From contig NC_013132.1 in NCBI RefSeq assembly GCF_000024005.1, positions 4,148,001 to 4,212,000 of the forward strand: a stretch of DNA of 64,000 nucleotides. The letters are read 5' to 3'. The notes under the pieces are model-generated. The model saw only the letters and a list, made by a program, of their open reading frames with translations. It had not been told where the DNA came from and made no database searches. Numbering within the stretch: position 1 is the first letter of the stretch; the number at the start of each line of letters is the position of its first letter. Shown here one piece after another: positions 1 through 64,000 of this stretch. A program made the position numbers and the translations under genes. The DNA comes from Chitinophaga pinensis DSM 2588 (GTDB taxonomy: Bacteria; Bacteroidota; Bacteroidia; Chitinophagales; Chitinophagaceae).

Positions 1-546
1 GCCATGGGAAGTATCCGGCCAATGCCGCTTACCCCTTCATTAGCTGCGCTTTTAAAACAGAACATACAGTTGATACAGCATACGACGGAAAGCAAAAATG
101 AGTTGCCGTTTTATAATAAAAATATCAGGCATCTCACCGAAAGTTGCCTCAGCATATTTGCCTCCGTATACTATAAAGAAAAGCATAGTCAGCACAGCCG
201 CGGTACAAGAATGATCGATATCAGCCGTCAGTTCATATCACTGCTGATGCAACATTTCAGGACCATAAAAAGTCCTGCGGCATATGCAGATATGTTACAT
301 ATCACCACCGACTATCTCAATGAAGCCGTAAAAGCCGCTACAGGAAAAACAGTCTCACGCTGGATACAGGAAACAGTCGTGACCGAAGCCAAACGGCAGC
401 TATTTCATACGACATTAAATATCGACGAAATTGCCGGGCAACTGGGCTATGAAGATTACAGGTATTTCACCCGTTTATTCAAAAAAGCAGCAAGTATATC
501 TCCACAGCAATTCAGAACCCAATACAGCCGGGAAAAGGATGCCTGA
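1..546 (+). CDS. AraC-family transcriptional regulator, C-terminal part (cut by window edge)
   Basis: The frame is open to the left edge, so the ATG at position 4 need not be the true start and the sensor domain is probably missing. The last ~100 residues form an AraC/XylS double helix-turn-helix: a first helical pair around SPAAYADMLHITTDYLNEAVK, a linker with TGKTVSRWIQE, and the second motif with IAGQLGYEDYRYFTRLFKKAASISPQQFR, which is the family signature (GF/GYxDxxYFxRxFKK). Such proteins bind DNA at direct-repeat half sites and usually act on adjacent genes; the following SnoaL-like gene on the same strand is a candidate target, but no operator is evident. Ligand unknown. Confidence 0.85.
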   Translation, partial: AMGSIRPMPLTPSLAALLKQNIQLIQHTTESKNELPFYNKNIRHLTESCLSIFASVYYKEKHSQHSRGTRMIDISRQFISLLMQHFRTIKSPAAYADMLHITTDYLNEAVKAATGKTVSRWIQETVVTEAKRQLFHTTLNIDEIAGQLGYEDYRYFTRLFKKAASISPQQFRTQYSREKDA

Positions 547-643
547 CAGGCATTTATAGGCGATCATATACACATTACCCGGTTTTGTCCACCGGAACAG
601 GAAGGGATTCGCGCTTACTTTGTGATACAAAATCAAAGCAAGT

Positions 644-1036
644 ATGAATAACTACAAAGCGCTTGTAAAAGAAGCATTCAGCAAGGTATTAATAGACCCG
701 GTATTTAATGAAGAAATGATCGCCCGTTATTTTGGTTTGTCTTATCGCCAGTTCGTTGATGGAAAGGAGTTAAACTATGCGCAGTTTGTGGCCCATATGG
801 CCATGGTAAAACAGCGTACTACCCGCCTGGAATTTTTATATAATACGGTTATTGAGGAAGGAAATATCGTATTCACCAATCATGTCGTAACAGCTACCAA
901 ACCTGATGGTACGGTAGCGCGCACACACCTGATCGCCGAGTTTCATATTGCGGATGGAAAGATTGTCTATTGTAATGAATTATCCCGTCTGCTGAGTGGT
1001 GAGGAAGGAGACCGTGATCTTGGCTCTGCGCATTAA
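644..1036 (+). CDS. SnoaL-like / NTF2-superfamily protein
   Basis: A 130-residue single-domain protein with the alternating helix and beta-strand pattern of the NTF2-like cone fold (start VKEAFSKVL, then a strand-rich half ending in HLIAEFHIADGKIVYCNELSRLL). SnoaL-like proteins of this size act as small-molecule isomerases, hydrolases or ligand-binding proteins; no catalytic residue can be assigned with confidence here. It has no signal peptide and is probably cytoplasmic. It follows the partial AraC gene by about 100 bases and is separated from the convergent AraC gene by a strong hairpin. Function in the cell unknown. Confidence 0.7.
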   Translation: MNNYKALVKEAFSKVLIDPVFNEEMIARYFGLSYRQFVDGKELNYAQFVAHMAMVKQRTTRLEFLYNTVIEEGNIVFTNHVVTATKPDGTVARTHLIAEFHIADGKIVYCNELSRLLSGEEGDRDLGSAH

Positions 1037-1058
1037 AGCATATGAAATAAGTATCCGT

Positions 1059-1094
1059 AAATACCTGTCCGTTGAGCATCCCGGACAGGTATTT
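1059..1094. terminator. Bidirectional terminator between convergent genes
   Basis: A perfect 13-bp inverted repeat (1059-1071 with 1082-1094, 10-base loop) begins with AAA and ends with TTT, so it can work on both strands. It lies exactly between the SnoaL-like gene and the convergent AraC gene and overlaps the stop of the latter. Confidence 0.85.
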
Positions 1095-1890
1095 ATATCC
1101 TGCTTGGCGCCTGACCGTACATCTTTTTAAACGCATAGGAAAAGTGTGAGAGGTCTTCAAATCCGACATCAATATAGACGTCAGACGGCGCTACGCCTTT
1201 TTCTTTAATCCGGTAATAAGCTTCCTGCAATCTTTTTTGTTGCAGCCATTTCCCTGGGGGCGTATTAAATGTTTTCTCAAAATCCCGTTTAAAAGTAGAC
1301 AGACTCCTGCCGGTCAGGTACGCAAATCTGTCAAGCGGGACATTGAAGTGAAAGTTCTTGTTCATAAAGCCTTCCAGGTCTATTTTACCAGGTTCGCTGA
1401 GATCGAAAAGGATATCTTTTAACTGCGGATTTGTCTGCACAAGTATAGCGATGGCCTCTTTCACTTTTAAGGACAGCAACACTTCATTGCCGGACTGTAA
1501 CAGCTGATCATACGGCTGTAAAGAATCCATATAGTTTTTCAGCAGTGCATGGGGGCGTAATGAGAAAAACGGAGCTGTTTGTACGTGTTTCTCTGAGGTA
1601 TAACCATATTCCGCGCCGAAGCTGCGCAAGGTCTGCTGATCAAGAAAAACCGATAAGTTTTTATATTCTCCGTTAGCAGGCGGGTGTTTGGTGAATTTGA
1701 TCAGCGTATTTCTTTTGCTGAACCGGAATTCCCCTTCATTGAACTGATATTCGCGTTCCCCATCATTCATGATAAGTGTACCTGCTATCTGGTAACTGAA
1801 CACATGTTCGGCAACGAACTGTTCCCCTTCTTTTGTTTTTGTATGATAGCAGGAATAACTGATCTGCTTTAATGGTTTACTATCGCTCAT
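1093..1890 (-). CDS. AraC-family transcriptional regulator
   Basis: A 265-residue protein with an N-terminal cupin-like sensing part (strand-rich, with the FSYQIAGTLIMNDG and FNEGEFRFSKRNTLIKF segments) and a C-terminal AraC double HTH (LDRFAYLTGRSLSTFKRDFEKTFNTPPGKWLQQKRLQEA, then the second helix pair ending GFEDLSHFSYAFKKMYGQAPS). Both HTH units look intact. It is read divergently in function but in the same direction as the SDR gene upstream, separated from it by a minus-strand terminator, so it is probably transcribed on its own. Likely a repressor or activator of the neighbouring SDR/FAD oxidoreductase genes; the inducer cannot be told. Confidence 0.9.
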   Translation of the reverse strand: MSDSKPLKQISYSCYHTKTKEGEQFVAEHVFSYQIAGTLIMNDGEREYQFNEGEFRFSKRNTLIKFTKHPPANGEYKNLSVFLDQQTLRSFGAEYGYTSEKHVQTAPFFSLRPHALLKNYMDSLQPYDQLLQSGNEVLLSLKVKEAIAILVQTNPQLKDILFDLSEPGKIDLEGFMNKNFHFNVPLDRFAYLTGRSLSTFKRDFEKTFNTPPGKWLQQKRLQEAYYRIKEKGVAPSDVYIDVGFEDLSHFSYAFKKMYGQAPSRI

Positions 1891-1900
1891 ATATTCAGTG

Positions 1901-1944
1901 CATTAAAAAAGTAAAAAGCATAGCTGTCATGTCAACAGCTATGC
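1901..1944 (-). terminator. Terminator of the SDR gene (minus strand)
   Basis: A perfect 10-bp stem (1918-1927 with 1935-1944, 7-base loop) is followed on the minus strand by a T-rich run (complement of the A-tract at 1905-1917). It sits just downstream of the SDR stop codon. Confidence 0.8.
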
Positions 1945-1956
1945 GGATAGATTGAA

Positions 1957-2793
1957 TTATTTGTTGTCGGCTGCATCGGTGGACTCGCTCACAGACAACC
2001 ATTGTTCAAATTCGGCCTGTCTTGCAGCATTCACCTGTTGCAGTAGCCCGGTTGCATCACTACCTAATACGAGGTGTACAGGAGGTTCCGGATGATCTGC
2101 CAGGTTCACCAGTACGGCTGCTGCTTTTTCAGGATCGCCTTTAGGAACAAATTTACCGGTTTTGAAGATCTCTGTCCGCTGACCAATCGTAGATTCATAT
2201 CCTTCTACGTTTGCTGCGTAGGTCATTGAATCGCCTGCCCAGTCGGTACGAAATCCACCTGGTTCAACGGCAGTCACTTTAATACCCAGTGCACCTACTT
2301 CTTTCGCAAGACCGTCTGCGAAGCCGGAGAGACCCCATTTAGCGCTCTGGTACATGGTCAGGCCATTGCTGGTGATACGACCACCGATGGAACTGATCTG
2401 CAGTATCCTGCCGGAGCGTTGTTTACGCATATAAGGTAACACAACTCTTGTAATTTCTATCGGTGCGTACAGATTTGTTTCCAGCTGACTACGTACCTGC
2501 TCGTCTGTAAATGCTTCTGCTGCCCCAATGATACCAAAACCGGCATTATTTACCAGTACATCTATCCTGCCGAAACGCGCAATGGTATTTTCTACTGCTT
2601 TGCGTACCTGTGTATAATCTGTAACGTCCAGTTGAACGGGGAATATATGATCGCCATATTGCTGAACGAATTCATCTAACTGTGAAGGATTTCTGGCGGT
2701 TGCTGCCACGAGATCACCTTTTGCTAATACTGCTGCTGTCAGGCTTCTGCCTAAACCTCTTGCGCTACCTGTTATAAACCATACTTTTTGCAT
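1957..2793 (-). CDS. Short-chain dehydrogenase/reductase (SDR)
   Basis: Classical SDR of about 278 residues starting at MQKVWFITG. The Rossmann cofactor motif TGSARGLG is at residues ~8-15, the NNAG motif follows mid-protein, and the catalytic Ser and YxxxK (YQSAKW) are present. An upstream in-frame ATG at 2856 would add 21 residues that do not fit the family and would run through the operator-like repeat, so the start at 2793 is preferred. SDRs of this type reduce or oxidise a carbonyl/alcohol with NAD(P)H; substrate unknown. It lies between a FAD oxidoreductase and an AraC gene, a common arrangement for inducible detoxification or redox genes. Confidence 0.9.
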   Translation of the reverse strand: MQKVWFITGSARGLGRSLTAAVLAKGDLVAATARNPSQLDEFVQQYGDHIFPVQLDVTDYTQVRKAVENTIARFGRIDVLVNNAGFGIIGAAEAFTDEQVRSQLETNLYAPIEITRVVLPYMRKQRSGRILQISSIGGRITSNGLTMYQSAKWGLSGFADGLAKEVGALGIKVTAVEPGGFRTDWAGDSMTYAANVEGYESTIGQRTEIFKTGKFVPKGDPEKAAAVLVNLADHPEPPVHLVLGSDATGLLQQVNAARQAEFEQWLSVSESTDAADNK

Positions 2794-2844
2794 AACCTTT
2801 TGTTTTTGTTTACAACACAAAGGTAGACACAAGACCATCCCGGC

Positions 2845-2886
2845 ACTTTGTTGCACAGGTCAATTTACTTTGTTGTAAAGGTCAAT
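2845..2886 (-). promoter_or_regulatory. Direct repeat, probable AraC-type operator upstream of the SDR gene
   Basis: Two copies of a 20-base word (ACTTTGTTG-NNN-AGGTCAAT at 2845-2864 and 2867-2886) match at 17 of 20 positions with a 22-base period, i.e. about two helical turns on one DNA face. This is the geometry used by AraC-family regulators, and AraC genes flank the region on both sides. It lies 50-90 bases upstream of the chosen SDR start. The regulator that binds it is inferred, not shown. Confidence 0.55.
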
Positions 2887-2891
2887 ATTGA

Positions 2892-3938
2892 TTATTGCAG
2901 ATAAAGCTGGATTTCCTCCACTGTTTTCCTGGCAGTTCTGCCTACACCAATCAGGGTAGCCGAAGCAAAGCCTGTCCATTGTCCATAGCCCACCAGCCAA
3001 AGGCCGGGAATGTCTATGGCAATCGTCTCATTGGTATGGATCTTACCGTCTGCACGGGTCGCATTTAATGGGGCCAGGTGCTGTAAAGCAGGAGAGAAGC
3101 CGGTACAGAAGATGACTGCATCCACAGCTGCTTCCTGTCCGCCGTTCCAGCCGATACCATTTTCCGTAAAGCGGTCAAAAGCGGGTAAAGAGTGATAAAT
3201 ATCCCTTTCAATCGCCTCTTTTACTGCAGGGACCTGTACGATATGTCCCAATGTAGGGGCCTGGTAGGTCCGTCCTTCCTGCTTTGCCTTATAGACCATC
3301 GTGGCGACATCAAAAAGATACCGGCCGTCTATTTCGCCGGAGAGAAAAGAAGGCGCTTCCTGTACGATCCACAGGGTACTGGCTACTTTGGATACTTCCG
3401 CGAGGATCTGGGCGCCTGAATTACCTTCTCCTACGACAGCGACTTTTTTACCGGCAAAGGCTGCCGGGTTTTTATATTGTGCAGAATGTAGCACAGTGCC
3501 TTTGTACAGTTCCCTGTCGGGGATGGCAGGTATATAAGGATTTACATAAGAACCGGTAGCGCTGATGACAGCCCGGGCCTTATAATCCCCTTTATCGGTA
3601 GACAGGATAAATATGTTTTCTTCTCTGCGGACAGCCGAAACGGTCACTGATCTTTGTACAGGGAAATTGTACCGCATCTCATAATTGCGCAGGTAATCGA
3701 TCGTTTCGTCTCTTGTAGGATAATAATTGTTGCCACCTGGCATGATAACGCCGGGAAGAGAGCTCCATAAAGCAGGAGAGAAGAGCGTCAGCGAGTCCCA
3801 GGTATGCTGCCATGCGCCTCCTGGCATCGCTTCTTTGTCAAGTATTATATAATCGAGTGTGGTGCGTCGCAGATAATACGCGACCGCCAATGCACTTTGT
3901 CCTCCGCCAATCACTATAACATCGTATACCTTTTCCAT
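2892..3938 (-). CDS. FAD-dependent pyridine-nucleotide oxidoreductase / flavin monooxygenase-like
   Basis: About 348 residues. The N-terminal FAD Rossmann motif GGGQSALAVAYYL is at residues ~11-23; a second dinucleotide-binding motif GEGNSGAQIL (~167-176) would bind NADPH; the FCTGFSPAL segment near residue 280 is the ATG-like motif of this family. It resembles small flavin monooxygenase-like or thioredoxin-reductase-like proteins (CzcO/ArsO-type annotation is common). The start MEKVYDVIVIGGG at 3938 is preferred over the upstream ATG at 3959 because the FAD motif normally lies within the first 15 residues. It probably forms one transcription unit with the SDR gene, although the repeat between them suggests a second promoter. 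Confidence 0.85.
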   Translation of the reverse strand: MEKVYDVIVIGGGQSALAVAYYLRRTTLDYIILDKEAMPGGAWQHTWDSLTLFSPALWSSLPGVIMPGGNNYYPTRDETIDYLRNYEMRYNFPVQRSVTVSAVRREENIFILSTDKGDYKARAVISATGSYVNPYIPAIPDRELYKGTVLHSAQYKNPAAFAGKKVAVVGEGNSGAQILAEVSKVASTLWIVQEAPSFLSGEIDGRYLFDVATMVYKAKQEGRTYQAPTLGHIVQVPAVKEAIERDIYHSLPAFDRFTENGIGWNGGQEAAVDAVIFCTGFSPALQHLAPLNATRADGKIHTNETIAIDIPGLWLVGYGQWTGFASATLIGVGRTARKTVEEIQLYLQ

Positions 3939-4055
3939 ACTTACTACAGCCTTCGCCACGATGGCGACCTTGTTTTGCCTTTGGTGAATAGATTGGTTTT
4001 ATCAGCTCATATATCGCAATATTACGATGGGTAAGGCAGATCTCCAAATAAGGAA

Positions 4056-5042
4056 ATGGCTAACGGTGATAGAATGAATTTTGCAGATTTCACAAACATG
4101 GTACCTTTGATCACGTCATCTTTCGGCAATAACATGATCGAGCATACTTCCTTAAACAAGTTTTACCAGCGGGCAACCGGAGATCTTCCTGACGGCATCG
4201 GAACGGAGAATGGGCATTTTAATGTTTTTGAAATTGAAAAGCTGTATGATAAAAAGACGGGTAACCGGATTATGCCGTATAGCAGAAGGGACTATTATAA
4301 GGTCAGCCTCATCCGTGGTCACAGCAGGGCGGAATATGCGGATAAAGTGATAGAGATTGAAGACAGTGCGCTGCTTTTTGCTACACCCAGAATTCCTTAT
4401 CATTGGGTACCTGTAGACAGCGATCAAACGGGTATGTTCTGCATTTTTACGGCAGAGTTTCTATCCAGGAATAATGCAGGGGTTTTTCTGGATGAATTGC
4501 CCATTTTCAAACCGGGTGCATTGCCGGTATTCAAATTGACGCCGGAAGCAGTCGCTGAACTGGAATATATTTTCCGTAAAATGTTAAGGGAAATTGCCAG
4601 TGATTATGTCTATAAATACGATCTCCTGCGCAATCTCCTCCAGGAAATCATTCACTACGGACAGAAGCTGCAACCGATGTCTGTACTGACTGCGCCGCAA
4701 AATGCAGCCGACAGGATCTCTTCATTATTTGTAGAATTACTGGAAAGACAATTCCCGCTGGAATCGCAGCATCAGCGTTTAGAACTACGCACTGCGAAAG
4801 ACTATGCAGATCGTCTGGCGGTACATGTCAATCACCTCAATAAAGTACTGAAAGCAAAAACAGGTCGTACAACGACAGATATTATCAGTGACAGGATCAC
4901 ACAGGAAGCGAAGATCCTGCTGAAAAAGACGGATTGGAGTGTATATGATATTGGTTATACCCTCGGATTTGATGATTTAGCCCATTTTTCAAATTTTTTT
5001 AAAAAACACGCGAAGATCACCGCGCAGAGTTTCCGTTCTTAG
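4056..5042 (+). CDS. AraC-family transcriptional regulator, divergent from the FAD oxidoreductase
   Basis: 328 residues with a cupin-like N-terminal half (YSRRDYYKVSLIRGHSRAEYADKVIEIEDSALLFATPRIPYHWVP is the usual sensor core) and a C-terminal AraC double HTH (KDYADRLAVHVNHLNKVLKAKTGRTT and the GFDDLAHFSNFFKKHAKITAQSFR end). It is transcribed away from the FAD oxidoreductase across a 117-base intergenic space, the usual layout of a regulator and its target. The start could also be the second ATG at 4074 (MNFADF), since GGAA lies only two bases before the first one. Probably controls the minus-strand oxidoreductases. Confidence 0.9.
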   Translation: MANGDRMNFADFTNMVPLITSSFGNNMIEHTSLNKFYQRATGDLPDGIGTENGHFNVFEIEKLYDKKTGNRIMPYSRRDYYKVSLIRGHSRAEYADKVIEIEDSALLFATPRIPYHWVPVDSDQTGMFCIFTAEFLSRNNAGVFLDELPIFKPGALPVFKLTPEAVAELEYIFRKMLREIASDYVYKYDLLRNLLQEIIHYGQKLQPMSVLTAPQNAADRISSLFVELLERQFPLESQHQRLELRTAKDYADRLAVHVNHLNKVLKAKTGRTTTDIISDRITQEAKILLKKTDWSVYDIGYTLGFDDLAHFSNFFKKHAKITAQSFRS

Positions 5043-5093
5043 TGATATTCTTCGTTCATATCAATCGATTATCCGTATTACATCGATACTACG

Positions 5094-5151
5094 CCGTTAT
5101 TACGCCGTTACCGCTTCGTTCGGGAACGAAGAAATATGGCTGTAATAACGG
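5094..5151. terminator. Large imperfect hairpin between convergent genes
   Basis: An outer perfect 10-bp arm pair (5094-5103 with 5142-5151) encloses an inner 8-bp hairpin (5114-5121 with 5124-5131); additional imperfect pairing extends outward. It lies between the plus-strand AraC gene and the minus-strand amidohydrolase. No clear T-run follows, so function as a terminator is inferred from position and structure. Confidence 0.5.
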
Positions 5152-5221
5152 TGTAATCGCGATCTAATCGTAGAAACTGTTGTAGCTATCTGATACACAA
5201 TAGGATATACGGCAATGTCAA

Positions 5222-5254
5222 TAAAAAGCCGCCGCTGACAGCGGCGGACGGCTT
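5222..5254 (-). terminator. Rho-independent terminator of the amidohydrolase gene
   Basis: A GC-rich 7-bp stem (5229-5235 with 5241-5247, 5-base loop) reads on the minus strand straight into a TTTTT run (complement of 5223-5227). It is 35-70 bases beyond the amidohydrolase stop codon. Confidence 0.85.
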
Positions 5255-5289
5255 CCTGAAGTATATAAAACCTACAACAATACACTGTA

Positions 5290-7065
5290 TTACTTATACT
5301 GATATCCCCCGTAGAAATTCACCGGAGACCAGGCTGGCATCGCTTTCGGCTGCGCCGGTGCTATAGATTTGAACTCGCCTTCACCATAGACGATTTTGCC
5401 GTCCAGGATCGTCAGCAGTGAATGAATATCCCTGATCTTTGCTGCATCTGTTTTCAGATAATCATCATTCAATACCGCCAGATCTGCCAGATAACCTGCC
5501 TTCAGGGTTCCCCTGTCACCCTGCTGATTAATCAGACTGGCACTACCCTGTGTATACAATTTCAATGCGGTCAGACGGTCAACTTTGTTCTCATTCGCCG
5601 TATAATCATGTCCACCGATCGTCTTACCAGTAGAGAGCCAATGTAAGGCCACCCAAGGATTATAACTCGCTACCCTGGTGCCATCAGTACCTGCGCCTAC
5701 TTTAAGTCCCATATCGAGCATCTGACGGATAGGAGGTGTATTCCTGGCTGCCTGTTTACCATAACGGGCCACGAAATTCTCCCCCTGGAAAGCCATGCGG
5801 TGCTGAATGGAAATACCGCCGTTCAGTGCTTTGATACGTTTCAGGTTTTCTTCGGATACGGTTTCCGCATGATCGAAGAACCAGGAGAGTCCGTTTAAGG
5901 GCACTTCTTTATTCACTGCTTCAATGACATTGAGGAATCGGGTGATAGACTCATTGTAAGTCGCATGTAAGCGGAAAGGCCACCTGTTTTTTACCAGTAC
6001 TGTCAGTACTTCTTTCAGCTGTTGTTCCATAACAGGGGCGAGATCAGGACGAGGTTTATTGAAGTTTTCAAAATCACCGCCGGTCGCCACCAGGTTTTCT
6101 CCACCACCTTCCACAAAATATTCCGTTTCAGCTTCTTCACCTTGCTGGTGCTCTATATCGACCATACTGATCCATTTCTGATAATCCTGCAGCTCGGAAC
6201 CACCTTTCTGTGCAAAAAGATAGTAAGGCAGGCGCACTGTCAGCTGACCCAGTTTAAACAAAGAATCAGTGATGCCGTAATCATCCGGGAAATTCTGGAA
6301 TCCACCACCGGCGTCCATGACGCTGGTCACACCCAGTCTGTTCATCTCTGTCATAAAACCTAGCGTGGAGTTGCCTTTTTCAGCAGGCGTCAGTTCTGGC
6401 AGCTTGGCTAATGTAGAATAAAGGATATAGGCATTCGGTTCTGCTATCAGCAAACCGGTAGGTTGTCCTTCTGCATTTTTTTGTATGAGTCCACCGGCAG
6501 GATTGGGCGTATTTTCATCGATATGCAATGCTGCTATACCTGCTTTGTTCAGATAAGCATGCGCATAGAGATATAAAATGAATGCCGGCGTATTCCCGGT
6601 CGCTTCATTGATCTCTTCCAGTGTTGGCAGTCGTTTCTCTTCGAACTGATATTCATTCCATCCACCGACAACCCTTACCCATTGGCCTTTCGGCGTTCTT
6701 GCCGCCTGCTCTTTCAGCATCTGTAAAGCTCTTTTCAAAGACTTTACGCCATCCCATCTCAGTTCAGTATTATAAAACCTGCCTGCTCTGATAACATGCA
6801 GGTGTGAATCATACAATCCGGGAATAATAGTACGTCCGTTTGCGCTTACTACTTTGGTATTTGTCGCTTTTAGCCGGAGAATATCCGCATTGTTACCTAC
6901 TGCGATGATTTTATCATTCGCAATAGCAATCGCCTGCGCCTGAGGTTTCGCATCGTCCAGTGTAATAATGTTTGCATTGTGAATGATCAGCGTTGGGTTT
7001 TGCTGCGCCTGCACAGAGAGCATCATTCCTATACCAGCAGCCAACAATAGCATCGTTTTTTTCAT
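5290..7065 (-). CDS. Secreted amidohydrolase, YtcJ-like
   Basis: About 591 residues from MKKTMLLL. The first ~20 residues are a Sec signal peptide (KK, hydrophobic core, VQAQQ cleavage), so the protein is periplasmic or exported. Next come the small beta-sandwich part (LIIHNANIITLDDAKPQAQAIAIANDKIIAVG) and the metal-dependent TIM barrel with the HLH metal ligands in GLYDSHLHV; conserved later segments are HATYNESITRF, FDHAETV and GTDGTRVASYNPW, and LADLAVLNDDYL closes the sandwich domain. YtcJ-type amidohydrolases hydrolyse amides or related bonds; the substrate cannot be told. An in-frame ATG at 7146 would place 27 unrelated residues before the signal peptide and was rejected. Confidence 0.88.
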   Translation of the reverse strand: MKKTMLLLAAGIGMMLSVQAQQNPTLIIHNANIITLDDAKPQAQAIAIANDKIIAVGNNADILRLKATNTKVVSANGRTIIPGLYDSHLHVIRAGRFYNTELRWDGVKSLKRALQMLKEQAARTPKGQWVRVVGGWNEYQFEEKRLPTLEEINEATGNTPAFILYLYAHAYLNKAGIAALHIDENTPNPAGGLIQKNAEGQPTGLLIAEPNAYILYSTLAKLPELTPAEKGNSTLGFMTEMNRLGVTSVMDAGGGFQNFPDDYGITDSLFKLGQLTVRLPYYLFAQKGGSELQDYQKWISMVDIEHQQGEEAETEYFVEGGGENLVATGGDFENFNKPRPDLAPVMEQQLKEVLTVLVKNRWPFRLHATYNESITRFLNVIEAVNKEVPLNGLSWFFDHAETVSEENLKRIKALNGGISIQHRMAFQGENFVARYGKQAARNTPPIRQMLDMGLKVGAGTDGTRVASYNPWVALHWLSTGKTIGGHDYTANENKVDRLTALKLYTQGSASLINQQGDRGTLKAGYLADLAVLNDDYLKTDAAKIRDIHSLLTILDGKIVYGEGEFKSIAPAQPKAMPAWSPVNFYGGYQYK

Positions 7066-7293
7066 GTGTTGTCGTTTAAAGTGAAGGTCAGGCAAGCCTT
7101 TCCCTGATGATGATGCAAAGCTAGTGCTGTGAGGAAGAGCGGTCAACCGCGAATTGCGATGATTAGTTGTCTGATTTATCGAAGGGAAGGAAAATCGATG
7201 ATTTGTACAATGATAGGGTCATAATGAAAGGGAGATTCTATTATCAAGAAAAAATATTTTCAATGTTTTTTTTGTTCACGTGATATAATTTAA

Positions 7294-7688
7294 ATGAAGA
7301 CGCTTCTATTAGATGGTGAGTATCCAATTCAGAATGGTACAGAATCTTTATAAGAGTATTTGTCACTTCTAGTCGATCCTATAAAGATTATCTGGTTAGG
7401 GATACAAGTTTTCAACCAGATATTAAAGAGGTTATTCTGGAAATACTAATGCCAAAATTTATTTGGGTAGGGGAGATCTCAGATAAATCAGATTTAAAAC
7501 AAAAATTGGCCCATGGCCTTTTTATTCTTGATGCAACAGAGCCTAATATAGAAAGCTATAAGGCTTTAATCTTTGGAGGATACAAAGAGTTGTTTTGTTA
7601 TCCCGATTCTCAAAGCAGGGAATTGGTAAAGAATAATTTATCTTTAGGAAAGTTTAATATTTATACAAGAAACTTAAATGGCTTTTAA
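7294..7688 (+). pseudogene. Frameshifted small gene, unknown family
   Basis: An ATG at 7294 opens 19 codons that end at a TAA (7351-7353). A second frame, open from 7320 to 7688 but with no usable start before 7449, continues what reads like the same protein: joining the frames near 7345-7353 would give a coherent protein of about 130 residues. The 79-residue ORF from 7449 alone begins in the middle of this open frame, so it is more likely the tail of a broken gene than a complete one. The stretch is visibly more AT-rich than its neighbours. I do not recognise the family; a small immunity-type protein is one guess without direct support. Confidence 0.5.
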
Positions 7689-7706
7689 TAATGGGTATTC
7701 GCATAA

Positions 7707-7889
7707 AATAAGACAGCGCAAATTATAGAACGTCTGAAACAAAATGGACAATCTTTTATAGAAAGCGGTCCGGAGGCAGCTGCAAGAAGAGAATTTATCA
7801 ATGAACAGGCGAGAATAGTAAGGAGAGACACTAAAAGGAAAGAACGGTTGTCTGAAATCAGTGCTTCCAAGGTCATACTGAACGCGTAA
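7707..7889 (+). pseudogene. Start-less C-terminal gene fragment
   Basis: A 60-codon open frame with no ATG, GTG or TTG start, bounded by a stop at 7704-7706 and ending in TAA at 7889. The translation is strongly charged and helical (IERLKQNGQSFIESG then RREFINEQARIVRRDTKRKER), which looks like the real C-terminus of a lost larger protein rather than random sequence. It is followed 17 bases later by a strong terminator, consistent with a decayed operon end. Family not recognised. Confidence 0.4.
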
Positions 7890-7906
7890 CTATAATCTTA
7901 TACAAC

Positions 7907-7938
7907 AAATAAGCCGCCACGGAAGAGGCGGCTTATTT
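7907..7938 (+). terminator. Strong intrinsic terminator
   Basis: Perfect 12-bp inverted repeat (7907-7918 with 7927-7938; 8-base loop) with an AAATAA/TTATTT outer part and a GCCGCC/GGCGGC core. It closes the decayed region and insulates it from the lanthipeptide locus. Confidence 0.85.
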
Positions 7939-8038
7939 CATTTACAGCTATATTGGAACACCTCCCTCCCCAAACCCCTTTTCGTCCCTCTAAAATCCTC
8001 ATTCGTGTATTTCTATTCGCGCATCCCCCTCCCTGCAT

Positions 8039-8046
8039 TAAGTTTG
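8039..8046 (+). promoter_or_regulatory. Possible -7 promoter element of the lanthipeptide operon
   Basis: TAAGTTTG matches the Bacteroidota -7 consensus TAnnTTTG and lies 48 bases before the outer-membrane protein gene. No good TTTG is found 19-21 bases upstream, so only half of the consensus is present. The rest of the 7939-8093 gap shows nothing else. Confidence 0.35.
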
Positions 8047-8093
8047 TTTCATCGTCGTTATGTGCGGAAGGCTGACAGGATTAACCCGACTAT

Positions 8094-10223
8094 ATGAAAT
8101 ACAAAGCCCTCTATGTGATCACCACCACCCTATGCCTGAGCCAGCAGGCAGTTGAAGCGCAGCAGGCTGATACATTACGCAGACACGATCTGCAGGCCTT
8201 TACAGTAAACGCCGCTGCTCCGGTAGTGACAATGAAAACCGGGAAAATATTATTAAACATCGCAGACAGTAAGATCGCTGTCGGCGGTGATGCACTACAG
8301 GTGCTGACACTCGCGCCTGGTGTTATTGAAAGGGGAAATGGACAATATGAGTTGTACGGAAAAAAAGTAACTGTGTTGGTAGATGGAAAAGACAGCCGCT
8401 TATCCGGGGATGCATTGAAAGGTTGGCTGAGCGCATTGCCGGCAGGTAGCATAGAGAAAGTAGAACTGATTACGAATCCTTCTGCCCGCTATGATGCAGC
8501 AGGAGCAGCCGTAATAAACTTTATCACTGTGAAAAATAAACGGTACGGGCTCAACGGGGTACTGACCGCAGGTATAGGAATGGGGAGATATGGGAGACAT
8601 AACGGGGGACTGGCGCTGAACTACCGCAATGAAAAACTGAACGTATATGGTAATTATGACTATCTATATAATAAGCAATATTACGATTTATGTTCAGACC
8701 GCTATGCTGATAATAAAACAACGATTGCTCAGCATAGTTATGAAACAAGGATACGCTATAATCATTCTTTCAAAGGAGGAATAGATTTTGATGTCAATAA
8801 GCGCAGCAGCACCGGAATCATGTTCAAAGGACTGCTGATCTACAGAGATCGTGTAATGGATACACGGTCAGAAAAAGAGGATGCATTATCCGTTGTAGCC
8901 ACCACTGGTCATCTTCGTGTGTTAAATCCTGCTGTGAACGCCTGGTATAAAGTAAATCTGGATACCATGGGCAGACAGCTAACTGTGAATGCCGACTATT
9001 TTAACTACAACAAAGCGTGGAGAGATGACTACACCACAAACTATTTCGAAACAAATAATCACACTTTACAAAATCCCTGGCTGTTGAGGGATAATTCACC
9101 TTCAGACAACACAATTCAATCGCTGGCGTTAGATTATTCACAGCCACTCTGGAAAGGAAAACTCGAAGCAGGCATTAAAACAACCGCCACGCTGACAGAT
9201 AATAATGTACTATGGGAACAACAAACCGGAAAAACATGGCAGACAGATAGCGGAAAAACAAATCATTTTATTTATAAGGAAAATATTCACGCAGGATACC
9301 TCGATTACCAGCGCACGATGAAGCAATGGGAGCTGAGAGCCGGACTGCGTGCAGAACAAGCCACTATGCAGGGCGAATCTGTAACATTGCGTCAGATCAG
9401 TAAACGCAGTCAGTTTAATATTTTTCCATCATTTTCATTGGTGTATGGACAGTCCGGAAATCACCAGTATGGTTTTGCTTACAGAAAGAATATAGAACGC
9501 TTCAGCTTTAGCATTGTCAATCCGTTCCTGACTTACGTCAGCCAGTATTTCTACTATCAGGGCAATCCTGATATCAGACCTTCTATTGGCCATACATTTG
9601 AAGTGTCTTATACTTACCGGAATGAATTATATGCTACACTGGGCTATCAACATTATGCACAGGTACTGACAGACGTATACAGAAAAGATACCGGTAATGT
9701 GGTGATCAGCACCTTCGACAACCTGAAAGGCGCATCCACTGCAAGCGCAAGCCTCAGCTGGTCAAAAGGATTGCTGGGTAACAAATGGCAGACCACCAAC
9801 GCCGCAACACTGACATATACCCGCTATGCAGAAATTAACACTGCCGGTGCAGGCATGTATGCCAGCTCTGCCAATACATTTGCATTGCCGGGTGGATTTT
9901 CCGGAGAATTAAGCGCCAACTGGTATTCCCCGGTAAAATGGGCCACATACCGCATGAAAGCCCGCTATTCAGTAAATGCAGGAATCAGTAAAAGTATATT
10001 GCATAAAGCAGGGAGATTAACATTTAACGTAACAGACATCTTCAATACATTCAATGCCGCATATGATGTGGCCTCCTTCGGAGTCATCTCGACGCATGTC
10101 GATAAAATAGAGTCACGTTTTATTAAGCTGGTATTCAGTTACAAGTTCGGGAACCAGCAAGTAAAAGCAGCCGTAAACCGTAAAACAGGTATCGAAAAAG
10201 AGCTGCGTAGAATAGGTGGTTGA
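8094..10223 (+). CDS. Outer-membrane beta-barrel protein, TonB-receptor-like
   Basis: 709 residues with a signal peptide (first ~22 residues, cleavage near VEAQQ). Residues ~30-145 are a plug-like domain (LNIADSKIAVGGDALQVLTLAPGV, VTVLVDGKD, then IEKVELITNPSARYDAAGAAVINFITVK, a common signature of this Bacteroidota family). The rest is a beta-barrel with alternating aromatic strands ending in VFSYKFGNQ. It lacks the usual N-terminal carboxypeptidase-like domain, so it is at the short end of the family. It is 88 bases upstream of lanB on the same strand, so it is probably co-transcribed. A role in moving the lanthipeptide or a signal across the outer membrane is inference from position only; it could also be an unrelated receptor. 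Confidence 0.8.
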   Translation: MKYKALYVITTTLCLSQQAVEAQQADTLRRHDLQAFTVNAAAPVVTMKTGKILLNIADSKIAVGGDALQVLTLAPGVIERGNGQYELYGKKVTVLVDGKDSRLSGDALKGWLSALPAGSIEKVELITNPSARYDAAGAAVINFITVKNKRYGLNGVLTAGIGMGRYGRHNGGLALNYRNEKLNVYGNYDYLYNKQYYDLCSDRYADNKTTIAQHSYETRIRYNHSFKGGIDFDVNKRSSTGIMFKGLLIYRDRVMDTRSEKEDALSVVATTGHLRVLNPAVNAWYKVNLDTMGRQLTVNADYFNYNKAWRDDYTTNYFETNNHTLQNPWLLRDNSPSDNTIQSLALDYSQPLWKGKLEAGIKTTATLTDNNVLWEQQTGKTWQTDSGKTNHFIYKENIHAGYLDYQRTMKQWELRAGLRAEQATMQGESVTLRQISKRSQFNIFPSFSLVYGQSGNHQYGFAYRKNIERFSFSIVNPFLTYVSQYFYYQGNPDIRPSIGHTFEVSYTYRNELYATLGYQHYAQVLTDVYRKDTGNVVISTFDNLKGASTASASLSWSKGLLGNKWQTTNAATLTYTRYAEINTAGAGMYASSANTFALPGGFSGELSANWYSPVKWATYRMKARYSVNAGISKSILHKAGRLTFNVTDIFNTFNAAYDVASFGVISTHVDKIESRFIKLVFSYKFGNQQVKAAVNRKTGIEKELRRIGG

Positions 10224-10311
10224 TTCCACACCCTAACACAGCGGAAGCCGAAAAGCTGTAGAACAGAGTAGGCACCAACAATTATACTAGCGAGTAAAAC
10301 CCAATCTGATT

Positions 10312-13300
10312 ATGAGCACTCCTTACTCTTTTGATAATCGCCTTGTACTAAGAACGCCGAGATTCCCGCTAATGCAAATTCCCACCAATGATCAACTGCC
10401 AGCTTTACTGCATGATAACGCATTCCTTGAAGCAATCTATCTCGCTTCACCTGTTTTATACAGCGAATGTATCAAATGGAGAGAAGGAGGTATCACCAAT
10501 AAAAAAGATATTGATAAACTGACCCGCTCACTCACCAAATATGTAATCCGTATGAGCAGACGTTGTACTCCATTCGGATTATTCTCCGGTTGCGCCGTTA
10601 CTGCATGGAGTGAGCAACCTACAGCGGTGACTGTCAGCGGTACAACTTTCAGCCGCCATACCCGTCTGGATATGCATTACCTTTGCGCGCTGTCACAACA
10701 ACTGGCCACCATGCCGGGTGTGAAGGAATACCTGCTCTATATGCCTAATAGCAGCGTGTATACGATCGGTGATGAACTCCGCTATGTAGAATACCTGTAT
10801 GTAGGCGGTACACGTCTGCATCAGATCAGCGCAGTCAGCGCCTCTGAATACCTGGATAAAATGGTAACGGCCGCTTATAACGGCGCTACCATTGGTCAAC
10901 TGTGTAACTGGCTGGCAGATGATAATATCGCGGAAGAAGATGCCAGGATCTTCATCGACGAACTGATAGCAGCACAGATACTCGTGTGTGAAATTGAACC
11001 TGCCATCACCGGAAAAGAATTTTTACAACAGGTGATTGAAGTACTGCAAAGAATTGAACTGCTGGACCCCGCTGTAGTAAAAGACCTGCTCACCGTATTA
11101 AGTAAAGTAGCCACCCTGTTAGAACAACTGGATGATACCGCTACCAATAGTATCGAACGCTACCGCGAGATCATGCAATTGCTCGATATGCTGGAAGTCG
11201 CATACGATGAAAGCAAACTGTTTCAGACAGACGTAGTGAAACATGTGTCCGGCAATGGCATTAATATAGACGTACAGAATCAGTTGCAGAATGCGCTGAA
11301 CGTCATGAACAAACTCAGCGAATACAAGGCAAACCCACACCTGGAAACATTTATGCAGCGTTTCCGCGAACGTTATGAAGAACAGGAAATGCCCCTCCTG
11401 GAAGTACTGGATGGTGAAACCGGTATCGGTTATGTAGACAGCAGCAGTACAAACATTGCACCCCTGCTGGATGATATTAGTATGCCAGGTAAAATGAATG
11501 AAGTACGTTTCTCCTGGGGCGCCCTGGAACAGCTGTTGAGCGGTAAACTGGTAGACATGTACGCAGAAGGTCGTCAGTCCATCGAAATCAATGAGGAAGA
11601 CCTGAAAGACTTTACGGCAAACTGGCATGACCTGCCGCCATCCTTCTCCGTTATGTTCCGGATCGTTGATGAAAAAGACAATGCTATCTATCTGGAAAGC
11701 GCGGGTGGATCCAGCGCTGCCAACCTGCTCGGACGTTTTGCTTATGCTGACAATGCGATTAACAGACTGGTATGCGATATCACCGAAAAAGAGCAGGCCA
11801 TGGATCCGGAAGTGGTGTATGCAGAGATCATTCACCTGCCGGAAAGCCGTACAGGTAATATATTATTGCATCCTGTATTCAGAGGATACGAAATTCCCTA
11901 CCTGGCAAAATCTTCCCTCGACAAAGAACAACAGATCGACTTACAGGACCTCTATATCTCCGTTCGTAATAACCGCGTAGTAATGCGTTCCCGCCGCCTG
12001 GGCAAACAGGTAATCCCGCGCCTGAGTACCGCGCATAATTATACCAATAACTCGCTGCCTGTATATCGCTTCCTGTGCGACTTACAACTACAGGATAAAA
12101 GAGGCGGTATGTCTTTTCACTGGGGCGCCCTGGAATCCAAATACCGTTTCTTCCCGAGAGTGACCTGCCGCAACACGATCCTGCACCTGGCCAGATGGAC
12201 TTTCGCACAGAAAGACATTGCACAGTTGCTGAATGAGAGCGGAATGGAGCTGACTGCAGCATTGCAGGCGTTCAGGGAACGTTGGAAATTGCCACAGACA
12301 ATAGTACTGGCGGATGGTGATAACGAACTGATGATAGATTTCTCCTGTCACAGTATGGTGAGTGCCTGGCTGAGTACTGTAAAAGGCAGACAGACATTTG
12401 AACTGCGCGAATCCCTGAACAATCAGCAGTGCATTACCGATGAAAACGGAGCACCCTATGTGAATCAGTTGGTGGCTACCCTTGGAAAGGATACCGCGTC
12501 TTATGCACACCTCAAAACAGCCGCACCGCAACAAATGGCGAGCGAGCCTGCACAGCGGGACTTTACCCCGGGAAGCGACTGGTTGTACTATAAACTGTAT
12601 TGCGGCGTAAAATCAGCCGATAAGATACTGTTAAACGCACTCAGACCTCTGGGCGCAGAACTGGTAGATGCCGGTCTGACGGATAAATGGTTCTTCGTCA
12701 GATTCAACGATCCTGATTTCCATCTGCGTGTACGCTTCCACCTTACTGATGTGAGTAAGATAGGGGAGGTGACGGCAAAGATACTTGCCAGTCTGCAGCC
12801 ATTTACCGCAGCAGGCTATATCTGGAAGGTGCAGCTGGATACCTATTCCCGTGAGATCACCCGTTATGGCGCCAATGCCATAGAGCAGGCAGAAACCTTG
12901 TTCTATCATGACAGCGTAGCCTTCGCAGAATTGCTGCACAATACCTGGGGCGACCAGCGGGAAGAAATCAGATGGCTCTGGAGTCTCCGTGCGGTAGATG
13001 AACTGCTGGACTGTTTTATGTTCTCCCTGCACGAAAAACATACCCTGCTGAGCGGCCTGCGGGACGATTTCCGGGCAGAGTTTAACTGGAGCAAGGAAAT
13101 GAAGCAGCAACTGGATAATAAATACAGGAATAACAGGCAGGCGATTGCCAGCTTTATGGAACGGAATGCCAGTCAGTCGGATAGTCTGCAACCCCTCATG
13201 AAGATCCTGCGGGAAAAGTCCCTGAATATCGCCGGCGTAGCCCATGATATCCTGATGATGGAGAGTGCCGGTAAACTGGAAATATGTATCAGAGACCTGC

Positions 13301-13440
13301 TACGTAGTTATATTCATATGATGATCAACCGTACTACGATTACCTATTCCCGTAAGCAGGAAATGGTGATGTATGACTTCCTGGCCCGTTATTATCAGTC
13401 AGCCCTGGCCCGTACAAAGACCATTGCCTGGGAGGAATAA
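10312..13440 (+). CDS. lanB: Class I lanthipeptide dehydratase LanB (full length)
   Basis: 1042 residues. The N-terminal ~730 residues match the glutamylation domain (typical opening FDNRLVLRTPRFPL and RMSRRCTPFGLFSGCAV near residue 85, plus the FHWGALESKYRFFPRVTC segment), which transfers Glu from Glu-tRNA to Ser/Thr. Residues ~757-1035 (start DWLYYKLYCGVKSADKIL, WFFVRFNDPDFHLRVRF) are the SpaB-C-like elimination domain that removes the glutamate to leave Dha/Dhb. Having both in one chain means dehydration needs no second gene, unlike split-LanB systems. The precursor gene begins 194 bases downstream and LanC follows later in the same direction. Function: dehydration of the LanA core. Confidence 0.93.
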   Translation: MSTPYSFDNRLVLRTPRFPLMQIPTNDQLPALLHDNAFLEAIYLASPVLYSECIKWREGGITNKKDIDKLTRSLTKYVIRMSRRCTPFGLFSGCAVTAWSEQPTAVTVSGTTFSRHTRLDMHYLCALSQQLATMPGVKEYLLYMPNSSVYTIGDELRYVEYLYVGGTRLHQISAVSASEYLDKMVTAAYNGATIGQLCNWLADDNIAEEDARIFIDELIAAQILVCEIEPAITGKEFLQQVIEVLQRIELLDPAVVKDLLTVLSKVATLLEQLDDTATNSIERYREIMQLLDMLEVAYDESKLFQTDVVKHVSGNGINIDVQNQLQNALNVMNKLSEYKANPHLETFMQRFRERYEEQEMPLLEVLDGETGIGYVDSSSTNIAPLLDDISMPGKMNEVRFSWGALEQLLSGKLVDMYAEGRQSIEINEEDLKDFTANWHDLPPSFSVMFRIVDEKDNAIYLESAGGSSAANLLGRFAYADNAINRLVCDITEKEQAMDPEVVYAEIIHLPESRTGNILLHPVFRGYEIPYLAKSSLDKEQQIDLQDLYISVRNNRVVMRSRRLGKQVIPRLSTAHNYTNNSLPVYRFLCDLQLQDKRGGMSFHWGALESKYRFFPRVTCRNTILHLARWTFAQKDIAQLLNESGMELTAALQAFRERWKLPQTIVLADGDNELMIDFSCHSMVSAWLSTVKGRQTFELRESLNNQQCITDENGAPYVNQLVATLGKDTASYAHLKTAAPQQMASEPAQRDFTPGSDWLYYKLYCGVKSADKILLNALRPLGAELVDAGLTDKWFFVRFNDPDFHLRVRFHLTDVSKIGEVTAKILASLQPFTAAGYIWKVQLDTYSREITRYGANAIEQAETLFYHDSVAFAELLHNTWGDQREEIRWLWSLRAVDELLDCFMFSLHEKHTLLSGLRDDFRAEFNWSKEMKQQLDNKYRNNRQAIASFMERNASQSDSLQPLMKILREKSLNIAGVAHDILMMESAGKLEICIRDLLRSYIHMMINRTTITYSRKQEMVMYDFLARYYQSALARTKTIAWEE

Positions 13441-13634
13441 ATGCCCATAAGGCCGGGAAAGTGGCAAAATCTTACCCGAAATAAACGATTTGGTACTTGG
13501 AATCGGGCATTTCGTGTAGCATTTTTCAGGAGGAGGGGATTACAAGGTAATTTTATTATACAATCAGAAACAAGCGATCTTATATTTCAAACCTTACCGC
13601 AGCACTAATTTCTTAACTGCTAAACCTTAAAAAA

Positions 13635-13814
13635 ATGGAAAACACTACAGACAAAAAAGAGCAAATGCTGAAACTGAACAAGGTAACTGTAATCAAGCTG
13701 AACGCTGAAAAAATGAACAACCTTTGGGGAGGTGGCGGAATTATTATGAATACGACAGATGTTTCCGGTCGTCCACAGTGTGACACAAGGGAAACTGCTA
13801 TGCTGACACTCTGA
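13635..13814 (+). CDS. lanA: Class I lanthipeptide precursor peptide LanA, GG leader
   Basis: 59 residues, too short for usual ORF cutoffs. The leader is of the Bacteroidota GG type: charged start, then LKLNKVTVIKLNAEKMNNL and a W-G-G-G-G run at residues 31-35. If cut after the last Gly, the core is 24 residues, with one Cys (49) and Ser/Thr at 40, 41, 44, 51, 54 and 58. Only one (methyl)lanthionine ring can form, most simply Ser44-Cys49, so up to five further Thr could become Dhb. It lies directly between lanB and the S41 peptidase, preceded by TATATTTC at 13581 (one base off the -7 consensus) and followed by a terminator. Its identity follows from position and leader; modification pattern is inference. 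Confidence 0.85.
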   Translation: MENTTDKKEQMLKLNKVTVIKLNAEKMNNLWGGGGIIMNTTDVSGRPQCDTRETAMLTL

Positions 13815-13845
13815 TATCTCAGGGACAGTCGTCCAAAAATTTTTT

Positions 13846-13920
13846 ACGGGAAACTCACATATCGGTGCCCCTTGCTAAGAACTCCGGGCCTTGTAGCAGT
13901 GAGATTCCCGTATTTTTTTT
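13846..13920 (+). terminator. Terminator/attenuator directly after lanA
   Basis: Long hairpin: 13846-13852 with 13905-13911 and 13854-13858 with 13899-13903 (12 bp with one A-A mismatch), 40-base loop, followed by eight T at 13913-13920. Such an element lets the precursor be made in excess over the downstream enzymes; partial read-through would feed the S41, kinase and regulator genes, whose first start is 18 bases further on. Confidence 0.8.
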
Positions 13921-13937
13921 ATCTTAAAGGAGTATAA

Positions 13938-15371
13938 ATGGGTAACCGAGTATTAACCAAGTATCTAATCGCTATCTGCTTTTGTTTGTTTGCCAGACAG
14001 TTAAATGCCCAGGACTGTGGTTGTATAGATAATTTTAATCATATGGTGTCAAAGGTGGAAAAGAATTACGCCGGGTACGCCGACAAAGTAACCCAGGTCA
14101 ACCATTCCCTATTTGTACACTATACCGATAGTCTTGGCCAGATAGCTGCCCGGACAGACGAACGTAATTGTGTAACGGTACTGAGAAGCTGGATAAAGTT
14201 CTTTAACGATCGCCATATGACCCTCGCCATCAAAGGCGATAACCCGGGCGACAGCATCCGTATCAGAGCACTTTTTGCTAATGCAGAGACACAACCGATT
14301 TCACGCGATCAGGTGATGCGTTACCTGGATAAGCAGCGAGATAAACTGGATTCACTCGAAGGTATCTGGCAGAATGAAGACGACGCATACCAGGTCGCCT
14401 TTATCCGCGACAAGCAAAGGAAAGGGCAGGAGTTTGTGGGGATTATACTTAGGGCGGATAGTGTGTTCTGGTTGCCAGGACAGGTAAAAGCCAGGGTCAG
14501 CAAACACGGACGAACGTACAGAATGCGGTATTTCTATAATAAATATCACGATACCATTACGCCTATCCTGGCATTGGCCCGGCACACCCTGAATGCAGGC
14601 GTGGCCGGTATCTGGCGTAAAGTATACCCGGGTGACAGCAACAGCGAAGTGTTCAGGGGGCACTACTATGATCCGTTTTTCCGTACGCTGGACGATCAGA
14701 CCTGCCTGCTGGTCATGCCCAGTTTCAGTTTACTGGCCAAACCACTGATCGATAGTCTGATAGAAAAGAACAAGGCCGTCATCAGCCAGCTCAAACATCT
14801 GATCGTAGATCTCAGGAATAATACCGGTGGATCAGTGCTCTGTTTCCAGAAACTGCTGCCGTATCTGTATACCAATCCTATTATTACAAAAGGACAGTCT
14901 GTGATGGCTACCGACGACAATATCAAAGACCTGTACTCCATTACAGACTACCCTAACATTTCTGACAGCATGGAAACAATTTTCAAAAACGAACTGAAAG
15001 AACTACAGGCCAACAGAGGAGGCATGTATAAACTCTGGAAGGATGACACTCTCACTATGCCTACTGTGTTACCTTATCCCAAAACAATCTCCTTTATCGT
15101 GAATGAAAGCAGTGCCAGCGCCGCAGAGATCCTGCTGCTCAAAGCAAAGCAGAGTAAGAAGGTAAAACTCTACGGACGGCACAGTATGGGCGCAATCGAT
15201 TATCTCGATGTAGCGTCTACGCGAATGCCCTGCCAGCTGTATACCCTGCGTTATGCCACTTCCCGGACCAACAGACTGCCGGAAGAGCCGCTGGACAACA
15301 AAGGCATCGAACCGGATGTAGAAATTCCCGATAATGTTGTAGATTGGGTAGAGTTTGTTAGAACTAAATAA
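13938..15371 (+). CDS. Secreted S41-family peptidase in the lanthipeptide locus
   Basis: 477 residues with a signal peptide (hydrophobic core residues ~8-20, cleavage near LNAQDC, where the Cys could also hint at other processing). The C-terminal half carries S41 features: IVDLRNNTGGSVLCFQKLLPYL (~290) and NESSASAAEILLLKAKQ (~389-405), which holds the expected nucleophile serine, then YGRHSMGAIDY. A PDZ domain is not obvious. S41 enzymes are C-terminal/tail-specific serine proteases of the periplasm. Placed straight after lanA and its terminator with AAAGGAG upstream, it is a candidate for leader removal or trimming after export, an unusual choice since a C39 peptidase-transporter is typical for GG leaders. 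A role in immunity or turnover is also possible. Confidence 0.8.
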   Translation: MGNRVLTKYLIAICFCLFARQLNAQDCGCIDNFNHMVSKVEKNYAGYADKVTQVNHSLFVHYTDSLGQIAARTDERNCVTVLRSWIKFFNDRHMTLAIKGDNPGDSIRIRALFANAETQPISRDQVMRYLDKQRDKLDSLEGIWQNEDDAYQVAFIRDKQRKGQEFVGIILRADSVFWLPGQVKARVSKHGRTYRMRYFYNKYHDTITPILALARHTLNAGVAGIWRKVYPGDSNSEVFRGHYYDPFFRTLDDQTCLLVMPSFSLLAKPLIDSLIEKNKAVISQLKHLIVDLRNNTGGSVLCFQKLLPYLYTNPIITKGQSVMATDDNIKDLYSITDYPNISDSMETIFKNELKELQANRGGMYKLWKDDTLTMPTVLPYPKTISFIVNESSASAAEILLLKAKQSKKVKLYGRHSMGAIDYLDVASTRMPCQLYTLRYATSRTNRLPEEPLDNKGIEPDVEIPDNVVDWVEFVRTK

Positions 15372-15378
15372 CCCTTAT

Positions 15379-16551
15379 ATGATGCATTTCCAGATAAACA
15401 GGAAATACAGGGTAGTGTTACTCCACATAGGGGCCTGGTTGCTATACATCGCATTTGGCACGCTGAATAAGATCTACGTTACCCATACTGACGCGCTTGA
15501 CTTTGCAGACGTCGTACTTACACAGCTGCCCGGCATTTATGTTTTCTACGGTAGCATTTACGTTTACCTGAAACTACTGTCAGCCCGGAAACAGAAATAC
15601 CTGTTGCTGCTGGCAGCAGAAATAATGCTTTTTATTACATACCTGCTATTATTTGCGTTCATCGGCGACGTCATCTTTCCTTTGATGCTGCCCAATGTAG
15701 AAGTGCCGCCTTTTGAGCTGAGCAGCTTCGTCGTAGCCGGTTTATGGACTTTTATCAGGTATTCCTTTTTTGCCTTCGGCTATTATTTCGCTGCACGGCT
15801 CATTACAAAAGAAAAAGAGCTAAGAGAAAGCGAACTGAAAAAGATGCAGGCAGAAAGAGGGAAACTGGAAGCTGAATATGCTTTCCTGAGAGCACAGATC
15901 AATCCGCATTTTCTACATAATACGCTGAACTTCTTCTATGCAAAATCCCTGGGTTGCTCCCGGGAACTGGCAGAAGGGATCGTAACACTTTGTGAGATCA
16001 TGCGTTATTCGCTGAACAGCGGTGAAGATGAAAGCGGCATGGTACCACTCTCTAAAGAAGTGGAACACCTCCAGAACGTGATTAAAATTAATCAGCTCCG
16101 CTTCAGTAACCGCCTGCAGGTACAGTTTGATGTTACCGGCAATATCGGTTACCTCCGCATTATTCCCCTGGTGCTGATTACACTGGTAGAGAATGCGTTT
16201 AAACATGGAGACCTGAATAATCCGGAACACCCCGTTATTTTCAGGTTGACAGTCAGTGAGGATGGCAGAATGGTGCACTTTTCCACCCGCAATAAAAAGA
16301 AAAGCGGACCAAAAGAGCTATCACACGGTATTGGCATGGACAATATCCGTAAAAGGCTCTCCGCTGTATATAAAGACAAATACCTGCTTGAAATAAAAGA
16401 TGAAGACAATACCTATACCGTGGCATTGTCTATTCATCTGGGGACAGAGCAGGATGCAGCAAGGAAAGCTGTTTCGTCTGTGGAAAGAGCGGACGCCGTA
16501 GACGGCTATGCCGGTTATGCCAATTATAATCTCCTCATTGATAATCCGTAA
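15379..16551 (+). CDS. LytS-type sensor histidine kinase
   Basis: About 390 residues. Four transmembrane helices are visible in the first ~145 residues (VVLLHIGAWLLYIAFG, VVLTQLPGIYVFYGSIYVYL, LLLAAEIMLFITYLLLFAFI, FVVAGLWTFIRYSFFAFGYYF), followed by a charged coiled coil and the His_kinase domain with RAQINPHFLHNTLNFFYAK; His177 is the phosphorylation site. The HATPase part has LVENAFKHG (N box) and GIGMDNIRKRL (G box). The start at 15379 (8 bases after the S41 stop) is preferred to the overlapping ATG at 15355. There is no large extracytoplasmic domain, so sensing is probably within the membrane. It pairs with the next gene, 11 bases downstream. Confidence 0.92.
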   Translation: MMHFQINRKYRVVLLHIGAWLLYIAFGTLNKIYVTHTDALDFADVVLTQLPGIYVFYGSIYVYLKLLSARKQKYLLLLAAEIMLFITYLLLFAFIGDVIFPLMLPNVEVPPFELSSFVVAGLWTFIRYSFFAFGYYFAARLITKEKELRESELKKMQAERGKLEAEYAFLRAQINPHFLHNTLNFFYAKSLGCSRELAEGIVTLCEIMRYSLNSGEDESGMVPLSKEVEHLQNVIKINQLRFSNRLQVQFDVTGNIGYLRIIPLVLITLVENAFKHGDLNNPEHPVIFRLTVSEDGRMVHFSTRNKKKSGPKELSHGIGMDNIRKRLSAVYKDKYLLEIKDEDNTYTVALSIHLGTEQDAARKAVSSVERADAVDGYAGYANYNLLIDNP

Positions 16552-16562
16552 ACCCTCGTATT

Positions 16563-17294
16563 ATGATTAATTGTTTAGTAGTAGACGATGAACAGCACGC
16601 CATAGACGTATTAACACACCACATCAGTCAGATACCGTTTTTGCAGCTGGTAAAATCAACTACTAACGCCATTGAAGCCCTGCAGATCGTAAACATGCAG
16701 AAAATAGACCTGGTGTTCCTGGATATCCAGATGCCTGAAATGTCAGGACTGGATTTTGCCAAAACCATACAGGGAAAAAGTAAAGTGATTCTGACCACCG
16801 CTTACAGTGAATTCGCGGCGGAAGGCTTTGACCTGGAGGTAGTAGACTACCTGCTGAAGCCTATTCCTATGCCTCGTTTTCTGAAAGCTGTACAGCGGGT
16901 ACTGAACATGGTCACTTCTTCAGTGGCGGCGACCCCGGTAGAAGACGCGTCTTCTATTGAAAATGACTATATTTTTCTGAAAACGGAATTTAAGGGCAAA
17001 ATGCTCAAGGTGAACCTCCGGGATATCGACTACATAGAAGGTATGAAAAACTATGTAGCGATTCACCACGCTGGGCAGAAAACAATGGCCCTGCTCAATA
17101 TGAAAGACCTGGAAAGCAGATTGCCCAAAAAGCATTTTTACCGGGTGCACAAGTCATTTATCGTGTCTTTAAGCAAGATTATCGCCATTGAAGGCAGTAT
17201 GATCGTATTGAAGGATGTAAAGGCTGAAATCCTGCTGGGAGACACCTACAAGGCAGGTTTTTACGACATCATGAAAGACAAGCTGATGGGCTGA
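16563..17294 (+). CDS. LytTR-family response regulator
   Basis: 243 residues: receiver domain (acidic pocket VVDDE at residues ~6-10, phospho-acceptor Asp54 in FLDIQMPEMSG, conserved Lys in LLKPI) and a C-terminal LytTR DNA-binding domain (LKVNLRDIDYIEGMKNYVAIH and RVHKSFIVSLSKI). It is the cognate partner of the kinase just upstream. LytTR proteins bind pairs of ~9-bp direct repeats about two helical turns apart; a repeated CCCTTTGG pair lies just downstream, before lanC. Likely controls the lanthipeptide genes and possibly the NRPS operon. Confidence 0.93.
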   Translation: MINCLVVDDEQHAIDVLTHHISQIPFLQLVKSTTNAIEALQIVNMQKIDLVFLDIQMPEMSGLDFAKTIQGKSKVILTTAYSEFAAEGFDLEVVDYLLKPIPMPRFLKAVQRVLNMVTSSVAATPVEDASSIENDYIFLKTEFKGKMLKVNLRDIDYIEGMKNYVAIHHAGQKTMALLNMKDLESRLPKKHFYRVHKSFIVSLSKIIAIEGSMIVLKDVKAEILLGDTYKAGFYDIMKDKLMG

Positions 17295-17315
17295 AATGTA
17301 CGTACCTTGAATCAG

Positions 17316-17364
17316 CCCTTTGGTGTAGTAAATTACCCTTTGGCAGTGTAGAAAGGTAAATTTG
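17316..17364 (+). promoter_or_regulatory. Direct repeat plus -7-like element upstream of lanC
   Basis: CCCTTTGG occurs at 17316-17323 and 17336-17343 (20-base period), each followed by similar bases ending GTGTAG. TAAATTTG at 17357-17364 fits the TAnnTTTG consensus 24 bases before the lanC ATG, but the nearest TTTG is too close (14-base spacer). The layout fits a LytTR-type operator next to a weak promoter. Assignment is inferred. Confidence 0.4.
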
Positions 17365-17387
17365 TTGCAGATAAAGATTAAGGAACA

Positions 17388-18563
17388 ATGCAACAAATCG
17401 CCCAGAAACATCTTAACAAATTAAATCTCCTCCTGGAAAATTATCGTACTACAAACGATACTTTCCTGAAAGGGAAACTGGGTCTGATCTATTATTATTC
17501 CCACCTTTATAAAGTTACTGAAGCGCCCGCATTGAAATGCAAGACGGAAGATCTGATCGGAGAAGTCTTTGCAAATATCAATGCGGGCGTTCCCGCTTTA
17601 ATGGGCGCCTCACTCAGTAGTGGTGGCGCCGGTTTTGGTTATGCCCTGAACGCAATGTCCCTACAGGGATTCCTGCAGTTCGAAGTAAACGACGAACTGG
17701 AAAATCTGGATGAATTCCTGTACAGATCCGCCCTCGACCTGATTGCCGCAGATAATTTCGACTTTCTGCATGGCGCCCTGGGCGTGGTACATTATTTCAC
17801 AGAAAGAATGCATACCAGTCCGCAGGTAGCTGTATACCTGGATAGTCTGATCGAAAAGATCTGCCTGAACGCCGTAGAAGAAGACGGTGGATACTGGTTT
17901 AAAAACAGCCAGATCAAAATTGACGGAGAAGACGTGATCAGTTTCGGCCTATCACATGGTCAGTGCGGCATACTGCTGATATTACTCAATGCGTATGCGC
18001 ATTCTGTACACAAAGAGCTGATCAGAAAAGTAATTACTGGCGGCATACACTTTATACTCAAGCATAAAATAGACATAGACTTCTCTCTGAACGAATATTC
18101 GTTTTTTCCTTTCATCATGAAATCAGACGCCCGTGAAATATCCGCTCCCAACAGAATGGGATGGTGTTACGGTGATCTGAACGAGGTATTATTACTGTAC
18201 CGTGCAGGTAAACTGTTCAATGACGACAACCTCCTCATGCTGGCAGACCTTATAGGTGTGCAGAGTATGATGCGTCAGGATGAAAATGCGACAATGGTCA
18301 TCTCCTCCGGATTTTGCCATGGCGCCGCAGGTCTCGCACAGTTCTGTAAAACGTTGTACAATGAAAGAGGATTAGAACAATACCGGAAAGGATATGAGTA
18401 CTGGATCGAACGTACGATTATCCTGCTGGAAGAAGAACTGCCCCAGAATATTTATGCAGGCAAAGAAGGAGATGTGTTGGAAGGCGCTATAGGCGTAGCT
18501 TTCACGCTGCTCTCTTATGTGTCTGAGCATGAACTGAACTGGAGCAAAGCGTTTTTATTATGA
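17388..18563 (+). CDS. lanC: Lanthionine synthetase C-like cyclase LanC
   Basis: 391 residues, the usual LanC length. The alpha/alpha-toroid motifs are present: GLSHGQCGILL (~188-198), GWCYGD with zinc ligand Cys260, and GFCHGAAGL with zinc ligands Cys310 and His311. LanC uses the bound zinc to activate the core Cys and close lanthionine rings onto Dha/Dhb made by LanB. It is the last gene of the lanthipeptide locus on this strand, 93 bases after the response regulator, possibly with its own promoter. All catalytic residues look intact. Confidence 0.93.
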   Translation: MQQIAQKHLNKLNLLLENYRTTNDTFLKGKLGLIYYYSHLYKVTEAPALKCKTEDLIGEVFANINAGVPALMGASLSSGGAGFGYALNAMSLQGFLQFEVNDELENLDEFLYRSALDLIAADNFDFLHGALGVVHYFTERMHTSPQVAVYLDSLIEKICLNAVEEDGGYWFKNSQIKIDGEDVISFGLSHGQCGILLILLNAYAHSVHKELIRKVITGGIHFILKHKIDIDFSLNEYSFFPFIMKSDAREISAPNRMGWCYGDLNEVLLLYRAGKLFNDDNLLMLADLIGVQSMMRQDENATMVISSGFCHGAAGLAQFCKTLYNERGLEQYRKGYEYWIERTIILLEEELPQNIYAGKEGDVLEGAIGVAFTLLSYVSEHELNWSKAFLL

Positions 18564-18579
18564 GTAATGAGTAGTTTGT

Positions 18580-18637
18580 ACTTAGAATGAGCTTGTTCGT
18601 GTAACAACTTTGAGAAGAGAAGAAAATCATTCTAAGT
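18580..18637. repeat. 11-bp perfect inverted repeat overlapping the NRPS promoter
   Basis: ACTTAGAATGA at 18580-18590 is matched by its reverse complement at 18627-18637, 36 bases apart. The right arm overlaps the -7 element and the left arm lies upstream of the -33 element, so it could be an operator that brackets the promoter. GTTTGTA also occurs directly repeated at 18574 and 18636. No T-run follows, so a terminator for lanC is less likely. Confidence 0.5.
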
Positions 18638-18640
18638 TTG
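18609..18640 (+). promoter_or_regulatory. Bacteroidota-type promoter of the NRPS operon
   Basis: TTTG (18609-18612) and TAAGTTTG (18633-18640) with a 20-base spacer fit the Bacteroidota housekeeping consensus TTTG-N19-21-TAnnTTTG exactly. Transcription would begin near 18646 and give a leader of roughly 375 bases before the NusG-like gene, containing all copies of the 60-bp tandem repeat. Confidence 0.6.
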
Positions 18641-18707
18641 TATCATCAGAGAAATGAAATGATCGCACCCACTCCTGATCATCCATCTCTCTTCAGAAAA
18701 TTCAACC

Positions 18708-18919
18708 GGGGACTCTTTGTAGCGATAGCTATGCCCCACACCCTTCATTTTTCGTAGAACATTCACATTGGGACCTTTTGTAGCGATAGCTATGTCCCAC
18801 ACCCATTATTTCCTTTAAACGTACAGATCGGGACTCTTTGTAGCGATAGCTATGTGCTGTACCCGCTGTTGCCTTTAAAAATTCGCATTGGGACTTTTAG
18901 TAGCGATAGCTGTGCCCCG
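18708..18919 (+). repeat. 60-bp tandem repeats with hairpin-forming core (3.5 units)
   Basis: A core of ~35 bases (GGGAC, CTTTTG, TAGCGATAGCTATG, CCC, ACACCC) recurs at 18709, 18770, 18830 and 18890, i.e. with periods of 61, 60 and 60. The 25-base segments between cores are also related (TTTAAA-like and ATTC-CATT words), so the whole 60-bp unit is repeated. Each core has TAGC-GATA-GCTA as a small stem-loop; in copies 1, 2 and 4 the flanks pair as well (GGGG with CCCC at 18708/18734; GGGAC with GTCCC at 18770/18794; GGG with CCC at 18890/18915). Copy 3 has lost the outer pairing and copy 4 is truncated. No protein is encoded. Position: the leader of the antiterminator-NRPS operon. The rest of 18564-19021 holds only the promoter elements. 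Confidence 0.85.
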
Positions 18920-19021
18920 CTGGTAGAAACAATAAAAATACCGCAAACCCAGGGGCTTCTACTGTTAACCGAATTAGCAATCTGTATCAATTTCTTTAAT
19001 GACCTCTTTAAACCGCATTGT

Positions 19022-19546
19022 ATGTCCAAATTTAACGTTGGTTGGTATCTCCTTTATACAAGACCCCGGCAGGAAGCCAGAGTAGCTAAGGAAATGGCGG
19101 ACAAAAACATACAGATATACCTGCCCTATACAACAGTAACAAGAAGATGGACTGACAGGATCAAAGTACTTGAAGTACCGCTCTTTCCATCCTATGTATT
19201 CGTGCACCTCACCAATATGCATGAATTCTACTACGGATCAAACCTGGAAAGCGCCTGCAGTTATGTACGTTTCGGTAATGAAGTAGCCCGTGTAAGTGAT
19301 GCGGCTGTTGATGCTGTAAGGACGATCGCTAAAGCCGGTAATAACCTGGAAGTTTCCAGCGAACGTTTTACCCCTGGTCAGCAGATGATGATTAAAGAAG
19401 GCCCGCTCTGCGGTCTGAACTGCGAAGTGATACAATACAAAGGCAAAGATAAAATACTCGTACGTGTGCATATGCTGCAAAGAAGCATTATGGCAGATAT
19501 GCCGGCCAGCGTACTGATCCCGTTTCAGGAAGAACAACAATTATAA
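19022..19546 (+). CDS. NusG-paralogue transcription antitermination factor (UpxY/LoaP-like)
   Basis: 174 residues: an NGN domain (WYLLYTRPRQEARVAKEM, then PLFPSYVFVHL near residue 60, both hallmark segments) and a C-terminal KOW domain (FTPGQQMMIKEGPLCGLNCEVIQYKGKDKILVRVHML). It is a specialised paralogue rather than housekeeping NusG, which lies beside rplK in most genomes. UpxY and LoaP proteins act on their own long operon through leader sequences, suppressing pausing and termination. Here it is the first gene of a >45-kb operon, 30 bases before a 21-kb NRPS gene. The start at 19022 is chosen because the longer ORF from 18854 would encode the repeat region and adds 56 unrelated residues. 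Confidence 0.88.
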   Translation: MSKFNVGWYLLYTRPRQEARVAKEMADKNIQIYLPYTTVTRRWTDRIKVLEVPLFPSYVFVHLTNMHEFYYGSNLESACSYVRFGNEVARVSDAAVDAVRTIAKAGNNLEVSSERFTPGQQMMIKEGPLCGLNCEVIQYKGKDKILVRVHMLQRSIMADMPASVLIPFQEEQQL

Positions 19547-19576
19547 TAAACAATAACCTAATCATACTTAAAGGAT

Positions 19577-22500
19577 ATGTCTTTCAGCAGCATCAATTCC
19601 CTGGTTGAAATATTGTTCGATAGTAGTGCCGGAAAAAGTACAGGTATTACTTTTATCACCGGTCAGGATAAAGAGGAATTCCTGTCATATAAAGAACTGA
19701 AAGCGCAGGCAGCATTCGTACTGTATAACCTGCGTAAAACAGGTTTACAGGCAGGGGATGAACTGATCATTCAGTTAGAGGATAATAAATCCTTCCTGCT
19801 TATATTCTGGGCCTGCCTCATTGGTAAAATCATTCCGGTGCCCCTTTCTTTCGGTGGACAGGAAGAATATAAACACAAGCTATTCGCCGTATGGCGCACA
19901 CTCAGACACCCTTTCCTGATCACAACTGCTGATCAGCTGAAAAGGATGTCTGAATTTGCAGATGACCAGGCAGGCGCCGCTACCTATGCAGAAATGGTCG
20001 CCGCCTGTGTACCGCTTGATGCTATTACTATACGGGAACAATGTGCAACAGAACTGCCCGTTATCAGCAGAAAAGATATTGCCTATATTCAATATTCTTC
20101 CGGTTCCACAGGTAATCCCAAAGGTGTAATACTGACGCACGAGAACCTCTTATATAATGCGCGTGATATCGTGATGCGTTCCGGCACCTCCGCCCAGGAT
20201 AAAAGCCTGAGCTGGATGCCGCTCACACATGATATGGGTATGATCTGCTTTCACCTGTCATCTCTTTTTGCAGGGATTGATCAGTATCTGCTGCCTACGC
20301 CGCTTTTCATCAGAAGACCTTCGCTGTGGTTATCCAAAGCTTCTCAGCATGGGATATCACAGCTGTATTCTCCTAACTTCGGTTACCAGTATTTCCTGGC
20401 GGCTTTCTCCAGAGAGGAAGCTACCAGTATTGGTATGGACCTTTCATCCATCAGGATCATCTACAATGGCGCTGAACCAATAGACGCTGCTATCTGTCGT
20501 AACTTCCAGCATACACTGGCGCCTTATGGTCTGCCGGAAAGAGTATGTTATCCGGGTTACGGTCTCGCAGAAGCTTCTGTGGCCGTTACATTACCTATAC
20601 CTGGTGATGAACTGACTGTTTATTACCTGGACAGAGAAAACCTCAGTGTCGGCAATCAGGTGCGCGAGCTGGATCCACACGATAAAAGCGCCGTAAGTTT
20701 TGTTGAAGTAGGTTTACCCATAGACCACTGTAATATCAGGATTGCCGGTCCTAAAGATGAATGGCTGGGCGATGATACCGTTGGCAATATTCAGATCAAA
20801 GGGCTCAATGTAACCGCCGGCTATTATATGCAGGATGATGTAACCCGTCAGCTGTATACAAAAGATGGCTGGCTGCGTACCGGCGATATTGGCTTTGTAC
20901 GCAACAGGAGACTCGTAATCACTGGTCGTGCAAAGAATATGATGATCGTAAATGGTCAGAATTATTATCCGCACGATATCGAAAGAGTCGTGCAGACCAT
21001 TCCCGGTATGGAATTGGGTAAAGTGGTGGCGTGCGCCATCAAACAGGCTGACGAGAAGAATGATGCGTTGGTACTGTTTATCCTGCATAAAGGCGCCTTG
21101 GAACCATTCGCAGAACTGGCTGCTGCTGCACAGAAAAGAATACTGGAAGCAACCGGACTCGGTGTAGAAAGTTTCGTGCCTATCAAGAAAGTACCTAAAA
21201 CCACCAGTGGTAAAGTACAGCACTTCCGTCTGATAGAACAGTTCCGTTCCGGTTACTGGGATAAAACGCTGGCAGAATTAAAAGCACTATCCGCACCTGC
21301 ATCAGCAGCTGTAGGAGCCACGGCAGAAGTGATTGCCGCAGCATGGCTGGAAGTGAGTGGTCAGCAGCTGACAAACCCTCAGCAGTCTATGCTGGATGCC
21401 AGTCTGAACAGTCTGCTGATTATGCGCTTTATTGCGATTGTCAGCGAAAAGCTGTCCAGGAAACTGACGATTAAAGACTTTTTCGAACATCCTACTGTAG
21501 CTGCCCTGGAAGCATTCCTGGAAGCCGCTCCACAGCAGGAAATAAATACCTGTCTGCTGCCATACGCAGCAGAAGAGGCACACACGGTTACCCTGACCCA
21601 GCAACGCTTCTTTATGATGGAAATGTTACAGCCGGAGAATAGCCCGCTGAACATTTCTTACACACTGCTGGTAGAAGACGATATCAGCCCCGCCGTACTG
21701 GAAGCTGCATCCGCAGAACTGGCCCGCAGACATGACGTGCTGCGTTCCTTCTTCCGCCTCACAGATGCCGGTCCCCGACAGTATTTTAACAGAGACGCTT
21801 CCGTTAGTTTTCTATACAATGATCTGTCATCAGCCAGCAACCCACTGGCTGCTTCACAGGAGGCATGTAAGGCATTCAGCCGCATGCCTTTCGACCTGGA
21901 AAGTGCACCCCTGTGGCGCATAGGTCTGTTTAAAGTAGCGCCAGGTAAAAGCATGATATGTGTGGTGATGCACCACATTATCAGCGACGGCTGGACATTA
22001 CTGCTGATCAAAAATGAACTGGCAGCTATTTACAGAATGTTACTTGGTGAGCAGGTACAATTGCCGCAGACCACTGATTTCAGGGCATACACCAGCTGGT
22101 ACGCATCCTGGTTGTCAGGTGCACAATATCTGGCGGATAAACAATATTGGCTGCATGAGTATGCCGGTTTCGAACAGACCGCTTTATTCCAGTTGCCACA
22201 AGGTATGGAGCAGCATGGAAAAGACTTCGCTGCCAGCCGTGTTTCTTTTGAACTAGATGCAGCTACTTATGAAAGACTTCAGCAGCATTGTAAAGAACAA
22301 CAGGTATCCGTATTTGCAGCGTTGATTACGCTGATCAGTGCCTGGTTGTATAAATTTACCGGTCGCACAGATATTGCGATTGGAACAGATAGCAGCGGCC
22401 GACTGGCAGCCGGACTGGAAGGTATAGCCGGTTGCTTTATCAATACGATGGTAATCAGGAACCGTTTTACTGCAGATAATAGTCTTGGCTGGCTGCTGTC

Positions 22501-25500
22501 TTATACCGCAGGAAAAATATTCGACGCCTTCGAACACCAGCTGTATCCGGCTGATATGAAGCAGGAAAATGCAGCAGAAGCACCGGTGATGGATGTACTG
22601 GTACTATTCCAGAACTTCGGATTGACTACCTACGATAATTTCGGCAATGCAAAAGCACAGCTGATAGAACTGCCTGCTGAAACTTCACTGGCCGCATTGT
22701 CTTTCGAATTCATCGAAGAAGCCGATACACTGCGTTGCCATATTGATTTCAGAACATCCTTATTCTCCCGCTCTCAGGCAGCCTGGTGGCCAGGTCATTT
22801 CAATATGCTGTTAACGGCATTACTGGACACACCTGCTGCAAGATTGAACAGCGTCAATATGCTGGTAACGGAAGAAAAAGTATTGCTGGCGAAACGTCAT
22901 AACGACCTGTATTATTCTCACATCTATGTGGAAAATGATATCATCAGACGCTTTGAGCGCATGACAGCGCAAACGCCACAGGCAACAGCGGTACTGTTTG
23001 AAGGTAAATATATCTCTTACGAAGAACTGAACGCCCAGGTAAACCAATGGGCTTATTTTCTGAAAGCAGCACATGGTATAGGTTATGGCGACAGAGTGGG
23101 TATTTGTTTACCTCGTTCTGATAAATCACTGATCGCTATACTGGCGATATTGAAAACAGGCGCTTCCTATGTGCCACTGGAACAAGAGTATCCTACCAAC
23201 CGTCTGCAGTTTATGATTGCAGACAGCGGACTGACATTATTGCTGTCAGATGCTGCCTGTGAACATGATTTCAGCAGCAGCCAGGCCACACAGCTGGTAT
23301 GGGAAGAGATAGCTGCTCAGTTGACTGATTATCCTACAGATAATCCGGGTACGATCGTACGTGATATAGATGAAGCATATGTGATCTATACTTCCGGTAC
23401 CACCGGCCGTCCGAAAGGGGTGTCTGTCAACAGACTGGCCTTATATGATTACGCACAGACCGTAGTGGTGTATTTCGGTATCACAGATACAGATATCGTT
23501 ATACAGCAGTCTGCGTTGTCCTTTGATACACTGTTGGAGGAAATATTCCCTGCACTTTGCCAGGGTGCTGCTATACACATATTGAGAGATGGCGGTCGTG
23601 ATATCGAAGCGATCCTGTATGCCATAGACACAGGCAAAGCCACTATTCTCAGTACGACGCCTGCTGTCATCGCAGAACTGAACAGATATGCGGGTGTAAT
23701 GACAGGACTGAGAGTTCTGATAAGTGGTGGTGAAATGCTGAAATATACACAAATAGACCAGTTGCTGAAAGAAGGCGTAAATATATACAATACCTACGGT
23801 CCTTCAGAAACGACTGTTTGCGCCACTTACCATAAAGTAGTACCGGGTACAGGTAATATTCCTGTTGGCCGTGCTATCCGTAACAGAAAAGTATACTTGC
23901 TGGATGAAGATAAATGCATGGTGCCTGCCGGCGCTGTAGGCGAAATTTATATTGGTGGTCTGGGTGTAGCAGATAGATATGTAAATCAGTCGGAACTGAC
24001 TGCTAAGAGCTTCTTTGAAGATACCGTCAGCCGTTTTGGTAAGATGTATCGTACAGGAGATCTTGGCCGTTGGAGAGAAGATGGCACCCTGGAATTCCTG
24101 GGTCGTAAAGACCAGCAGGTGAAGATCAATGGTTATCGTATTGAAACAGGAGAGATTGAAGCACAGCTGGCAGAACATCCTGCTGTTGGTGAGGCTGTTG
24201 TAGTAGCGCGTAAAAATGGTGTTGGCAAAGACATGCTGGTATGCTACTATACTGTACAGGGAAATATCAGCCTCTCTGCATTGAAGGCTTTTTCCAAAGA
24301 ACGCCTGCCGTTCTATATGGTTCCTGCTGCCTGGGCACAATTAGATATTTTACCGCTGACAGGCAATGGAAAAGTAGACCGTAAAGCACTGTCTGCATTA
24401 GCAGTAGATACCAGCGATAACACGCAGCCGGATGTATTACCGGGTAACGAATGGGAAGCCTCTTTACTGGAAGGATGGACAAACATCCTGGATACACCGG
24501 TAAGCAGCATTACGGCTAACTTCTTTGAACAGGGTGGTAACTCCCTGATGGCGACCCGCCTCATACTATGGATAGAAAAAAAATATGCACTACGGCTCAC
24601 CCTGCGGGATGTATTCAGCAATCCTACGGTACAGGAACAGGCCAGACTGATAGCTACTTTAAGTCACCAGCAGACCGGTATCTACGAACCGATACCCGTA
24701 TTGACTACTGCTCCTCATTATCCGGCCTCCTTCAGTCAGAAACGTTTGTGGCTGCTGGACAATTTTGATGAAAATAAAGGTGCTTACAATCTCAGCTGGG
24801 CCTTCGTGATAGAAGGTCCTTTTAATTATAATGCGTTTTCGCAGGCTTTAGGCTGGCTGGTAAGCCGGCATGAAGCGCTGCGGACCAACTTTGCATTCAT
24901 TGATGGTAGTCTGACACAAGTGATCAGAGACGGCAAGGCATTCCAGGTAGACTTCCTTGATTACAGCAATGACCCGGAAGCAATTGAAAAAGTACGTGAC
25001 TATGTAAAAGAAACAGCCGTTTATCCATTCGACCTGCAATCAGCTTCCTTACTGAAAGCCACCATTATTCAGCTGAATGACGGCGTAGCGCTCTTCGTAC
25101 TGGCCCTGCATCATATTATTGGAGATGCCTGGTCAATGGATCTGATCTCTGACGAGCTGTCTCTCGCTTACAATGCATTTGCAGCGGGTACGAAACCTGA
25201 TCTGCCTGCATTACAGATACAATACAAAGACTTCGCCGCATGGCAACAAACGAAACTGGACGGCGAGGAAATCAATGCTTCAAAGCAATACTGGCTGAAC
25301 CGCTTTAAAGGAGATATTCCTGTATTGCAACTGCCGGAAGATAATACCAGACCTGCACTGCAGACTTACAACGGACAGACAGTACATATCAATATTGACA
25401 GCGCTTTACAGCAACAGCTGAACGACCTGACCACTGCACACAGATGTGGTTTGTATGTAGTACTGCTGGCTTCTGTAAAAGCGTTCCTGTCCCGCATCAG

Positions 25501-28500
25501 TGGTCAGACCGACATCGTGATTGGTGCCCCTGTATCAGGCCGGTTACATCCTGACCTGGTATCACAGGTGGGTTTCTATGTGAATACATTACCACTGCGT
25601 ACCACCTTTGCGGAAGATCATTCATTTGATGCCCTGATCGATAATGTACAGCAGACTTTTCTGGATGCATTTGAACATCAGGATTATCCCCTGGACCTGC
25701 TGGTAGAGGAACTGGATATCGTACGTGATGAAAGTCGTACGCCACTGTTCAACGTAATGGTAGACTTCCTGGATACCAAAACGACTGTCAAAAAACCCCT
25801 GGAACTAGATCAGCTGATACTCAGCCCTTTCCCTGTTGACAAGGAAGCCAGCCAGTTTGATTTATCATTTGACTTTACAGCTGCCGAGGGACAGTTATCC
25901 CTTTACCTCAATTTCAATACAGATATTTTCAGAGAAGATAGTATCCGCATACTCCTGAGCCGTTATCTGCAACAGCTGCAGAATATGGCCTTTAACAGTG
26001 CTGCGGCCATCAATAAACAAACTTACCTGCCTGCAGAAGAACAGGCGCGTGTACTTGCATTTGCAGGTAAAGGACAGGCAAAGCTGCCTGCTACCGACCT
26101 GGTAACACTTTTCGAATCAAAAGCACAGCAATATGGTCATTTGCCGGCTGTTCATTGTGAAGACTTTAGTCTGAGTTATAGCGCATTAAATGAACTGTCC
26201 AATCGCCTGGCTGATTGCCTGGTGAAAGAGTTTGGCGTACTGCCTGGTGATCGGGTAGGTATCATGGTCGGCCGCAATGAATGGATGGTAGTAAGCGTAC
26301 TGGCCGTCCTGAAAGCAGGTGCTGCTTATATACCCATGGATCCGGAATATGCTGCTGAACGCGTGAATCATATGATCGCCGACAGTGGTGTAACAGTACT
26401 GCTGACTGAACTGGATGAATTGCCGGTAACAGTGGATAACATGCGCATACTGAACCTCGCCATATTTGAATCTATGGCCGATCAGTACAGCGAACTGAAC
26501 CCAGTTGTTAAACCTGCTACAGATGATCTGGCATACCTGGTATATACATCCGGTTCTACCGGTTTACCAAAAGGAGCGATGATCACACATCGTCATCTGT
26601 TAGGTCTGTGGGATAGCCTTGAAACAGCTTATGATCTCAATACTTTTGAAGTGCGGTTGCTACAGGTGGCCAGCATTTCCTTTGACGTATTCTTTGGCGA
26701 TATGCTTCGTAGCATCTTCAGAGGTGGCCTGATGGTGATCTGCCCTGCGGAACATCGTTATAATCTGCCTGCACTGTATGAACTGATGCATAGCTATCGT
26801 ATTACAGTAATGGAATCTACGCCCGGTTTATTACTCCCGCTGTTGGATTATATGTATGAAGAAGGCGCCCGTCTCGACTTTATGCGCATTTTCATCCTGG
26901 GTTCTGATACCCTGTCAGTAGAAGATTACCGTAAAATATATGATCGTTTCAGCCATAGCGAGCTGCGTATCATTAATAGCTATGGTACCACTGAAACAAC
27001 TATTGATTCCAGCTTTTACGAAGGACTGGGTATTGACCTGAGAAGTACAGGTTATGTACCTGTCGGTCGTCCGCTGGAAAATACCAGGATGTATGTACTG
27101 GATAAAGAAATGCAATTATGTGGTATCGGTGTGGCGGGTGAATTGTGTATCGGCGGACTGGGCGTTGGTCTGGGTTACTGGAACCGCCCGGAACTGACCA
27201 CTGAACGCTTTGTAACCGATCCATATGTAAGCGGCGGACGGATGTACCGTACCGGTGATCTGGCCCGATGGAATGCAGCTGGTAATCTTGAATTCTTAGG
27301 TCGTGGTGATAACCAGGTGAAGATCCGTGGTTACCGTATTGAACCAGGTGAAGTGGAAAGCGTACTGCTGGCTTATAGTGGTGTACAGGAGGCGGTAGTA
27401 CTGGCCTATAATGTATCTGACAGAGAGAAAGAACTGGTAAGTTATATCGTATGGCAGGAGGCGGCAGACGAAGAAGGGCTGCGCAGCTGGCTGAGAGAGC
27501 AGTTGCCACAATACATGCATCCCGCATATTATATTACCCTGGAAGCGATGCCACTGACCAGCAATGGTAAGGTAGACCGTAAACAACTGCCGGCGCCAAC
27601 ATTAAACGTTAATCGGGCATATGAAGGTCCGCGTAATAAAGTTGAGGCTACACTGGTTGGCATCTGGGAAGAAGTATTACAGAAACAACCGATCAGTATC
27701 CATGATAATTTCTTTGAGCTCGGCGGTCATTCCCTGAAAGGAATGCGTGCGTTATGGCGTATTCGCAAAGAACTGGGGGTAGAACTGTCCTTCCGTGATA
27801 TGTTCAGCTATCCGCGTATTACGGAATTGTCAGCATTGTTAAACAGACAGACTGCCTCTCAGGGTACAGCTTATCCATTGGTAGCAGTAGCAAAACAGGC
27901 CAGCTATGAACTGTCCCATGCACAACGCCGCCTCTGGTTGCTGGATCAGCTGGAAGAACAAGGTCGTTCTTATACCATGCCGGTACAATACCGCGTGAAA
28001 GGAACGCTACATACAGCGCTTCTGGAAAAGGCATTCAATGTATTGATTGCACGGCATGAGATACTGCGTACCATATTTATTACAGAAGAGGGAAATCCTC
28101 GTCAACAGATATTAGCCGACGCGAAGATCGTATTGGAAACTGCCGATCTGAAAGGACGTGCAGATAAAGGCGAAGCCCTGTCCACATATGTAAATCGTAT
28201 CCATCAGGCAGTATTTAATCTGTCTGCTTTCCCATTATTACAAGCAGGTTTATTTCAGGTAGAAGAGGAGGAGTATGTGTTTGCATTTAATATGCACCAC
28301 ATTATCTCTGATGAATGGTCCATAGAAGTAATGGTAGAAGAACTGGTAACCATATACGATCAGCTGAATAGCGGTGAGGCCATAGATCTGCCTGCCCTTC
28401 CTGTTCAGTATAAAGATTACAGTGTATGGCAGCAGGCACAATTACAGGGCAGTCAGCTGGAAACAGCAGCTGCTTACTGGCGGAACCAGTTCGCCGATAG

Positions 28501-31500
28501 CATTCCTGTACTCGATCTGCCTGCTGATCATCCTCGTCCGGCTGTAAAACGTTATGAGGGCCGTACGCTGCGTATGGAACTGAATAAAGAACAGCTGGAG
28601 GGTTTATATGAAGTAGGTCGTCGTAATGAAGCTAGTTTATATATGACCTTACTGGCGAGTGTGAAAGGTTTATTATACCGCTATACCGGTCAGTCTGATA
28701 TCGTAATAGGAAGTCCGGTAGCAGGTCGTAGTCATGAACTGCTGGCACGTCAGCTGGGTTTTTATGTAAACACCCTCGCATTACGTACACAGTTTGATGC
28801 TAACGATAGTTTTGATGGTCTCTTGCAATCCGTAAGAGATGTCGTACTGGGTGGTTTTGAGCACCAGGACTATCCTTTTGACCTGCTGGTAGAAGAACTG
28901 GACGTACAACGCGATATAAGTCGTAGTCCGCTGTTTGATACCATGGTCGTATTACAGGGGCGTGACTATCAGGGCATGACGCAGCAGACATGGGAGAATG
29001 GTCTGCAATGGGAAGAAACATCGACAGATGCAGGTGTCAGCAAATTTGACCTGACCCTTTTGTTCCGTGAGCATGAAGAAGGCATACAGGTGGAAGTGGA
29101 ATATAACACACAGTTGTTCAGTGCTGCCAGGATGGAACGTTTTTGTGCGCACTATGATAACTTCGTTAACGGCATTGTCGCCGATAGTACCAATGCCATT
29201 GCTGAAATAACTTACCTGTCAATAGAAGAGCAGCATCGTTTACTGGATGTATTCAATGATACCGGTAATGATGCTTATCCTTCTGAACGTACGATCCATA
29301 GTCTGTTTGAAGAAAATGCGCTGCATATGGGCAGTCGCACAGCGGTAGTATATGAAGACCGTACACTGACTTACGCAGCACTGAATAGTGCTGCCAACAA
29401 AGTAGCTGATTACCTGCGCCGTGAACATGGTGTAGAAAGTGGCGACCTGGTTGGTTTGATGGTAGAACGCTCAGAAAAACTGATTATCTGTCTGCTGGGT
29501 ATCCTGAAAGCAGGCGCCGCTTATGTTCCGGTAGATCCTGCTTATCCTGCAGCACGTATCAGTTATATGCTGGAAGATAGCACCCCACGGGTGGTATTGA
29601 CGGATAGTCTGGCAGCTGTCGCATTGAGCACCGGTAATGACCTGGGCAATGTGCCTACAGAAGGTGATGGTACCTCTTTGGCTTACATGATCTATACATC
29701 TGGTTCTACCGGTCAGCCGAAAGGAGCAATGATCGCACATCATGCAGTGATCAACCTTAGCTACTGGCTGCGCGAACTGATCTATATACAGTATCCGGAT
29801 GGATTGGTAGCTATGCTGACTGCCTCCATTAATTTTGATGCTTCCGTACAGCAATTGTTTGCGCCTTTACTGTCTGGTTCACAGCTGGTGATAATCAGCG
29901 AAGCAGATCGCCGTCAGATAGAACGTTATGTAGCGCAGCTGAAGAAGAACCATGTTGCGGTGATCGATATCACGCCAGGTTACCTGCGCGTGTTGATGGA
30001 TGTACTGAAAGTGACAGGTACTGATGGACTGCAACTGAAATACATACTGGTAGGAGGAGAGGCACTGCCTGCGGAAGACCGTGCCCTGTTCCATGAAATA
30101 TTTGGTAATACCGTACACCTGATTAATGTTTATGGAGTAACAGAAGCAACCGTAGACTCTACATACGAAATAGTGACAGCTGATGACAATAACGGATTAA
30201 GTATTGGTCGTCCGCTCAAGAATACCCGCATGTATGTGCTGGATAAAAACCTGCAGCTTTGTGCTTATGGTGTAACGGGTGAACTGTGCATTGGTGGCGC
30301 TGGTGTGGGTCTGGGCTACTGGAACCGTCCTGAATTAACGGCAGAACGTTTCATTACTGATCCTTATCTGGCAGGTGGACGTATCTATCGTACCGGTGAC
30401 CTGGCACGATGGACATCCGCAGGTAATATCGAGTACCTGGGTCGTGGTGATAACCAGGTGAAGATCCGTGGTTATCGTATTGAACCAGGTGAAGTAGAAA
30501 ATGTATTGGGTGCTTATAGTGGCATACGTGAAGCGGTAGTACTGGCTTATAGTGTATCTGACAGAGAGAAAGAACTGGTAAGTTATATCGTATGGCAGGA
30601 GGGGGCAGACGAAGAAGGACTGCGTAATTGGTTAAGAGAGAAACTGCCTCAATACATGCATCCTGCGTATTATATCACCCTGGATGCGATGCCGCTCACC
30701 AGCAATGGTAAGGTAGACCGTAAGCAGTTACCTGCACCGGTATTGAATGCCAATTGTACTTATGAAGGTCCTCGTAATAAAGTAGAGGAAACCCTGGTGA
30801 GTATCTGGGAAGAAGTATTACAGAAACATCCGATCAGCATCCATGATAATTTCTTTGACCTCGGTGGTCATTCCCTGAAAGGAATGCGCGCCTTGTGGCG
30901 TATCCGTCAGGAATTGGGTGTAGAACTGTCCTTCCGTGACATGTTTACTTACCCGCGTATTACGGAGTTGTCAGCACTGCTGGGCAGTCAGGCAACATCC
31001 GCAGTAACGGCTAAGCCACTGGTAGCGGTGGAAGAGCAGTCCAGCTATGAACTGTCTCATGCACAACGCCGCCTCTGGTTGCTGGATCAGCTGGAAGAAC
31101 AGGGTCGCTCTTACACCATGCCGGTAGAATACCGGGTGAAGGGAGCGCTGGACGCCGGTGTATTAGAGGATGCTTTTAATGCATTGATTGCGCGTCATGA
31201 GATACTGCGTACCATATTTATTACAGAAGATGGTCATCCCCGTCAACAGGTATTAGCGGAAGCGAAGATCGCATTAGACTATGCAGATCTGAAAGCACGT
31301 ACAGATAAAGGCGAAGCTTTATCTGCATATGTAACTCGTATTCATCAGGCAGTCTTCAAGCTGTCAGGTTTTCCATTATTACAGGCTGGTTTATATAAAG
31401 TAGAAGAAGCAGAATATGTGTTTGTGCTGAACATGCATCATATTATCTCTGATGAGTGGTCGGCGGAAGTAATGGTAGAAGAACTGGTGAGCATATATGA

Positions 31501-34500
31501 TCAGCTAAGTAATGGTCAGTCAATAGAACTGCCGGCGCTGCCTGTTCAGTATAAAGATTACAGTGCATGGCAACAGGCACAGTTACAGGGTGGTCAGCTG
31601 GAAACAGCAGGAGCTTACTGGCGGAACCAGTTCGCCGATGGCATCCCTGTGCTGGATTTACCCGTTGATAATTCCCGTCCTGCTGTGAAGACCTATGCAG
31701 GTCAGACATTGCGGATGGAATTGAACAAAACGCAACTGGCAGGTTTATATGAAACAGGTCGCCGTAATGAGGCAAGTTTATACATGACCCTGTTGGCGAG
31801 TGTAAAAGGATTACTATATCGTTACACTGGTCAGTCAGATATCGTAATTGGTAGCCCTGTAGCAGGTCGTAACCACGAATTACTGGCACGTCAGCTGGGT
31901 TTCTATGTAAACACACTGGCATTGCGTACACAGTTCGACGGCAGGGATAGCTTTGATCGTCTTTTACAGGCAGTGAGACAGGTGGTGTTAGGTGGTTTTG
32001 AACACCAGGACTATCCTTTTGACCGCCTGGTGGAAGAACTGGATGTACAGCGCGATATGAGCCGCAGCCCGCTGTTTGATGTGATGCTTGTGTTACAGGA
32101 CCGTGATGCACGTGGTGTGTCTCAGCAATTCCGTAGTAATGCACTGCAATGGGAAGAAGTGAATATGGATACGGCAGTCAGCAAGTTTGACCTGACATTG
32201 ATTTTTAAAGAACACGCAGCCGGCATCTCAATAGAGATAGAATATAATACCCGGTTGTTCAGTGCAGAAAGAATAGCGCGTTTCGCATCACACTATAGTG
32301 AATTTGTCAATGAGATAGTTGCTGACAGCAGCATTGCCCTGGCAGATATCTCTTATCTGTCTGCAGAAGAACTCAACCGCGTATTACATACATTCAATCA
32401 TACCGGTAGCAGTGTTTATCCTGCCGATCGTAGTATACACAGCTTGTTTGAAGAAAAAGCCCTGCGTATGGGTGAGAGCATCGCCGTGGTATATGAAGAC
32501 CGTCAGCTAACCTACGCGGCATTGAACAGTGCCGCAAATAAAATAGCCGATTATCTGCGCCGTGAACATGGTGTAGTAAATGGCGACCTGGTAGGGGTAA
32601 TGATGGAACGCTCAGAACAGCTGATTGTCTGTTTACTGGGTATCTTAAAGGCAGGTGCGGCATATGTGCCGATAGACCCTTCTTACCCTGCATCCCGTAT
32701 CAGTTATATGCTGGAAGATAGTCTTCCGAGAGTAGTCCTGACAGCTGCTTTGGCCGCGGCAGCACTAAGCAATGGTGTAGACAATGGGAATGTTGATACT
32801 GCCAATGATGCTAATGCACTGGCTTACATTATTTATACTTCCGGTTCTACCGGTAAGCCTAAAGGTGTGATGGTACCACACATCGGTGTCGTTCGCCTGG
32901 TGTATGCGCCGAACTATGTTACGTTCAGCGAAGAAGACAGACTCCTGCAGACGGGCTCTGTATCATTTGATGCCAGCACCTTTGAAATATGGGGCATGCT
33001 GCTGAACGGTGGTACCCTGTACCTGCTGGATCACGATAAACTGATGGACGCAGATATACTGAAAGACACCATTCAACAGCATAATATCACTATGATGTGG
33101 TTCAGTGCGCCCTGGTTTAATCAGCTGGTAGATAACGACCCTTCCTTGTTTGAAGGATTGAAAGATATACTGGTAGGAGGTGATAAATTATCTCCTGCAC
33201 ATATTAACGCGGTACTTTCGTTGTACCCGGATATCAATATCATTAATGGTTACGGTCCGACGGAGAATACAACTTTCTCTATCTGTTACCCGATCCGGGA
33301 AGCCCAGACCGGCGCAATACCATTAGGTTATCCTGTCAGCGGTACACAGGTATACATCCTGGATAAACAATTCCGTCCGTTACCTGTAGGTAGCTACGGC
33401 GAACTATATCTGGCAGGTGATGGTCTGGCTACTGGTTACCTGAATATGGATGACCGCAACAGGGAACGTTTTGTCGATAATCCATTCAAACCAGGTACAC
33501 GCATGTACAGTACCGGAGATATCGGCAGATGGAACAATAAAGGAGAAGTAGAATTTACAGGTCGTACCGATGACCAGGTAAAAATAAGAGGCTTCCGTAT
33601 TGAGCCAGGTGAAATAGCGGATGCTATCCTGGAACATACAGCAGTGAAAGATGCCGTGGTAATACCATTTACGACAGCTGCCGGTGAAAAGGAACTGGCT
33701 GCCTATGTGGTATGGACGGCAGCAACAGCAACAGCTGCCCTGCAATCCTTCCTGCGAGACAGATTACCTTCCTACATGCAACCCGGCTGTTACATCGATA
33801 TGGAAGTACTGCCTTTAAATGCAAACGGAAAGGTAGACAGGGATGGCCTGCCTGCTCCTCAGCTTGAACTGACAGCAGCACTGGAAGCACCGCGTAATGC
33901 AACTGAAACTGCATTATTGTCCATCTGGAAAACAATATTGCAGAGAGAAGATATCGGCATCTATGACAATTTCTTTGATAAAGGGGGGCACTCGTTAAGA
34001 GCATCCAGACTGCTTGCGGGTATCCATAAGGAACTGAACGTGAAACTATCACTGAAGACCTTATTCCTGCATAATACCATCGCCGCATTATCTGAAGTGA
34101 TCGCAGCTGCGGATAAGGTAAGCTATGAAGCATTGACACCGGTAGCCGAACAGGTACATTATAATGTGTCACATGCACAGAAGCGCCTGTGGATACTGGA
34201 TCAGATGGAAAGCAACACCAGTGCGTATAATATCCCGGGCGCTTACAATATAGAAGGTCAGCTGGATAAAACAATACTGGATGCTGCGCTGAATATACTG
34301 CTGGGAAGACACGAGAGTCTGCGTACAATCTTCATCAAATCCGCTGGCGAGCCAAAACAACAGGTACTTGCTGCGGATAAGGTAAAAGCGCAGATTGCTT
34401 ACCATGATCTGAGAGAGGACGCCAATAAGGAAGCCACAGCGGAACAACTTTTACATGCAGCTATGCATAATGGCTTTGCCCTGCATACCTGGCCTTTGTT

Positions 34501-37500
34501 CCGTGCTTCGCTGATACAACTGGAAGCAGAACGTTACATCTTTGTTTTCTGTATTCACCATATTATTTCAGATGGTTGGTCACAGGGTGTGATCGGTAAG
34601 GAGATCTCTGCTATCTATAATGCATTGATAGCAGGCCGGACCCCTGAATTGTCAACCCTGTCTGTACAATATAAAGACTATACCGGCTGGCATAGCCGTC
34701 TGTTGGAAGGACAGTTTGGGGAAGAGGCAAAACACTATTGGAGCAAACGTTTTGACAAGCCTGCTCCATGGTTGAATATGCCGGCAGACAGATTACGTCC
34801 ACGCCTTCAGACATTCGATGGAGATGTAGTTAAATGCCGTTTCGGCACAGCTGTAACAACACGTTTACAACAGTTCAGCAGAGAACAGGATGCAACCCTT
34901 TTTATGAGTCTGCTGGCCCTGGTAAACACGTTGTTATATCGCTATACAGGTATCGATGATATCGTCATTACTTCTCCGATAGCAGCACGAGAACATGCCG
35001 ACCTGAATGACCAGATCGGTTTCTTTGCCAATACACTGCCTTTAAGAACACGCTTTTCTGACGAACAGAGCTTTGAAGCCCTGTTACAGGAAGTGAAGGA
35101 TACAACCGTAGCGGCATACCGCTATCAGATGTATCCTTATGATATGGTCATTGAAGACGCTACACAACAATACGATCCGAGCCATGCAGCTTTATCAGAT
35201 GTAATGCTGGTATTGCAGAGTAATGAATCCACTTCACTGGATCTGCAAGGTACAGTGACAGCTGCGCTGGATCTTTCCACAAATACTGCCAGATTTGATC
35301 TCGTTTTCATCTTCACGATGGAAGAGGGAGAGCTATGCCTGGACCTCGGCTTCAATACGAATATCTACGACAGAGCGCGTATCGTTAGCATATCACAGGC
35401 CTTAACAGTACTGACAAATAACATGTTGTCAGCACCTGCGATTACAGTGAAAGAGCTGGCGGTGAAAGATATCCCGGCAGATGAAGTGTCTGATAAGGAC
35501 ATCCCAATGGCGATCATGAATGGTCACCTGGTATATGCGGCTGAAGTGAATGCCGCTCTGGAGACTTTGCCTGGTATCATAGCAGCGAATGCCCAGGTGA
35601 CGGAGGAGAATACACTGGATGTATTCATAACACCGGGTGGTGAAGAAGGACATACGATTGCCCGGTTACTCAACATCGCCCTGGATGAGCATAGAGAAGA
35701 TAAACAGGTCTACACACTCCCTAACGGGTTACCGATCTGTTACAAGAACAAGACAGAGACAGACTTTACTTATCACGAGGTATTTGAGCAACATGCTTAC
35801 CTGAGGAATGATATCACCATTCATCCCGGTGATGTCATATTCGATGTAGGCGCTAACATTGGTATGTTCAGCATGTATGCAGGACATCACTTCCCTGGTT
35901 GCCGTGTATTCGCCTTCGAACCGATACCACCGATCTACAATTGTCTGGCTGCTAATGCCGCTATGTACAATTTAGGTATTACGGCGATGAATATGGGGCT
36001 GTCCACCGAAGAGACGACGGCAGAATTCGTATACTATCCTAACAACACCATCATCTCGGGCCGTTTTGGCGACGCCATAGAGGACAAGGAAGTGGTACGC
36101 CGCTACCTGCAGAACAAATTGGATAGTGAAGGCAGCACCATGTCAGAAAAACACATGGAAGAGATACTGGAAGATATGATCCGTTCCGAGAAATGGGAAT
36201 GCCGGCTGTCTACCGTATCCAATGTGATGAGAGAACAGGGTGTTGAATGGATCGATCTGCTGAAAGTTGACGTGGAAAAGAGCGAATGGGACATTTTGCA
36301 GGGTATTGAAGCGGCTGACTGGAAACGTATCCGGCAGGTGATTGTGGAAGTACATGATACGGACGGTCGTCTTGAACGTATTACCCGTCTGCTGGAAGAA
36401 CATGGCTTCGGCGTATATGTAGAACAGGAAGAAGAATTGGCTGGAACAGCGCTTTATAATATCTACGCGATTCATCATCAGCATCAGCGAGCAGCGGCTA
36501 CTCCTGCTGCCGTGAAACCAGGATGGAACGATGTAGCTGCTTACTACACGCATATCAACGGTATGATACATGACAGACTGCCCGCTTACCTGGGTAATGT
36601 CAATGTGTACCTGACTGATTATACAAATGCAATTCAAAAAAGGAGGATTGATGCAGTAAAAACCTACAATGCCACCTTGAAGGGAGTGCCGGCGGCACAG
36701 CCCACGTCCCTTCAGCTGGTGGTGGCTGCTACCTTTACAGCAGATCCTTTATCAGATTATATCACCTGGTGGACAGACCGCTTCAGTATTCCTGTACAGG
36801 TAAAACTGGCACCTTACAACCAGGTCTTCCAGGAACTCCTGAATGATGACAGCCTGAGCGCCCGTAACAAGGATATCAACCTGTTGCTGGTACGCTGGGA
36901 AGACTGGATCAGAGACGCCAGGGGAACAGCTGCTGAACAACGCCAGTTGGTAACACAAAGCCTGGAACAACTGATCTCTGTTTTACAGTCGGCTCAACGG
37001 CAGGCATTGTACATGGTCGGTGTAATACCGCCTGTAGCAGCGGCTTGTCCTGATACTGAGATGTTCCTTTTCCTGGAACAGATTAATTATCGCTGGACGG
37101 CGGCGCTTGCCGGGATGGACCATGTACATACACTGGACCTGAGCAGCATTGGAGAACGCTTTGGAATAGCGGAGCTATATGATACGCAACGTGATAAACT
37201 GGGTCATATCCCATTCCAGGAAGAAGTCTATGCAGCCGTGGCAACCATGGTGGCCAGACAGATCAGGGCTTACAAACAACCATCGTTCAAACTGATCGTA
37301 CTGGACTGTGATAATACTTTATGGTCTGGGGTGGTAGGAGAGGATGGCGTGAACGGGATTCAGTTGTTACCCGAACATATCGCGCTGCAACGTTTCATGA
37401 AGCAGAAGAAAGAAGAAGGTTTCCTGCTGGCATTGTCCAGCAAGAACAATGAGGCGGATGTATGGGAGGTTTTCGAACAGCGTACGGATATGGTGCTGCG

Positions 37501-40500
37501 GAAGGATGATTTCGTCACCTGGCGTATTAACTGGAATAATAAGGCGGCTAACATACAGGAAATCGTAACAGAACTGAATATCGGTATTAACGCCTGCTGT
37601 TTCATAGATGATAGTCCGGTAGAATGTACCGCTGTCACAGCTGCCCATCCTGAAGTACTCGTATTGCAGTTACCGGAAGAAACCAGTTTTATACCACGTT
37701 GGTTGTCGCATATCTGGGCCTTCGATAAGTTCACCGTAACTGAAGAAGACAGAAAACGTACTGAGATGTACCAGGCAGAAAAAGAACGTCGGAACATCCT
37801 GGAAGCACAGCCTACTATTGGTGATTTCCTTGCACAGTTACAATTACAGATCATCGTGCAGGATGTACAGGAAGCCGATATTCCACGTGTGGCACAGTTG
37901 ACGGAACGTACCAATCAGTTCAATCTGAATGGACAGAAGAAGACGGCACACGAGATCGAGGCATATATGCTGGGTGGCGCCCGTCATTGTAAGACAATCC
38001 GGGTAACAGATAAATTCGGTGATTACGGTCTGACAGGCGCATTGATCACGACTATCCAGGAAGACAGCCTGCTTGTAGACACCTTCCTGCTGAGTTGTCG
38101 TGTGTTGGGGCGTCAGGTAGAGCAAAGTATGCTGGCAGTGCTGAAAGAACAGGCACAGGCAGCCGGATTGCAGAAGATTGTTTGCCATTTCACAGATACA
38201 GGCAAAAACAAGCCTTTTGCACAGTTCCTGGCTTCCACATCCTGGACCGCGGTGCAGACAGAAGGCAAATCCACTTTTTACGAGATATTGCCAGAGAACA
38301 TAGTTGCTGTATTGCCTGTACTGACAAGTGCGGCACCGCCGGAACCTGTAGCGACAACGACAGAAGAATCAACAGTACTGGTATTTGACCATATTGGTGT
38401 AGCGGTAAGCGATCTGGAAGCATCCCTGAGATTCTATACAGATAGCGGATTCACTGCATCAGAACTGGTATATGATCCTATACAGAATGTAGAAATTTAT
38501 ATGTGCCGGACAGCATCTGGCGGTGGTATTGAATTAATCGCTGCACACGATGAATTATCTCCGGTAAACAATATTATCAGCCGTAACGGCGATCAGCCTT
38601 ATCACTGGTGTTACCGTGTGAAGGACATTGATACGCTGTTCGACAGGCTTACAAGAAAAGGTTTGGCGTTTGAAATAGTAAAGCAACCGGAGCAGGCTGT
38701 ATTGTTCGGCTATAAACGGGTCGTGTTCATCGACATTAAACAAATCGGCCTTGTCGAGTTTATAGAAGACAATGACAGTCTGCCCGGTCAGCTGCTACCG
38801 GCAGAGATGGAAATCAGTATGGTCACTTTCGATATCCAGCCGGCATTACAATTCTTCCAGCTGGTAGGGTATAGGGAAACAAGACATATCACAGATCATG
38901 TGAACAAAGAGTATGTCGTTGTTCTGCATACTGCCGCAAATGGTCCTGCAATACGCCTGATCATGCCGCTGCCTGAAGCAGTTGCAGAAAGAGCCGCATT
39001 CCTGCAACAGAACGGTCCGCATATTCATCGCCTGCTGTTGCATACTGATACGACAGAGAAGTATCCAATGCATCTTTTGCCGCCTTATTTTACGGTAGAA
39101 GAAGAACATAAAACAGTATTGACGGATGTTGCAGATTGGGAACCGGTGCTGGCAATGGAAAAAGATGCCACACACTATGCTTTGCAGCTGCCATTACTCT
39201 ATAACAGTGGCGCCAGACTCCTGCAGATACCTGTATACCAGGTACAGAAACAAAGAATGAATACCGGTATGCGTCCACCGGAAACAACGGTAGAAAAGGC
39301 ATTGTTCCGTATATGGGTAGAAGTACTGCGCCATGAAGCATTTGGCGTACAGACTTCTTTCCTGGAAGCTGGTGGTAACTCCATCAGGGCCACACAGATA
39401 CTATCCCGTATTTACAGGCAGTACGGTGTGGAATTACTCCTGACAGAGTTCTTCAATAAACCGACAATCAGCGCACTCGCTGCATTGATAGAAAAGAAAC
39501 AACCGGAAGGGTTCGAAAGTATCCGGGTATTACCAGCAATGGAACACTACCCGCTTTCCTTCTCTCAGAAACAACTCTGGATCTCAGATCAGTTTGAAAG
39601 TTCATCAGGATCTGCGTTTAACATCCCGGTGGCGTACATACTCGAAGGTCAATTGGATAAGACGGCTTTAACAAAAGCTTTCAGTCGTCTTGTAGAGAGA
39701 CATGAGATCTTACGTACGGTCTTTGTAAAAGCCGGAGATGAGGCAGCACAACAGGTATTACCTGCAACGGACGACTATAGCACACCTGAATGGATAGACT
39801 TATCAACGACACCGGATGCGGAAGCTGCTGCCATGAAAATCGCTGATGAAGAGGCTCAGGTTGCCTTTAACCTGGAAACAGGTCCTTTACTGCGGATTAA
39901 GGTGCTGCAATTGTCGGCAGAACGTAATCTCTTATTATTTACAACACATCATATTGTTTCTGATGGCTGGTCGTCAGGTATCATGCTGCGGGAAGTGGCG
40001 GTATTCTACAACGCCATCCGCAATGGCAGAAACCTCGTATTACCTGCCTTACCTGTACAATACAAAGACTATGCTGCATGGCAACAGGAACAGATGCAAC
40101 GTCCGGCATTCGCTGCACATCGCCAGTACTGGCTGAGCCAGTTCCAGGACGGCGTGCCTGCTTTACAGTTGCCATACGATTTCCCGCGTCCCTCATTCAA
40201 AAGCTACAATGGGAACACCCGCAGCTTTATACTGGATAAAACGCAGACAGCAAAGATCAAGACCTTTATGGAACAGCAGGAGATCAGTCTCTTTATGTTC
40301 TTTGTAAGTGTCACTAAACTGTTGCTCTACCGTCTCTCAGGACAGCAGGAACTCGTGGTTGGTTTCCCTGTTTCAGGCCGCTATCACCCGGAACTGGAAG
40401 ATCAGGTAGGCTGTTATGTCAATACCATCGCGCTTCGCTCTAAACTGGATACACAGTCCAGTTTACAGGATTTCGTTCATGAGATCAGGCAGAGTATCAC

Positions 40501-40945
40501 CCATGCTTATACACATGCCGCTTATCCTTTTGAGCGCCTGGTGGAAGAACTGGGAGGACACACAGACCTGAGCAGATCGCCGCTGTTTGATGTGATGGTC
40601 CAGATACAGGATGCACACATGGTACACCAGCAGGATGCTGCAGCATTGGAAGGTCTTAGTATCCATATGGCGGATCAGCAACTGGCCTTCAGCAAGTACG
40701 ATCTGACAGTCAATGTCATGGAAACAGACGACGGCATTTCCATCGACCTGGAATATAATACAGACCTCTTCAAACCCGACACAATTAACACCATTCAGGC
40801 TGATTGCATACGCCTGATACACATACTCCTTACCGAAAGCGTACGCACACTGGGCGAAACGCGTATGCTGCTGGCCGCAGGCAGTGGTAACCTTATGCAG
40901 CAATATCAACAGGCATTTACTGCCAGCATAGACGAATCTTTCTAA
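19577..40945 (+). CDS. Giant lipopeptide NRPS (7122 residues): FAAL-initiated, Orn-Gln-Val, FkbM-FkbH-VOC module
   Basis: Domain order (residues approximate): fatty-acyl-AMP ligase 1-555 (SSGSTGNPKG at ~173); carrier, Ser609; C1 with HH799; A1 1118-1605; PCP Ser1656; C2 HH1845; A2; PCP Ser2719; C3 HH2907; A3; PCP Ser3766; C4 HH3954; A4; PCP Ser4806; C5 HH4994; a short A-like remnant; FkbM methyltransferase (Asp5423-VGANIG); FkbH-like HAD (Asp5910-C-D-N-T); VOC region ~6269-6555; PCP Ser6602; C6 HH6791. Ten-letter codes read by alignment to GrsA (last Lys assumed): A1 DTESIGTVCK (unknown; Glu at position 3 hints at a basic residue), A2 DVGEIGSIDK (Orn), A3 DAQDLGVVDK (Gln), A4 DAFWLGGTFK (Val). 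C2 has HHxxxDA and C3/C4 HHxxxDE. No E or TE domain is seen. It ends in a C domain, so chain transfer goes to the next A-PCP-C protein. Confidence 0.93.
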   Translation: MSFSSINSLVEILFDSSAGKSTGITFITGQDKEEFLSYKELKAQAAFVLYNLRKTGLQAGDELIIQLEDNKSFLLIFWACLIGKIIPVPLSFGGQEEYKHKLFAVWRTLRHPFLITTADQLKRMSEFADDQAGAATYAEMVAACVPLDAITIREQCATELPVISRKDIAYIQYSSGSTGNPKGVILTHENLLYNARDIVMRSGTSAQDKSLSWMPLTHDMGMICFHLSSLFAGIDQYLLPTPLFIRRPSLWLSKASQHGISQLYSPNFGYQYFLAAFSREEATSIGMDLSSIRIIYNGAEPIDAAICRNFQHTLAPYGLPERVCYPGYGLAEASVAVTLPIPGDELTVYYLDRENLSVGNQVRELDPHDKSAVSFVEVGLPIDHCNIRIAGPKDEWLGDDTVGNIQIKGLNVTAGYYMQDDVTRQLYTKDGWLRTGDIGFVRNRRLVITGRAKNMMIVNGQNYYPHDIERVVQTIPGMELGKVVACAIKQADEKNDALVLFILHKGALEPFAELAAAAQKRILEATGLGVESFVPIKKVPKTTSGKVQHFRLIEQFRSGYWDKTLAELKALSAPASAAVGATAEVIAAAWLEVSGQQLTNPQQSMLDASLNSLLIMRFIAIVSEKLSRKLTIKDFFEHPTVAALEAFLEAAPQQEINTCLLPYAAEEAHTVTLTQQRFFMMEMLQPENSPLNISYTLLVEDDISPAVLEAASAELARRHDVLRSFFRLTDAGPRQYFNRDASVSFLYNDLSSASNPLAASQEACKAFSRMPFDLESAPLWRIGLFKVAPGKSMICVVMHHIISDGWTLLLIKNELAAIYRMLLGEQVQLPQTTDFRAYTSWYASWLSGAQYLADKQYWLHEYAGFEQTALFQLPQGMEQHGKDFAASRVSFELDAATYERLQQHCKEQQVSVFAALITLISAWLYKFTGRTDIAIGTDSSGRLAAGLEGIAGCFINTMVIRNRFTADNSLGWLLSYTAGKIFDAFEHQLYPADMKQENAAEAPVMDVLVLFQNFGLTTYDNFGNAKAQLIELPAETSLAALSFEFIEEADTLRCHIDFRTSLFSRSQAAWWPGHFNMLLTALLDTPAARLNSVNMLVTEEKVLLAKRHNDLYYSHIYVENDIIRRFERMTAQTPQATAVLFEGKYISYEELNAQVNQWAYFLKAAHGIGYGDRVGICLPRSDKSLIAILAILKTGASYVPLEQEYPTNRLQFMIADSGLTLLLSDAACEHDFSSSQATQLVWEEIAAQLTDYPTDNPGTIVRDIDEAYVIYTSGTTGRPKGVSVNRLALYDYAQTVVVYFGITDTDIVIQQSALSFDTLLEEIFPALCQGAAIHILRDGGRDIEAILYAIDTGKATILSTTPAVIAELNRYAGVMTGLRVLISGGEMLKYTQIDQLLKEGVNIYNTYGPSETTVCATYHKVVPGTGNIPVGRAIRNRKVYLLDEDKCMVPAGAVGEIYIGGLGVADRYVNQSELTAKSFFEDTVSRFGKMYRTGDLGRWREDGTLEFLGRKDQQVKINGYRIETGEIEAQLAEHPAVGEAVVVARKNGVGKDMLVCYYTVQGNISLSALKAFSKERLPFYMVPAAWAQLDILPLTGNGKVDRKALSALAVDTSDNTQPDVLPGNEWEASLLEGWTNILDTPVSSITANFFEQGGNSLMATRLILWIEKKYALRLTLRDVFSNPTVQEQARLIATLSHQQTGIYEPIPVLTTAPHYPASFSQKRLWLLDNFDENKGAYNLSWAFVIEGPFNYNAFSQALGWLVSRHEALRTNFAFIDGSLTQVIRDGKAFQVDFLDYSNDPEAIEKVRDYVKETAVYPFDLQSASLLKATIIQLNDGVALFVLALHHIIGDAWSMDLISDELSLAYNAFAAGTKPDLPALQIQYKDFAAWQQTKLDGEEINASKQYWLNRFKGDIPVLQLPEDNTRPALQTYNGQTVHINIDSALQQQLNDLTTAHRCGLYVVLLASVKAFLSRISGQTDIVIGAPVSGRLHPDLVSQVGFYVNTLPLRTTFAEDHSFDALIDNVQQTFLDAFEHQDYPLDLLVEELDIVRDESRTPLFNVMVDFLDTKTTVKKPLELDQLILSPFPVDKEASQFDLSFDFTAAEGQLSLYLNFNTDIFREDSIRILLSRYLQQLQNMAFNSAAAINKQTYLPAEEQARVLAFAGKGQAKLPATDLVTLFESKAQQYGHLPAVHCEDFSLSYSALNELSNRLADCLVKEFGVLPGDRVGIMVGRNEWMVVSVLAVLKAGAAYIPMDPEYAAERVNHMIADSGVTVLLTELDELPVTVDNMRILNLAIFESMADQYSELNPVVKPATDDLAYLVYTSGSTGLPKGAMITHRHLLGLWDSLETAYDLNTFEVRLLQVASISFDVFFGDMLRSIFRGGLMVICPAEHRYNLPALYELMHSYRITVMESTPGLLLPLLDYMYEEGARLDFMRIFILGSDTLSVEDYRKIYDRFSHSELRIINSYGTTETTIDSSFYEGLGIDLRSTGYVPVGRPLENTRMYVLDKEMQLCGIGVAGELCIGGLGVGLGYWNRPELTTERFVTDPYVSGGRMYRTGDLARWNAAGNLEFLGRGDNQVKIRGYRIEPGEVESVLLAYSGVQEAVVLAYNVSDREKELVSYIVWQEAADEEGLRSWLREQLPQYMHPAYYITLEAMPLTSNGKVDRKQLPAPTLNVNRAYEGPRNKVEATLVGIWEEVLQKQPISIHDNFFELGGHSLKGMRALWRIRKELGVELSFRDMFSYPRITELSALLNRQTASQGTAYPLVAVAKQASYELSHAQRRLWLLDQLEEQGRSYTMPVQYRVKGTLHTALLEKAFNVLIARHEILRTIFITEEGNPRQQILADAKIVLETADLKGRADKGEALSTYVNRIHQAVFNLSAFPLLQAGLFQVEEEEYVFAFNMHHIISDEWSIEVMVEELVTIYDQLNSGEAIDLPALPVQYKDYSVWQQAQLQGSQLETAAAYWRNQFADSIPVLDLPADHPRPAVKRYEGRTLRMELNKEQLEGLYEVGRRNEASLYMTLLASVKGLLYRYTGQSDIVIGSPVAGRSHELLARQLGFYVNTLALRTQFDANDSFDGLLQSVRDVVLGGFEHQDYPFDLLVEELDVQRDISRSPLFDTMVVLQGRDYQGMTQQTWENGLQWEETSTDAGVSKFDLTLLFREHEEGIQVEVEYNTQLFSAARMERFCAHYDNFVNGIVADSTNAIAEITYLSIEEQHRLLDVFNDTGNDAYPSERTIHSLFEENALHMGSRTAVVYEDRTLTYAALNSAANKVADYLRREHGVESGDLVGLMVERSEKLIICLLGILKAGAAYVPVDPAYPAARISYMLEDSTPRVVLTDSLAAVALSTGNDLGNVPTEGDGTSLAYMIYTSGSTGQPKGAMIAHHAVINLSYWLRELIYIQYPDGLVAMLTASINFDASVQQLFAPLLSGSQLVIISEADRRQIERYVAQLKKNHVAVIDITPGYLRVLMDVLKVTGTDGLQLKYILVGGEALPAEDRALFHEIFGNTVHLINVYGVTEATVDSTYEIVTADDNNGLSIGRPLKNTRMYVLDKNLQLCAYGVTGELCIGGAGVGLGYWNRPELTAERFITDPYLAGGRIYRTGDLARWTSAGNIEYLGRGDNQVKIRGYRIEPGEVENVLGAYSGIREAVVLAYSVSDREKELVSYIVWQEGADEEGLRNWLREKLPQYMHPAYYITLDAMPLTSNGKVDRKQLPAPVLNANCTYEGPRNKVEETLVSIWEEVLQKHPISIHDNFFDLGGHSLKGMRALWRIRQELGVELSFRDMFTYPRITELSALLGSQATSAVTAKPLVAVEEQSSYELSHAQRRLWLLDQLEEQGRSYTMPVEYRVKGALDAGVLEDAFNALIARHEILRTIFITEDGHPRQQVLAEAKIALDYADLKARTDKGEALSAYVTRIHQAVFKLSGFPLLQAGLYKVEEAEYVFVLNMHHIISDEWSAEVMVEELVSIYDQLSNGQSIELPALPVQYKDYSAWQQAQLQGGQLETAGAYWRNQFADGIPVLDLPVDNSRPAVKTYAGQTLRMELNKTQLAGLYETGRRNEASLYMTLLASVKGLLYRYTGQSDIVIGSPVAGRNHELLARQLGFYVNTLALRTQFDGRDSFDRLLQAVRQVVLGGFEHQDYPFDRLVEELDVQRDMSRSPLFDVMLVLQDRDARGVSQQFRSNALQWEEVNMDTAVSKFDLTLIFKEHAAGISIEIEYNTRLFSAERIARFASHYSEFVNEIVADSSIALADISYLSAEELNRVLHTFNHTGSSVYPADRSIHSLFEEKALRMGESIAVVYEDRQLTYAALNSAANKIADYLRREHGVVNGDLVGVMMERSEQLIVCLLGILKAGAAYVPIDPSYPASRISYMLEDSLPRVVLTAALAAAALSNGVDNGNVDTANDANALAYIIYTSGSTGKPKGVMVPHIGVVRLVYAPNYVTFSEEDRLLQTGSVSFDASTFEIWGMLLNGGTLYLLDHDKLMDADILKDTIQQHNITMMWFSAPWFNQLVDNDPSLFEGLKDILVGGDKLSPAHINAVLSLYPDINIINGYGPTENTTFSICYPIREAQTGAIPLGYPVSGTQVYILDKQFRPLPVGSYGELYLAGDGLATGYLNMDDRNRERFVDNPFKPGTRMYSTGDIGRWNNKGEVEFTGRTDDQVKIRGFRIEPGEIADAILEHTAVKDAVVIPFTTAAGEKELAAYVVWTAATATAALQSFLRDRLPSYMQPGCYIDMEVLPLNANGKVDRDGLPAPQLELTAALEAPRNATETALLSIWKTILQREDIGIYDNFFDKGGHSLRASRLLAGIHKELNVKLSLKTLFLHNTIAALSEVIAAADKVSYEALTPVAEQVHYNVSHAQKRLWILDQMESNTSAYNIPGAYNIEGQLDKTILDAALNILLGRHESLRTIFIKSAGEPKQQVLAADKVKAQIAYHDLREDANKEATAEQLLHAAMHNGFALHTWPLFRASLIQLEAERYIFVFCIHHIISDGWSQGVIGKEISAIYNALIAGRTPELSTLSVQYKDYTGWHSRLLEGQFGEEAKHYWSKRFDKPAPWLNMPADRLRPRLQTFDGDVVKCRFGTAVTTRLQQFSREQDATLFMSLLALVNTLLYRYTGIDDIVITSPIAAREHADLNDQIGFFANTLPLRTRFSDEQSFEALLQEVKDTTVAAYRYQMYPYDMVIEDATQQYDPSHAALSDVMLVLQSNESTSLDLQGTVTAALDLSTNTARFDLVFIFTMEEGELCLDLGFNTNIYDRARIVSISQALTVLTNNMLSAPAITVKELAVKDIPADEVSDKDIPMAIMNGHLVYAAEVNAALETLPGIIAANAQVTEENTLDVFITPGGEEGHTIARLLNIALDEHREDKQVYTLPNGLPICYKNKTETDFTYHEVFEQHAYLRNDITIHPGDVIFDVGANIGMFSMYAGHHFPGCRVFAFEPIPPIYNCLAANAAMYNLGITAMNMGLSTEETTAEFVYYPNNTIISGRFGDAIEDKEVVRRYLQNKLDSEGSTMSEKHMEEILEDMIRSEKWECRLSTVSNVMREQGVEWIDLLKVDVEKSEWDILQGIEAADWKRIRQVIVEVHDTDGRLERITRLLEEHGFGVYVEQEEELAGTALYNIYAIHHQHQRAAATPAAVKPGWNDVAAYYTHINGMIHDRLPAYLGNVNVYLTDYTNAIQKRRIDAVKTYNATLKGVPAAQPTSLQLVVAATFTADPLSDYITWWTDRFSIPVQVKLAPYNQVFQELLNDDSLSARNKDINLLLVRWEDWIRDARGTAAEQRQLVTQSLEQLISVLQSAQRQALYMVGVIPPVAAACPDTEMFLFLEQINYRWTAALAGMDHVHTLDLSSIGERFGIAELYDTQRDKLGHIPFQEEVYAAVATMVARQIRAYKQPSFKLIVLDCDNTLWSGVVGEDGVNGIQLLPEHIALQRFMKQKKEEGFLLALSSKNNEADVWEVFEQRTDMVLRKDDFVTWRINWNNKAANIQEIVTELNIGINACCFIDDSPVECTAVTAAHPEVLVLQLPEETSFIPRWLSHIWAFDKFTVTEEDRKRTEMYQAEKERRNILEAQPTIGDFLAQLQLQIIVQDVQEADIPRVAQLTERTNQFNLNGQKKTAHEIEAYMLGGARHCKTIRVTDKFGDYGLTGALITTIQEDSLLVDTFLLSCRVLGRQVEQSMLAVLKEQAQAAGLQKIVCHFTDTGKNKPFAQFLASTSWTAVQTEGKSTFYEILPENIVAVLPVLTSAAPPEPVATTTEESTVLVFDHIGVAVSDLEASLRFYTDSGFTASELVYDPIQNVEIYMCRTASGGGIELIAAHDELSPVNNIISRNGDQPYHWCYRVKDIDTLFDRLTRKGLAFEIVKQPEQAVLFGYKRVVFIDIKQIGLVEFIEDNDSLPGQLLPAEMEISMVTFDIQPALQFFQLVGYRETRHITDHVNKEYVVVLHTAANGPAIRLIMPLPEAVAERAAFLQQNGPHIHRLLLHTDTTEKYPMHLLPPYFTVEEEHKTVLTDVADWEPVLAMEKDATHYALQLPLLYNSGARLLQIPVYQVQKQRMNTGMRPPETTVEKALFRIWVEVLRHEAFGVQTSFLEAGGNSIRATQILSRIYRQYGVELLLTEFFNKPTISALAALIEKKQPEGFESIRVLPAMEHYPLSFSQKQLWISDQFESSSGSAFNIPVAYILEGQLDKTALTKAFSRLVERHEILRTVFVKAGDEAAQQVLPATDDYSTPEWIDLSTTPDAEAAAMKIADEEAQVAFNLETGPLLRIKVLQLSAERNLLLFTTHHIVSDGWSSGIMLREVAVFYNAIRNGRNLVLPALPVQYKDYAAWQQEQMQRPAFAAHRQYWLSQFQDGVPALQLPYDFPRPSFKSYNGNTRSFILDKTQTAKIKTFMEQQEISLFMFFVSVTKLLLYRLSGQQELVVGFPVSGRYHPELEDQVGCYVNTIALRSKLDTQSSLQDFVHEIRQSITHAYTHAAYPFERLVEELGGHTDLSRSPLFDVMVQIQDAHMVHQQDAAALEGLSIHMADQQLAFSKYDLTVNVMETDDGISIDLEYNTDLFKPDTINTIQADCIRLIHILLTESVRTLGETRMLLAAGSGNLMQQYQQAFTASIDESF
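27060..32870 (+). repeat. Intragenic module duplication, 3141-bp period
   Basis: The stretch from the A8-side of A2 through PCP2, C3 and the N-terminal part of A3 (27060-29730) recurs 3141 bases later from A3 through PCP3, C4 and the start of A4 (30201-32871), with long near-identical runs in protein and DNA. The period equals the distance between carrier serines 2719 and 3766. Only the substrate-binding cores between motifs A3 and A8 differ clearly (Orn, Gln and Val codes). Confidence 0.75.
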
Positions 40946-40961
40946 AAAAATTATCATCCTC

Positions 40962-43900
40962 ATGGATAAGAGAATCATTCACAGCGTTTTTGAAGCAAAA
41001 GCGCAGTTATTCCCTGAACGTATAGCCGTAGAAGACCAGGAAAAAAAGGTCTCCTACAGGGAATTAAACCAGCTGGCAAATGATCTGGCAACAACCCTGC
41101 GCCTGCAGGGTATTGGTCGCGACAGGATTGCCATGACCCTGATGGGTGCTGACGCCAGACTGATTGCTGCCGTACTGGCTATTTTTAAGGCCGGCGGTAT
41201 CTATCTGCCTGCCGATTTTACCTTCCCCGCTAATCTAATGCAACAGGTGCTGGAAGAAGGTAATCCCGATATCGTGATCACTTCAGTTGAAATGCTGGAA
41301 GATGCTAAGGCACTGTTGTATATGAATTATGCAACATTGCCGGTAATGATCGTTATGGACAAGGAGGGTGCTTTTTCTGTAACAGGTCAGCGCGATACAC
41401 TGCCTGTACCTGCGGATACGGAAATCCGCCCGGAAGATGGCTGTTATATCTTTTATACCTCCGGTTCAACCGGTAAAGCGAAAGCGATACTAGGTAACCA
41501 CAAAGGTCTCAGCCACTTCATTCACTGGGAGATGAATGAGTTCGCCGTAAATGAAAACTACCGGGTAAGCCAGTTGAGCCAATTCACCTTTGATGCATCC
41601 CTGCGTGATATATTTCTGCCCCTGGCAACAGGCGCCTGTATCTGTATCCCGCCGGCTGGTATTAAATCAAATATCCCACTGCTGATAGAGTGGCTGGAAG
41701 AAAAGAAGATTAACCTGGTACACTGTGTACCATCCATCTTCAGATTGATCACCAGATGTCTGGATGATACCACCGGCAAACAGCTATTCCCTGATCTGAA
41801 ACAGGTCTTAATGGCAGGTGAACGTTTGTACAGTAAGGATATCACCCAATGGAGGAATATCGTTGGAGAGCATGTGGAACTGGTGAACCTGTACGGTACT
41901 TCCGAAACAACAATGGCCAAAACGTTCCATCGAATCAAGGAAACACCGGAAGATCCTTCCGCTGTGATACATGTAGGCTGGCCAATGAACAATACTATGG
42001 TGGCTGTACTGAATGGCAACCGCCTCTGTTCGCCGGGTGAGATAGGAGAGATCTATATCAAAACGCCGTTTATGACAAACGGCTATTTTCGTAATGAAGC
42101 GTTGACGAAATCAGTATTTGTGCAGAACCCACTGGTAAAAGATCGCGTGGATATTATGCATAAAACAGGCGATATGGGCCGTTTCTTCGAAGATGGTCAT
42201 ATTGAAGTCCATGGTAGACTGGACGACCAGGTAAAGATCAATGGTATCCGCCTGGAACTTGGCGAAGTAAAGCAGGCCGTGTTATCCGCTCCGGGCGTTC
42301 AGGATGCAGAAGTGATCGTGATCCCTGATGCGTTTAATGAAAATCAGCTGGCCTGTTATTATGTGGGTGGCGAAGCGCAGAATGAAAACCTACGTACCTA
42401 CTTGCAGGGACAGTTACAAGCCGCATTTGTACCGGCCTTTTTCATCTACATGAAAGAATTACCATTGACCATCAATGGCAAAGTAGATAAGAAAGCGTTA
42501 CCGAGACCGGTTATTGTTCCCGCAGCTACAGGCGACGGGATTGAAGAAACTGATCCGGCGATATTGACAATCATGAGTATCTGGAGAGAAGTATTAGGGC
42601 TGCAGGAGATCAATAGAAATACGCATTTTTTCTATTCAGCAGGTACTTCGCTTAAAGCCATTATGATCATCTCAAAACTTTATCGTGCATTCAATGTCCG
42701 CCTGAAGATCAGAGATGTCTTTGACAATGCAACAGTGATCAGTCTGTATGAACATATTAAAAGCCTGCAGTGCAAAGCATTTGAATCACTGGAACTTGCG
42801 CCTGTAGCAGATAACTATGCAACCACTTATGCGCAGAAAGGCATCTGGCTGCATCTGCAATACGGCAGAGGGCTGGCGGCTTACAATATGACCGGCGCCT
42901 ATCGTTTTGAAGGTGCTTTTAATCAGGATGCATTTATAAAATCATTGCACGTATTGGTACAACGGTATGAAATGCTACGTACCACATTTGTCGTTGACAA
43001 AGGGGAGCTGCGCCAGCAGATACATACATTTGATCCTGCCGCCATCAATATCTCCTTTGAAAAGTATGACAATACACTGGATCCGGAAGGAAAGGCAGTA
43101 GCAGAAGCGGATTCACTCAAAGTGTTTGATCCGCAGAAAGAACCGCTGATCCGTTTCAGGTTATTGCAGCTGAATGAACGTTCACACATATTGGTATTGA
43201 CCCAGCATCACCTGGTGGCAGATGGCTGGTCGGTGAACCTCCTGCTTAAAGAGTTCCTGGAGCTATTCGCTGCTTTCAGCCGGAATGATGTACCGAAATT
43301 ACCTTCCCTGAAACTACAATATAAAGACTATGCCGCCTGGCATAATGCATATATCAATAGTCTCGCCGCACAGCGTCACAAAGATTTCTGGAAGGCGCAG
43401 CTGGAAGGAGACTTACAGCCGCTTAAATTATCGGCTGCCGGTTTTAACTCCATCGGGAAAAGTTATGAAGGCCGGCTCTTTACATTCGATCTGCCGGCAA
43501 CATTGAGTCGTACAGTTTTTGACTTGAGTAGTAGCAGAGGAAAGAGCAGCTTTGCTATTTTGTTGACACTCACCAACATTTTACTGTATAGCTATACCGG
43601 CAGAGAAGATATCCTGCTGGGCTCACCGTATGCAGGTCGTAGTCATCCGGACCTGGAAGACCAATTAGGTCTTTTTGTCAGCATTATTCTGTTAAGAAGC
43701 CAGCTGGAAGCCGGAGAGACTTTCTCTCAATTACTTGACGAAGTAGCTGCAAATGCAGCAGAAGCATATGAACATGGTATCTATCCGTTTGAAAAGATAC
43801 TGGAGGAACTGGAGCTGACCAACAACGGAAGCGGAATGCAGTTCCTGAATGTATTTGTCCAAATGCAGGAGGCACATGAAGAAGCCCTGGAAACATACCA

Positions 43901-44213
43901 GGAAGGGTTACAGGATCTGCATGTCATTCCGGTTGATTTCAAACACCAGTCAGCCAAATTTGATCTCACGTTTAACTTCGCCGCAACACCTGCAAACGGC
44001 AGGATCAGCGTAGTAATAGAATACAATACCGCTTTATTTACAGAAGCGCGTATACGGCAGGTACAGGATGACTTTATCCGCTTGCTGGAACAGGTGGCTG
44101 CTAATCCGGAGACAACACTGGCTGCACTCAGCAACAGTGTACCGGTAGCTATTAACGAAGAGATCAGCAATATCAGTCTGCAGATCAGTAATGGTATCAG
44201 TCGCGATTATTAA
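40962..44213 (+). CDS. NRPS protein A-PCP-C, atypical acidic-residue A domain (first of three)
   Basis: 1083 residues: A (1-510), PCP (Ser563 in AGTSLKA, not the usual GGHS), C (HH749 in QHHLVADGW). The A3 core reads YTSGSTGKAKAI, so the normal Pro-Lys-Gly is Ala-Lys-Ala. The code read from FDASLRDIF, NLVHCVPS, VLMAGERL, NLYGTSE and TTMA is D-A-R-H-L-A-L-M-A-K. Arg and His at positions 3 and 4 suggest a carboxylate side chain, perhaps a modified aspartate, but I know no exact match. It starts 16 bases after the giant gene and accepts its chain. The A-PCP-C order fits upstream proteins ending in C. Confidence 0.9.
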   Translation: MDKRIIHSVFEAKAQLFPERIAVEDQEKKVSYRELNQLANDLATTLRLQGIGRDRIAMTLMGADARLIAAVLAIFKAGGIYLPADFTFPANLMQQVLEEGNPDIVITSVEMLEDAKALLYMNYATLPVMIVMDKEGAFSVTGQRDTLPVPADTEIRPEDGCYIFYTSGSTGKAKAILGNHKGLSHFIHWEMNEFAVNENYRVSQLSQFTFDASLRDIFLPLATGACICIPPAGIKSNIPLLIEWLEEKKINLVHCVPSIFRLITRCLDDTTGKQLFPDLKQVLMAGERLYSKDITQWRNIVGEHVELVNLYGTSETTMAKTFHRIKETPEDPSAVIHVGWPMNNTMVAVLNGNRLCSPGEIGEIYIKTPFMTNGYFRNEALTKSVFVQNPLVKDRVDIMHKTGDMGRFFEDGHIEVHGRLDDQVKINGIRLELGEVKQAVLSAPGVQDAEVIVIPDAFNENQLACYYVGGEAQNENLRTYLQGQLQAAFVPAFFIYMKELPLTINGKVDKKALPRPVIVPAATGDGIEETDPAILTIMSIWREVLGLQEINRNTHFFYSAGTSLKAIMIISKLYRAFNVRLKIRDVFDNATVISLYEHIKSLQCKAFESLELAPVADNYATTYAQKGIWLHLQYGRGLAAYNMTGAYRFEGAFNQDAFIKSLHVLVQRYEMLRTTFVVDKGELRQQIHTFDPAAINISFEKYDNTLDPEGKAVAEADSLKVFDPQKEPLIRFRLLQLNERSHILVLTQHHLVADGWSVNLLLKEFLELFAAFSRNDVPKLPSLKLQYKDYAAWHNAYINSLAAQRHKDFWKAQLEGDLQPLKLSAAGFNSIGKSYEGRLFTFDLPATLSRTVFDLSSSRGKSSFAILLTLTNILLYSYTGREDILLGSPYAGRSHPDLEDQLGLFVSIILLRSQLEAGETFSQLLDEVAANAAEAYEHGIYPFEKILEELELTNNGSGMQFLNVFVQMQEAHEEALETYQEGLQDLHVIPVDFKHQSAKFDLTFNFAATPANGRISVVIEYNTALFTEARIRQVQDDFIRLLEQVAANPETTLAALSNSVPVAINEEISNISLQISNGISRDY

Positions 44214-44242
44214 ACATTTCCACCGTTCAATATTTTGTACAA

Positions 44243-47200
44243 ATGAATAAGAGAATCATTCATACCGTGTTTGATCAGCAGGCTGTTACAGCTCCGGAAA
44301 GGGTGGCTGTTGAAGAAGGCCGTCGATCATGGACCTATAAAGAGCTGAAAGAAAGCTCCGAAGCATTGACGCAGTACCTGCTGCATTATAATCCGGCAAC
44401 AGGTACACCCGTCGCTGTGATGCTGCCTCCTGGTTTTTCCCTGGTAAGCGCACTGCTGGCAGTTTTTCGTTCCGGTAATATTTATATGCCCCTTGATGCA
44501 TCATTGCCCGCAAAAAAACTACATACCATCTTTGAACAGACACGTCCTGCGGTATGTGTCACTACCCTTGCACTGGCATCAGTAGCGGAGAATATTATCC
44601 GTGAACAGTCTGCATTCAACTGCACAATGATCGTCCTGGACGAGGAGCTGCCGGTTACGGTAAAACATTTTGAAGACAGCACTTACGCCGGTGCAGAAAC
44701 ACCAGGCAGTATTGCCTTTCAGCCTTTCCCGGAGATCAGACCAGATGATGCCAATTATATTATTTATACCAGTGGATCGACCGGAGAAGCGAAAGCAATA
44801 GTAGGCTGCCATGACAGTCTGAGTCATTTTATTCATTGGGAAATGAATGAGTTTAAACTGGACAACGGCGTTCGCGTCAGCCAGTTGAGTCAGTTCACTT
44901 TTGACGCTTCCCTGCGTGATGTCTTCGTACCCCTGAGTATCGGAGGTACTTTATGTTTTCCGCCTGCCGGTAGCCGTACCAACATCCCCCTGCTGATAGA
45001 GTGGCTGGAAGAATCGCAGATCAACCTGGTGCATTGTGTGCCTTCTATCTTCAAACTGATTACCAGATCACTCAATACTAATACCGGCAAACAGTTATTA
45101 CCTGCCCTGAAACATATCTTAATGGCGGGAGAACGCTTGTACAGCAAGGATGTCAGCCAATGGAGATGTATTGCAGGAGAACATGTGGAACTGGTGAACC
45201 TGTACGGTACTTCGGAAACAACGATGGCCAAAACCTTCCACCGTATTAAAGCCGTACCGGAAGATCCTTCTGCAGTGATACATGTAGGTCGGCCGCTGAA
45301 TAATACAATGATCGCTGTCGTTAATGGCAGTCGCCTGTGCCGTGCAGGTGAGATCGGAGAGATCTACATTGTGACGCCTTTCATGACTAAAGGTTATTAT
45401 AAAAACGAAGCACTGACCCGCACTGTCTTTGTACAGAACCCGCTTGTAACAGACCGCGAAGAGATTGTACATCGTACGGGAGACTATGGTGTATACCTGG
45501 AGGACGGATCCGTAGAGGTCATAGGCAGAAAGGATGAACAGGTAAAAGTCAATGGTGTCAGAGTAGAGCTGGGCGAAGTAAAACAGGCAGTATTACGTCT
45601 GGATGGAATCTCCGGAGCTGAGATCATTGCCCTGAAAAATACAGCAGATGAAAATGAGCTGATTTGCTATTATACTTCTACAGAAGTGAAAGAAGATGTC
45701 CTGAGAACACACCTGGAATCTGAACTGGCCCGCTACATGTTACCCGCTGCGTTGATCAGAATGGAAGAGTTCCCGTTGACCATCAATGGTAAGGTAGATA
45801 AGAATGCATTGCCTAAGCCGGAGAAAGTATTGATATCAGATGATGCGTATGTTGCCCCGCAAACGCCAACAGAGAACAAACTGGAAGCAATGTGGCAGGA
45901 GTTGCTGGGACTGACCCGCGTGGGTACGGCTATCAACTTTTTCAGAGTGGGTGGTGCTTCGCTGAAGGTGATTAAGATGGTATCGCAGATCTTTCACGTG
46001 TTTAATGTATCGCTGACGTTTGCAGACGTGTTTGTCAATAATACCATCAGGCAACTGGCCACACTTATCGATGAAACAGTAAAAACAGGCGGCGCCAACA
46101 TTGTACCACTACCCGAGAAAGAGTACTATGATGTTACCTATGCACAGCGCAGGTTATGGATCTATGATAAGCTTGGCGGACAAAAGAACCTGTATAACAT
46201 CGTACACGCAGTAGAGCTAAAAGGGAATATAAAACCGGCGCTTATCCGTGAAGCACTGGTAGCGTTGATTACCAGACATGAGATGTTACGGACTACTTTT
46301 ATCGAAGTAGACGGCGAACCCAAACAACGTGTTCACCCCGTGAATAGTGAACTGATCCCCTTCGCTTATTTTGACAGACAGCAGCAACTGGAACTATATG
46401 GAGGTATACCATCCATCGTTTGGGCAGAACAGCAGCGGGAATTTAACCTCGAAACAGGTCCGCTCTTTTTCAACACATTATTGCAGCTGGACAACGACCA
46501 TTACGCAATGGTTTTCAACTGGCACCACATTATCGGTGACGGATGGACACAAGACGTATTACTCAACGACCTCCTGGTGCTGTACAACACACTCGAAGGA
46601 AGAGGAGAGCAGACATTGAAACCACTACGCTTCCAGTACCGTGATTATGCAGATTGGATGAATCGTCAGCTCCAGGGTGAACGACTGAAAGAAATGGAGG
46701 AATACTGGGCCACCAGGTTTGCAGCTCCATTTACGCCAGCTACTTTTCCCGCACAAACAGACAGAAACAAGGCGCGTGCCGGCATCGGTCATAGCATAGA
46801 TTTTTTGCTGGACCAGGAGACAACCCGCCAGCTCAGGGCTTTAACACAGGTTTCTGCCGTGACGGATTATATCAGCCTGCACGCGATTGTCAATATACTA
46901 CTATATCATTATTCCGGTACTGCCGATATCGTAACCGGAGCGCCTTTTTCCGGCAGACCCAGACTGGAACTACAGGATCAGGCAGGGTTTTATGTTAATC
47001 TGATGCCCTTGCGTGTTACACTGGATCCCGAAGATAACTTCCTGACAGTACTCGATAAAACAAGGGAATGTATAACGGGCGCACATAAGTATCAGGAATA
47101 CCCCATAGATATGCTGGTACAACGCCTGGGACTGGATGCCCGCTTCGGTCGTATGCCAATGTTTAACATACTCATACAGTCACAGAATAACCTCGAATAC

Positions 47201-47497
47201 CCCATCAGTGATATAGAAGGAATGTCAGTTAAACAGATAGAGCTGACCGTCGCTACCAGTAAGGTAGATGTGACATTCAACTTCCAGGAGAACGGAGATG
47301 AAATACTGGCTTCTATCGAATATGATACAGAGCTCTATACAGAGAAAGGTATCCGCCTGGTCATAGAGAACTTCCTGACCGTCATTCGCACTTTAAGCAG
47401 ACTCCCTGCGACAAAGATCAAAGACATCACAATCGAACGTGCCGTAGACGAGGAAGAAGAAGAACAATCTTTTATGAATGCGCTTTCACAACTATAA
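44243..47497 (+). CDS. NRPS protein A-PCP-C, atypical acidic-residue A domain (second of three)
   Basis: 1084 residues, a clear paralogue of the preceding gene from the first residues (MNKRIIHTVF versus MDKRIIHSVF). A domain ~1-515 with A3 core YTSGSTGEAKAI and the same code D-A-R-H-L-A-L-M-A-K; PCP Ser573 in GGASLKV; C with HH761 in WHHIIGDGW. The same pocket in two consecutive proteins means the peptide should contain two identical or related residues side by side before any on-line modification. The C-terminus ends in an acidic tail (DEEEEEQ) that could act as a docking element. It is followed 34 bases later by an oxygenase gene. Confidence 0.9.
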   Translation: MNKRIIHTVFDQQAVTAPERVAVEEGRRSWTYKELKESSEALTQYLLHYNPATGTPVAVMLPPGFSLVSALLAVFRSGNIYMPLDASLPAKKLHTIFEQTRPAVCVTTLALASVAENIIREQSAFNCTMIVLDEELPVTVKHFEDSTYAGAETPGSIAFQPFPEIRPDDANYIIYTSGSTGEAKAIVGCHDSLSHFIHWEMNEFKLDNGVRVSQLSQFTFDASLRDVFVPLSIGGTLCFPPAGSRTNIPLLIEWLEESQINLVHCVPSIFKLITRSLNTNTGKQLLPALKHILMAGERLYSKDVSQWRCIAGEHVELVNLYGTSETTMAKTFHRIKAVPEDPSAVIHVGRPLNNTMIAVVNGSRLCRAGEIGEIYIVTPFMTKGYYKNEALTRTVFVQNPLVTDREEIVHRTGDYGVYLEDGSVEVIGRKDEQVKVNGVRVELGEVKQAVLRLDGISGAEIIALKNTADENELICYYTSTEVKEDVLRTHLESELARYMLPAALIRMEEFPLTINGKVDKNALPKPEKVLISDDAYVAPQTPTENKLEAMWQELLGLTRVGTAINFFRVGGASLKVIKMVSQIFHVFNVSLTFADVFVNNTIRQLATLIDETVKTGGANIVPLPEKEYYDVTYAQRRLWIYDKLGGQKNLYNIVHAVELKGNIKPALIREALVALITRHEMLRTTFIEVDGEPKQRVHPVNSELIPFAYFDRQQQLELYGGIPSIVWAEQQREFNLETGPLFFNTLLQLDNDHYAMVFNWHHIIGDGWTQDVLLNDLLVLYNTLEGRGEQTLKPLRFQYRDYADWMNRQLQGERLKEMEEYWATRFAAPFTPATFPAQTDRNKARAGIGHSIDFLLDQETTRQLRALTQVSAVTDYISLHAIVNILLYHYSGTADIVTGAPFSGRPRLELQDQAGFYVNLMPLRVTLDPEDNFLTVLDKTRECITGAHKYQEYPIDMLVQRLGLDARFGRMPMFNILIQSQNNLEYPISDIEGMSVKQIELTVATSKVDVTFNFQENGDEILASIEYDTELYTEKGIRLVIENFLTVIRTLSRLPATKIKDITIERAVDEEEEEQSFMNALSQL

Positions 47498-47531
47498 ATA
47501 AATCAGTCATTCACGCTAAATACCTACCTAT

Positions 47532-48509
47532 ATGGAAATTTCATCAAGACATATCGGGCGGACGCCAACGATAGATGAAGGTACATTTCCGCTCACTATA
47601 CGTTTTGACGGCGCTTCTGTCGAAGACTTCATCGCCTGGTATAAGTCTAACAGAGACTGGCTGGATAGTAACCTGCTGAAAAGCGGGGCTATCCTGGTAC
47701 AGGGAATGGACATCGACAGCGTTGACAAGTTTGAGTACATTACCGGCTCCCTGGGGTCAAAATTCAGAGATTATCTTGATGGCAGTTACCCCCGCAGAAA
47801 CCTCAAAGGACATGTCTACATCTCTACGGAATACGATTCCAGCTACAACATCACAATGCATAATGAGCTGTCTTATTCCGCTAAATGGCCAACACGCCTG
47901 ATATTCGGTTGCGTCATTCCTCCGGGAACTGGCGGAGAAACACCCCTGGTAGACAGCCGTACTATCATTGATGTAATGCCAGCCGAAATCCTCGAAGAGT
48001 TTGAAAGAAAACAACTGCGCTACATCAGAAACCTCCACGCAGGACAGGGAATGGGACCATCCTGGAAAGATACTTTCGGCACGGACGACAAAGCTGTTGT
48101 TGAGCAGCACTGCCGCAGCATCGATATCCAGTATGAATGGAAAAAGAATGACGGTCTCCGGTTGATAAATCTTCGTCCTGCCACAAGGATACATCCGGTG
48201 ACAGGAGAGAAGGTCTGGTTTAACCAGGCCGACCAGTATCACCCAACACACTTCCCGGAAGAAGTATACAAAACATTAATGCGGATGTCAGCGGGTGTGG
48301 AAGAAGATCTTCCATTGTTCGTTTCCTTCGGCGATGGTAGTAAAATACCGGAATCGACGATTCATGAAATTATCCGCGTAATTGATACCGTAACAGTGGT
48401 AAGGCCCTGGGAAAAAGGGGATTTCGTAATAGTGGAAAATATGCTGGTGGCGCATGGCCGTAAGGCCTACACCGGCGACAGAAAGATCGTAGTATCTATG
48501 GTAGAATAA
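47532..48509 (+). CDS. Fe(II)/2-oxoglutarate oxygenase, clavaminate synthase/SyrP-like (first of two)
   Basis: 325 residues of the TauD/TfdA superfamily. Metal ligands are His110-x-Glu112 in HNELSYS (the HxE form used by clavaminate synthase) and His308 in AHGRKAYTGDRK, with Arg317 as the expected 2-oxoglutarate anchor; GTGGETPLVDSR lies between. SyrP and relatives hydroxylate the beta carbon of carrier-bound aspartate. In this operon, next to A domains for acidic residues, beta-hydroxylation of an Asp-type residue is the likely job. Whether it acts on free or carrier-bound substrate cannot be seen. It has a paralogue at 56557. Confidence 0.88.
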   Translation: MEISSRHIGRTPTIDEGTFPLTIRFDGASVEDFIAWYKSNRDWLDSNLLKSGAILVQGMDIDSVDKFEYITGSLGSKFRDYLDGSYPRRNLKGHVYISTEYDSSYNITMHNELSYSAKWPTRLIFGCVIPPGTGGETPLVDSRTIIDVMPAEILEEFERKQLRYIRNLHAGQGMGPSWKDTFGTDDKAVVEQHCRSIDIQYEWKKNDGLRLINLRPATRIHPVTGEKVWFNQADQYHPTHFPEEVYKTLMRMSAGVEEDLPLFVSFGDGSKIPESTIHEIIRVIDTVTVVRPWEKGDFVIVENMLVAHGRKAYTGDRKIVVSMVE

Positions 48510-48537
48510 TTTTTCTTAACAACTGAATAATAAATTT

Positions 48538-50412
48538 ATGTGTGGAATAACAGGAATTTTAGATTTCGGAAAACGTAAGAGAGTTGAAAGAGAAGAGGTA
48601 AAGAAAATGGCAGATGCGATCCAGCACCGTGGTCCGGACGATTTTGCTTATTTGATTGAAGATAATATCGGTCTGGGCTTCAGACGCCTGAGCATCATTG
48701 ACCTCGCGCATGGACAACAGCCTTTCTACAGCGAAGACGGCAGCGTAGTGCTGATCTGTAACGGAGAAATTTATAACTACAAGGAACTGCGTCAGGAACT
48801 GATCGCAAAAGGATATCGCTTCAAAACAGAATGTGATGTCGAAGTGATCGTACACCTCTACGTAGCCTATGGTATTGATTTCATCAACAGATTGAACGGA
48901 CAGTTCGCCTTCTGTATCTATGACAAAAAACAGGATACCATGTACCTGGCCAGAGACCAGTTTGGTATTTGTCCGCTGTTCTACAAGGTTGTAGATCAGA
49001 TGCTGATATTCGGTTCTGAGATCAAGGCCCTGCTGAGAAACAGGCACGTAAGAAAAGAAGTAAATCCGACGGCACTCGACCAGCTGTTTTCTTTCCCTGG
49101 TATAGTAAGTCCGGTTACGTTCTTTAAAGACATTAACAGCCTGAAAGCAGGACACTATCTCAAGGTAAAAGGCACAGATATACAGGTAAAAGAATACTGG
49201 GACCTGGATTATCCCCTTGAGTCGATCCATCAGGAAGAAAAAGATGAAGACTATTACGTAGACCGTCTGGAAGAGTTGCTCCTGAAATCAGTGAAATATC
49301 GCCTGAATGCGGATGTGCCGGTGGGTTTCTATCTTAGCGGCGGACTGGATTCCAGTCTGATCGCTTCTATGATGAAGCGCCTGAATCCGGATGCATCTTA
49401 CAAATCCTTTTCAATTGGTTATCCCCGTGCAGAAGATAGCGAGCACGATGAAAGAATATACCAGCGCTTAGTAGCAAATAAAGTAAATTCTATTCACAAA
49501 GAGATAGAATTTGACTGGTCACAGGTGGCTGCAAAACTGAAAGACGCTGTTTACTTTTCAGAAGGTGCCTTAAAAGAATCTTACAACACCTGCTCCCTTG
49601 CTTTGTCTGAAAACGTACGTAATAGCGATATCAAAGTAGTGCTCTCCGGCGAAGGTTCTGATGAATTGTTCGGTGGATATGTTGGTTACCGTTTTGATGT
49701 ACAGCGCAGAGGTTTTGAAAGGCCGGCAGGACTGGAAGAAATGTTGGAAGCCCAATTAAGAGAGAAGCTCTGGGGAGATCCTGATTTCTTCTATGAAACA
49801 AATCACTACGATTTCAGGAATACGACCAAAGCAGTATATTCCAATAAGATCAATGACAACTTCGATACGATCGACTGTCTGGAAACATTACCTATTAACA
49901 AGAGCAGACTGGAAGGTCGTCATCCGTTCCATAAACGTTCTTACCTGGATCTGAAATTACGCTTGTCAGATCACCTGATCTCCGATCATGCCGACAGAGT
50001 GAATTATGCCAATTCTGTAGAGGGTCGTTATCCTTTCCTGGACATCGAATTGGTAGATTTTATCAAGACGATCCCGCCTGCGGTGAAGCTGAAGCACATG
50101 ACGGAGAAATACATCCTGAAACAGGTGGCGAGACGTTATCTGCCGGAAAGTATCAGCACTCGTCAGAAATTTAGCTGGGTAGCACCGGGCAGTTCACAGC
50201 TGCTGCAGAATAACGTGGAATGGATTAATGATATGTTGTCTTACAGCCAGATCAAACGTCAGGGTTATTTCAACCCGGACACAATAGAAAGGATCAAACG
50301 TATTTATTCAGCACCTGATTTCAGACTGAATCTGCCATACGATACCGATCTGCTGATCATTGTACTCACATTCAACACCTTCCTCGAAGTATTCGATATG
50401 CCCTCCCTCTAG
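48538..50412 (+). CDS. asnB: Glutamine-hydrolysing asparagine synthetase (AsnB-like)
   Basis: 624 residues starting MCGITG, so Cys2 is the glutaminase nucleophile after Met removal. The class II amidotransferase domain covers ~1-210 (HRGPDD, CNGEIYNY); the ATP-PPi synthetase domain has the SGGLDSS loop at ~268 and GEGSDELFGGY (~375). It converts Asp to Asn with Gln and ATP, or amidates a related carboxylate. As the sixth gene of an NRPS operon it may supply Asn, or amidate a peptide carboxylate (as AsnB-like enzymes do in some peptide pathways). Spacing to neighbours is 27-28 bases, so it is co-transcribed. Confidence 0.92.
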   Translation: MCGITGILDFGKRKRVEREEVKKMADAIQHRGPDDFAYLIEDNIGLGFRRLSIIDLAHGQQPFYSEDGSVVLICNGEIYNYKELRQELIAKGYRFKTECDVEVIVHLYVAYGIDFINRLNGQFAFCIYDKKQDTMYLARDQFGICPLFYKVVDQMLIFGSEIKALLRNRHVRKEVNPTALDQLFSFPGIVSPVTFFKDINSLKAGHYLKVKGTDIQVKEYWDLDYPLESIHQEEKDEDYYVDRLEELLLKSVKYRLNADVPVGFYLSGGLDSSLIASMMKRLNPDASYKSFSIGYPRAEDSEHDERIYQRLVANKVNSIHKEIEFDWSQVAAKLKDAVYFSEGALKESYNTCSLALSENVRNSDIKVVLSGEGSDELFGGYVGYRFDVQRRGFERPAGLEEMLEAQLREKLWGDPDFFYETNHYDFRNTTKAVYSNKINDNFDTIDCLETLPINKSRLEGRHPFHKRSYLDLKLRLSDHLISDHADRVNYANSVEGRYPFLDIELVDFIKTIPPAVKLKHMTEKYILKQVARRYLPESISTRQKFSWVAPGSSQLLQNNVEWINDMLSYSQIKRQGYFNPDTIERIKRIYSAPDFRLNLPYDTDLLIIVLTFNTFLEVFDMPSL

Positions 50413-50439
50413 CCTTCATACTTAAACTGAACATCATTT

Positions 50440-51156
50440 ATGACAAAGAAACTTGGTATCATCGGAGGCATGGGATCCCATGCAGCTTCGTGGTTATTTA
50501 AGCGGATCACCGATCTGTCTTATGGCGAGAAGGACCAGGAGTATATCGATGTGTTGTTACATAATAATACGGCGATACCTGACAGAACGCGGGCTATCGT
50601 ATACAATGAGACTTCTCCTTTACCGGAGCTACTGCGTTCAGTAAAAATACTAAACAATAATGACGTCGATGTGGCTGTAATGGCCTGCCTGACGGCATAC
50701 CACTTTAAGTCCTCGCTGGCGCCTGTTTTCAATGGCTACTTTGCCGACCCGATCGAATTTACTGTTGAACGTTTACAGGAAATGTTCGGTGACCTGGATG
50801 GCTTGAAGGTGGGTGTTATTGCATCTACCGGCACATTACGGTCACGCATTTTTCAAAAGGCGCTTGAACCACTGGGAGCAACAGTGATCTGCCTGGAGGG
50901 AGACGAACAGGAAAGATATTTCATGGGGCCGATTTATAAACCTGATGGACTGAAATCAGGTCACGCGTCAGCGGAAGCTATCCGTCTCTTTGCACACCAG
51001 GTGCCTTTGCTGCAGGATAAAGGAGCCGATGTGGTTATCGGCGCCTGCTCGGAAGTACCACTTGTGCTGAATGAAGAGAATGTGAAAATGCCTTATGTAG
51101 ACGTGTTTGAATTACTGGCCCAGAAAGTAGTTGATACCTGTTATCAATATATCTAA
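50440..51156 (+). CDS. Aspartate/glutamate racemase family protein
   Basis: 238 residues with the family opening LGIIGGMGSHAASWLFKRI. The two catalytic cysteines expected for this PLP-independent family are present: MACLTAYHF (~87-95; usual form is PCNT) and GACSEVPL (~205; usual form is GCTE). The changes around the first Cys are notable but the thiol is kept. It would interconvert L- and D-Asp (or Glu, or a methylated aspartate). No NRPS epimerisation domain is visible in the window, so this enzyme is a plausible source of a D-configured building block. Confidence 0.87.
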   Translation: MTKKLGIIGGMGSHAASWLFKRITDLSYGEKDQEYIDVLLHNNTAIPDRTRAIVYNETSPLPELLRSVKILNNNDVDVAVMACLTAYHFKSSLAPVFNGYFADPIEFTVERLQEMFGDLDGLKVGVIASTGTLRSRIFQKALEPLGATVICLEGDEQERYFMGPIYKPDGLKSGHASAEAIRLFAHQVPLLQDKGADVVIGACSEVPLVLNEENVKMPYVDVFELLAQKVVDTCYQYI

Positions 51157-51174
51157 CACTTCCATTTTACCGCT

Positions 51175-53115
51175 ATGACAGAAAAACATGCCATCCTGAT
51201 AGGAGGTATAGGGGACGATGCGCATTCCGTAGGTATCGGCTTGCTGGAACTGGGCTTCAGGGAAGCTGGTTTCCATGTGAAGTCGATCGGCATACGCAAT
51301 AGTCTGACAGAGTTTTTTAAGTTGGCGCCATTCTTTGATGCGATCCTTATCTCTAATAAAAATGGCCACGCAGAACTCTATCTACAGGACTTTAATCGCC
51401 TTCTTTCTGAATATCAGTTGAAAGAAAAAAACACCAAACTCTGGTATCTCGGAGGAAGCCTTTCCGTGAGTGAGTCAGACTTTGCCATTAAAAAGCGTTT
51501 TCTGAACATGGGATTCAGTAATGTGTATCCCAAGCCAGTTCCCTTCAGCGAAGTATTGAACAATATCCAGCGCGATCTGCAATACCATAATATTCCCAAA
51601 AAGAACAACCGCCAGCGCTTTGCCAACATGGCAAAGCAAAAGCCTGTAAACTGGTCGGAAGTACATACCGGCCGGCTGACAGACGAACAGCTGGAAAAGG
51701 AAAGACGGGAAGTATTGCAGGAATGGCCAACAGGTACAGATGTATTGCATTCGGAGTACCAGAAAGTCGCCGCAGTGACGGGTACGCTCGACGATTTGTT
51801 ATGGAACAATAAGGTCAGCAATAAATCGCCGCTTTTTCAACCCAGAACAGGCGTCGCCAATATTGAAGATCAGATAGAACTGCTGCAGTACCTGGAATCG
51901 GAAGGCAGCGATGTCAGTTCCGTACAGCTGGATGCTGCCTCCCGTTCAAAACTGTATCACCGTGCCGAAGAAGGGCGCCTGCTCAGTATTGAACGAAAGT
52001 CTTCCCAGTTGAATGGTTTTCCTATTCCGATTTATGGTGTAAGCGAAGTAAGACGTTTGCTCTTATCACTAAAAAGACCTTTTCAGCTAAGAGGTGGTGG
52101 CCCGGACCATCGCTTCACTTACGAGATCGCCCTCAAGGCGGGAGTAAGTGCGCTGGAAGGTGGTTTTATCTGTTATTGCCTGCCTTACGATAAACTGACC
52201 TCTCCGACAGAATCTTTAAAGAGATGGCAGTTTGTAGACCGCCTGGCAGCACGCTACTATGAAATGTTCGGGGTTGCGATCAACCGCGAATATTTTGGGG
52301 TACTGACAGCTACACTGATTGAACCGTCCCTGGCGATTGTGGTCAATGTCATACAGGCAGTAGCCAGCGCCCGGCAGGGAATCGTAAGTATTTCTGCCGG
52401 ATACGCAGAACAGGGCAACCGCTCGCAGGATATCGCCGCGGTAACTGTACTGGATGAGCAGGTCAATTACTACCTGCGTAAATACGGTTTCACCAATTGC
52501 AGGGTAACTACTGTATACCATCAGTTCATGGCTGCTTTCCCTGCAGATTATGCTAAAGCAGAAGAGCTGATCTTTAATTCTTCCATTACGGCTACGCTCG
52601 CCGGCGCAACCAAAGTAATGGTAAAGACCGCCGTAGAAGCCATCCGTATACCGGATCGATATGATAACTCCAAAGCAGTGGCTTTATCAAAACGTGGTGC
52701 GCTCTGCGCAGAGAAATCGTTGCTGAACCACGTGAAAATAAAAGAAGAAAAACAGCTCATACGGAAAGAAGTAAAACAGATCATCGACGTGATCCTCGAA
52801 TTGGGTAACGGCGACATTATCAAAGGTGCGCTGATGGCAATAGAACAGGGCGTCATCGATATCCCATGGTCTCCGAATATCTACAACCAGAACAAGGTTG
52901 TATGTGTACGCGATGTAGAAGGAGCAGTACGTTTTCATGACTTTGGCAATCTGCCTTTTAGTGAAAGTGTAAAAGACTTCCATCACCAGAAAGTCCACAA
53001 AAGGAAAACCATGGAAAGAGACCCCAGTATTTTCTCGCTGTTGGAAAAAGACCTGAGCCGGATCTGGAAAAATGAATACCAACGTTGGCCGCTGGACGGT
53101 CATTATGTAACCTGA
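51175..53115 (+). CDS. Fused coenzyme-B12 glutamate mutase (S + E subunits)
   Basis: 646 residues. The first ~135 are the cobalamin-binding S subunit with the base-off motif Asp15-x-His17-x-x-Gly20 and the later SNKNGHAEL and GGSLSV segments. The rest matches the catalytic E subunit (RGGGPDHRF, GGFICYCLPYDK, EQGNRSQDIAAV). Together they convert L-glutamate to (2S,3S)-3-methylaspartate with adenosylcobalamin. Most bacteria carry S and E as separate genes; here they are one chain joined by a ~40-residue linker. In an NRPS operon this supplies 3-methylaspartate, as known for friulimicin. It sits just before the third acidic A-PCP-C gene. No cobalamin riboswitch is seen. Confidence 0.9.
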   Translation: MTEKHAILIGGIGDDAHSVGIGLLELGFREAGFHVKSIGIRNSLTEFFKLAPFFDAILISNKNGHAELYLQDFNRLLSEYQLKEKNTKLWYLGGSLSVSESDFAIKKRFLNMGFSNVYPKPVPFSEVLNNIQRDLQYHNIPKKNNRQRFANMAKQKPVNWSEVHTGRLTDEQLEKERREVLQEWPTGTDVLHSEYQKVAAVTGTLDDLLWNNKVSNKSPLFQPRTGVANIEDQIELLQYLESEGSDVSSVQLDAASRSKLYHRAEEGRLLSIERKSSQLNGFPIPIYGVSEVRRLLLSLKRPFQLRGGGPDHRFTYEIALKAGVSALEGGFICYCLPYDKLTSPTESLKRWQFVDRLAARYYEMFGVAINREYFGVLTATLIEPSLAIVVNVIQAVASARQGIVSISAGYAEQGNRSQDIAAVTVLDEQVNYYLRKYGFTNCRVTTVYHQFMAAFPADYAKAEELIFNSSITATLAGATKVMVKTAVEAIRIPDRYDNSKAVALSKRGALCAEKSLLNHVKIKEEKQLIRKEVKQIIDVILELGNGDIIKGALMAIEQGVIDIPWSPNIYNQNKVVCVRDVEGAVRFHDFGNLPFSESVKDFHHQKVHKRKTMERDPSIFSLLEKDLSRIWKNEYQRWPLDGHYVT

Positions 53116-53139
53116 TCTATCACATAAACGTACATCGAT

Positions 53140-53191
53140 ATCTGTCAGCCGGCGACCGTGCAGGATAAACGCGAGGGGACCGGCAGATTTT
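53140..53191 (+). terminator. Possible internal terminator/pause hairpin in the largest operon gap
   Basis: The only gap over 35 bases inside the operon after the NusG-like gene (101 bases) contains GCCGG (53148-53152) pairing with CCGGC (53180-53184), extended by ATCT (53140-53143) with AGAT (53185-53188) across a 4-base bulge, and followed by TTTT. The loop is long (27 bases), so it is weak; it might be a site the antiterminator must override. Confidence 0.35.
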
Positions 53192-53216
53192 ATAGCAACA
53201 AAAAATAATCTAAAAG

Positions 53217-56200
53217 ATGAAATATCCTTTATTACATGAGCTGTTTGATAATATCAGCAGCAAATATCCATCCAGGACTGCTGTTGCAAACGGACAGCAG
53301 GAAGTGTCCTACGAAGCGCTACAGCAGCGTAGCCTGCAGCTGGCAGCCTCTTTACAGGACGCCGGGCTGGAAAAGGAAACAGTAGTAGCTACCTTGTTGC
53401 CCGCCGGGGCTGACCTGGCAGCAACCACCATCGCACTGTTCAGAACAGGACTTATTTATATGCCGCTGGACCCACGTATTCCTATAATACGTGTACAGAA
53501 TATGCTCTCCATCACCGGAAGCAAAGTCATTGTTACCAATAAAGAATTACTGGATACCGCCAGGAATATTGTCAAAGGTGGGCCTGACAGTCTTCAGTAT
53601 GTATTGGTGCTGGACGATGTGGCGACACAGCTCTTTTCAGTTGATAAAGCGGGTACGCTTGCTCCCGCTGCATTTCCTGGCAATGTCGCTCAGAATGATA
53701 CCGAAACAGATAGCTGTTACATCTTTTTCACTTCCGGTACCACCGGCAGCGGAAAGCCTATTCTTGGCAGTCACCAGGGATTGAGCCAGTACATACATTG
53801 GGAGATAAAAGAATTCGGCCTGAATGAGAACTGCCGCGTTAGCCAGCTTGCACAGGTGACCTTTGATGCTTCCCTGCGCGATCTGTTCGTACCGCTTTGT
53901 ACCGGAGGTACCTTGTGTGTGCTCCCTGCAGATGCAAAATTTCAGATGCCTGTATTGATTGAATGGCTGAAGGCACAGAAAGTGTCATTGATCCACTGTG
54001 TGCCTTCTATATTCCGTCTGCTCACCAGGGAATTGGAACAGCAGCCGGTAGGAAGCGTCGCTTTCCCCGATCTGAAATTTATTCTCATGGCGGGAGAAAT
54101 GTTATATGCAAAAGATATAGCCGCCTGGAGACGTGTTGCAGGTACCACGACAGAACTTGTTAATCTCTACGGCGCTTCTGAAACAACCCTGGTAAAAACC
54201 TTTCACCGTATATCAGAGATACCTGAAGATGGTGGAGAGGCGCTGCATGTCGGACAACCAATCGACCAGGCATTTATTGCTGTCATGAATGGTAACCGCC
54301 TGGCCAGAATCGGCGAAATCGGAGAAATATATATCATCACTCATTATACCTCAAAAGGTTATTTCGCCGATCCTGTAAAGACCGCTGAACGTTTCGTAAA
54401 GAATCCACTGGAAGGCAGCTCCGTACCACTGGCATATCGTACTGGTGACATGGGCCGCTATCGTAAGGACCGTAGTATTGAAGTACTGGGCCGTCAGGAT
54501 GACCAGTTGAAGATCAACGGCATCAGGGTGGAACTGCAGGAACTGGAGCAGATTATCCTGGAAACTGCGGGTATCGCACAGGTAGTGATTAAAGCAATCG
54601 AAAGTCCGACAGGCGCTATGGAACTCGCTTGTTATTATACAGGTGTTGCGCAGGATGCAACGAAGCTGCGTAGCGTATTAAAAGAAAAACTGTCCGACAG
54701 TGTATTGCCCGCTTATTTCATACACCTGAAGGAATTCCCGCTTACACTGAACGGTAAAGTAGACAAAGCGGCACTGATTAAGCCGGAGTATAAAGACAAC
54801 ACAGATGCCGCAGGTGGATCTGCAGTAGTTGCCAGCGCCAGTGAGACGATTATGGAGGATATATGGCGTGACGTGTTCAAAATGAAACAGATCGGACGTA
54901 ATGCGTCTTTCTTTTCTATCGGTGGCACTTCATTGAAAGCGATCAGGGTCATTTCACAGGTTTACAAACGTTTTGAAGTGATGATCACGATCAATGACCT
55001 GTTTGCAAATCCAACCATCGCAACGCTGACAGGTTTTGTAGAAAAAGGCAGTAAGAAAGCATTCACTGCTATCAGACCGGTTGCTAAACAGGATACATAT
55101 GAAGTATCTGCTGTACAGAAAAGAATATGGGCCATTGACCAGTTTTCGGATAATGGTGCGCTCTACAACGTACCGGAATTTTACCTTTTCGAAGGCCCGT
55201 TGGATACAGCGGCATTCGAAAAAGCACTGGCAGCACTGGTAGGACGTCATGAGATACTGCGTACCACTTTTGAGCTTATAAATGGAGAACCAAGACAACG
55301 TATTCATGACGCCGCCTCCTGGAACGTTTCCTTGAAGTTGTATGACTATAGCAATGAAGCGTCTCCACTTGACAAAGCAATCGCTTTTTCAACGGAAGCA
55401 GCGCTTGAACCATTTGATCTGCAGAATGGCCCCCTGCTTAGAACAACATTGCTGAAAACAGGTAAGGATGAACACCTGTTCGTCTTTGTTACCCATCATA
55501 TTGTTTCCGATGCATGGTCACAGGAAATCATTGCACGTGACGTGCTGGCTTTCTATGATGCCTTCAATGAAGGAAAACAAACGGCACTTGAACCGCTGAA
55601 GATCCAGTATAAAGACTTTGCCGCCTGGCATAACGAAAGACTGACTTCCCGTTCGGCAGATCATCGCGCTTTCTGGAAAGCACAGTTTGCAGAGGCGGCC
55701 CCTAAACTCAAACTGCCACTGGACTATCCACGCCCTGCACAGCAGACGTTTAATGCAGAAGAAGTGTCTTTCAGACTGAACGAAAAAGTGAGCACCGCGC
55801 TCCGTAGTCTCGCTGTTCAGCATAAAGTAAGTGGCTTCAATGCGGTGATGGCACTTGTAAAACTCTTATTGTATAAGCATACAGCACAGCAGGATATTGT
55901 GATTGGTTCACCGGTAGCCGACCGCGCACACGCTGACACAGACAATCAGATCGGTGTCTATTTCAATACGCTTCCATTACGTACCCGTTTCAGTGGAACC
56001 GACAATTTTACACAGCTGTTGGGTAAAGTAGCAGAAGTGACCCTCAGGGCATTTGACCATGTTGATTATCCATTCGAAAATGTACTGGAAGATATAGATG
56101 CGGAGTTTGATAAACAGCGTAATTCCCTGTTTGATGTCGGCCTGACCTACATTTCTTTCATGAATGCCGCATCGGATGCCGGAACGGCTGATCAGCAGGC

Positions 56201-56531
56201 GGAAGACGCTACAATAACCGTAAAAGGAATCTATCCGGGATTTAAATACATCAAATCGGATCTATGGATCAAAGCGGTGGAAAATGGGAATGAGCCCTTC
56301 GTATTCGTATTAGCATACAATACCGACCTGTTCAAAGCTTCCTTTGCAACAAAACTAATGGACGACTTAAATGGTCTGGCCGCATTGGTTGTTGAGCAGC
56401 CATCGGCTTCCCTCGACACGCTGATCGCAAATGTAAAAACACAATCGGCCGAGGCTGATGAACAAAAACAACAGCATGTAAGGCATCGCAACCTGGAAGT
56501 ATTGAAGAATTTCCGTGTAGGCGCAAGATGA
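53217..56531 (+). CDS. NRPS protein A-PCP-C, atypical acidic-residue A domain (third, variant pocket)
   Basis: 1104 residues: A (~1-520), PCP Ser572 in GGTSLKA, C with HH760 in THHIVSDAW. The A3 core is FTSGTTGSGKPI, again not the normal Pro-Lys-Gly. Code: D-A-R-H-L-A-L-L-V-K, differing from the two earlier paralogues only in the last two variable positions (LV for MA). The change could widen or reshape the pocket for a related substrate, such as 3-methylaspartate versus aspartate; that link is inference from the preceding glutamate mutase gene. The C domain has HHxxxDA. It is more diverged from the other two than they are from each other. Confidence 0.9.
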   Translation: MKYPLLHELFDNISSKYPSRTAVANGQQEVSYEALQQRSLQLAASLQDAGLEKETVVATLLPAGADLAATTIALFRTGLIYMPLDPRIPIIRVQNMLSITGSKVIVTNKELLDTARNIVKGGPDSLQYVLVLDDVATQLFSVDKAGTLAPAAFPGNVAQNDTETDSCYIFFTSGTTGSGKPILGSHQGLSQYIHWEIKEFGLNENCRVSQLAQVTFDASLRDLFVPLCTGGTLCVLPADAKFQMPVLIEWLKAQKVSLIHCVPSIFRLLTRELEQQPVGSVAFPDLKFILMAGEMLYAKDIAAWRRVAGTTTELVNLYGASETTLVKTFHRISEIPEDGGEALHVGQPIDQAFIAVMNGNRLARIGEIGEIYIITHYTSKGYFADPVKTAERFVKNPLEGSSVPLAYRTGDMGRYRKDRSIEVLGRQDDQLKINGIRVELQELEQIILETAGIAQVVIKAIESPTGAMELACYYTGVAQDATKLRSVLKEKLSDSVLPAYFIHLKEFPLTLNGKVDKAALIKPEYKDNTDAAGGSAVVASASETIMEDIWRDVFKMKQIGRNASFFSIGGTSLKAIRVISQVYKRFEVMITINDLFANPTIATLTGFVEKGSKKAFTAIRPVAKQDTYEVSAVQKRIWAIDQFSDNGALYNVPEFYLFEGPLDTAAFEKALAALVGRHEILRTTFELINGEPRQRIHDAASWNVSLKLYDYSNEASPLDKAIAFSTEAALEPFDLQNGPLLRTTLLKTGKDEHLFVFVTHHIVSDAWSQEIIARDVLAFYDAFNEGKQTALEPLKIQYKDFAAWHNERLTSRSADHRAFWKAQFAEAAPKLKLPLDYPRPAQQTFNAEEVSFRLNEKVSTALRSLAVQHKVSGFNAVMALVKLLLYKHTAQQDIVIGSPVADRAHADTDNQIGVYFNTLPLRTRFSGTDNFTQLLGKVAEVTLRAFDHVDYPFENVLEDIDAEFDKQRNSLFDVGLTYISFMNAASDAGTADQQAEDATITVKGIYPGFKYIKSDLWIKAVENGNEPFVFVLAYNTDLFKASFATKLMDDLNGLAALVVEQPSASLDTLIANVKTQSAEADEQKQQHVRHRNLEVLKNFRVGAR

Positions 56532-56556
56532 GCTGACATTATAAAATCACATAGTT

Positions 56557-57582
56557 ATGAATCAGGACTCAAGACAGCAAAGGTTAAAAAGCCTGCTGGC
56601 CACACAGCCAAGGTTACACCGGCTGGACAAGACCAATGTAAATGTGCTGTACGGAGAGCCGGGCAGCCGGCAGGTGCCCGCAACGATTATAACAGAAGAT
56701 AAAGATACACTGCTGCACAGATGGATACCTGCTAATATGAATCTCATTAAAGAGCAGTTACGTTCCCGTGGCGGCCTGCTCTTCAAAGGATTTAATGTCA
56801 GCTCTGTAGAGTTATTCCAGCTGATCGTACAGGAGTTTTCGCAGAATGCAATGCCATATACGCAACGTTCTTCTCCTCGTACCGAGATCAAAGACCGCAT
56901 CTATACGTCTACTGACCATCCTGCAGATCAGTACATCAACATGCATAATGAACTGTCTTACTCTTACAGATGGCCATTGCAGATCATGTTTTATTGTCTG
57001 CAACCATCAGAAACAGGAGGGGAGACGCCCATTGCAGATAGCAGACAGGTACTGAAAGCATTGTCTCCGTCAACCAGGGCCCTGTTCAAGGAAAAAGGCA
57101 TTATGTATGTCCGTAACCTGGGTGGGGGACTTGGTCTGGACTGGCAAACAGTATTCCAGACAAGCGATCGCAGCGAGGTAGAAGAGGAGTGCCGGCAGAA
57201 TGAAATGGAGTTTGAATGGAAAGAGAATAACCGCTTGCAGATCCGCTGGACGCGTCCGGCTATTGTAGCGCATCCGGTGACCAGTGAAGAAATATGGTTC
57301 AATCATGCTTATTTCTTCAACGCGGCCAACCTGGACGAAGAAGTAGCAGATGCAGTTACTTCCAGCGAAGAAATGCCTTTTAATACTTTTTATGGAGACG
57401 GTACGCCGATACCCGGGGAGATATTAAAGGAAATAGGCGCTGCTTATGACAAGGCAAAGATCGTTTTCCCCTGGCAGAAAGGAGATGTGCTGTTACTCGA
57501 TAACATGCTGATGTCCCATGGACGTAATCCTTTTGAAGGCGACAGAAAGATAATGGTCGCCATGTGGGAACCAAATCGTTAA
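56557..57582 (+). CDS. Fe(II)/2-oxoglutarate oxygenase, clavaminate synthase/SyrP-like (second of two)
   Basis: 341 residues, paralogous to the oxygenase at 47532. Metal ligands: His130-x-Glu132 in HNELSYS and His321 in SHGRNPFEGDRK; Arg330 should bind 2-oxoglutarate; SETGGETPIADSR is the shared middle motif. It has an extra ~20 N-terminal residues compared with its paralogue. Two such enzymes in one operon suggest hydroxylation at two different modules or two stereochemical outcomes. It lies 25 bases after the third A-PCP-C gene and 17 before the next NRPS gene, whose first A domain reads as Asp. Confidence 0.88.
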   Translation: MNQDSRQQRLKSLLATQPRLHRLDKTNVNVLYGEPGSRQVPATIITEDKDTLLHRWIPANMNLIKEQLRSRGGLLFKGFNVSSVELFQLIVQEFSQNAMPYTQRSSPRTEIKDRIYTSTDHPADQYINMHNELSYSYRWPLQIMFYCLQPSETGGETPIADSRQVLKALSPSTRALFKEKGIMYVRNLGGGLGLDWQTVFQTSDRSEVEEECRQNEMEFEWKENNRLQIRWTRPAIVAHPVTSEEIWFNHAYFFNAANLDEEVADAVTSSEEMPFNTFYGDGTPIPGEILKEIGAAYDKAKIVFPWQKGDVLLLDNMLMSHGRNPFEGDRKIMVAMWEPNR

Positions 57583-57599
57583 CCAATTAAACTTTCAAG

Positions 57600-60500
57600 A
57601 TGATCTCAGAAGTAGGTCTGCAGGTGGATGGCGTACGCATGTCGCCGCAGCAGAGACGTTATTGGTCCTGGTATAAAGAAACAGGCAGTATGCCTTATCA
57701 TCATATTGCAGTAGCAGTCACCGGTGTGTTTGACAGACCGGTGCTGCAACATGCGGTCGAAAGTCTCTATAACACGTATCCTGTGCTGAGCACCGTGTTC
57801 CCTGAACGCGATGGCGCCCTGTTCCCGCTGCAGATAACACAGCAGAAGCAGGCGCCTGAATTGCAGGAATTGCTGTTACCAGCTGGTATGGGGCCGGATG
57901 ATGCAAAAGAGAAGGTAGCAGCCATGTTTGAAGAGAAAGCGGCTATACAGGCCCGTAATGGGCGTGGTGGCTATGCTGCCTTTATCCATAGCAGCACACC
58001 TGGTGGCGATCACATGATTCATTTCCTGGCTGAAGCCATTCTGATGGATAGCTATTCCGCCGGTTTCCTGATGCATGAACTGTGTACCCTGTACAATGCA
58101 GAAGGAAATATCCTGCTGAAAAGCCAGCTTGTAGAAGAAGTGATTCCTTATCAGCAATTCTCTGAATGGCAGAACAGCCTCGTTGAAACTCCTGCTGAGG
58201 AAGCAGAAGAATTCTGGTCCCAGTATAAATTTGAGCAACTGTTGGATAAGGAGTTCTTTGGTAAAGCAACAGGTCAGCAACTGCCTGATGCAGTAAGGCA
58301 TACCCGCCTGCTGCCACTGGGCGTTACGCTTACCCGGCAGTTGGAAACGCTGGCGGAAAAAACAGGAAAAGACCTTCGCGAACTACTGCTCGCCGCTTTG
58401 TTTACGACTTTTTACAGGCATACAAAAGAAGATGCACTGGTAATCGGTTATGTTAATAACGAACGCTTATATGAAGAACTGAAGGGTACCTTGGGGCCTG
58501 TCGGCAAAACACTGCCTTTATACCTGGAGCTGGGAGAGGATGTCACCTGTCAGCGCCTGCTTGAGAATATTAGGCAATCCATTATCCGCGTAAGCAGCTG
58601 GGAAGAATACAGCACTTTCGGATATAACAGCAGCGAATACGCAGCTGTGGCACGGGAGTATTTCAAGGTAGGATTCGAATGGCTATCTTTCCCGGAAGCC
58701 ACCGGCAACGGGCAGCTGCTGCATAGCTGGGAAAGTGCAGAATCTTTCTTTGGATTCAAACTGAATGGTGTATACGCTAATGAAGAACTGGGTTTACAGG
58801 CATCCTGGAGTAAGAAATATTTAAACGCAGAAGAAGCGGGCCTGTTATTACAACAGGTAGTCGCTTGTCTGCAACAATTCGTTCAGGCGCCACAAGCCGC
58901 CATCAAAGATGGTGTTGCATTGAGCCGGGCAGATGAAAAGGTCTTCAACGTACTCAATACCGCACAATATGAACTACAGTCTCCTGCCGATAGTATAGCG
59001 GCTTTATTCAGTGCAGTAGCGGGCGTCAATGCAGATGCGGCTGCTATCGGATGGGATGATAAAACAATGAGCTATCAGCAGCTGGATGCAGCTGCCTGCA
59101 GGCTGGCCAATATGCTGCAGCGCCGTTATAGCATATCCAAAGGTGATACTGTCGCCGTTTGTATCGAACGCTCTCCCATGATGATCGTTGCCATACTCGG
59201 TATTATCAGGGCTGGTGCGGTATACCTCCCGCTGGATCTTTCTTTCCCTGATGACAGAAAACAGTTTATGCTGGATGACAGTAAGTCCCGCCTGCTGATT
59301 ACCGGCGAAACAACCGCCGTACCTGATATTATTCCTTTACTGAGACTGGATGAAGGACTGCAGGTACTGAAAGGTTTTAACGAAGATGTGGAAGCGGTAG
59401 CGATTGCACCGGCTGATCCGCTATACCTGATCTATACCTCTGGCTCTACCGGTCGTCCTAAAGGCGTACAGATCTCTCACGGATCTTTACTGCATTACGC
59501 AAACTGGTTCAGATCTGCCTACCAGATAGGCAAGGGAGATGCAAGTCTCTTTTTCTCTTCAGTGGCATTTGACCTGGGTTATACTGCCTTCTGGGGTAGC
59601 CTCTTATCTGGTGCAACTTTATACCTGCTGCCAGAAAGACCAACACTGAATCCGGATGAACTGATTGCCGCCCTTACCCGGAATGCAATCTCCTTTATCA
59701 AGCTGACACCTTCTCATTTCGATCTGCTGGTCAATGATCCGGGATTTGAAAAACAGGTAAAGGAATACAGCCTGCGACTAATACTGCTTGGTGGAGAAGA
59801 GATCAGGGCGCAACACCTGGAGAAATACTTTGCCCATCGTCCGGATGTTACCTTTGTCAATCACTATGGTCCGACTGAAGCGACCATCGGCGCTATCGCC
59901 CGTACTATTACCTATAACAATTTTGATAACTTCCGTAATCGTCCTGTTATTGGTCGTCCCCTGGGTACCAATAAAATAAGATTGATGCAGGAAGGTGCTG
60001 ACATACAGGTACCGGTAGGTGCTATCGGTGAAATCTGTATTGCAGGAAAAGGGGTAGCCATTGGTTATCTCAACAATCCAGAACTGACAGCAAAGAAATT
60101 TATCGCAGACCCGCTGCAACCAGGTAGTCGCCTGTATCGTACGGGTGACCTGGGCCGTCTGCTTCCCTCTGGTGAAATTGAATTCCTGGGAAGATCTGAT
60201 TTCCAGGTAAAGATCAGAGGCTATCGTGTGGAAACAGGAGAGATCGCGGATTGTCTGCGCCAATTCCCTGGCATCAGAGATGTAGCTGTCATTGCCACTA
60301 CAGATGAACAGGGTGATAAATACCTTACCGCTTATTTCGTATCCGGCGCAAAGACGGATAAAGCTGCCCTGGATGAATTCCTGAAGAAACAATTACCTTC
60401 CTGGAGCATTCCTGCCTACTACGTAAATATGCTGGCGCTTCCATTGACGCCAAACGGTAAGATAAATCGTGCAGAGTTACCGGATCCGCGTAAAGCTGCA

Positions 60501-63500
60501 TTGAAGCAACAGACTGCCTATATAGCTCCCCGTAACGAACTGGAATCAGGTATCGCAAAGATCTGGGAAGAAGTATTGCAGAAACCGCGTATCAGCATTA
60601 ACGATAACTTCTTTGACCTGGGTGGACATTCCATCAAAGGCATACGTATCATTTCCCGTTTGTTCAAAGAGCTGAACGTAAAACTGGAGATCCGCCACCT
60701 GTTTGAGGCATTGACCATCGCAGGACTGGCCGAGCATATCAGGCAACAACGTCGCACCTCCTTCGAAAAAATCACCCCATTGTCCCTGCAGCCGGATTAT
60801 GAATTATCTCACGCGCAGAAAAGAATATGGGTACTGTGTAAATTCGAAGAAATTGCACTTGCTTATAATATGCCAGGCAACTACGTGCTTGAAAATATTA
60901 ACAGGGAAGCACTGGAAAAGGCCGTGGAGACTCTGATCAGACGTCATGAAAGTTTGCGTACAAGCTTCCGGATCGTGGCAGGTTCTCCCCGACAGGTGAT
61001 CAGCGGGTATGAAGCAGAGCGCTTCGCTATGCAGTATATCGACGAGAGTGCGGTAAGTGATAAACAGGCACTTACAAGCAAGTACCTGGACGAAGAAGCA
61101 GATACGCCTTTTGATCTCGAAAAAGGACCATTGATCAGAACAAAACTGGTCCAGCTGGAAGACAATAAGCACCTGTTTATCTACAATATGCATCATATCA
61201 TTTCCGATGGCTGGTCCATGCAGGTTTTTGTCAATGATGTACTGCAGTTATACAATGCATATACCGCAGGAGCTGCTAACCCGATGGCTCCTTTAAAAAT
61301 ACATTATAAAGACTTCGCTGCCTGGCAGAATAAATTACTGACCAGCTCAGCTATCACAGAACATCAGCAGTATTGGTGGAAACAGTTCGAAGGAGAAGTG
61401 CCTGTACTGAACCTGCCACTGGATTACCCCCGCCCGCGTGTAAAAAGTTATAACGGTCGTAAGATGGGCATCAGCGTCACGGCTGAGCTGAAAGAAAAAC
61501 TGACGGCGCTTGCCCAACAGGCAGATGCCTCTCTGTTTATGGTATTACTGGCTGCCGTGAAAGCCTGCTTCTATCGGTACACCGGTCAGACAGATATGGT
61601 TATCGGAGTGCCTAATGCCGGTCGGGAACACCTGGAGCTGGAAGATCAGATTGGCTTTTATGTGAACAGCATCCCGGTGCGTACACAATTTGCCGGTAAT
61701 CAACCTTTCACCCTGCTGCTGGATAAAGTGAAAAAAGCATTGCTCAGCGGACTGGAACACCAGGTATATCCCTTCGACAGACTTGTCGATGACCTTAACC
61801 TGGACAGGGATATGAGCCGGTCTCCTTTATATGATGTAATGGTGCAGCTGAAAAATTATCAGTTCGGTGAGAAGGAGATCAAAGACGTAAATGTCGGCGA
61901 AGAACTTTTTGAAATGAAAACAAGTCAGTTTGATATCTCTGTTGATTTTACAGATACGGATGATGGACTGATGGGATTCATAGAGTACAATACCGACCTG
62001 TTTATGCCTTCTACAGTAGAAATGCTTTGGGAACATCTGGGCAACATCATGGAGGAGGTTGCAGCGCATCCGGAGCGTTCACTTAGCGAACTACAACTGA
62101 TCAATGAAGCCGGGAAAATACGTTTGCTGGAAAGGGGTGGGGTGACGCGTTATTTGTCCGCCGTCGGCTATCAGCACGTATTGGAGCATTTTGATCAGTA
62201 TCTGCAGGCACAACCGGACGCAGTCGCAGTCGAGTTTGAAGGGCAGACGCTGAGCTACAGACAACTCGATCAGGCAGCAGAAAAAGTAGCTGCATTTATC
62301 ACAGCGCAGGTAAATACTGACACTGATCAGCAACCGGTAGTCGGCGTATTAATGGACAAACATCCTGAAATGATCTCCGCCGTACTGGGTATTATGAAAG
62401 CAGGAGCGGTATGTCTGCCACTGGAACCGGCGCATCCGCATGCACGTATGCAGTTTGTCGTTAACGACGCTGCCGCATTTGCAATCCTGTCTGAAAGAAA
62501 GTACCTGCATACCCTCAATAAATTACAATGGGAGTGTGCAGCACTCTGCACTTTCCTCTGTATGGACACTGATGATATCTATGAGGTGGCGCATGAGTGG
62601 GATGAGGTACGTAATGAACAGGAAGTATGGGATTACGTCGGTGAGAATTCTCATGATGATATTTCCGGTGGTGGATGGACTTCCAGCTACACAGGCAAGG
62701 AATTGAGCAGAGAGGAAATGGACGAATATGCGGATAATGTGCTGATCAAACTGCGGCCATACCTGAATGAACGTAGCCGGGTACTAGAGATCGGTTGTTC
62801 TTCCGGTATCAGTATGTTTAAAATGGCGCCTTTTGTAGATCAGTACTTCGGTGTTGACCTTTCTGAAAAGATCATTCAGAAAACACGTGCAGAAGCCCGC
62901 AGAAAAGGATTCGATAATATTACCCTGCAGGCGGCAGCGGCGCATGAAATAGACAGTCTGCACTGGAGCGGTTTTGATATCATCGTGATCAATAGTGTAA
63001 TCCAGAGTTTTCATGGTCACAACTATCTGCGGCAGGTAATCAGCAAATGTTTACCACTGCTGAAAAATAAAGGCCTGATCTTCTTTGGAGATATCCAGGA
63101 CCAGGACCTGAAACAGACCCTGATCGATGATCTGACCGCCTTCAAAGCAGCCAATAAAAACCAGGGATATTTTACAAAGACCGATTGGTCATATGAACTG
63201 TTCCTGAGCAGGAAATTCTTTGAAGATCTTCGTTACGAATACCCCGCCGTTACTGCGGTGGATCACTCTGCTAAAACAGGTACGATTGCCAATGAACTGA
63301 CGCGTTACCGCTTTGATTGTATCGTGTCCGTTGACAAAGAGCAGACGAATCAGGCGCCGGCAGGAGTACGTCATAAAAGCCAGTTCGGCCTCGCTACGCT
63401 GGAACAATATGAAGGTGCTGATGCGAATGAATGGTATTATAAACAATCAGCGGCAGCAGAAAAGCTAGCCTATATCATTTATACATCCGGTACCACCGGA

Positions 63501-64000
63501 GTACCCAAAGGCGTGATGATTCCTTATCGCGGATTGAATAACCTGGTCATGTCGTACAAAAATGACTACGGATTTGCCACTTTTGCGCCATGTCTTTTGC
63601 AGACAGCCAGCATTGCCTTTGACGTGTTCTTTGCAGATATCTGCCGTACACTGTTCCTGGGTGGTCGTCTGGTGTTGTGTAACAACGATGTCGCCATTGA
63701 TCCGCCTAAATTATACGCAAAACTGAAAGCCACAGGTGTCAATTTGTTGGATAGTACGCCTTCATTGATTATTCCATTTATGGAGTACGTATATGAGAGC
63801 GGTCTTGATATTGACTTCCTGCGGGTGTTGATCCTGGGTTCTGATAGCTGTCCTGCAGGTGAGTTTAAGAAACTCTATGAGAGATATGGTCGGCAACTAC
63901 GCATCCTGAACTGTTACGGCACTACAGAGACGACGATTGAAGCGTCGTTCTTTGAAGCCACAGCAGATCATCTGCCTGAAAGCGGTACAACAGCTATCGG
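57600..64000 (+). CDS. NRPS protein (partial): C-like, A(Asp), PCP, C, A interrupted by methyltransferase
   Basis: Starts at ATG 57600 and stays open to the window end (over 2130 codons). Domains: condensation-like 1-430 whose HHxxxDG site reads Glu145-A-I-L-M-Asp150-S-Y-Ser153; A ~457-963 with normal YTSGSTGRPKG and code D-L-T-K-L-G-H-I-G-K (Asp); PCP Ser1011; C with HH1198 in MHHIISDGW; second A from ~1525, broken between A2 and A3 by a class I SAM methyltransferase (~1674-1940, motif VLEIGCSSG at ~1728, preceded by the WTSSYTG segment typical of NRPS methylation domains), then A3 YTSGTTGVPKG at ~1957. Second code: D-V-A-D-I-G-C-I-E, close in style to basic-residue (Orn/Arg) pockets. The 3' end, including any thioesterase, is outside the window. 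Confidence 0.92.
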   Translation, partial: MISEVGLQVDGVRMSPQQRRYWSWYKETGSMPYHHIAVAVTGVFDRPVLQHAVESLYNTYPVLSTVFPERDGALFPLQITQQKQAPELQELLLPAGMGPDDAKEKVAAMFEEKAAIQARNGRGGYAAFIHSSTPGGDHMIHFLAEAILMDSYSAGFLMHELCTLYNAEGNILLKSQLVEEVIPYQQFSEWQNSLVETPAEEAEEFWSQYKFEQLLDKEFFGKATGQQLPDAVRHTRLLPLGVTLTRQLETLAEKTGKDLRELLLAALFTTFYRHTKEDALVIGYVNNERLYEELKGTLGPVGKTLPLYLELGEDVTCQRLLENIRQSIIRVSSWEEYSTFGYNSSEYAAVAREYFKVGFEWLSFPEATGNGQLLHSWESAESFFGFKLNGVYANEELGLQASWSKKYLNAEEAGLLLQQVVACLQQFVQAPQAAIKDGVALSRADEKVFNVLNTAQYELQSPADSIAALFSAVAGVNADAAAIGWDDKTMSYQQLDAAACRLANMLQRRYSISKGDTVAVCIERSPMMIVAILGIIRAGAVYLPLDLSFPDDRKQFMLDDSKSRLLITGETTAVPDIIPLLRLDEGLQVLKGFNEDVEAVAIAPADPLYLIYTSGSTGRPKGVQISHGSLLHYANWFRSAYQIGKGDASLFFSSVAFDLGYTAFWGSLLSGATLYLLPERPTLNPDELIAALTRNAISFIKLTPSHFDLLVNDPGFEKQVKEYSLRLILLGGEEIRAQHLEKYFAHRPDVTFVNHYGPTEATIGAIARTITYNNFDNFRNRPVIGRPLGTNKIRLMQEGADIQVPVGAIGEICIAGKGVAIGYLNNPELTAKKFIADPLQPGSRLYRTGDLGRLLPSGEIEFLGRSDFQVKIRGYRVETGEIADCLRQFPGIRDVAVIATTDEQGDKYLTAYFVSGAKTDKAALDEFLKKQLPSWSIPAYYVNMLALPLTPNGKINRAELPDPRKAALKQQTAYIAPRNELESGIAKIWEEVLQKPRISINDNFFDLGGHSIKGIRIISRLFKELNVKLEIRHLFEALTIAGLAEHIRQQRRTSFEKITPLSLQPDYELSHAQKRIWVLCKFEEIALAYNMPGNYVLENINREALEKAVETLIRRHESLRTSFRIVAGSPRQVISGYEAERFAMQYIDESAVSDKQALTSKYLDEEADTPFDLEKGPLIRTKLVQLEDNKHLFIYNMHHIISDGWSMQVFVNDVLQLYNAYTAGAANPMAPLKIHYKDFAAWQNKLLTSSAITEHQQYWWKQFEGEVPVLNLPLDYPRPRVKSYNGRKMGISVTAELKEKLTALAQQADASLFMVLLAAVKACFYRYTGQTDMVIGVPNAGREHLELEDQIGFYVNSIPVRTQFAGNQPFTLLLDKVKKALLSGLEHQVYPFDRLVDDLNLDRDMSRSPLYDVMVQLKNYQFGEKEIKDVNVGEELFEMKTSQFDISVDFTDTDDGLMGFIEYNTDLFMPSTVEMLWEHLGNIMEEVAAHPERSLSELQLINEAGKIRLLERGGVTRYLSAVGYQHVLEHFDQYLQAQPDAVAVEFEGQTLSYRQLDQAAEKVAAFITAQVNTDTDQQPVVGVLMDKHPEMISAVLGIMKAGAVCLPLEPAHPHARMQFVVNDAAAFAILSERKYLHTLNKLQWECAALCTFLCMDTDDIYEVAHEWDEVRNEQEVWDYVGENSHDDISGGGWTSSYTGKELSREEMDEYADNVLIKLRPYLNERSRVLEIGCSSGISMFKMAPFVDQYFGVDLSEKIIQKTRAEARRKGFDNITLQAAAAHEIDSLHWSGFDIIVINSVIQSFHGHNYLRQVISKCLPLLKNKGLIFFGDIQDQDLKQTLIDDLTAFKAANKNQGYFTKTDWSYELFLSRKFFEDLRYEYPAVTAVDHSAKTGTIANELTRYRFDCIVSVDKEQTNQAPAGVRHKSQFGLATLEQYEGADANEWYYKQSAAAEKLAYIIYTSGTTGVPKGVMIPYRGLNNLVMSYKNDYGFATFAPCLLQTASIAFDVFFADICRTLFLGGRLVLCNNDVAIDPPKLYAKLKATGVNLLDSTPSLIIPFMEYVYESGLDIDFLRVLILGSDSCPAGEFKKLYERYGRQLRILNCYGTTETTIEASFFEATADHLPESGTTAI

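What the first reader, a model, noticed from the sequence alone, without database searches (positions are those of the whole stretch)
34140..39480. Adenylation-free module C-FkbM-FkbH-VOC-PCP inside an NRPS chain
Seen: after the Val module a full C domain is followed by a short A-like remnant, an FkbM methyltransferase (DVGANIG), an FkbH-like HAD domain (DCDNT), a VOC region similar to methylmalonyl-CoA epimerase and a carrier (Ser6602). Known: FkbH-type proteins load a three-carbon glyceryl unit from 1,3-bisphosphoglycerate onto a carrier; FkbM proteins O-methylate. Inference: module 5 inserts a (methoxy)glycerate in mid-chain, so C5 would form an ester, making a depsipeptide backbone. The role of the VOC part is open: epimerising or oxidising the unit are possibilities.
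Basis: partly seen in the sequence, partly recalled or inferred. Interest (0 to 1): 0.85.

Follow-up and report, generated by a model that had tools for sequence, protein, structure and literature searches.

The report
Glycerate-loading peptide-synthetase module with VOC domain
One module of a giant peptide-making enzyme in a soil bacterium has lost its usual amino-acid loader and instead carries parts that should load, methylate and perhaps flip a three-carbon acid, giving the product an ester link; such glycerate modules are known, but the added glyoxalase-like domain looks like an undescribed enzyme that recurs beside the same loader in several bacterial phyla.

Summary
The anatomy is real. 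Window 34130-39490 (aa 4852-6638 of a 7122-aa NRPS) encodes C5, an adenylation remnant, FkbM, FkbH, VOC and PCP, followed by C6. Three Chitinophaga genomes share the module, and between two of them every part is under purifying selection. C-FkbH-PCP glycerate modules (cystomanamide, vioprolide) and methylated glycerate (dysinosin, suomilide) are known, so mid-chain glycerate alone is not new. Beyond the finding: (1) the 'A-like remnant' is the C-terminal A subdomain into which FkbM is inserted in sibling A-FkbM modules; the catalytic core is gone. (2) The VOC is the unusual part: its clade (H/E/H/E ligands, Gln at a column where Bacteroidia epimerase-like proteins have Glu) follows FkbH in NRPSs of Bacteroidota, Bacillota and Actinomycetota, and stands as a separate gene near FkbH and a carrier protein in apparent surface-acylation operons. 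It therefore most likely acts on carrier-bound glycerate. (3) It is nearer glyoxalase I than solved methylmalonyl-CoA epimerases. Best reading: D-glycerate is loaded, O-methylated, probably epimerised at C2, and esterified by C5. The epimerase step is inference; I found no product or assay. Verdict: new variant of a known kind.

The parts
34130..35446 (+). C5, condensation domain of the module (about aa 4852-5290); HHIISDG motif intact (HH at aa 4994)
   Evidence: Pfam; motif; limits
35516..35689 (+). remnant of the C-terminal adenylation subdomain (aa 5314-5371); the A core up to the A8 hinge is missing
   Evidence: profile of sibling A_C segments: 11.2 bits excised, 4.1 in the whole protein, 14.6 in G049, shuffles at most 3.4; alignment
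35843..36409 (+). FkbM methyltransferase (aa 5423-5611)
   Evidence: PF05050 59.6 bits; NG86 dN/dS 0.03 against G065
36524..36646 (+). possible remnant of the A10 region (about aa 5650-5690), catalytic Lys lost
   Evidence: clear in orthologue G049 (19.1 bits); not above shuffles in the window itself (4.7 against 4.8); alignment
36686..37246 (+). N-terminal part of the FkbH protein (about aa 5704-5890)
   Evidence: matched before FkbH in the NRPS relatives scanned; the N-terminal part of a discrete FkbH (L057) is Pfam FkbH_N
37286..38242 (+). FkbH glyceryl-loading domain (aa 5904-6222): DCDNTLW, SKNNE, DDSPVE, TNQFN, LSCRVLGR
   Evidence: TIGR01686 304.4 bits; motifs
38360..38791 (+). VOC domain, half with the predicted metal site (aa 6262-6405); predicted ligands His6272, Glu6319, His6343, Glu6394
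   Evidence: Glyoxalase_4; ligands invariant in alignments; model
38792..39241 (+). second VOC-like half (aa 6406-6555) without invariant His or Glu; its last 65 residues have pLDDT under 50
39302..39490 (+). peptidyl carrier domain (aa 6576-6638), Ser6602 at 39380-39382
   Evidence: PF00550
39542..40870 (+). C6, condensation domain that takes the chain onward (aa 6656-7098), HHIVSDG

Best explanation
Module 5 inserts a modified glycerate in the middle of a long lipopeptide. FkbH takes D-1,3-bisphosphoglycerate, dephosphorylates it and loads D-glyceryl onto Ser6602 (by homology). The VOC domain, a metal enzyme of the glyoxalase-I kind, then works on the carrier-bound 2-hydroxyacyl thioester: the metal chelates the 2-OH and the thioester carbonyl, a ligand Glu takes the C2 proton, and the enediolate is reprotonated on the other face, giving L-glyceryl-S-PCP, i.e. 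an epimerisation domain for a hydroxy acid (inferred; about 0.45 alone). FkbM methylates one hydroxyl, most likely the 3-OH, because C5 normally uses the 2-position as nucleophile (inferred). C5 joins the peptide from the Val module to the 2-OH as an ester, and C6 passes the depsipeptidyl chain to the next module. The A domain was lost because FkbH replaced it.
For: Domain order, motifs and selection. VOC and FkbH occur together: in the genome scan 10 of 10 NRPS loci and 5 of 7 others; in the protein searches 9 of 9 NRPS proteins (P0002 and P0005 were checked through the same proteins in G029 and G049; several of these are the same genes as in the genome scan). VOC occurs without FkbM in C-FkbH-VOC-PCP (G029, G078), so it goes with FkbH, not with the methyl group. 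Discrete loci FkbH-VOC-ACP-MBOAT (L057) and VOC/FkbH/ACP/acyltransferase (L054; its ACP is just under the Pfam cut-off) point to a carrier-bound substrate. In 395 class genomes, of the 29 VOC loci kept, 6 of the 8 best have FkbH within 1.5 kb against 0 of the 21 lower ones (the cut at 8 was set after seeing the result). H/E/H/E ligands are invariant. Dysinosins, whose FkbH protein is described without a VOC domain, are listed with D-glyceric acid (PMC6520454, PMC10143770), so an L unit would need an epimerase.
Against: No product, assay or metal data. Glu43 of S. coelicolor methylmalonyl-CoA epimerase has no counterpart in the clade, so a two-base mechanism of that exact kind is not available; I propose that ligand Glu6319 and Glu6394 do the work as in glyoxalase I (recalled). 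The H/E/H/E ligands are shared with the epimerase-like set and with glyoxalase I, so they do not tell the reaction. The downstream C domain looks LCL-type by its opening motif in the six modules with VOC that I could read and also in the only one without it (G053), so C-domain type does not decide the configuration. C5 does not group with the C domains before FkbH in the other phyla, so nothing in the sequence proves ester formation. Streptocinnamide contains D-glyceric acid, and I could not learn whether its NRPS has a VOC. L059 (AMP-ligase, VOC, ACP, no FkbH) shows that the VOC substrate need not come from FkbH.
Confidence: 0.5

Rival explanations
1. The VOC domain does not epimerise but uses the same C2 proton abstraction to eliminate the 3-OH (or the 3-O-methyl) and give enol-pyruvyl/pyruvyl, or isomerises the unit in a reverse-glyoxalase manner. 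The unit built in would then be pyruvate- or lactate-like, and C5 would need another nucleophile.
For: The same enediolate intermediate serves both outcomes; nearest solved relatives are glyoxalase I. In Paenibacillus ferrarius P0008 the Pfam list includes MaoC-type and SDR domains, which by eye lie between C and FkbH.
Against: FkbM is the part of the module most like G049 (81% identity; C5 72%) and has the lowest NG86 dN/dS (0.03), which fits a retained hydroxyl being methylated. A pyruvyl unit has no nucleophile for C5, whose HHxxxDG motif is intact.
Confidence: 0.2
2. The module loads and esterifies plain or methylated D-glycerate as in cystomanamide or vioprolide synthetases; the VOC is a structural or gatekeeping domain without catalysis.
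For: Embedded FkbH without VOC is found in 3 of the 8 long-frame FkbH loci of 198 related genomes and in published systems.
Against: All four predicted metal ligands and the Gln are kept in 24 of 24 FkbH-linked rows from three phyla, and stand-alone VOC genes exist near FkbH and ACP, hard to explain for a scaffold.
Confidence: 0.2
3. The VOC is an iron oxygenase (HPPD or hydroxymandelate-synthase-like) that oxidises the glyceryl unit, e.g. to tartronate semialdehyde or hydroxypyruvate.
Against: In HPPD the metal site lies in the C-terminal half with two His and one Glu (recalled). Here a four-ligand H/E/H/E site lies in the N-terminal half, and the C-terminal half has no invariant His or Glu in the ten-sequence alignment.
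Confidence: 0.06
4. The module is skipped or decayed: with its A domain lost, the chain passes over it.
For: The A domain is a remnant; for bonnevillamide the authors suspected that modules 7 and 8, with a defective and a missing A domain, are omitted (PMC13411061).
Against: Purifying selection on every domain between own and G065, intact motifs, conserved in three genomes, and a 7264-aa relative (P0007) with degraded A domain plus FkbH-VOC.
Confidence: 0.04

Closest known systems
Cystomanamide synthetase module 4 (C-FkbH-PCP) and the vioprolide FkbH module
   Same: FkbH stands in place of the A domain in an elongation module; in vioprolide the glycerate is esterified by a C domain called ester-bond-forming (PMC8949500, PMC9581180, passages seen)
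   Different: the passages seen name no FkbM and no VOC; vioprolide's unit is next to the starter fatty acid
Dysinosin DysB / suomilide and varlaxin AerB (methyltransferase, FkbH, PCP, sulfotransferase)
   Same: methyltransferase and FkbH in one NRPS protein; methylated glycerate (PMC6520454, PMC10143770, passages seen)
   Different: first module of the peptide, sulfated, no VOC named; glycerate listed as D in the dysinosins
Discrete FkbH of the alkoxymalonyl-ACP pathway (FkbH, FkbI, FkbJ, FkbK; names recalled)
   Same: same glyceryl-loading family; such a cassette lies in this same gene cluster beyond the window end (L031:18804 to L032:3158; FkbH match 119 bits)
   Different: separate proteins beside a polyketide synthase; no VOC; its motifs differ (DLDETVW, MSCRVMSR)
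Glyoxalase I of Clostridium acetobutylicum (3hdp, 2qh0)
   Same: nearest solved relative of the VOC half, 32% identity, TM 0.86-0.89 on the target; the same H, E, H, E positions in the printed alignment
   Different: free enzyme (activity recalled); here fused to FkbH and a carrier, with a second VOC-like half
Methylmalonyl-CoA epimerase
   Same: VOC fold and metal positions; epimerises C2 of an acyl thioester (recalled)
   Different: no counterpart of S. coelicolor Glu43; Gln and mostly Cys where the Bacteroidia epimerase-like set has Glu and Ala

Membership tests
C-FkbH-PCP glycerate module | FkbH between a C domain and a carrier, no working A domain | tested here: met
C-FkbH-PCP glycerate module | FkbH motifs (DxDxT, SKN, DDSxxE, TNQFN, LSCRxLG; choice of motifs recalled and read from relatives) | tested here: met
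   all five in the window copy; per motif 8 to 11 of the 11 relatives listed match the regex
C-FkbH-PCP glycerate module | glycerate in the product | not testable with these tools
   no product of this cluster was seen in the listing or the passages
Ester-bond-forming C domain | groups with C domains that accept a hydroxyl | tested here: inconclusive
   C5 groups with C domains of its own and the P0007 assembly line; no cross-phylum clade of C domains before FkbH among 40 C domains; no verified reference set at hand
FkbM methyltransferase | Pfam PF05050 above cut-off | tested here: met
   59.6 against 22.7 bits
Methylmalonyl-CoA epimerase | metal ligands His, Gln/Glu, His, Glu (recalled) | tested here: met
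   H6272, E6319, H6343, E6394
Methylmalonyl-CoA epimerase | Glu43-type residue (catalytic role recalled; the title of 6xbs names E43Q) | tested here: not met
   Ile at that column in the alignment to 6xbr; Ile/Leu/Val in 24 of 24 FkbH-linked rows. Caveat: Thr in the 20 Bacteroidia epimerase-like rows outside the clade, so the residue may not be universal among epimerases
Glyoxalase I | H/E/H/E metal site and closest sequence | tested here: met
Glyoxalase I | converts a glutathione or other thiol hemithioacetal | not testable with these tools
   needs an assay
HPPD / 4-hydroxymandelate synthase | 2-His-1-Glu iron site in the C-terminal half (recalled) | tested here: not met
   no invariant His or Glu in the second half of the ten-sequence alignment

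The most novel reading that the evidence does not exclude
The FkbH-linked VOC clade (H/E/H/E ligands, [DE]xxQ motif) is an undescribed enzyme family: a carrier-protein-bound 2-hydroxyacyl epimerase, the hydroxy-acid counterpart of the NRPS epimerisation domain. It turns FkbH-loaded D-glycerate into L-glycerate, both inside NRPS modules of at least three phyla and in discrete operons that put glyceryl groups on bacterial surface polymers.
Probability: 0.4. Interest if true: 0.75.

Novelty: new variant of a known kind. Interest (0 to 1): 0.55.

Why it matters
FkbH should deliver only the D form because it starts from D-1,3-bisphosphoglycerate. If the VOC domain sets the other configuration, it would be a portable stereochemical switch for hydroxy-acid units and a marker for predicting L-glycerate depsipeptides from sequence. 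It would also explain a recurrent FkbH-VOC-carrier arrangement that runs from soil NRPSs to apparent polysaccharide acylation in rumen bacteria. The module further shows how an amino-acid module can turn into a hydroxy-acid module: the A domain degrades (P0007) or shrinks to its C-terminal part (window), while FkbH takes over loading.

Tried and rejected
Tree of 40 C domains to find an ester-specific clade: none across phyla. Downstream C-domain type as a test of the configuration: no discrimination, because the only scorable module without VOC (G053) looks LCL-like too (typing by the opening motif is recalled). PDB sequence search with the remnant plus FkbM: no hit at E 0.1. Literature for FkbH together with glyoxalase, VOC or methylmalonyl-CoA epimerase terms: none of the papers listed held both FkbH and such a term (listings only, 19 of 19, 15 of 70 and 12 of 16 shown). 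Streptocinnamide (D-glycerate) as a test of the epimerase idea: the sources seen do not give the needed domain list. Class-wide Actinomycetes search: 19 of 394 genomes had a match at E 1e-60 (at most 3 candidates scored per genome); only the starting Lentzea genome had VOC in the locus fetched. Of the other 18, 17 are frames of 650-1193 aa and one (L110) of 2264 aa, FkbH with or without a carrier. The model was used only for fold; residues 230-294 are under pLDDT 50. The second prediction job was not used.

Limits of counts: searches scored at most 5, 10 and 6 candidates per genome. The genome scan used one peptide pattern (PYH[LWV]C...), so its 17 loci carry PYHxC by construction; in the class search the FkbH-linked rows have YYH, LHH or FHH there. 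One search lists only part of its matches; loci were given for the best, of which I scanned 29 besides the window (L073-L101). 'Epimerase-like' for the 20 rows outside the clade is my label; no call shows their activity. Of the 13 matches, 3 are the module itself in three genomes, 8 siblings were scanned, L070 is a short frame without an A domain, and one got no locus.
Full report
What is there. The 7122-aa frame at 19577-40945 (+) is an NRPS: an AMP-ligase-like first domain (FAAL by my reading) with PCP, four C-A-PCP modules, then C5, an A remnant, FkbM, FkbH, VOC, PCP and C6. The window lies in a single 9,127,347-bp contig. G065, told as same genus, has a contig of the same length as a Chitinophaga sp. 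YR627 record; C. pinensis DSM 2588 for the window is recalled from the genome size.

Conservation. A search with the FkbH-VOC-PCP part in 198 related genomes gave matches in 31 at E 1e-20. Eight loci in seven genomes lie in frames over 2000 aa: own, G065, G049, G029, G078 (two), G073, G053. VOC follows FkbH in 5 of these 8 and FkbM precedes it in 3 of 8 (own, G065 at 92% and G049 at 70% identity over the part searched). Between own and G065, NG86 dN/dS is 0.03-0.11 for every part of the module, FkbM lowest; YN00 gives 0.04-0.18. VOC1 (0.105) is among the higher ones, with a low dS of 0.17. Against G049 synonymous sites were saturated for most parts, so identities are given: FkbM 81%, PCP 79%, FkbH 73%, C5 72%, VOC1 70%, VOC2 60%, A_C remnant 58%.

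Origin of the A remnant. A search with remnant plus FkbM found 11 of 198 genomes. In the eight sibling modules scanned (L063-L069, L071), FkbM is inserted in an A domain between the A8 region and A10. A profile of the sibling segments before FkbM hits module 5 with 11.2 bits as an excised piece, 4.1 bits within the whole protein, and 14.6 in G049; 400 shuffled sequences reached at most 3.4. The match begins after the first 26 positions, so the core up to the A8 hinge is missing. The A10 piece after FkbM is clear in G049 (19.1 bits) but not in the window (4.7 against a shuffle maximum of 4.8); its lysine is gone in both. P0007, a 7264-aa relative with the same module order, keeps a whole but degraded A domain (99 bits against 322-496 for its other four) before FkbH-VOC and shows no FkbM. 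So the loading role seems to have moved from A to FkbH by stages. That the window module came from an A-FkbM module is inference.

The VOC domain. Two protein searches with the VOC region gave 9 proteins in all, and in each the VOC follows FkbH and precedes a carrier (P0002 and P0005 are the G029 and G049 proteins and were checked there). They include Streptomyces prasinus and Paenibacillus ferrarius. The genome scan gave 17 loci: 10 in NRPS frames, all with FkbH directly before and a carrier after, and 7 outside. Several are the same genes as in the protein searches. Of the 7, five have FkbH as a separate gene on the locus (L046, L052, L053, L054, L057). L058 starts at the VOC itself and shows none; L059 has an AMP-ligase and no FkbH. 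L057 reads FkbH-VOC-ACP-MBOAT; L054 has VOC, a glycosyltransferase, FkbH, a carrier just under the Pfam cut-off (20.5 against 20.8 bits) and an acyltransferase in a sugar-like cluster. L059 reads AMP-ligase, VOC, ACP, N-acetyltransferase-like.

Separation from the common epimerase-like proteins. In 395 genomes of the class, 201 matched a VOC profile at E 1e-12. Of the 29 non-window loci kept, the eight best (L073-L080) have FkbH within 1.5 kb in 6 (not L076, L077); the other 21 (L081-L101) in none. The cut at eight was set after seeing this. In a FastTree analysis of 48 sequences all 24 FkbH-linked ones fall in a group of 28 with support 0.997, together with L059, L076, L077 and L099. Gln stands in 24 of 24 linked rows where 19 of the 20 rows outside the group have Glu and one Gln. 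Cys follows the second ligand His in 22 of 24 linked rows (Gly in L079 and L080) and Ala in 20 of 20 outside. PYH is seen in 13 of 13 NRPS rows and in the 5 stand-alone rows from the pattern scan, but in none of the 6 from the class search. H/E/H/E ligands are in all 48 rows, so they do not separate the groups.

FkbM and C5. FkbM could methylate O2 or O3. A C domain normally takes the nucleophile next to the thioester, which favours the 2-OH for the ester and the 3-OH for the methyl (inference). The tree of 40 C domains gives no ester-specific clade.

What is known. Passages seen: PMC8949500 and PMC9581180 (cystomanamide and vioprolide FkbH modules), PMC6520454 and PMC10143770 (dysinosin, suomilide, varlaxin), PMC4552970 (an FkbH module in oocydin thought not functional), PMC12397197 (vioprolide), PMC9248904 (Chitinophaga products), PMC12662965, PMC11643055 and PMC11794875 (no help); PMC13411061 section 4 part 1 (bonnevillamides and streptocinnamide). 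No description of a VOC domain with FkbH was seen, which are listings of an open-licence library only; most subscription papers are not in it.

Verdict. Ordinary in that glycerate modules exist; unusual in the FkbM-FkbH-VOC set and in a VOC clade tied to FkbH across phyla. New variant of a known kind; the VOC function is the open question.

Noticed in passing
L031:18804 to L032:3158 (about 11.8-16.2 kb past the window end): An alkoxymalonyl-ACP-type cassette in the same cluster: 3-hydroxyacyl-CoA dehydrogenase, ACP, acyl-CoA dehydrogenase, KAS III-like, discrete FkbH, next to a KS-KR-ACP-C protein; so one cluster seems to use FkbH chemistry twice.
   Followed up: partly
window 48538-53115: Asparagine synthase, Asp/Glu racemase and methylaspartate mutase E genes between NRPS genes, suggesting beta-methyl-Asp or Asn supply.
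   Followed up: no
window 18854-19546: A NusG-family gene directly upstream of the 7122-aa NRPS gene, perhaps a dedicated antiterminator for the very long operon; a LanC-like gene lies at 17388.
   Followed up: no
L040 (G078:C240): C-FkbH without VOC followed by a sulfotransferase and an ornithine-cyclodeaminase-like gene, resembling the sulfated glycerate logic of dysinosin; the contig length of the other G078 locus equals a [Flexibacter] sp. ATCC 35208 record, the strain named for a deposited monobactam cluster.
   Followed up: partly
P0008, P0009, L044, L045, L047, L049: Paenibacillus-type versions: between C and FkbH lies an insert of roughly 500 aa; the precomputed Pfam list of P0008 and P0009 names MaoC-type and SDR domains.
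   Followed up: no
L059:6446-9410: Prevotella aff. ruminicola: AMP-ligase, VOC, ACP and an aminoglycoside-N-acetyltransferase-like gene without FkbH on the locus; the VOC may act on another hydroxyacyl-ACP there.
   Followed up: partly
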